From the IMG/VR virus record IMGVR_UViG_3300028829_007990, positions 1-21,734 of that record: a DNA stretch of 21,734 nt, one strand, 5' to 3'. The stretch comes from a virus. Below, piece by piece: positions 1-21,734 of the stretch. The translations under genes and the position numbers were made by a program. Within the stretch, counting starts at the first letter, position 1. Each line of letters begins with the position of its first letter. The notes under the pieces are model-generated. The model was not told the origin of the DNA and ran no database searches. It worked only from the letters and a program-made list of their open reading frames with translations.

Positions 1-246
1 ATGTTTGATTATTTACAAGTAGAATATAATGATATAAAACCATCAACAGGAGATCAATTTCAAACAAAATCTCTTGGTGGTAAATTAGAAAAATATAAAA
101 TCGATGGAGAAGGAAAGCTTCATAAACGATTGAGTGATGCTTGGTATCCATACCCACATGAGGGATATTTTGAATTTCATGATGGTGTTAATAGATATGA
201 GTCATGGTTTTTTGGTGGGAAGATATCTAATATAAATAAAAAATAA
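1..246 (+). CDS. Small phage protein of unknown function
   Basis: An 81-residue frame opens with ATG at the first base of the window and ends in TAA two bases before a tRNA gene. The N-terminus (MFDYLQVEY, then FQTKSLGG) resembles short proteins common in tailed phages that begin MFDY and carry an FQTK motif, so the ATG is probably the true start, although the upstream RBS lies outside the window. The protein is soluble, rich in aromatic residues (YPYPHEGYFEFHDG) and has no signal peptide or membrane segment. No function can be assigned. Confidence 0.7.
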   Translation: MFDYLQVEYNDIKPSTGDQFQTKSLGGKLEKYKIDGEGKLHKRLSDAWYPYPHEGYFEFHDGVNRYESWFFGGKISNINKK

Positions 247-248
247 AT

Positions 249-338
249 GGTAGATTGGCAGAGTCTGGTTTATTGCACTAGTTTTGAAAACTAGAGGGGG
301 TCAAACCTCCGTAGGTTCGAATCCTACATCTACCTCCA
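249..338 (+). tRNA. tRNA-Ser(UGA)
   Basis: A complete type II tRNA. Acceptor strand GGTAGAT (249-255) pairs fully with ATCTACC (328-334). The anticodon stem CTAGT/ACTAG encloses loop TTTGAAA, giving anticodon TGA at 285-287. A long variable arm (GGGGG...CCTCC) and T-arm GTAGG-TTCGAAT-CCTAC follow, and CCA is encoded at 336-338. Long variable arm plus UGA anticodon identify serine. The discriminator base is T, which is unusual for serine, since the other Ser tRNA here has G. Confidence 0.95.
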
Positions 339-343
339 AACTT

Positions 344-420
344 GCTCCTGTAGGCCAATTGGCAGAGTCAGTGGACTTAAAATCCATAAAGTGTTGGTTC
401 GAGTCCAACCGGGAGTACCA
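344..420 (+). tRNA. tRNA with Leu(UAA) anticodon, short variable loop
   Basis: The acceptor GCTCCTG/CGGGAGT pairs over 7 positions with two G-U wobbles. The anticodon stem GTGGA/TCCAT closes loop CTTAAAA with anticodon TAA at 378-380. T-arm is GTTGG-TTCGAGT-CCAAC, discriminator A and encoded CCA (418-420). The anticodon and A73 point to leucine, but the variable loop is only 5 nt (388-392), whereas bacterial leucine tRNAs normally carry a long variable arm. Confidence 0.93.
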
Positions 421-454
421 AATATATTATAAACCTGATTACAGGAGAAAGATT

Positions 455-1402
455 ATGATTGAACAGTTTCCAATAGTCCCACCTACTATTATAGAACAAG
501 ACCTAGATTACAAAGCATTACAAGCATTTGATGCAACCTCGATAATAAAACAAGGTCAATGGACTAGTAGATACGAATACACTCATGACTTTCTAGATCA
601 GTATTTAGACTTTAGTAATGTAGGATTAAAGGCTTCAGGATTTTTTCATTATGATGCAAGGATGTGTTGTGAGTCTCTTAATTCCCCAAGCCCGATTAGA
701 AGTTGGTATAATCCAAAATTCAAAGTTGGATTAACTAATTGTGACATGGCTAAAGGGGATATGAAAGTTGCATTAGCACTTCGTAAATATATAGCTAGTC
801 AGTTTAGACCGACATCAGCACTTGCTCTTTATAAGATGTTTAATGCTAAAAATATATTTGATCCTTGTATGGGTTGGGGTGATAGATTAGTGGCATTTTT
901 AACTAGTGATGCTGAATCCTATACAGGTCTTGATGTAAACCCGCATTTATTTCTTGGATACGAGCGACAGATTAATTTAGCAAACACTAATAAAGATATT
1001 GATTTAGTATTTGAACGTGCAGAAGTTTATAATGATCCAACAAAGAAATTTGATTTTATATTTACTTCACCACCATACTATGACATTGAACGATATGAAG
1101 GTATGTGGCAATCCCATTCTAAGTATAAAAAGTTTAATGATTGGATGGAAAAGTTTTTATTTAAAATGGTAGAGAATTCGTGGGATATGCTAGAAGTTGG
1201 TGGTCATATGGCAATTAATATTTCAGATGTTTATTCACATCATACTGTTAATAAAATATGCGATACGATGGTCGATCATATCTTAACTCTCGATGATGCC
1301 AAATATATTGGTGCCATTGGATATAGAATGCGAAAACGACCTAATTCAAAAGCTGTTGGTAATATTTTTTCAGAACCAATTTGGATATTTAAAAAAGAGT
1401 AA
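455..1402 (+). CDS. DNA methyltransferase (SPPY-type, N6-adenine or N4-cytosine)
   Basis: A 315-residue SAM-dependent amino-methyltransferase. The start is the ATG at 455 behind the RBS AGGAG near 443; the open frame extends upstream only through the tRNA genes. The SAM-binding motif I is FDPCMGWGD at about residues 135-143. The catalytic motif IV is TSPPYYD at about 204-210, so the order is motif I then IV (alpha or gamma class). SPPY loops occur in N6-adenine and N4-cytosine enzymes, so the target base is not settled. No restriction endonuclease lies beside it, so it is an orphan, consistent with phage self-protection against host restriction or with regulatory methylation. It sits between tRNA genes, and a copy of the upstream tRNA's 3' end follows it, which hints at acquisition as a cassette. 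Confidence 0.88.
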   Translation: MIEQFPIVPPTIIEQDLDYKALQAFDATSIIKQGQWTSRYEYTHDFLDQYLDFSNVGLKASGFFHYDARMCCESLNSPSPIRSWYNPKFKVGLTNCDMAKGDMKVALALRKYIASQFRPTSALALYKMFNAKNIFDPCMGWGDRLVAFLTSDAESYTGLDVNPHLFLGYERQINLANTNKDIDLVFERAEVYNDPTKKFDFIFTSPPYYDIERYEGMWQSHSKYKKFNDWMEKFLFKMVENSWDMLEVGGHMAINISDVYSHHTVNKICDTMVDHILTLDDAKYIGAIGYRMRKRPNSKAVGNIFSEPIWIFKKE

Positions 1403-1420
1403 ATTTAAACGGAGAATAAT

Positions 1421-1431
1421 GGGAGTACCAA
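1421..1431 (+). repeat. Copy of tRNA-Leu 3' end after the methyltransferase gene
   Basis: The 11-mer GGGAGTACCAA at 1421-1431 repeats the 3' acceptor end of tRNA-Leu(UAA) at 411-421. No tRNA body precedes it here; the 20 bases before it follow the methyltransferase stop codon. Together the copies bracket the methyltransferase gene, like a remnant of a tRNA 3' end left by insertion or by loss of a tRNA gene. Chance cannot be excluded at this length. Confidence 0.5.
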
Positions 1432-1452
1432 TTATAAATTAAGGAGTTTGTT

Positions 1453-1605
1453 ATGTGTACGGGATTTGAAACGGCTGGAGTAATAATAACAATTCTAATA
1501 GCAACAGTATTAATAGTGGTTTCTTGTGCAGTTTTTTTGCCTCCATTAGTAAAACATATTGAATGTAGATGGAAAGAATATTTGGATGAAAAATTTAAAA
1601 GGTAG
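1453..1605 (+). CDS. 50-residue single-pass membrane protein
   Basis: Starts at ATG 1453 with a good RBS (AAGGAG at 1441-1446) and stops at TAG 1603-1605, just inside the acceptor strand of the next tRNA gene. Residues about 9-32 form one strongly hydrophobic segment (GVIITILIATVLIVVSCAVF), followed by a charged tail (WKEYLDEKFKR). This predicts a small inner-membrane protein with a cytoplasmic basic C-terminus. It is the first of three tiny membrane ORFs in a row. Function unknown; phage candidates of this shape include superinfection or lysis modulators, but nothing specific is visible. Confidence 0.65.
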   Translation: MCTGFETAGVIITILIATVLIVVSCAVFLPPLVKHIECRWKEYLDEKFKR

Positions 1606-1690
1606 GTTGGTAGAGTTTGGTTTATTACACTTCTTTGCTAAAGAAACGTGGGTAACACCACCAAAGGTTCGAATCCTTTACCTACCGCCA
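1601..1690 (+). tRNA. tRNA-Ser(GCU)
   Basis: Acceptor GGTAGGT (1601-1607) pairs perfectly with ACCTACC. The anticodon loop TTGCTAA gives GCT at 1637-1639, with a C-A mismatch at the top of the stem. A long variable arm (GTGGGTAACACCAC), T-arm AAAGG-TTCGAAT-CCTTT, discriminator G and an encoded CCA at 1688-1690 follow. Type II structure with a GCU anticodon is diagnostic of the AGY serine tRNA. It overlaps the stop of the preceding membrane ORF by 5 nt. Confidence 0.95.
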
Positions 1691-1712
1691 AAATAATTGA
1701 AAGGGAATTAAC

Positions 1713-1868
1713 ATGAATTTTATAATTGGATTATTGTTTTTTATATTATTAGTTGTATTTGTTGGTGTAATGATAGGTACTATGGTATTTCCAGAAACAT
1801 TTACCATGTTAGATAGAAGAATTAAAACTTACATACAAAATAAATACCCAACTGTGAAAGAAGACTAA
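1713..1868 (+). CDS. 51-residue single-pass membrane protein
   Basis: ATG at 1713 behind RBS AAGGGA (about 1700-1705) and stop TAA at 1866-1868. Residues 3-26 are a continuous hydrophobic segment rich in Ile, Leu, Phe and Val (IIGLLFFILLVVFVGVMIG), with a positively charged tail (DRRIKTYIQNKYP). One nucleotide separates it from the next tiny membrane ORF, which suggests co-translation. Function unknown. Confidence 0.65.
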   Translation: MNFIIGLLFFILLVVFVGVMIGTMVFPETFTMLDRRIKTYIQNKYPTVKED

Positions 1869-1869
1869 T

Positions 1870-2007
1870 ATGTGGGATAAATTTATTGAGTGGACTATTG
1901 AAACAGAAGTAAGATACCGATGTGTTATTAGTGCAATTTATTTAATATCTGGTGGTTTAATAGCAATTTGTTTATATTATTATTTAACGTTAATGGGACT
2001 ATCATGA
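1870..2007 (+). CDS. 45-residue membrane protein upstream of the macro-domain gene
   Basis: ATG at 1870 follows the previous stop by one base, and the TGA at 2005-2007 overlaps the ATG of the macro-domain gene (ATGA). An acidic, aromatic N-terminus (MWDKFIEWTIETEV) precedes one hydrophobic segment at about residues 19-43 that contains a YYY run. There is no clear own RBS, so expression probably depends on coupling. Function unknown. Confidence 0.55.
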   Translation: MWDKFIEWTIETEVRYRCVISAIYLISGGLIAICLYYYLTLMGLS

Positions 2008-2534
2008 TTATACTCCAAAAAGGAAATATTCTAGATGCTCTTAAAGATGATCGAATAGGTGCTATTGCACATGGAGTAAATTGTTCTGGTGGATTTGGTT
2101 CTGGTATTGCAGGACAGATAGCACAACAGTATCCAGAAGTTCGAGAAGCATATTTGAAAAAATATAATGATGGAAAAATATATTCGCCTTATGGGTGGTT
2201 TCTTGGAGATATTCAACCAGTAAAAGTCCAAGTGGAACAACCTCCTTTTGTTATTGGTGGACCACCAAGAGCAAACCACAAACCATATTATGAAACAAAA
2301 TACATAATTAATTGTGCAACACAGAAAAACTATGGTTCTGATGGAACCCAATATGTAGATTATGGGGCAATTAGAGATTGTATACAAAGTTTAAAATTAT
2401 TTTCAAATAATAATTTCTCCAATTTAGCAATTCCAAAAATCGGAACAGGACTTGGTGGTGGTGATTGGGAAACTATAGAAAATATAATTCTTAATATATT
2501 TCATGATATAAATATTTCAATATATGTGTTGTGA
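2004..2534 (+). CDS. Macro-domain protein (ADP-ribose binding or hydrolase)
   Basis: A 176-residue protein. The chosen start is the ATG at 2004 that overlaps the upstream stop; an earlier in-frame ATG at 1968 would lie inside the upstream gene. The ADP-ribose-binding signature is clear: IAHGVNCSGGFGSGIAGQIA at about residues 18-37, matching the macro-domain pattern of Asn plus a Gly-rich loop. A later IPKIGTGLGGGDWE stretch near 150-163 forms the second binding loop. Phage macro proteins of this type act on ADP-ribose 1''-phosphate, a by-product of tRNA ligation, or remove ADP-ribose from proteins. The tRNA-rich surroundings make an RNA-repair link attractive but unproven. Confidence 0.85.
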   Translation: MIILQKGNILDALKDDRIGAIAHGVNCSGGFGSGIAGQIAQQYPEVREAYLKKYNDGKIYSPYGWFLGDIQPVKVQVEQPPFVIGGPPRANHKPYYETKYIINCATQKNYGSDGTQYVDYGAIRDCIQSLKLFSNNNFSNLAIPKIGTGLGGGDWETIENIILNIFHDINISIYVL

Positions 2535-2713
2535 GTTTCCTATATACTTTATTTTGTTCACATTGCAATAAAAAAATAGGAAAATTTGAAGTTGGAAATG
2601 AAAATAAGCCAAGAAATAAAAAAAGAAGAATAAAAATAATATATCATAGAAAAAACTGTACGAGAAATTACACTCCGGTAGCCCAAATGGAAGAGGCAAC
2701 AAGATTATATTAG
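2531..2713 (+). CDS. Possible small Cys-pair protein with GTG start
   Basis: A 60-codon frame starts at GTG 2531, overlapping the macro-domain stop as GTGA, and ends at TAG 2711-2713 inside the adjoining tRNA-like gene. It has one Cys pair (CSHCNKK at residues 9-15) and a later His-Cys (YHRKNC), plus a Lys/Arg-rich middle, which could be a small zinc ribbon. Against it: no RBS, a non-ATG start and a C-terminus encoded by tRNA-like sequence. It may be spurious. Confidence 0.35.
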   Translation: MSFLYTLFCSHCNKKIGKFEVGNENKPRNKKRRIKIIYHRKNCTRNYTPVAQMEEATRLY

Positions 2714-2789
2714 AGACCTTATCCATAACTATTATATCTCAATGATATAATGGCGTGATGTGTAGGTTCGATTCCTGCCCGGAGTACCA
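2672..2789 (+). pseudogene. Aberrant tRNA-like gene with about 40-nt insertion
   Basis: Both ends are tRNA. ACTCCGG (2672-2678) pairs perfectly with CCGGAGT (2779-2785), followed by ACCA; a D-arm GCC...GGC lies at 2681-2697 and a T-arm GTAGG-TTCGATT-CCTGC at 2762-2778. The flanks closely resemble the neighbouring tRNA-Leu(UAG). Between D-arm and T-arm there are 64 nt instead of the 23 nt of that neighbour. A 7-bp hairpin ATTATAT/ATATAAT (2731-2751) with loop CTCAATG would present anticodon CAA (Leu), but about 32 extra nt precede it. It is either a decayed gene, a tRNA with an unusual insertion, or a gene needing processing. Confidence 0.6.
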
Positions 2790-2814
2790 AAAAATTAAAT
2801 GAATTACATTAAAT

Positions 2815-2890
2815 GCTCTCGTAGCCCAACGGCAGAGGCAATGCACTTAGAATGCATTCAGTGTAGGTTCGAATCCTACCGAGAGTACCA
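2815..2890 (+). tRNA. tRNA with Leu(UAG) anticodon, short variable loop
   Basis: GCTCTCG (2815-2821) pairs with CGAGAGT (one G-U). D-arm GCC...GGC, anticodon stem ATGCA/TGCAT with loop CTTAGAA (anticodon TAG at 2848-2850), T-arm GTAGG-TTCGAAT-CCTAC, A73 and encoded CCA. The variable loop is only 5 nt (2858-2862), so like the UAA tRNA it has a type I shape with a leucine anticodon. Confidence 0.94.
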
Positions 2891-2920
2891 AATATCTTTG
2901 TTAAATATAAAGGATAGTCT

Positions 2921-3223
2921 ATGAAAAAACATCTACCATTTTGTTCCAGCCAATCAGGACCAGTATCAGGCTGTAGTGTATGTAATATTTGTACGTGCGA
3001 GGACTGGAAACCTCAAATAAAAATGATCGATTCGTTTATAGTATTTTCCACATTTCAATCTGCTGGACCAAAATGGGATGATAATAAAAATATTATATTC
3101 AGATATTGTCCTTGGTGTGGTGGGAAACTTACCGAAGAAAATCATACAACAGATGACATTAAAGAAATAACAAAAGAATCTTCTACAGAAATCAGAAATC
3201 CATTTGGATTGGGGCCGAAATGA
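2921..3223 (+). CDS. Cys-rich, probably zinc-binding protein
   Basis: A 100-residue protein with ATG 2921 behind an AAAGGAT RBS. Seven cysteines cluster: C8, C18, C21, C24 and C26 at the N-terminus (CSVCNICTC) and a CPWCGGKL zinc-ribbon knuckle at 63-70. This predicts one or two structural zinc sites. The tail is acidic and polar. Its stop overlaps the ATG of the P-loop kinase gene (ATGA), so it begins the replication and nucleotide operon. No enzymatic motif is visible; a role in nucleic-acid or protein binding is inferred from the zinc knuckles only. Confidence 0.7.
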   Translation: MKKHLPFCSSQSGPVSGCSVCNICTCEDWKPQIKMIDSFIVFSTFQSAGPKWDDNKNIIFRYCPWCGGKLTEENHTTDDIKEITKESSTEIRNPFGLGPK

Positions 3224-3747
3224 AAATAATTAATCTTTTAGGTGGACCGGGATGTGGTAAATCAACCACAGCTTCCGGTCTTTTTTATTATATGAAGAGT
3301 GCGGGATTGAAAGTAGAATTAGTACGAGAATATGTTAAAGATGCAGTATATGAATCCAGAAATATTTTTGATGACCAGATGTATATTTTTGCAAAACAAA
3401 ATCGCAGACAACATATTTTAGTAAATAGTGTCGATTGGATTATTACTGATTCTCCAATAATACTTAGTGCGGTATATGCGCCAGTGAATTATTTTCCATC
3501 ATTTTCAAATCTATGTTTAGAAGCTTTTAGATCATACGACAACATAAACTTTTTCATCAATAGAGAAAAACCATATTCCAATATCGGACGACATCAAACA
3601 GAAGATGAAGCAAAGATTATTGATACAACCGTGAAAGATTTTATGATGGATAATGATATTAATTTTTATTCTGTTAGTGGTAGTGCCGAATGTCCAAAAG
3701 AAATTGCAAGACGATTAGAAGATATACATAATGTTCAGATATTATAA
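3220..3747 (+). CDS. P-loop nucleotide kinase-like ATPase
   Basis: A 175-residue protein with Walker A GGPGCGKST at residues 8-16 near the N-terminus, as in small nucleotide and nucleoside kinases. IITDSP at about 73-78 matches the acidic strand following the core of deoxynucleoside-kinase-type folds. REKPYSNIGRHQ (about 115-126) looks like the Arg-rich lid. It resembles the AAA-type P-loop proteins often labelled putative kinases in phages. The neighbours (primase, dNMP kinase, Nudix, RNR) favour a nucleotide-metabolism role, but the substrate is unknown. Confidence 0.78.
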   Translation: MKIINLLGGPGCGKSTTASGLFYYMKSAGLKVELVREYVKDAVYESRNIFDDQMYIFAKQNRRQHILVNSVDWIITDSPIILSAVYAPVNYFPSFSNLCLEAFRSYDNINFFINREKPYSNIGRHQTEDEAKIIDTTVKDFMMDNDINFYSVSGSAECPKEIARRLEDIHNVQIL

Positions 3748-3767
3748 ACCAATGAGCTACAAATAAA

Positions 3768-4829
3768 ATGTTTGAAGAAATACGATATATAAATAATATG
3801 GGAAGTCAATTTAGAAATTTTACCCAGAAAGATACTTATCTGTGGAACTTTTCTTGTCCATTATGTGGAGATTCTAAAAAGAATAAATTGAAAGCCAGAG
3901 GATATTTATACCGCAATAACAATACTATAACATTCAAATGTCACAATTGTAATGTGTCTATGTCATTTGGAAACTTTTTAAAACAAGTTGATCCTTCATT
4001 ATATCAACAATACCGCTACGATAGCTATGAAGCAAATCACACGAACACACCAAAAAAAATCAAAAAAGAACATGCGAGTATATCAAAATTTGAAGCCACT
4101 TATAACTCACTAAAAAAGACCACAAAATCGAAGATATCTTTAGGGAATATGGTGGATATAAATACTCTATATACTCTAAAAGATTTATCAGATAACCAAA
4201 AGTTTGCAATAGATTATGTTGTTGGGCGAAAATTGCCCAAAACTTCGTACAGCAGGATTTTCTATTGTGATAACTTTCGATCATGGGCTAATAGTATACT
4301 GCCCGACAAATTCAAGATAATTGATAACGAATTTCCAAAAATAGTAATACCATTTTATGATAGTGAAAAAAATATTATTGGATGTCAAGCTAGATCATAT
4401 TTATCGGGGGATACATTTGATCAAAAATATTTAACAGCAAAATTTGATAAAGAAAAAGAATTAACATACGGACTCGATCTTGTTGACTGGTCACAGACAG
4501 TATATGTTTTGGAAGGTCCATTTGATTCTATGTTCATAAAAAATGCCGTTGCTGTTACGTCATCCTCATTGCATAAAAAAACTCAGATTGATTATACAAA
4601 TGCAGTTTTGGTTTATGATAATCAACCTAGAAGTAAAGAGGTATTGAATGAAATGAAGAAAGCAATAAAGATGGGTAGATTAGTATATTTTTGGGATGAA
4701 GAAGTTTCATCAAAAGATGTTAATGAATTTATATTAGATGGAAACATTATTGAAGATTTGAATTTAAAAGAGAATTCTAAATCTGGTATTGAAGCAACTT
4801 TGAAACTACAACATTGGAGAAGAGTATGA
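3768..4829 (+). CDS. 61: DNA primase, T4 gp61-like
   Basis: 353 residues, close to the roughly 340 of T4 gp61. It makes RNA primers for lagging-strand synthesis together with a replicative helicase. The N-terminal zinc finger is CPLCGD (C30, C33) with CHNC (C58, C61), followed by GNFLKQVDPSLYQQY, strikingly parallel to the T4 protein. The Toprim-type catalytic core shows VLEGPFD (247-253), VYDNQPR (282-288) and KDVNEF (316-321), where T4 has LEGPIDS, LDNEPR and KDVND. The start is ATG 3768; only a weak RBS (GAGC) is seen. Its stop overlaps the dNMP kinase start (ATGA). No helicase gene lies in this window. Confidence 0.92.
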   Translation: MFEEIRYINNMGSQFRNFTQKDTYLWNFSCPLCGDSKKNKLKARGYLYRNNNTITFKCHNCNVSMSFGNFLKQVDPSLYQQYRYDSYEANHTNTPKKIKKEHASISKFEATYNSLKKTTKSKISLGNMVDINTLYTLKDLSDNQKFAIDYVVGRKLPKTSYSRIFYCDNFRSWANSILPDKFKIIDNEFPKIVIPFYDSEKNIIGCQARSYLSGDTFDQKYLTAKFDKEKELTYGLDLVDWSQTVYVLEGPFDSMFIKNAVAVTSSSLHKKTQIDYTNAVLVYDNQPRSKEVLNEMKKAIKMGRLVYFWDEEVSSKDVNEFILDGNIIEDLNLKENSKSGIEATLKLQHWRRV

Positions 4830-5362
4830 GTAGAGTAATTGTATTGGTAGGAAAAGCTGGTTCTGGAAAATCCACAATAGCAAAGGAATTAATAAATCAT
4901 AATATGTCGATAGTATCTTTTGCTGATCCCATACGTGATATGGTTAGAACTTTGGGATTAACCGAACAGCATTTAACTGGAGATTTAAAAGAAGTTCCTT
5001 GTGAATTATTGTCGGGACAAACTCCCCGATATGTTTTACAAACTCTTGGGACTGATTGGGCTAGGAATTTAATAGACGAAAAATTTTGGGTCAATATTTG
5101 GAAACATAAAGTTATCAAATTATTAGATACGGGAGTAGATGTTGTAACAGATGATTGTAGATTTTTAAATGAAGCATCAGCCGCAAGATCGCTTGAAGGC
5201 ACTATATTTCGATTAGAACGGGATGTACCAAATATTAAAACCCACAATCACCAATCAGAGTTACAAATTTCTCATATTGTTGCAGACTATGTAATAGATA
5301 ATAATAGATCATGTGAAGAAGTTGTTAATGATATTTTAAATTTGAGTGAGAGTGACTTATGA
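4826..5362 (+). CDS. Deoxynucleoside monophosphate kinase
   Basis: Phosphorylates dNMPs to dNDPs for phage DNA synthesis. The preferred start is ATG 4826, which overlaps the primase stop and has GGAGAAG just upstream; an alternative ATG lies at 4814. Walker A VGKAGSGKST is at residues 7-16. FADPIRDMV (about 31-39), LQTLGTDWAR (about 71-80) and VTDDCRFLNEA (about 105-115) match the phage dNMP kinase family that includes T4 gene 1. Length 178 residues is shorter than T4's about 240. The gene is coupled to the Nudix gene by ATGA. Confidence 0.85.
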   Translation: MSRVIVLVGKAGSGKSTIAKELINHNMSIVSFADPIRDMVRTLGLTEQHLTGDLKEVPCELLSGQTPRYVLQTLGTDWARNLIDEKFWVNIWKHKVIKLLDTGVDVVTDDCRFLNEASAARSLEGTIFRLERDVPNIKTHNHQSELQISHIVADYVIDNNRSCEEVVNDILNLSESDL

Positions 5363-5817
5363 AATATGTAGCTGGATTTTTATTTAATGAATCAAGAGAC
5401 AATATAGTTCTCATAGAAAAATTAAAACCTGCATACCAAAAAGGAAAACTTAATGGTGTAGGTGGAAAGGTCGAGCCGGGAGAATCCCCATCTACAGCTA
5501 TGGTCCGTGAATTTCAAGAAGAGGGTGGAGTTTGGATAGGACCGCACGAATGGGAATTATTTTGTGAGTATAGTTGGAAAGAAGATTACAAAATATACTA
5601 CTACAGATGTTTCAATAATGATTATTATGATATGGCGAGAACGGTTGAAGAGGAAGAGATTACAAAAATTAGAGTGAATACATTAGAGCATTATGATCGG
5701 ATGCACAACTTAGATTTTTTAATACCACTAGCAAGGAACGTAGAAATAGATTATACATCACCATTAATTATAACAGAGACCGATAATACACTAAAGGGAC
5801 AACAAGGGGCCGAATGA
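5359..5817 (+). CDS. Nudix hydrolase
   Basis: A 152-residue protein with a complete Nudix box: it starts GGKVEPGE (about residues 36-43), continues after seven residues with REFQEEGG (51-58) and fits the G-x5-E-x7-REUxEExGU consensus. The catalytic metal-binding glutamates are present. Such enzymes hydrolyse nucleoside diphosphates linked to another moiety, including oxidised dNTPs and RNA caps. Its place between dNMP kinase and RNR, with ATGA overlaps at both ends, suggests nucleotide pool control, but the substrate cannot be read from the sequence. Confidence 0.9.
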   Translation: MKYVAGFLFNESRDNIVLIEKLKPAYQKGKLNGVGGKVEPGESPSTAMVREFQEEGGVWIGPHEWELFCEYSWKEDYKIYYYRCFNNDYYDMARTVEEEEITKIRVNTLEHYDRMHNLDFLIPLARNVEIDYTSPLIITETDNTLKGQQGAE

Positions 5818-7754
5818 CAGAACAATATTTACCAACTGAATACCAAAATATAATACATTTATCACGATATGCAAGATGGTTAGACGATGAAGAACGAAGA
5901 GAAACTTGGGATGAAACAGTAACAAGATACTTTGATTTTTTTGAAAAATATTTACTAGATAATTATAACTACGAATTCAAAGAAAGAAAACAATTAGAAA
6001 AAGCAGTTTTAAAGTTAGAAGCTATGCCATCCATGAGAGCATTGATGACCGCCGGATTAGCATTAGAGAGAGATCATGTTGCAGGATATAATTGTGCATA
6101 TGTAGCAATTAGCCGACAACGATCATTCGATGAAATAATGTACATCCTCATGTGTGGTACTGGAGTTGGGTTTTCTGTAGAGCGACAATTCGTTAATAAC
6201 CTTCCCGAAGTTTCAGAAAAGTTATATCAAACCGATACTACAATAATGGTTGCGGATTCAAAAATTGGTTGGGCTAAAGCATATAAAGAATTAATTTCTC
6301 TATTGTATTCGGGTCAAATTCCTAAATGGGATTTATCAAAACTTAGACCAGCAGGAGCTAGATTAAAAACTTTTGGTGGTCGATCATCAGGACCAGCACC
6401 ATTAGAAAATCTTTTTAAATTTACAGTCAACACTTTTATGAAAGCAACTGGTAGAAAATTAAATTCTATCGAGTGTCACGATTTGGTTTGTAAGATTGCA
6501 GAAATTGTTGTTGTTGGTGGAGTTCGAAGATCAGCACTTATTTCTCTTTCAAATTTAACAGACGAAAGACTTCGAACCGCCAAGTCCGGTCAATGGTGGG
6601 AAATAAATCCACAACGATCATTGGCAAATAATTCTGTTGCGTATACTGAAAAACCTGATATGGGTATTTTTATGCATGAATGGAATTCTCTTTATAAGTC
6701 GAAGTCTGGTGAACGTGGAATATTCAATCGAGAAGCTGTTAAAAAACATTTAACAGAACTGGTTGATCGCAGAGATAGTTCATATGAATTTGGTGTGAAT
6801 CCGTGTGGAGAAATTATTTTACGAGATCGACAATTCTGTAATCTATCAGAGATTGTTGTTAGACCGGACGATACAGAAAAAACTTTGAAAGCGAAAGTAA
6901 AAGTAGCAACTATTCTTGGAACCCTACAATCGTTATTAACAGATTTTAGATATATTTCAAACGAATGGTCTAAGAATTGTCAAGAAGAAAGATTGCTTGG
7001 CGTTTCTCTAACTGGTATTATGGACCATGAAATGTTGAATGGAATAGGAGATGTTGATAAGATAGACGAATATGTGGCTATGCTCAAGAAAGTAGCTATC
7101 GACACCAACAAGGAATGGGCTAAGAAATTAGGAATCAATCCTGCTACAGCAATCACCTGTATAAAGCCATCAGGAACCGTTTCACAGCTTGTAAATGCAT
7201 CGTCAGGCATTCATCCTAGACATGCTGAATACTATGTGAGAACGATTAGGGGGGATAAAAAAGACCCGGTTTCTAAATTTATGTTTGACAAAGGATTTCC
7301 TTGTGAAGATGAAATTCATCAACCAGATCACATGTGGGTATTTTCGTTTCCCCAAAAAGCACCATCGAATGGAAGATTGCGAAAAGATTTGAGTGCAACC
7401 GACCAATTAAAATTGTGGAAAAAATATTCAAAGAGTTGGTGTGAGCATAATCCATCAGTAACCATCAATGTCAAAGAAGATGAATGGATGGGTGTTGGGT
7501 CATGGGTATATGAAAACTTCAATGATTTAAACGGAGTTTCTTTTTTACCATACGCAGAGCATTCGTATCTTCAAGCACCTTATCAAGAATGTACGAAAGA
7601 GCAATATGAGGAATTACTTGCTAAGATGCCCCAAGATGTAGATTGGAATGATTTGTCGCAGTACGAACAAGAAGATAATACAACTGGAAGTCAAACTTTG
7701 GCGTGTTCTGGTGGTTCATGCGAAATTACAGATATTGGTGAAATATCTGGTTGA
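5814..7754 (+). CDS. nrdJ: Adenosylcobalamin-dependent ribonucleoside-triphosphate reductase (class II)
   Basis: 646 residues reducing NTPs to dNTPs with coenzyme B12, without a small subunit or oxygen requirement. The thiyl-radical cysteine is C331 in NPCGEI. The redox pair is C94 (YNCAYVAI) and C342 (FCNLSEI), with the same 11-residue spacing between the last two as C408/C419 in the Lactobacillus leichmannii enzyme. The C-terminal relay pair is C631-SGGS-C636, as in C731/C736 there. It is about 90 residues shorter than that enzyme, so part of a specificity or insert domain is reduced. Its ATG overlaps the Nudix stop and follows AAGGGG. The window has no NrdB or NrdD, consistent with class II; activity would depend on host cobalamin. 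Confidence 0.93.
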   Translation: MTEQYLPTEYQNIIHLSRYARWLDDEERRETWDETVTRYFDFFEKYLLDNYNYEFKERKQLEKAVLKLEAMPSMRALMTAGLALERDHVAGYNCAYVAISRQRSFDEIMYILMCGTGVGFSVERQFVNNLPEVSEKLYQTDTTIMVADSKIGWAKAYKELISLLYSGQIPKWDLSKLRPAGARLKTFGGRSSGPAPLENLFKFTVNTFMKATGRKLNSIECHDLVCKIAEIVVVGGVRRSALISLSNLTDERLRTAKSGQWWEINPQRSLANNSVAYTEKPDMGIFMHEWNSLYKSKSGERGIFNREAVKKHLTELVDRRDSSYEFGVNPCGEIILRDRQFCNLSEIVVRPDDTEKTLKAKVKVATILGTLQSLLTDFRYISNEWSKNCQEERLLGVSLTGIMDHEMLNGIGDVDKIDEYVAMLKKVAIDTNKEWAKKLGINPATAITCIKPSGTVSQLVNASSGIHPRHAEYYVRTIRGDKKDPVSKFMFDKGFPCEDEIHQPDHMWVFSFPQKAPSNGRLRKDLSATDQLKLWKKYSKSWCEHNPSVTINVKEDEWMGVGSWVYENFNDLNGVSFLPYAEHSYLQAPYQECTKEQYEELLAKMPQDVDWNDLSQYEQEDNTTGSQTLACSGGSCEITDIGEISG

Positions 7755-7779
7755 CAAAATGAACAATAAAACATATAAT
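7751..7779 (+). promoter_or_regulatory. Consensus sigma70 promoter overlapping the RNR stop codon
   Basis: TTGACA (7751-7756), a 17-nt spacer and TATAAT (7774-7779) are perfect matches to both boxes. The RNR stop TGA is inside the -35 hexamer. The predicted start of transcription (about 7786) falls at or just before the ATG at 7788, so the first ORF could be leaderless, or the promoter may mainly serve the gene at 7942. Confidence 0.85.
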
Positions 7780-7787
7780 ACTTGGTA

Positions 7788-7988
7788 ATGATTGTGGATG
7801 ATAACGAAGAAATATACCAGATAAATATACCCACAGACAAAGTTATTTTTTGGAATGTTGCGGGTACTACATCTAGAGTATATCCAGCGTACTATACGTC
7901 TTTAGACGAATACGAAGAACAACGAAAAAAGGAGAAATTATATGGAGACAAAAAAAGTAACGTGGGAGTGGGAAGGAGTCCTGAATGA
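7788..7988 (+). CDS. Short ORF, unknown, possibly leaderless
   Basis: 66 codons from ATG 7788 (TTG 7782 also in frame). It is acidic at the N-terminus (MIVDDNEEIYQINIP) and ends in a Lys-rich stretch. The C-terminal 47 nt overlap the next gene in another frame. There is no RBS, but a perfect promoter places a transcript start almost on the ATG, which would allow leaderless translation. Function unknown, and existence moderately supported. Confidence 0.5.
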   Translation: MIVDDNEEIYQINIPTDKVIFWNVAGTTSRVYPAYYTSLDEYEEQRKKEKLYGDKKSNVGVGRSPE

Positions 7989-8226
7989 AATTGGGGAAGA
8001 CGGTAAACTAAAAGTTTATTTGAAGCCATATCGATCAGGAAAATTGACTTACGATACAACTATGTATTTTGATCCATCAGAAATTCCTGAAGGAAGTGAA
8101 ACATTATTGTTTCCCGGTATTGGTGTGTACGTGAAAAAATCAGAAGATAATCCAGAAAAAAACGTTTTAGAATTTAAAGTAAACGTAATGTTGGGAAAGA
8201 GTAAGTATATTATTACTGATAATTAA
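7942..8226 (+). CDS. Phage protein of unknown function
   Basis: 94 residues from ATG 7942 with a strong RBS (AAAAGGAG, about 7926-7933). The sequence alternates hydrophobic and charged residues (VTWEWEGVL, KLKVYLKPY, VYVKKSED, VLEFKVNVML), which suggests a small all-beta fold. It has no membrane segment or catalytic motif. It lies in the operon leading to the AAA+ ATPase. Function unknown. Confidence 0.7.
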   Translation: METKKVTWEWEGVLNEIGEDGKLKVYLKPYRSGKLTYDTTMYFDPSEIPEGSETLLFPGIGVYVKKSEDNPEKNVLEFKVNVMLGKSKYIITDN

Positions 8227-8240
8227 TAAGAGAGTCAGTT

Positions 8241-8531
8241 ATGTTTGAATTTTTGAAAAGCTTTTTTGGTAATAAAAGAGATAGATATCGATCTGCAACA
8301 TTAGGAGATGATTGGTTTTGGGATGATGATACTCATAGAGTGTATACTCATATATCCCATAAATTTAAAAAATTAATTTTATCCAAATCAAATGATTATA
8401 TGGAACGGCATGTTCAGGAGCCGAATGATGAACATAGACGATGTTTTAAAATTGAAGCATTTTATGAAATAATGCCAGAAGTTTTAAAAGAAATAGAACT
8501 CGAAATTGAACGCTTAAAAAAAGAGGAATAG
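8241..8531 (+). CDS. Phage protein of unknown function
   Basis: 96 residues from ATG 8241, preceded by GAGAG. The N-terminus is basic and aromatic (MFEFLKSFFGNKRDRYR), possibly an amphipathic helix. The C-terminal third is predicted helical and highly charged (VLKEIELEIERLKKEE). The stop lies 3 nt before the AAA+ ATPase start, so the two are co-expressed. Function unknown. Confidence 0.65.
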   Translation: MFEFLKSFFGNKRDRYRSATLGDDWFWDDDTHRVYTHISHKFKKLILSKSNDYMERHVQEPNDEHRRCFKIEAFYEIMPEVLKEIELEIERLKKEE

Positions 8532-8534
8532 ATT

Positions 8535-9659
8535 ATGGATTTTTCTAAAATTATGTATGAAGTATATGACAGTGAATTGATTAATGTGTTAACGACAGAA
8601 AAACTTATTGAAAATCTGCAAAACAGATATAAAGATGTTTCTAGTTTTTCTAGTGTTGATATAATGTCGATAAATACAACTTCGGACATTCAAGTGCCAT
8701 TGGGGTTGTTAAAAAAAGAGTTCAAATGTAACGTTATTACTCCCTCAAAATTTTTGTTTGAAGTTGATGATGGGTGCTTTTTTTCGTTTGTTGTAGAGAA
8801 GTTAGATTATGAAAACTGGACTTTAAATTTTCAAATATTTGCTATTCACCAAGAGAAATTGAAAAGAACTTCAAAAATAATAAATGACATATTAGAAGAT
8901 ATCACACACGAACCAGACCACAAAGTAACATTTAGTTGGAATTTATTTGAACGAGGTTCTATACAAGAATATGAATTACCAGCAGTATTAAAGGATAGTG
9001 TATTTCCCGAATCTTATCCATATGTAGAAAATTTTGATTCTTATATTGATAATTTTATAAATGGGAACGAAAATATTTTAATTCTATATGGAGTTCCGGG
9101 TACAGGTAAAACGAGATTCATCAGAGAAATTATCAAAAGAATGAATATAAAGTATTATCCAAAACGACCATCTTCTGATGATACATATGGACACCGGGGA
9201 AGAATGATAGTGACCTGTACAAATAGTACAGAGGTTATTAATGATGATAAATTTTATTTTAGTTATCTTTGTGGGTCTAGTAGATTAATGATTTTGGAAG
9301 ATGCTGATTACAATATTATGACAAATCGAAAGGATGGAAACGACAATCTTAATAAATTATTGTTTACGGCTGATGGGTTAATTCCCACCAACAAGAAAAT
9401 TATTATTAGTACTAATTTGACCATGAAGAATATTGATGATGCGATAGTTAGAAATGGACGTTGTTATGATGTTTTGAAGACCAGAGAACTATCACGGGAT
9501 GAAATAGAAACATTTATAAACAAGTACAACGAACATTATAATAAACAGATTTTATTGAGCGATATTATACATAATGATGAAAACACTTTAAGTTTATGTG
9601 ATGTGTATAAGAGAGCTAATGGGGAAAAACAAATCGAAGACAAAGGGGAACAAGTTTGA
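8535..9659 (+). CDS. AAA+ ATPase, phage type
   Basis: 374 residues. A non-recognised N-terminal half (about 1-170) precedes an AAA+ core: Walker A GVPGTGKT at 186-193, Walker B LMILEDAD at 251-258, sensor-1 ISTN at 291-294 and Arg-finger candidates R306 and R309 in IVRNGRC. The layout recalls Bcs1-like AAA proteins found in many phages: an N-terminal specificity part and a single ATPase ring module. ATG 8535 follows GAGGAA. Its 3' end overlaps the nuclease gene by about 40 nt. Substrate and partner unknown. Confidence 0.82.
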   Translation: MDFSKIMYEVYDSELINVLTTEKLIENLQNRYKDVSSFSSVDIMSINTTSDIQVPLGLLKKEFKCNVITPSKFLFEVDDGCFFSFVVEKLDYENWTLNFQIFAIHQEKLKRTSKIINDILEDITHEPDHKVTFSWNLFERGSIQEYELPAVLKDSVFPESYPYVENFDSYIDNFINGNENILILYGVPGTGKTRFIREIIKRMNIKYYPKRPSSDDTYGHRGRMIVTCTNSTEVINDDKFYFSYLCGSSRLMILEDADYNIMTNRKDGNDNLNKLLFTADGLIPTNKKIIISTNLTMKNIDDAIVRNGRCYDVLKTRELSRDEIETFINKYNEHYNKQILLSDIIHNDENTLSLCDVYKRANGEKQIEDKGEQV

Positions 9660-10131
9660 ATTGGACATATCTAAATATCTAACAGAGAAATTTGGAGAAT
9701 CTTTTACAAGAGTTCCAAATTCTGGAGCCTTTATTGGTGGACAGAATCAAGTACGAAAAGATCAATTATCAGATAACCAGATTCGACTTTTTAAAGGTGA
9801 TATAATCCCACCAGATACGATGTCGAATCTGGTTATTGAATGTAAGCATTATGCAGATTTTCCTTTTCATAAGTTAATAGGAGATCATTCTATTCCATTG
9901 TTAGACGGATGGATTTCCGAAGTTGAATTTGATGCAGGAGAAGTTGATCTATGGTTTTTAATATGGAAAATTTCAAGACATGGAACGTATATATTATGTG
10001 ATGATCGTTGGGCATTTAACCACAATCAAAGAGACTCTGTTTGGTATAAATCATATGTCATTAATGAGCTAGATACATTTCTTGGAGATGATGGTAATGT
10101 CGATTTCATTCGTAAAATATTTGAAAAATAA
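9619..10131 (+). CDS. PD-(D/E)xK nuclease, Holliday-junction-resolvase-like
   Basis: 170 residues from ATG 9619, which has AGAGAG just upstream; the frame is open back to an ATG at 9598 with no RBS. KGNKFELDISKYL with E14, RVPNSGAF (31-38), GDI with D61 and IECK with E74 and K76 follow the order of archaeal Hjc-like resolvases and related restriction-fold nucleases (E, G-D, ExK). The first residues are Lys-rich, as expected for DNA binding. A role in resolving branched phage DNA or in recombination is inferred. The overlap with the AAA+ ATPase gene suggests a functional pair. Confidence 0.72.
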   Translation: MGKNKSKTKGNKFELDISKYLTEKFGESFTRVPNSGAFIGGQNQVRKDQLSDNQIRLFKGDIIPPDTMSNLVIECKHYADFPFHKLIGDHSIPLLDGWISEVEFDAGEVDLWFLIWKISRHGTYILCDDRWAFNHNQRDSVWYKSYVINELDTFLGDDGNVDFIRKIFEK

Positions 10132-10135
10132 TATA

Positions 10136-10164
10136 TTGACATTCAATCACATCTTTGCTATACT
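10136..10164 (+). promoter_or_regulatory. Sigma70 promoter with extended -10
   Basis: TTGACA (10136-10141), a 17-nt spacer and TGC-TATACT (-10 at 10159-10164) sit in the 68-nt gap after the nuclease gene. The TGn-TATACT form is shared with three promoters near the end of the window. It drives the gene at 10200 and those behind it. Confidence 0.82.
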
Positions 10165-10199
10165 GGTATAGTGAATAAACAATACAGGAGATTGTGATA

Positions 10200-11300
10200 A
10201 TGACTAAAGCAATATCTCAAGCAGAGTTAGATATTATCTATGGACCAGAGCCGACATTTGATACTGATAAGGAACCGAGTGAATCAGAACTGTATGAATC
10301 TTTTAAGTGGTATCGAGAAACACAATCTGATGCTATAAAGAAGAAATGGTTTTTAGAGTTTGCTGAAAGAGAACTCAGCGAGGAAGATGTTACACAATTA
10401 AAAACTGTTCCTGATTATAGATTTTGTACTGTTGGTACTTGGGCAAGAATGGTAAAGAATGGTGCAAATTTCTCTGATAAACAACACAAACACTTTTTAG
10501 AATTATCAGCTAATTTGAACGAATATGTAGATCACGATCAACTTAAAAGTAAAAAAAATAATCCTAAAAAAGTAAGTGTTCAAGAGCATATTACAAATTC
10601 AGTAAACAATTATGTGGGCGATATTGAATTTGAAATTGATAAATTTATTGCTAATGGATTTGAATCAGATTTCTCTATGTTAGAATTTTTAGAGAAAAAT
10701 GAAATCAAAGGATTGATTGCAAAAAGAATTGGCAAATCTCTTGTACCACAACAAAAAGAATTGCAGGAATTGATTGCTGATTGGGATATTGCTTTTGATC
10801 TAAGAGAAAGTTGGTCACAGTTTACAAAAACTCAAATTAAGTTATTTGATAAATTCATTTCTTCGATGATTGAAGATTGTAATACATTATCAGAAAACAA
10901 AAAGAGATCAGCTAAACCGAGAAAACACAAATCTATTGATATTAATAAAATAATTGCAAAAGTGCAATATTTAAAACACGATTCCAAACTGAAACTTGAA
11001 AGTCTACATCCATCTAAAATTGTTAAGGCTGATGAAGTTTGGGTTTGGAATCAAAAATTGAGAAAGCTTGGAGTGTATCGTTCCAAGAGTACCAATGGTT
11101 TGACAATCAAAGGAACAACCATTCAGGATTTTGATGAAACCTCTGTGAGTAAAACTATTAGAAATCCAAAAGAATATTTTGAAAAAATTATGAGTGGTGG
11201 CAAACGAGTTATGAAAAAAACATTTGGTGAAGTAAAAGCCAAAGAGCAAAAATTAAATGGAAGACTTAACAAAGACACTCTTATCGTGAAAGTATTTTAA
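10200..11300 (+). CDS. Large phage protein of unknown function
   Basis: 366 residues. ATG 10200 has AGGAG 9 nt upstream (10186-10190). It is soluble and Lys/Glu-rich with several predicted helices (LNEYVDHDQLKSKK, EFEIDKFIANGF). The C-terminal part has VWVWNQKLRKLGVYRS and GLTIKGTTIQDFDE, which look like a beta module, followed by a Lys-rich tail. No catalytic motif is recognisable. It is the first gene after a strong promoter, so probably well expressed. Its high lysine content would fit nucleic-acid contact, but this is only a suggestion. Confidence 0.8.
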   Translation: MTKAISQAELDIIYGPEPTFDTDKEPSESELYESFKWYRETQSDAIKKKWFLEFAERELSEEDVTQLKTVPDYRFCTVGTWARMVKNGANFSDKQHKHFLELSANLNEYVDHDQLKSKKNNPKKVSVQEHITNSVNNYVGDIEFEIDKFIANGFESDFSMLEFLEKNEIKGLIAKRIGKSLVPQQKELQELIADWDIAFDLRESWSQFTKTQIKLFDKFISSMIEDCNTLSENKKRSAKPRKHKSIDINKIIAKVQYLKHDSKLKLESLHPSKIVKADEVWVWNQKLRKLGVYRSKSTNGLTIKGTTIQDFDETSVSKTIRNPKEYFEKIMSGGKRVMKKTFGEVKAKEQKLNGRLNKDTLIVKVF

Positions 11301-11310
11301 GGAGATTATT

Positions 11311-11766
11311 ATGAAAAACTTTTTCAAAAAATTTATGGTTGGATTTGTATTTATTGTTTTTATGACAGTATACTCTACTGCATTTTCTCAACAGGTGGTT
11401 GATGAAAAACCAATTACAGACCATGCAATTATTATGATGAATTCTACAACTTGTAGTTATTGTATTTCTTTTCTTGAAGAAGGGATGCCGGAGTGGAAAA
11501 ATTTTCAAGAGTTTTATAAAAATAAAGCTGGGGTTGTTATTCCAAATTTATATATTTTGGATATGCCTCCAGCACGTTCATTTCCTGAATGGGTGATTTC
11601 GGCAATGAACGATAAACGTATCCCACACGTACAGGGTACACCAACATTTTTTTATTGGGATGGGATTAAAGTTCTCGATCAAGTAATTGGTTATGGTGGT
11701 AATAATACTTTTCGAGCAATATTTAATATGTCAGAAAAGCATGGAGAGAAAAATGGAAAAGAATGA
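11311..11766 (+). CDS. Exported thioredoxin-fold protein
   Basis: 151 residues with a classical signal peptide: a basic start (MKNFFKKF), hydrophobic core at about 8-20 and likely cleavage after AFS near residue 26. The mature part has STTCSYC with a C48-x2-C51 redox pair at the start of a helix and a cis-Pro loop GTPTFFYWDG near 109-118, both thioredoxin-fold marks. The protein would act in the periplasm on disulfides, perhaps during lysis or envelope remodelling. RBS AAGGAG precedes ATG. Overlaps the next gene by 14 nt. Confidence 0.82.
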   Translation: MKNFFKKFMVGFVFIVFMTVYSTAFSQQVVDEKPITDHAIIMMNSTTCSYCISFLEEGMPEWKNFQEFYKNKAGVVIPNLYILDMPPARSFPEWVISAMNDKRIPHVQGTPTFFYWDGIKVLDQVIGYGGNNTFRAIFNMSEKHGEKNGKE

Positions 11767-12238
11767 ACCAACACATGTGGATGCATTAGGAAATCAAATA
11801 ACACCGGGTTGTATTGTAATTCATGGGTCTTCTAGTTCGTTTGCTGGGTTTGCTAAATATCGAGTAGTTAATTTATCAAAAAAACAAGTCGGAGTTGGTG
11901 TTAGGAACCATCATGATATAACTGTTGGTGGATGGATTAATTCTGGCGTTGGGTCTAGTCACACTAGTAATGTTCCCCGTAGATGGACTTATAAAAATGG
12001 CTCTAAATCTCTTCGTCCAGATGTATTAGTTGTTGTTGAAAATTTGGAAGGAACTATCGTGGTAGATCATTCTAAACTTCCATTCGAGGGTGGGTATAAA
12101 GATAATGAAGATGATTATGATGTACTCGAAGAGAATATAAATTCAAAATATAGGTATCGAGATGCTAATATATTAGGTAAACGAAAAGAGTTTAAGAAAG
12201 AAATTGAAGTTATAGATACCACAAAAAAAGAAAAATAA
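11753..12238 (+). CDS. Phage protein of unknown function
   Basis: 161 residues. ATG 11753 is chosen because GGAGAG lies just upstream and the overlap with the preceding gene is short; in-frame upstream starts would lie deep inside that gene. The centre is Gly/Ser-rich with beta-like repeats (CIVIHGSSSSFAGFAKYRVV, VGVGVRNHHDITVGGW) and VLVVVENLEGTIVVDHSKL follows. The C-terminus is charged (Lys/Glu). No known domain recognised. Confidence 0.7.
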   Translation: MEKNEPTHVDALGNQITPGCIVIHGSSSSFAGFAKYRVVNLSKKQVGVGVRNHHDITVGGWINSGVGSSHTSNVPRRWTYKNGSKSLRPDVLVVVENLEGTIVVDHSKLPFEGGYKDNEDDYDVLEENINSKYRYRDANILGKRKEFKKEIEVIDTTKKEK

Positions 12239-12244
12239 ACTAAC

Positions 12245-12319
12245 GGACCTGTAGCCTAATGGTAAGGCGTTCCGCTCATAACGGAGATTATCGGGGTTCG
12301 AGTCCCTGCGGGTCCACCA
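12245..12319 (+). tRNA. tRNA-Met(CAU), elongator or Ile2 type
   Basis: GGACCTG (12245-12251) pairs with CGGGTCC. The anticodon stem TTCCG/CGGAG closes loop CTCATAA (anticodon CAT at 12277-12279). T-arm is CGGGG-TTCGAGT-CCCTG, then A73 and encoded CCA. The G1-C72 pair argues against initiator tRNA. Whether C34 is modified to lysidine (Ile) cannot be told from sequence. Confidence 0.95.
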
Positions 12320-12340
12320 AATTTATTATGGAGATGTATT

Positions 12341-12520
12341 ATGAAAATTTATGAAAGTAATTATTATGTGGATAATTTGTGTGATATAGAAGAAGATGTA
12401 TTTGATAGTATCAATCATTTGTTAGAAGTTGATGAAGAAAAGCGAGATGATATTACTAAAAATTTTAATAATGGCAATGGTCATTATAAAGTAACTGTAG
12501 AATACGAAAGCGATATATGA
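12341..12520 (+). CDS. 59-residue acidic protein
   Basis: ATG 12341 follows GGAG (about 12330) and the frame ends in TGA overlapping the dCMP deaminase ATG (ATGA). The protein is strongly acidic (CDIEEDVFD, EVDEEKRDD) with no membrane segment. Its coupling to dCMP deaminase implies co-expression. Function unknown. Confidence 0.65.
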   Translation: MKIYESNYYVDNLCDIEEDVFDSINHLLEVDEEKRDDITKNFNNGNGHYKVTVEYESDI

Positions 12521-12945
12521 AACAAAAACATATATATGCATACATGAAAATAGCAGAAGTGTATGCTCAATTGAGTTCTGCAAAACGTCTTCAAGTAGGA
12601 TGTTATATTGTGCGGGAAGAAGACCACAAACCAATATCTGATGGTTATAATGGTACGCCTGAAGGTTGGGATAATGTTTGTGAAGATGAAAACAATAAAA
12701 CTAAACCAGAAGTGCTTCATGCAGAGCATAACGCATTAACCAAGATAGCAAAGTCTACGGAATCTAGTAAAGATGCAATTATGTTTTTAACACACACACC
12801 ATGTATTAATTGTGCAAAGATGATTGCCGAATGTGGTATCAAAACTTTATATTATCAACAAAAATATGGAACTGATGAAGGTCTTGTATATTTAACAAAA
12901 GCAGGAGTTGAAGTAATTAAATTATATCGTGAATATCCAGCATAG
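12517..12945 (+). CDS. Deoxycytidylate (dCMP) deaminase
   Basis: 142 residues converting dCMP to dUMP, supplying the thymidylate route. The zinc site is complete: H68-A-E70 (LHAEHNAL), with the catalytic glutamate, and C96-x2-C99 (TPCINCAKM). GYNGTPEGWDN at about 44-54 is the substrate-side loop of phage and bacterial dCMP deaminases. A thymidylate synthase, the usual partner, is not in the window. Together with RNR and dNMP kinase it shows the phage runs its own dNTP supply. Confidence 0.92.
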   Translation: MKQKHIYAYMKIAEVYAQLSSAKRLQVGCYIVREEDHKPISDGYNGTPEGWDNVCEDENNKTKPEVLHAEHNALTKIAKSTESSKDAIMFLTHTPCINCAKMIAECGIKTLYYQQKYGTDEGLVYLTKAGVEVIKLYREYPA

Positions 12946-12956
12946 GAGATTATATT

Positions 12957-13229
12957 ATGAGTAAACAAGAAAAGAAAATGACACGAGAAGAAATGATCGA
13001 CATATTGAAAACCAAAAAAGATGTTGTTGTAGATTTTACCAAGAAAAATGGCGAAGATCGTGCTATGTATTGCACGTTGGATTTTAAAAATATTCCAGAA
13101 GAAAATCATCCCAACAGCGATACCGATAAACCCATCAACGAAGATATCATAAAAGTTTGGGATTTCGAGCGCAAAGAATGGAGATCATTTCGAGTGGATA
13201 GTGTTAATGGAATAGGATACGATGAATGA
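12957..13229 (+). CDS. Small conserved phage protein (DUF2693-like)
   Basis: 90 residues; ATG 12957 has AGGAG upstream. A Lys/Glu-rich N-terminus precedes VVVDFTKKNGEDRAMYCTL, a proline-rich link and IIKVWDFERKEWRSFRVDSV, the pattern of a small SH3-like phage protein family I associate with DUF2693. No known biochemical role. Its stop overlaps the RNase H start (ATGA). Confidence 0.7.
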   Translation: MSKQEKKMTREEMIDILKTKKDVVVDFTKKNGEDRAMYCTLDFKNIPEENHPNSDTDKPINEDIIKVWDFERKEWRSFRVDSVNGIGYDE

Positions 13230-14083
13230 TACTTATAGATTGGTCAAATATTGGAATTAGTGCTATAATGGCGGTAACGTATAAGAAGCCTATCGAAGAA
13301 GATTTAGTTCGCCATTCTTTGATTAATTCTCTTCGGGAAATTGTTCGTAAATTTTCTAGAAAATACGGAAAAGATCATGTAGTTTTATGTGCGGATACTG
13401 GTTCTTCATGGAGAAAAACTGTATTTGAGTATTATAAATATAAGAGAAAGGAAGACCGGGATAAAGATAGAGATCGATGGGATCAAATATATAAAATATT
13501 TAACAAAGTAACGGAAGAAATTCATGATAATTTTCCATATAAAATTGTAGGTGTTAATCATATGGAAGGTGATGATATCATAGGAACTCTGGCTATGGAG
13601 TATGGAACTCATACTGATATTGTCATAGTATCGAATGATAAAGATTTCATTCAGTTGCAAAATAACAATGTTAGTATTTGGTCGCCAATGAAATCGTCAT
13701 ATCTTAAAGAAGCTAATCCAGATAAATACTTATACGAACATATTTTGAGAGGTGATCGTGGTGATGGTATTCCAAATTTTCTTTCAGCCGATGATTGTTT
13801 TGTAACTAAGACGAAACAAAAATCTATCAAAAAAGATAATGTAGCTAAATGGTTGAAACATACCCCGGAAGCAAATTTTGATGAAGATCAATTGAAAAAT
13901 TTCGAGAGAAATAAAAATCTTATTGATTTGAGCATGATACCGAAAGAATATCAAAAAAATATTATATCGGAATTTGAAAGATTATGTCAACTTCCATTAC
14001 AAAGAAAGTCTGGATATAAAATTATGACATATCTGACTAGTACTGGATTAAATCAATTATTAGAAAGGGTAGATGAATTTTAA
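13226..14083 (+). CDS. rnh: T4-type RNase H / 5'-3' flap exonuclease
   Basis: 285 residues, slightly shorter than T4 RNase H (305). It removes RNA primers and trims flaps at Okazaki junctions, complementing the primase upstream. The acidic metal-site residues are in family order: D5 (LIDWSNIG), D57 (CADTG), the MEGDDIIG cluster (113-120), SNDKDF (136-141) and RGDRGDGIPN (175-184). SWRKTVFEYYKYKRK (61-75) corresponds to the arch region that threads the 5' end. Coupled on both sides by overlaps. Confidence 0.92.
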   Translation: MILIDWSNIGISAIMAVTYKKPIEEDLVRHSLINSLREIVRKFSRKYGKDHVVLCADTGSSWRKTVFEYYKYKRKEDRDKDRDRWDQIYKIFNKVTEEIHDNFPYKIVGVNHMEGDDIIGTLAMEYGTHTDIVIVSNDKDFIQLQNNNVSIWSPMKSSYLKEANPDKYLYEHILRGDRGDGIPNFLSADDCFVTKTKQKSIKKDNVAKWLKHTPEANFDEDQLKNFERNKNLIDLSMIPKEYQKNIISEFERLCQLPLQRKSGYKIMTYLTSTGLNQLLERVDEF

Positions 14084-14508
14084 TGTTATATATATCAGAA
14101 ATTTTTAACGAATTTGAAGAAGCAAAAACTAAGAAGGAAAAACAGGATATCTTAATAAAATATTCAGGAGATAAAACATTCTTAACTATTATGAGTGGTG
14201 TATTTGATCCTAGAATAGAATTTATTAAAGTTCCTAAAAAATTGCAATACAAAGAAAGTGATTCTCCGTATGGGTTCGCTTATACGACATTGGCGTATGA
14301 GCATAGACGACTAGCATGGTTATTGGAAAGTTCTACTATGGAACCAGAAAATAAATTATCGCTGTTACTAGACTTACTAGAAAATCTACATGCAGAAGAA
14401 TCAAAAATCTTATTGGGTATGGTCAAGAAGAAATTAAAAGTTAGTGGTCTTACTCCAAAGTTAGTTAAAGAAGTATTTCCACAACTCTTTCCAAAAGTTG
14501 AAAAATAA
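14083..14508 (+). CDS. Conserved T4-like phage protein (DUF6433-like)
   Basis: 141 residues, alpha-helical. The pattern AKTKKEKQDILIKY, FDPRIEF, LLDLLENLHAEES and GLTPKLVKEVFPQLF matches a family present in T4-like cyanophages and relatives, which I recall as DUF6433. Function not known. Its ATG overlaps the RNase H stop by one base (TAATG), and its own stop overlaps the zinc-ribbon gene the same way, placing it firmly in the replication operon. Confidence 0.75.
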   Translation: MLYISEIFNEFEEAKTKKEKQDILIKYSGDKTFLTIMSGVFDPRIEFIKVPKKLQYKESDSPYGFAYTTLAYEHRRLAWLLESSTMEPENKLSLLLDLLENLHAEESKILLGMVKKKLKVSGLTPKLVKEVFPQLFPKVEK

Positions 14509-14762
14509 TGCCTCAATACGATTATCAATGTAGTAAATGCGAACACTTATTTGTAGAAGTTCATAGTATAGAGGATAGAGAAATACCAACTACGAAACCT
14601 TGTCCAAGTTGCAAAAAGAAAAAAGTTTCTAAGTTGATATCATCACCAATGGTTTGTGATCCAGTTCGAGTTGGTGTTTTAAAGCCACCATCCGACTTTA
14701 CAAACCATATATTAAAACCAATGAAGGAAAGGTATAAAGACAACAACATCAAACTAAGGTAA
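14508..14762 (+). CDS. FmdB-like zinc-ribbon protein
   Basis: 84 residues. The start MPQYDYQCSKCEHLFVEV and the second knuckle CPSCKKKKVSKLIS form a four-cysteine zinc ribbon of the FmdB/regulatory type (C8, C11, C32, C35). These small proteins are widespread and poorly understood; a regulatory or nucleic-acid role is usually assumed. The C-terminus is basic. Start is the TAATG overlap. Confidence 0.82.
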   Translation: MPQYDYQCSKCEHLFVEVHSIEDREIPTTKPCPSCKKKKVSKLISSPMVCDPVRVGVLKPPSDFTNHILKPMKERYKDNNIKLR

Positions 14763-14764
14763 CA

Positions 14765-15295
14765 ATGAAACTAGCAGAAAATTTTACGTTAGAAGAACTT
14801 ACTAAATCTAGAACAGCATTGCGGAATGATATAGATAATATTCCAAATTCAGAACATATTGAGAATTTAAAAGCATTGTGTGGTAATATTCTACAACCAG
14901 TAAGAAATCATTATGGACAAGTTGTTACAGTAAATTCTGGTTTTAGATGTGAAGCATTAGAAAAAATATTAACACATAAATCTTATATAAGGTGGTGTGA
15001 AAAAAGAAAACTTGAAGTAAATGAAGAGTCATGGGAAAAGTATTTTGAAGGTAAATCACACCCGAAAGGAGAAGCCGGAGATATAGAAATAATTGGAATT
15101 CCAAATATTGAATTGGCATATTGGATTCGTGATAATTTAGAGTTCGATCAATTGATATTGGAATTTTATAATCCAGCCGATCCGCAAGGTGGTTGGGTTC
15201 ATGTTTCATATAATATGATTCATAATCGAAAACAAGTACTAACCATTTCCAAAGGGGGAGTTGTATATGGATTACCAGAACGTCATGTTATCTGA
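14765..15295 (+). CDS. M15-type zinc D-Ala-D-Ala peptidase (endolysin candidate)
   Basis: 176 residues. Zinc ligands H99 and D106 lie in SHPKGEAGD and H146 in WVHVSY; SGFR at 58-61 is the usual substrate-side motif. Such phage peptidases cleave peptidoglycan stem peptides and commonly act as endolysins. Between SGFR and SHPKGEAGD there is about 20 residues more than usual (roughly 68-97), rich in charged and aromatic residues. No signal peptide or membrane segment is seen, so release would need a holin; none is obvious next door. Confidence 0.87.
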   Translation: MKLAENFTLEELTKSRTALRNDIDNIPNSEHIENLKALCGNILQPVRNHYGQVVTVNSGFRCEALEKILTHKSYIRWCEKRKLEVNEESWEKYFEGKSHPKGEAGDIEIIGIPNIELAYWIRDNLEFDQLILEFYNPADPQGGWVHVSYNMIHNRKQVLTISKGGVVYGLPERHVI

Positions 15296-15485
15296 TAGCA
15301 CTACAGAAAAAAAACCAGACGATTCAGGAGATAAGATAATCCCATTAATTGATTTTAATGATACAGAATATAGTTTAATATTAGATTTAGTACAAACACA
15401 TTTAGATAAAAGACAAGGACATGATACAGTAGCATATAGACAAATACATAGAAAATTAAAATATAATGCACAACATAATTCTTAA
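15267..15485 (+). CDS. Short protein of unknown function
   Basis: 72 residues from ATG 15267 with RBS AAAGGGGGAG (about 15250-15259), overlapping the peptidase end by 29 nt in another frame. The acidic first half (STTEKKPDDSGDK) is followed by a helix-like ILDLVQTHLDKRQ and a His/Gln-rich tail. It is not a holin by hydrophobicity. Function unknown. Confidence 0.65.
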   Translation: MDYQNVMLSDSTTEKKPDDSGDKIIPLIDFNDTEYSLILDLVQTHLDKRQGHDTVAYRQIHRKLKYNAQHNS

Positions 15486-15501
15486 CATATGAGGTATTAT
15501 T

Positions 15502-15927
15502 ATGACTATGACCGATGCACAATTAAAAGAATTAGAACGAGAATTTAAACTACCAAAAATATTCACGGAGTATGCTAAGTGGGAAAATTGCCACACAAAT
15601 ATTTTTGGAAAAGAACTTGACCACATGCCAAATTTCCATACGGATTATAATGATTTTTATAATCAATTATATCCTACTATGAATTATTATGGGTTTGTAT
15701 TGCTATTCAAAGAACATGATGATCGAATAGAGATTGGTTGGATTAGTCGAGTTTGGAATATTTACACACGATGCTTTACTCCAATACATTGTAAAAACTT
15801 CTTAAAAGCTGGTACAGTGTCTGCTATTAACGCTCTAAGAGAGGTACAACTAAAAGAGAATAATGAAACAAAAAGAATATCTGGAAAAGAAAAAGAAACA
15901 AGTAAAAATGAGAATGGAGAAGAATGA
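15502..15927 (+). CDS. Phage protein of unknown function
   Basis: 141 residues from ATG 15502 with GAGG upstream. Aromatic-rich in the middle (YNDFYNQLYPTMNYYGFV, VWNIYTRCF), then a polar Lys/Glu/Asn-rich tail of about 30 residues that looks disordered. No known motif. The tail overlaps the next ORF. Confidence 0.65.
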   Translation: MTMTDAQLKELEREFKLPKIFTEYAKWENCHTNIFGKELDHMPNFHTDYNDFYNQLYPTMNYYGFVLLFKEHDDRIEIGWISRVWNIYTRCFTPIHCKNFLKAGTVSAINALREVQLKENNETKRISGKEKETSKNENGEE

Positions 15928-16078
15928 TTATATTTCTAAATTGAAAGCCCGAATTAAGGAATTGGAAGATCGGGTTAGTAGATTAGAAAGAGACAAATAT
16001 ACATTACCAGTACCACATATTCCTCCATATACACCTTGGAAACCGGGAGATTATATCGTATGGGCAAAACCTTTATAA
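15863..16078 (+). CDS. Short coiled-coil protein with Pro-rich tail
   Basis: 71 residues from ATG 15863 (RBS-like AAGAGA), but ATGs at 15908 and 15914 are also possible and would shorten the overlap with the previous gene. KLKARIKELEDRVSRLERDK (about 26-45) is a heptad coiled coil, followed by a proline- and tryptophan-rich tail (VPHIPPYTPWKPGDY). An oligomeric scaffold or adaptor shape; function unknown. Confidence 0.6.
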   Translation: MKQKEYLEKKKKQVKMRMEKNDYISKLKARIKELEDRVSRLERDKYTLPVPHIPPYTPWKPGDYIVWAKPL

Positions 16079-16096
16079 TATACTTGAAAATAATAC

Positions 16097-16123
16097 TTGA
16101 CAAAAATGGTATCATATGATAAT
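16097..16123 (+). promoter_or_regulatory. Possible promoter with embedded palindrome before tRNA-Cys
   Basis: TTGACA at 16097-16102 is followed after 15 nt by GATAAT (16118-16123), a short spacer. Between them lies the perfect palindrome TATCATATGATA (16110-16121), a possible operator. It would transcribe tRNA-Cys and the genes after it. Confidence 0.4.
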
Positions 16124-16146
16124 TTGTATCAGACAATTGAGAGCGA

Positions 16147-16222
16147 GCTAGGGTGGCTGAATCGGTATGGCGTTGGATTGCAAACCCAAAGAATGCGGGT
16201 TCAAGTCCCGTCCCTATCTCCA
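16147..16222 (+). tRNA. tRNA-Cys(GCA)
   Basis: GCTAGGG (16147-16153) pairs with CCCTATC with one mismatch at the second pair. The anticodon loop TTGCAAA gives GCA (16180-16182); the last stem pair is A-C. T-arm is GCGGG-TTCAAGT-CCCGT. The discriminator is T, a known cysteine identity base, and CCA is encoded. The two mismatches may mark some decay or editing, but the fold is otherwise sound. Confidence 0.9.
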
Positions 16223-16260
16223 AATATTATATTATGAAGAATAAAAAAAGGAAAAAGAAA

Positions 16261-16446
16261 ATGACTATTCAAAAGGTTGATAAAACTGATGGTGTCAAAC
16301 GTATCAAAATCATGAAAGCCAATCCAGTAGCAAAGGCTATGCAGAATAAACGATTTCATGAAAAAGTGAAATCTCCCATCAATGAATACAATCGAGCTAA
16401 GAATAAGAAAATTTCGAGACAAGATTTTTATATGGACGAATATTAA
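16261..16446 (+). CDS. Small basic protein of unknown function
   Basis: 61 residues from ATG 16261, chosen for AAGGAA upstream; an in-frame ATG at 16234 has no RBS. Very basic (KRIKIMKANPVAKAMQNKRF, EYNRAKNKK), probably binding nucleic acid or ribosomes. NPVAKAM followed by a Lys/Arg-rich tail recalls very small T4-like phage proteins of unknown role. Confidence 0.65.
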   Translation: MTIQKVDKTDGVKRIKIMKANPVAKAMQNKRFHEKVKSPINEYNRAKNKKISRQDFYMDEY

Positions 16447-16453
16447 TTGATTT

Positions 16454-16517
16454 GCCGGAGTGGTAGCATTTTTGAGGTTGGTTCATAACTGACTCGATTG
16501 CAACCTATCACTCCGGC
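16454..16517 (+). other. Structured RNA element, tRNA-like
   Basis: GCCGGAGTG (16454-16462) pairs perfectly with CACTCCGGC (16509-16517). Inside it, GTTGG/CTGAC (16477-16481/16489-16493) encloses a 7-nt loop TTCATAA with CAT in the anticodon position. An alternative inner stem is AGGTTG/CAACCT (16475-16480/16501-16506). At 64 nt plus no CCA it is too short for a normal tRNA, and T-arm and D-arm are not formed. It lies 29 nt before the next start, so it may be a tRNA relic or a leader structure. Confidence 0.55.
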
Positions 16518-16546
16518 ATTGCTTTAACTTTAGGAGAATGTTAAAA

Positions 16547-16852
16547 ATGAATAATACTCCAATTCATACACTACATCGAATAGATGGACCGGAGACAAGT
16601 AAAGAAGCCGCCGAATCCTTAAAAAATCTCAATAATTTAGAGAAAGAGGTTTATACGGTCATTGAATATCATGGAAGTTCTGGATGTATCTCTGATCAGG
16701 TTCGAGAATCATTTCCTAATCTATCTTATTCGTCCGTAACTGCAAGGTATAAAGCATTATCTGACAAGGGGTGGATATCATACACCGGGACAAAAAAACC
16801 CGGAAATAGTGGAAGAAACCAACGGGTAATGATATCTACTAAATTTTTATAG
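16547..16852 (+). CDS. Winged-helix DNA-binding protein candidate
   Basis: 101 residues. ATG 16547 is preferred over 16538 because AGGAG (16532-16536) lies 10 nt upstream. The middle reads as a winged helix: EKEVYTVIEYHGSSGCISDQV, SYSSVTARYKALSDKGWI (recognition helix) and a beta wing (YTGTKKPGNSGRNQRVMIS). A transcription regulator for phage genes is the natural inference; no ligand domain is present. Confidence 0.72.
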   Translation: MNNTPIHTLHRIDGPETSKEAAESLKNLNNLEKEVYTVIEYHGSSGCISDQVRESFPNLSYSSVTARYKALSDKGWISYTGTKKPGNSGRNQRVMISTKFL

Positions 16853-16862
16853 GAGTAATTTT

Positions 16863-17147
16863 ATGTGGATTCAAAGTTTAATGGGAATTGTTGGGTTTAT
16901 ATTAATATTTGGAATTGTCTTGTTTTTATCTAAGATTATTTTAAAAATATTTTATCCAAAAACTGCAAAAGAACTTGCGAAGGATAATTTAAAAACCCAA
17001 ATTGAAAGGCTAGAAGTATTGAAGCAAAAAATTGAAGAGAAAAGAATTGAAACAGATTTGAGAAAGGATGAAATAAAGTACGAAAAAGAAATCATTTCAG
17101 CAAACGAAAAACTTGCTGGACTGAAAGAAAAACTTAACTCGTTATAA
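16863..17147 (+). CDS. Membrane-anchored coiled-coil protein
   Basis: 94 residues from ATG 16863 with AGGAG upstream. An N-terminal hydrophobic segment (residues about 6-30, LMGIVGFILIFGIVLFLSKI) is followed by a long charged helix with heptads (LKTQIERLEVLKQKIEEKR, EKEIISANEKLAGLKEKL). The predicted topology is an inner-membrane anchor with a coiled coil in the cytoplasm or periplasm. It sits 30 nt before the SPFH gene, suggesting a partner role. Confidence 0.75.
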   Translation: MWIQSLMGIVGFILIFGIVLFLSKIILKIFYPKTAKELAKDNLKTQIERLEVLKQKIEEKRIETDLRKDEIKYEKEIISANEKLAGLKEKLNSL

Positions 17148-17177
17148 TATTATTAATTTAATCATGGAGTATTAAAG

Positions 17178-18440
17178 ATGAAACTTAAAATTACAGTATT
17201 TGCAGTTTTTATCTCAGCAATTATCGCTGGAGTATTTGGCACACGTATTGTTGAAACGGTAGGAAAGGGAACTTATCAGATTAAACAGGCCGCCGTTTCT
17301 GGTGAAATGACCGCACATATGCAACCGGGTATGTATGGACAATGGTTTGGTGATATTCAAGTTTGGCCTAAATCGGAAACATTTTATTTCACTAAAGATA
17401 ATGTAGAAGGTGGTTCGAGCGATACTAGTGTTCAAGTACGGTTTGCTGATGGTTCGGAAACTGGAATTTCGGGTACAATGCGATATGCATTACCCACTTC
17501 GCCAGAACAGGCTATTGGTCTAATTACGCACCATGCATATATGTCGCCAGAAGACCTAGAAGCTAAATTGATCTTACCGATTGTACGAAAAGCATTGATC
17601 AATACTGCTAATCTTATGACTGCTAGAGAATCTTACGCAGAAAAGAAAACAGACTTCTTTACAATGGCAAGAGATCAGGTTGAATATGGAATGTATTTGA
17701 CCGAAGAATATGAAAAAGAAGTAGTCGATCCAACCGATCCGTCTGGTCTTACTAAAATTAAAATCTTCGCAAAACGTCCGAGGGTTGATAAGAAAACTGG
17801 AATTATTTTGAGGGAAGCAAATCATCCTCTGAATAATACTGGTATTCGGATTGTCAATTTCGAAGTAAAACAGTTCGATTATCCAGACCGGGTACGAAAA
17901 CAGATTGCCCAACAGCAAGAAAATTTGATGGCTATCGCTACTGCTAAATCTCTTGCTAAAAAAGCAGAACAGGATGCTATTACTGTAGAGCAAGAAGGTT
18001 TGGCTAACGTGATGAAAGCCAAATATTTAGAAGAGGAAGTAAAAGTTAAAGCTGTTGTTGTTGCGGAACGAGATAAAGAAGTTGCGGAACTTCATGCTCA
18101 TAAAGAACTTGAAGTTGCAAAACTCGCTAGACAGGCCGCAAAAGAAACTAAACAACAGTTGATTCTTTTGGGTCAAGGTGAATCGGAACGAAAGAAGTTG
18201 GTAATGAGTGCCGATGGTGCGTTAGCACAAAAACTTGAAGCGTGGGTAAATGTTAATGCAAATTACGCTACGGCTCTAGAAAAGAATGCACAAAAACTTG
18301 TTCCAAATATTGTCATGGGTCAATCTGGTAAGTCTGGAAATGTATCTCCAGTTACCGATTTTATGGACTTGATTAAAATCAAGACCGCAAATGATCTTCA
18401 TTTGGATATGACAATGGGTTCTAACAAGAATCGCAAATAA
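17178..18440 (+). CDS. SPFH/Band 7 (prohibitin-flotillin-like) membrane protein
   Basis: 420 residues from ATG 17178 (GGAG upstream). The hydrophobic N-terminus (about 4-20) anchors it to the membrane. The SPFH-type domain covers about 25-240, with VQVRFADGSETGISGTMRY and VNFEVKQFDYPDRVRKQIA. It is followed by a long Ala/Glu/Lys-rich coiled coil (about 245-345, e.g. AKSLAKKAEQDAITVEQEG) of the kind that lets these proteins form large rings. In bacteria, SPFH proteins (HflK/C, QmcA, flotillins) organise membranes and control proteases such as FtsH. A phage copy may protect the infected cell's membrane or restrain host proteolysis. This is inference. It is the last gene before a strong terminator. 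Confidence 0.85.
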   Translation: MKLKITVFAVFISAIIAGVFGTRIVETVGKGTYQIKQAAVSGEMTAHMQPGMYGQWFGDIQVWPKSETFYFTKDNVEGGSSDTSVQVRFADGSETGISGTMRYALPTSPEQAIGLITHHAYMSPEDLEAKLILPIVRKALINTANLMTARESYAEKKTDFFTMARDQVEYGMYLTEEYEKEVVDPTDPSGLTKIKIFAKRPRVDKKTGIILREANHPLNNTGIRIVNFEVKQFDYPDRVRKQIAQQQENLMAIATAKSLAKKAEQDAITVEQEGLANVMKAKYLEEEVKVKAVVVAERDKEVAELHAHKELEVAKLARQAAKETKQQLILLGQGESERKKLVMSADGALAQKLEAWVNVNANYATALEKNAQKLVPNIVMGQSGKSGNVSPVTDFMDLIKIKTANDLHLDMTMGSNKNRK

Positions 18441-18458
18441 TCCTATCTGGCATAATAT

Positions 18459-18497
18459 AAAAGGTGGGTAGAGACTTTACCCACCTTTTCTTTTTTT
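18459..18497 (+). terminator. Strong rho-independent terminator
   Basis: A 12-bp stem (AAAAGGTGGGTA at 18459-18470 with TACCCACCTTTT at 18478-18489), 7-nt loop, followed by CTTTTTTT. It closes the operon after the SPFH gene. Confidence 0.95.
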
Positions 18498-18507
18498 GGA
18501 ATTTATT

Positions 18508-18774
18508 ATGAAATTATATCTGATAAAATATAAAGATTCTGGAACCTATCATAAAAAAGTTTGGGTTAATCCGGGGCATTTAAAACTTCATCTGAGAACT
18601 TGTAAGTTACGGTCTATATCAAACCACCATTGGGATGAAGAAGAACAAGAAGAAGATAAAAAATTTAATAAAAAAATCCTAGATAATATTGAGATGCATA
18701 TAATCGATGTTGAAGAACATCCACCAGTAGTAGTTCAACTTGAACTAGACGACAAGAACGAATGGAACGTATGA
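18508..18774 (+). CDS. Phage protein of unknown function
   Basis: 88 residues from ATG 18508; the frame is open back to a TTG at 18496 within the terminator tail. MKLYLIKYKDSGTYHKKVWV starts a beta-like N-terminus. The middle holds HLRTCKLRSISNHHWDEEE and is then strongly acidic. Only a weak RBS (GGA) is visible. No promoter was identified between the terminator and this gene, so expression may rely on read-through or an unseen phage promoter. The stop overlaps the SLOG gene start (ATGA). Confidence 0.65.
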   Translation: MKLYLIKYKDSGTYHKKVWVNPGHLKLHLRTCKLRSISNHHWDEEEQEEDKKFNKKILDNIEMHIIDVEEHPPVVVQLELDDKNEWNV

Positions 18775-19169
18775 AAATAAAAATTTTGATAACAGGTGGT
18801 AGGGATTTTACAGATAATGAATTTATTGATTTGATATTAAATAAATATTACGTTGATTATAATGAAGAGATTTCATTAGTCTTGGGTGGAGCCTCTGGAG
18901 CAGATACGTTAGCCGCATGTTGGGCCGAACATAACAAAGTAGATCATCAGATTATATATGCCAAGTGGAAAAAATATGGTAGATATATGGCTGGTCGAAT
19001 TCGTAACAAAGAAATGGCTGATACCAAACCAGATTTTGCAATTGCGTTTCCGGGTGGAAATGGAACAGCGAATATGAAAAGTATTTGTAATGAAAGAAAT
19101 ATAATAGTAATCGAACCCGAATATCATACCGACTTGGATATATCTGATAATAGATATATAGAAATGTAA
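18771..19169 (+). CDS. SLOG-family protein (DUF2493/YAcAr-like)
   Basis: 132 residues from ATG 18771, overlapping the previous stop. LITGGRDFTD near residue 6, VLGGASGADTLAACWA (about 39-54), WKKYGRYMAGRIRNKEMAD (about 67-85) and AFPGGNGTANM (about 94-104) are the signature steps of the Rossmann-like SLOG fold (GGRDF and GAxGAD motifs). SLOG proteins bind nucleotides or their derivatives and occur in sensing or processing systems. Here it begins a cluster with a GGQ domain and a phosphatase, but its ligand is unknown. Confidence 0.85.
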   Translation: MKIKILITGGRDFTDNEFIDLILNKYYVDYNEEISLVLGGASGADTLAACWAEHNKVDHQIIYAKWKKYGRYMAGRIRNKEMADTKPDFAIAFPGGNGTANMKSICNERNIIVIEPEYHTDLDISDNRYIEM

Positions 19170-19516
19170 TGAGAGAACATATATTTGGAATGACAAAAAA
19201 GGATTTTGAGATCAGTTTTTATTCTGGGTCTGGTGCTGGTGGACAACACAGAAACAAACACAAAAATTGTGTTAGAATATTCCATAGAGCAAGTGGGGTG
19301 ATGGCTACTGGTGCTGATTCAAAAAGTCTTGAACAAAATAAAAAGAACGCATTTAAAAGACTAACCAACAACGATAAATTTAAACAATGGATAAAAGTAG
19401 AGTTAGCAAAAAGAGCGTCTGCTTTTGATGAAATGAACAAAAAAATTAATGATATAGTGGATGTTGCCATGCGTGAAGAAAATCTAAAAATTGAATATGG
19501 AGAAGACATTAAATGA
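19169..19516 (+). CDS. Stand-alone GGQ-domain (release-factor-like) protein
   Basis: 115 residues. FYSGSGAGGQHRNKHKNCVR (about 17-36) carries the GGQ loop (24-26) that triggers peptidyl-tRNA hydrolysis, in the RF-1 domain context also found in ArfB/YaeJ and PrfH-like proteins. It lacks the codon-recognition domains of RF1/RF2. After the catalytic core, the C-terminus is helical with a Lys-rich segment (NDKFKQWIKVELAKR) and an acidic end, so it differs from the basic tail of ArfB that enters the mRNA channel. ATG overlaps the SLOG stop (TAATG). Function inferred: release of stalled or damaged ribosomes. Confidence 0.85.
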   Translation: MREHIFGMTKKDFEISFYSGSGAGGQHRNKHKNCVRIFHRASGVMATGADSKSLEQNKKNAFKRLTNNDKFKQWIKVELAKRASAFDEMNKKINDIVDVAMREENLKIEYGEDIK

Positions 19517-20022
19517 TATTTAAAATTTTTAGCCAACAAAACATAGAAAAATATATCGGGGATCAACCATATGTATTAATATCAATTGCCGGGAAACATC
19601 CTGATGGTAGTCATGGGTTCGCAGAATTACTAGCCGATCCAAACAGGATGGATGTATTACAATTAACGTTTGATGACGTGAGTGATAATAAAGATTGGGA
19701 AGGTAATATTGATCCTGATATAATTCCATTTAACGAATCACACGCAAGAGACATTATAGATTTTACTGAATATTATGAAGATAATATAGATTTAATTTGT
19801 GTGAATTGTTATGCTGGAATATCTCGTAGTTCTGGAGTTGCTAGTGCGTTATCAGTTATTAGAAATGGTAGTCGAAGTGATAATTGGATTTGGGATTCTC
19901 CAAAATATTATCCAAATTATCTGGTGTATAAAACGTTGTTGAAAGTATGGCAAGATAATTGGACGGATGATGATGAAGAATCTTTGAAAGCGAAGTTACA
20001 TGAGAAAGGAATTACTGTATGA
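19513..20022 (+). CDS. Cys-dependent protein phosphatase-like (DSP/PTP fold)
   Basis: 169 residues. The P-loop CYAGISRS has C99 and R105 (C-x5-R), preceded by a hydrophobic strand (LICVN) as in tyrosine and dual-specificity phosphatases. FDDV near 53-56 could supply the general acid. HARDIIDFTEYY resembles the helix before the P-loop. A phosphatase of this kind may remove phosphates from proteins, RNA ends or nucleotides. It is coupled to both neighbours by ATGA overlaps. The usual His before the Cys is replaced by Asn, so activity should not be taken for granted. Confidence 0.78.
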   Translation: MIFKIFSQQNIEKYIGDQPYVLISIAGKHPDGSHGFAELLADPNRMDVLQLTFDDVSDNKDWEGNIDPDIIPFNESHARDIIDFTEYYEDNIDLICVNCYAGISRSSGVASALSVIRNGSRSDNWIWDSPKYYPNYLVYKTLLKVWQDNWTDDDEESLKAKLHEKGITV

Positions 20023-20405
20023 AATTATTGGGTGAATATTTTAAATTACAAAATGAAATTTATGAATATTTCGGATATCAAGAAGATTGGGTTGTTATTC
20101 CTATGGAGTCAAAACTAAATTATTTTTGGTATATTGATCCGACTGAAAAAGATCATGTAATATATTGGGAATCTAAAAAAGATGTTGTGGAGTTGGGTCA
20201 GTGGTATCAAGATGGAATATACACACAACGATTTTTACCTAAGTGGGTTTATCGTGGTCCTGAATTCACAATGATTTGTACAAACCCCGGAGTAGATGGT
20301 AATAAATTTTTATCAGTATTTGATAATACAAAAGAACATAAATCAATACCAACATATCTTCAAGATGGTATTACAAAATTGGATGGTATGTACAACATAG
20401 TATAA
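20019..20405 (+). CDS. Phage protein of unknown function
   Basis: 128 residues from ATG 20019 (ATGA overlap with the phosphatase stop). Aromatic-rich (LNYFWYIDPTEKDHVIYWES, VELGQWYQDGIYTQRF) and apparently a single beta-rich domain. Its stop is 3 nt before the first paired base of the tmRNA, so the gene and the RNA are physically packed together. No domain recognised. Confidence 0.7.
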   Translation: MKLLGEYFKLQNEIYEYFGYQEDWVVIPMESKLNYFWYIDPTEKDHVIYWESKKDVVELGQWYQDGIYTQRFLPKWVYRGPEFTMICTNPGVDGNKFLSVFDNTKEHKSIPTYLQDGITKLDGMYNIV

Positions 20406-20406
20406 T
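20379..20406 (+). promoter_or_regulatory. Possible tmRNA promoter at end of preceding gene
   Basis: A perfect -10 box TATAAT (20401-20406) spans the stop of the preceding gene, with a poor -35 candidate TTGGAT (20379-20384) at 16 nt. Transcription would begin near 20413, inside the P2 helix, giving a near-mature 5' end. Read-through from the operon is the alternative. Confidence 0.45.
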
Positions 20407-20471
20407 ATTGCTGTATAATCTTATTGACGAAAGTATTTAAGACGTGGGTTCGATACCCACCGCCTCCACCA

Positions 20472-20573
20472 TAAGAGTGTATTGTTCATGGTTGAAACCC
20501 CATCTAGTTTATTATTCTGACATGTCGAAATTGGATAATAATCAAAACGAGAAGTGCAATACACTTTTTTCAT
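20472..20573 (+). other. Intervening segment of permuted tmRNA
   Basis: 102 nt between the encoded CCA and the 5' G, expected to be removed by processing. AAGAGTGTATTG (20473-20484) pairs with CAATACACTTTT (20557-20568) over 12 positions with one G-U, bringing the two pieces together. A second hairpin TTATTATTC/GGATAATAA lies at 20509-20517/20533-20541. No ORF is evident. Confidence 0.85.
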
Positions 20574-20664
20574 GGGGGCGAACTGGATTCGATTGGATAT
20601 AATAATCTTTAAGACAGCACTAGGATGATAGTTGGCCTAGTAAAAAATCTATCAGATTATAAAT

Positions 20665-20697
20665 GCAAATGATTACGATCTAGCATTGGCGGCGTAA
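20665..20697 (+). CDS. tmRNA tag reading frame, ANDYDLALAA
   Basis: From the resume codon GCA (20665) ten codons read A-N-D-Y-D-L-A-L-A-A, then TAA (20695-20697). With the alanine carried by tmRNA the tag is A-ANDYDLALAA. The ANDxxxALAA frame matches the E. coli tag ANDENYALAA, including the LAA end read by ClpXP. The base four before the resume codon is A, as in E. coli. This is not an independent gene; it is translated only after ribosome switching. Confidence 0.93.
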   Translation, partial: ANDYDLALAA

Positions 20698-20711
20698 AGT
20701 TGCCTTGGGCT

Positions 20712-20747
20712 TGGGACACCTAGAAACAGAACGTCCCACCTTCTTTT
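20712..20747 (+). terminator. Hairpin and T-rich end of tmRNA
   Basis: TGGGAC (20712-20717) pairs with GTCCCA (20733-20738) around a 15-nt loop, followed by CCTTCTTTT. It may be both the 3' stem of the coding piece and a modest intrinsic terminator. The stem is short (6 bp). Confidence 0.55.
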
Positions 20748-20766
20748 ACATACCCGAAAATAAACA

Positions 20767-20794
20767 TTGACATACTCCGAAACTCTGTTATACT
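20767..20794 (+). promoter_or_regulatory. Sigma70 promoter, extended -10 (repeat family)
   Basis: TTGACA (20767-20772), 16-nt spacer, TGT-TATACT (-10 at 20789-20794). The spacer end AAACTCTG is shared with the promoters at 21067 and 21386. It serves the gene at 20830. Confidence 0.88.
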
Positions 20795-20829
20795 GTTTAC
20801 ATAGTCAACCGAACCAAAGGAGATTGAAG

Positions 20830-21063
20830 ATGCCTAAAAGAACTTTTACTGCATATTATCGAGTTGGTGGTACAGCCAATTTTGAGTGGAAAAAAGCCTT
20901 TCCTGTAGATACGAGAGATAAAGCCGTTAAACAGGTTGTAGAGCTTCGCACAGCAGGTTATCCGGCTGAATATCATGATACCAAAACTCTTAATAAAGTA
21001 GGACTTCCGAAAGGATATGAACTCTCGAAACGTGAAAGATATTTTGCACAGCATGTTAAATAA
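20830..21063 (+). CDS. Small phage protein of unknown function
   Basis: 77 residues from ATG 20830 with RBS AAAGGAG. TAYYRVGGTANFEWKKAFPV and DKAVKQVVELRTAGYPAEYH suggest a compact alpha/beta domain; VGLPKGY near the end is a motif often seen in small phage proteins. Monocistronic behind its own promoter, with the next promoter starting 4 nt after its stop, which points to strong, independent and probably early expression. Confidence 0.75.
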   Translation: MPKRTFTAYYRVGGTANFEWKKAFPVDTRDKAVKQVVELRTAGYPAEYHDTKTLNKVGLPKGYELSKRERYFAQHVK

Positions 21064-21066
21064 AAC

Positions 21067-21094
21067 TTGACACCTACCGAAACTCTGGTATACT
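21067..21094 (+). promoter_or_regulatory. Sigma70 promoter, extended -10 (repeat family)
   Basis: TTGACA (21067-21072), 16-nt spacer, TGG-TATACT (21089-21094). ACCGAAACTCTG before the -10 nearly repeats the promoter at 20767. It serves the gene at 21138. Confidence 0.88.
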
Positions 21095-21137
21095 ATCTTT
21101 GTAATTGAGATTTGACTAACCCTATCGGAGATAAACA

Positions 21138-21389
21138 ATGAAAGAAATGAAGAAACGTTTGTTATGGGATAAAATATTCGATCCATCATTAAAATTACCA
21201 AAGACCGAAGAAGAGATTTTGGTATGGGCTGAAAAGGTGTTTAGTGACCTTTCTCCAGAAAATCTTACTTGTGATGGTGAATTATCAGGTGGTCGAGTTC
21301 GATCCCGACTTGCTGAATTGAACCGTGAATTGAAAGAGCTAGAGAAATTACTTGGGAGAAAGATTGAAGAATCTGATGTTTATTCTTGA
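21138..21389 (+). CDS. Small helical phage protein, unknown
   Basis: 83 residues from ATG 21138 with CGGAG upstream. Mostly helical and charged (TEEEILVWAEKVFSDLSP, RLAELNRELKELEKLLGRK, a short coiled coil). Its TGA stop (21387-21389) lies inside the TTGACA of the next promoter. Function unknown; small early phage proteins of this size often modify host functions, but that is only context. Confidence 0.72.
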   Translation: MKEMKKRLLWDKIFDPSLKLPKTEEEILVWAEKVFSDLSPENLTCDGELSGGRVRSRLAELNRELKELEKLLGRKIEESDVYS

Positions 21390-21413
21390 CATCGAATAAA
21401 ACTCTGGTATACT
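21386..21413 (+). promoter_or_regulatory. Sigma70 promoter overlapping a stop codon (repeat family)
   Basis: TTGACA (21386-21391), 16-nt spacer ending AAACTCTG, TGG-TATACT (-10 at 21408-21413). The stop codon of the upstream gene is inside the -35 box, as at 7751. It serves the gene at 21450. Confidence 0.88.
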
Positions 21414-21449
21414 GGTTACATGATAAACAATGATTCAGGAGATAAAAAC

Positions 21450-21734
21450 ATGTCTGTTCAGCAAACAATTCTAGACCAAATTAAAGCAACTGATTTTTGG
21501 GCATTGGGAGCATGGGGCGCAAGAGAATACAAAGCATACGGAACAACTCTTGCTTTTCGAGTCAATGGAACGAAACTCAAACGTGGTTGGATTACGATTG
21601 AATATGTTGAAGGTCAAGACCTCTACACGGTTGAAGCTGTACAATATTGGAAAGCAGAACGCAAAGTAAAGAAAAGTGTTGACATGGTATATGCCGATAT
21701 GCTAGTATCAGTTATCGATGGAATTGTTGGTTAA
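21450..21734 (+). CDS. Small phage protein of unknown function
   Basis: 94 residues. ATG 21450 follows AGGAG (about 21437); an in-frame ATG at 21420 lacks an RBS and sits near the transcription start. FWALGAWGAREYKAYGTT, LAFRVNGTKLKRGWITIEYV and DLYTVEAVQYWK resemble a widespread small beta-rich phage protein type. The C-terminal helix (VDMVYADMLVSVIDGIVG) ends with TAA at the window edge, so the gene is complete. Function unknown. Confidence 0.75.
   Translation: MSVQQTILDQIKATDFWALGAWGAREYKAYGTTLAFRVNGTKLKRGWITIEYVEGQDLYTVEAVQYWKAERKVKKSVDMVYADMLVSVIDGIVG

Follow-up and report, generated by a model that had tools for sequence, protein, structure and literature searches.

Gene content of the phage fragment

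The window, by which we mean the whole stretch of DNA analyzed here, is a 21,734-bp IMG/VR fragment. It encodes a T4-like RNase H (phrog_107), a primase, a class II RNR, a deoxynucleotide monophosphate kinase, a dCMP deaminase and a phage PDDEXK nuclease, together with six tRNAs found by ARAGORN. With its counterpart in cyanophage S-PM2 this RNase H shares 42% identity, and about 1,400 phage records match it. A macro-domain protein (2001-2534), an SPFH/Band 7 protein (17178-18440) and a YAcAr/SLOG protein (18762-19169) are encoded by the same phage.

According to the ORF coordinates, four overlapping genes are arrayed in a row on the plus strand (18762-20405), encoding the YAcAr/SLOG protein, an RF-1 domain protein, phrog_5614 and phrog_24232. 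The second gene (19169-19516, plus strand) specifies a release-factor-like protein of 115 aa with an RF-1 domain (PF00472, 57.5 bits, E 1.6e-15; phrog_3122, E 5e-18), in which the GGQ motif is kept as GAGGQHRNK. Its best matches among solved structures are the mitochondrial C12orf65, which is the top PDB match, and RF2, and the protein is predicted to be a codon-independent release factor of ArfB/C12orf65-like type. Relatives were found in seven IMG/VR contigs (L008-L014), and the GGQHRNKH signature recurs in contigs L303 and G324. Two RF-1 phage contigs match the standard tmRNA model below threshold (G003:1519-1644, 45.1 bits; G004:13833-13947, 44.4 bits). These matches cover the full length of the model within only about 120 nt and may be tRNA-like forms that lack a tag, or else ordinary tRNA genes.

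The gene row stops 3 nt before the acceptor piece of a permuted tmRNA gene, with which it is probably co-transcribed. Just downstream of the tmRNA, three near-identical promoter-like repeats of the form TTGACA-N~7-AAACTCTGnTATACT (20767-20794, 21067-21094 and 21386-21413) each precede a small gene and likely represent a phage promoter class. Transcription of the tmRNA by read-through is assumed, because these plus-strand promoter-like sites lie downstream of the gene.

Structure of the permuted tmRNA gene

A permuted tmRNA with the tag ANDYDLALAA followed by a stop was called by ARAGORN at 20379-20788 on the plus strand. The permuted family RF04321 matches 20409-20697 with 112.6 bits (gathering score 47, E 1.2e-21), and the beta_tmRNA family RF01850 matches 20357-20748 with 96.6 bits (gathering score 84, E 1.6e-28). 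Both matches exceed the curated cut-offs, and chance is excluded by these scores and E-values. The first-pass annotation, made from the letters alone, had read the locus as a phage-encoded, circularly permuted tmRNA gene and had proposed a search with the Rfam tmRNA covariance models; ARAGORN and the two Rfam models, permuted and beta, bear out that reading. The gene is real and intact, with all sequence parts present in the order T-arm and CCA, spacer, 5' acceptor strand, D-loop, PK1 and tag.

All parts lie on the plus strand. In the RF04321/RF01850 alignment the acceptor piece (20409-20471) consists of a P2 strand (20409-20440), the T-arm (20444-20460) and CGCCTCCACCA at 20461-20471, which is the 3' acceptor strand with the discriminator A and an encoded CCA. 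An intervening segment of 102 nt (20472-20573), removed in our model, follows, and its ends form a stem adjoining the acceptor stem. The coding piece (20574-20748, with the 3' end taken from RF01850 and approximate) begins with the 5' acceptor strand GGGGGCG, and continues with the D-loop, the second P2 strand (20593-20619), the pseudoknot PK1 (20620-20654), the tag reading frame (20665-20697) and a 3' hairpin TGGGAC/GTCCCA (20712-20738). The short frame reads ANDYDLALAA, ending in the manner of other tags in LAA before its stop.

Pairing of 20574-20580 with 20461-20467 gives G-C, G-C, G-U, G-C, G-C, C-G and G-C, so that the 7-bp acceptor stem with G3-U70 described previously for this locus can be read directly off the sequence. 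The alanine identity elements, namely G3-U70, the 7-bp stem and the ACCA end, are present as judged from the letters. PK1 is made up of CTAGG (from 20620) with CCTAG (from 20636) and of TGATAG (from 20626) with CTATCA (from 20649). That P2 joins the two pieces was likewise anticipated, with a figure of about 17 pairs; the models and a count by hand give about 19 (6+4+2+7), in the segments 20409-20414/20614-20619, 20420-20423/20610-20613, 20426-20427/20606-20607 and 20434-20440/20593-20599. When the two pieces were folded by energy alone, P2 was not recovered; the predicted helix is derived from the covariance models and from P2 letters common to the nearest relatives.

The closest viral tmRNA copies among the matches listed are L250, which is 72% identical, and L194. 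Helix 1 of PK1 changes from CTAGG/CCTAG in the window to CGGAG/CTCCG and CCGAG/CTCGG in L250 and L194, and helix 2 from TGATAG/CTATCA to GAATGA/TCATTC and GAATGG/CCATTC, with the pairing kept by these compensatory changes in every case. The 3' hairpin is also kept in both copies, its two strands altered in step, and their tags are ANDYDVAIAA and ANDYDFAIAA. The in-step changes on both strands of PK1 and of the 3' hairpin therefore place the tmRNA gene under constraint.

Distribution among phages

The initial statement that no established phage case of the permuted form is known is wrong. Two-piece phage tmRNAs were described in PMC9004378, which reports tmRNA in 402 phages with 133 unique structures, 53 of them two-piece (50 of the 53 from aquatic phages), and copies are also present in GenBank isolates and in IMG/VR. 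Elsewhere, 79 phage tmRNAs are listed in PMC11915505, and tmRNA, SmpB and release factors are reported from huge phages in PMC7162821. As a kind of gene the phage permuted tmRNA is already known, and the window is a further example, adding a clean beta-type copy.

Three pattern scans of IMG/VR yielded 83, at least 120 and at least 120 matching stretches (together at least about 320), of which some recur between scans and a few are false. A tag was obtained from 273 of the 314 listed IMG/VR matches that were parsed, and 219 of the tags end in LAA. In three isolates the gene is absent from the GenBank annotation: QDWS595 (L002, 2933-3280), CcrRogue (L005, 1971-2289) and BUCT-ZZ01 (L007, 1930-2330). 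Permuted tmRNAs are common in viral contigs, as this survey indicates, and are missed in some GenBank annotations.

Searches for close DNA relatives of the window found none, and none were confirmed through RNase H protein patterns. The blastn matches in ACP17, RHph_Y65 and Bobbio were rejected as T-arms of phage tRNAs, which are ordinary tRNAs. Searched with the standard tmRNA model, the phages 4L372XY and Vibrio 1.121.O, which share phrog_24232, showed no match.

Phylogenetic analysis

A quick tree was constructed from 226 tmRNAs, comprising viral rows and alpha- and betaproteobacterial rows. The window falls in a set of six viral rows (support 100), inside a part of 92 rows that are all from phages (support 84). 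The alpha and beta bacterial rows are placed elsewhere in the tree, and the labels change six times, against a mean of 46.5 when shuffled. Within the six-row set, L027, L142 and L164 sit on long branches, and only the link of the window to L194 and L250 is firm. L027 is probably a false match to the wide pattern, with a tRNA-like T-arm inside its spacer. The phage copies fall largely into lineages of their own, close to the betaproteobacterial type, in a tree whose deep forks are weakly supported and which does not fix the number of captures from bacteria.

Among bacterial copies the tmRNA of the window is nearest to those of betaproteobacterial type. This need not name the host, because the Synechococcus elongatus phage BUCT-ZZ01 also has a beta-type permuted tmRNA.

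A covarying stem in the spacer

For the spacer analysis, 174 distinct phage spacers of at least 45 nt were compared, pairing base k, counted from the CCA, with base -(k+4), counted back from G1, and using shuffled partners as the control. A stem at the start of the spacer was found in fixed register and covarying in about 90% of the phage copies; positions k=3-9 are paired in 93-95%, versus 49-79% with shuffled partners, and several Watson-Crick pair types are used at each stem position. The final four spacer bases are TGAT in 133 of the 174. In the window, all ten pairs at k=2-11 are formed in this register, within a region that the Rfam models leave unpaired. L250 and L194 are without a spacer stem in the family register, and the stem is thus not universal.

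A matching stem in identical register also occurs among beta bacteria and some of the alpha bacteria. A phage-specific meaning of the stem was rejected on this ground, and since bacteria have the same stem it is taken as an inherited feature of the precursor. It probably assists RNase P and 3' trimming by drawing the two cut sites close to each other. No published description of the stem was found in a limited literature check, which missed key papers on two-piece tmRNAs, and novelty is not claimed.

Proposed function and alternative explanations

The gene very probably encodes a working beta-type two-piece tmRNA of a tailed phage whose replication genes are T4-like, an RNA for ordinary trans-translation through host SmpB, AlaRS and RNase P. 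While the parts, their order, their covariation and the phage context are seen in the DNA, transcription, processing, charging, tagging and benefit, which we infer, would run as follows. The transcript would read through from the upstream gene row, host RNase P would cut before G1 (20574), and the 3' side would be trimmed to the encoded CCA (20471). The 102-nt spacer would be lost, with the two pieces held together by the acceptor stem and P2. Charging by host alanyl-tRNA synthetase through G3-U70 and delivery to stalled ribosomes by host SmpB and EF-Tu would then allow the tag A-ANDYDLALAA to direct the growing polypeptide to host proteases. The phage might gain extra rescue capacity during mRNA degradation in infection. 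A changed fate of stalled proteins, as suggested in the first-pass annotation, finds no support, the tag being of the normal ..ALAA degradation type.

Host SmpB is the likely partner because, of 50 related viral contigs, 49 showed no SmpB; with a single contig of the 50 encoding it, a general link of permuted tmRNAs with phage SmpB was rejected. A 516,805-bp phage contig with rIIA/rIIB genes (G324, that of L098; 22414-22839 and 293391-293696) encodes both SmpB (172 bits) and an RF-like GGQ protein in addition to its permuted tmRNA, a gene set that amounts to nearly self-supplied trans-translation.

The neighboring genes raise the question of whether the row and the tmRNA (18762-20748) form a rescue operon, in which the GGQ protein and the permuted tmRNA are made together and combine tag-free with tagging rescue. 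This fits the overlapping row that ends 3 nt before the tmRNA and the kept GGQ with its RF-1 family match over the cut-off. In a second phage contig (L303), an RF-1 gene lies upstream of a beta-type permuted tmRNA at a distance of about 0.9 kb, and in MoMoMixon an RF-1 gene and a tmRNA of the one-piece form are about 20 kb apart. However, an RF-1 domain occurs in only 3 of the 50 viral contigs with permuted tmRNA, an association that is rare and not conserved, and a general link with RF-1 genes was rejected. L250 and L194 have no RF-1 near the tmRNA, and none of the seven phage contigs that carry the closest RF-1 proteins contains a permuted tmRNA. We consider such an operon unlikely, and the GGQ protein may be functionally linked to the tmRNA. 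The locus offers a testable case of a phage with two unrelated ribosome-rescue genes side by side.

The RNA might instead act as an inhibitory decoy that takes up SmpB in competition with the host tmRNA and so blocks trans-translation in the host, for which a form with only the tRNA-like domain, resembling that of phage DS6A, provides a precedent (PMC4131195, PMC11915505). A decoy needs neither a tag frame nor PK1, yet both are complete and constrained in the window, which makes this reading very improbable. Since tmRNA genes are common integration sites (PMC11915505), a functionless piece of bacterial ssrA could also have been left by imprecise excision or misassembly. Such a relic is scarcely credible here: all parts are complete, phage genes lie on the flanks, and the gene groups with viral copies (support 100) rather than with the sampled bacteria. 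The covarying stems, with PK1 and the 3' hairpin kept despite strand changes in L250 and L194, argue against it as well.

Comparison with known systems

The window shares with the Rfam families RF01850 and RF04321 the gene order, the acceptor stem, the T-arm, P2, the resume region and the stop. Its 102-nt spacer falls among phage spacers, which are often 50-110 nt, whereas those of the bacterial sets, partly chosen by length, are 24-65 nt (beta) and 10-58 nt (alpha). The two-piece tmRNA of the Methylophilales phage Melnitz, an aquatic myophage (PMC9004378), likewise has a permuted gene and a complete tag frame. Its affinity is with Alphaproteobacteria, and a link to a glutamine riboswitch is described for it, in contrast to the beta-type tmRNA of the window, in which no riboswitch was found with Rfam.

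Alcaligenes phage QDWS595 and Synechococcus phage BUCT-ZZ01 score like the window against RF04321 (111.0 and 111.9 bits) and beta_tmRNA (93.8 and 94.5 bits). Their tags, ANDNVYAAAA and ANDETFSMALAA, differ from ANDYDLALAA, and their gene neighborhoods are unrelated to that of the window. The Cluster C1 mycobacteriophages (Bixzunavirus Bxz1) resemble the window in having an RF-1 gene and a tmRNA in one phage genome. In the Bxz1-type mycobacteriophage MoMoMixon, the tmRNA, about 20 kb away from the RF-1 gene, is of the one-piece form, whereas that of the window is permuted.
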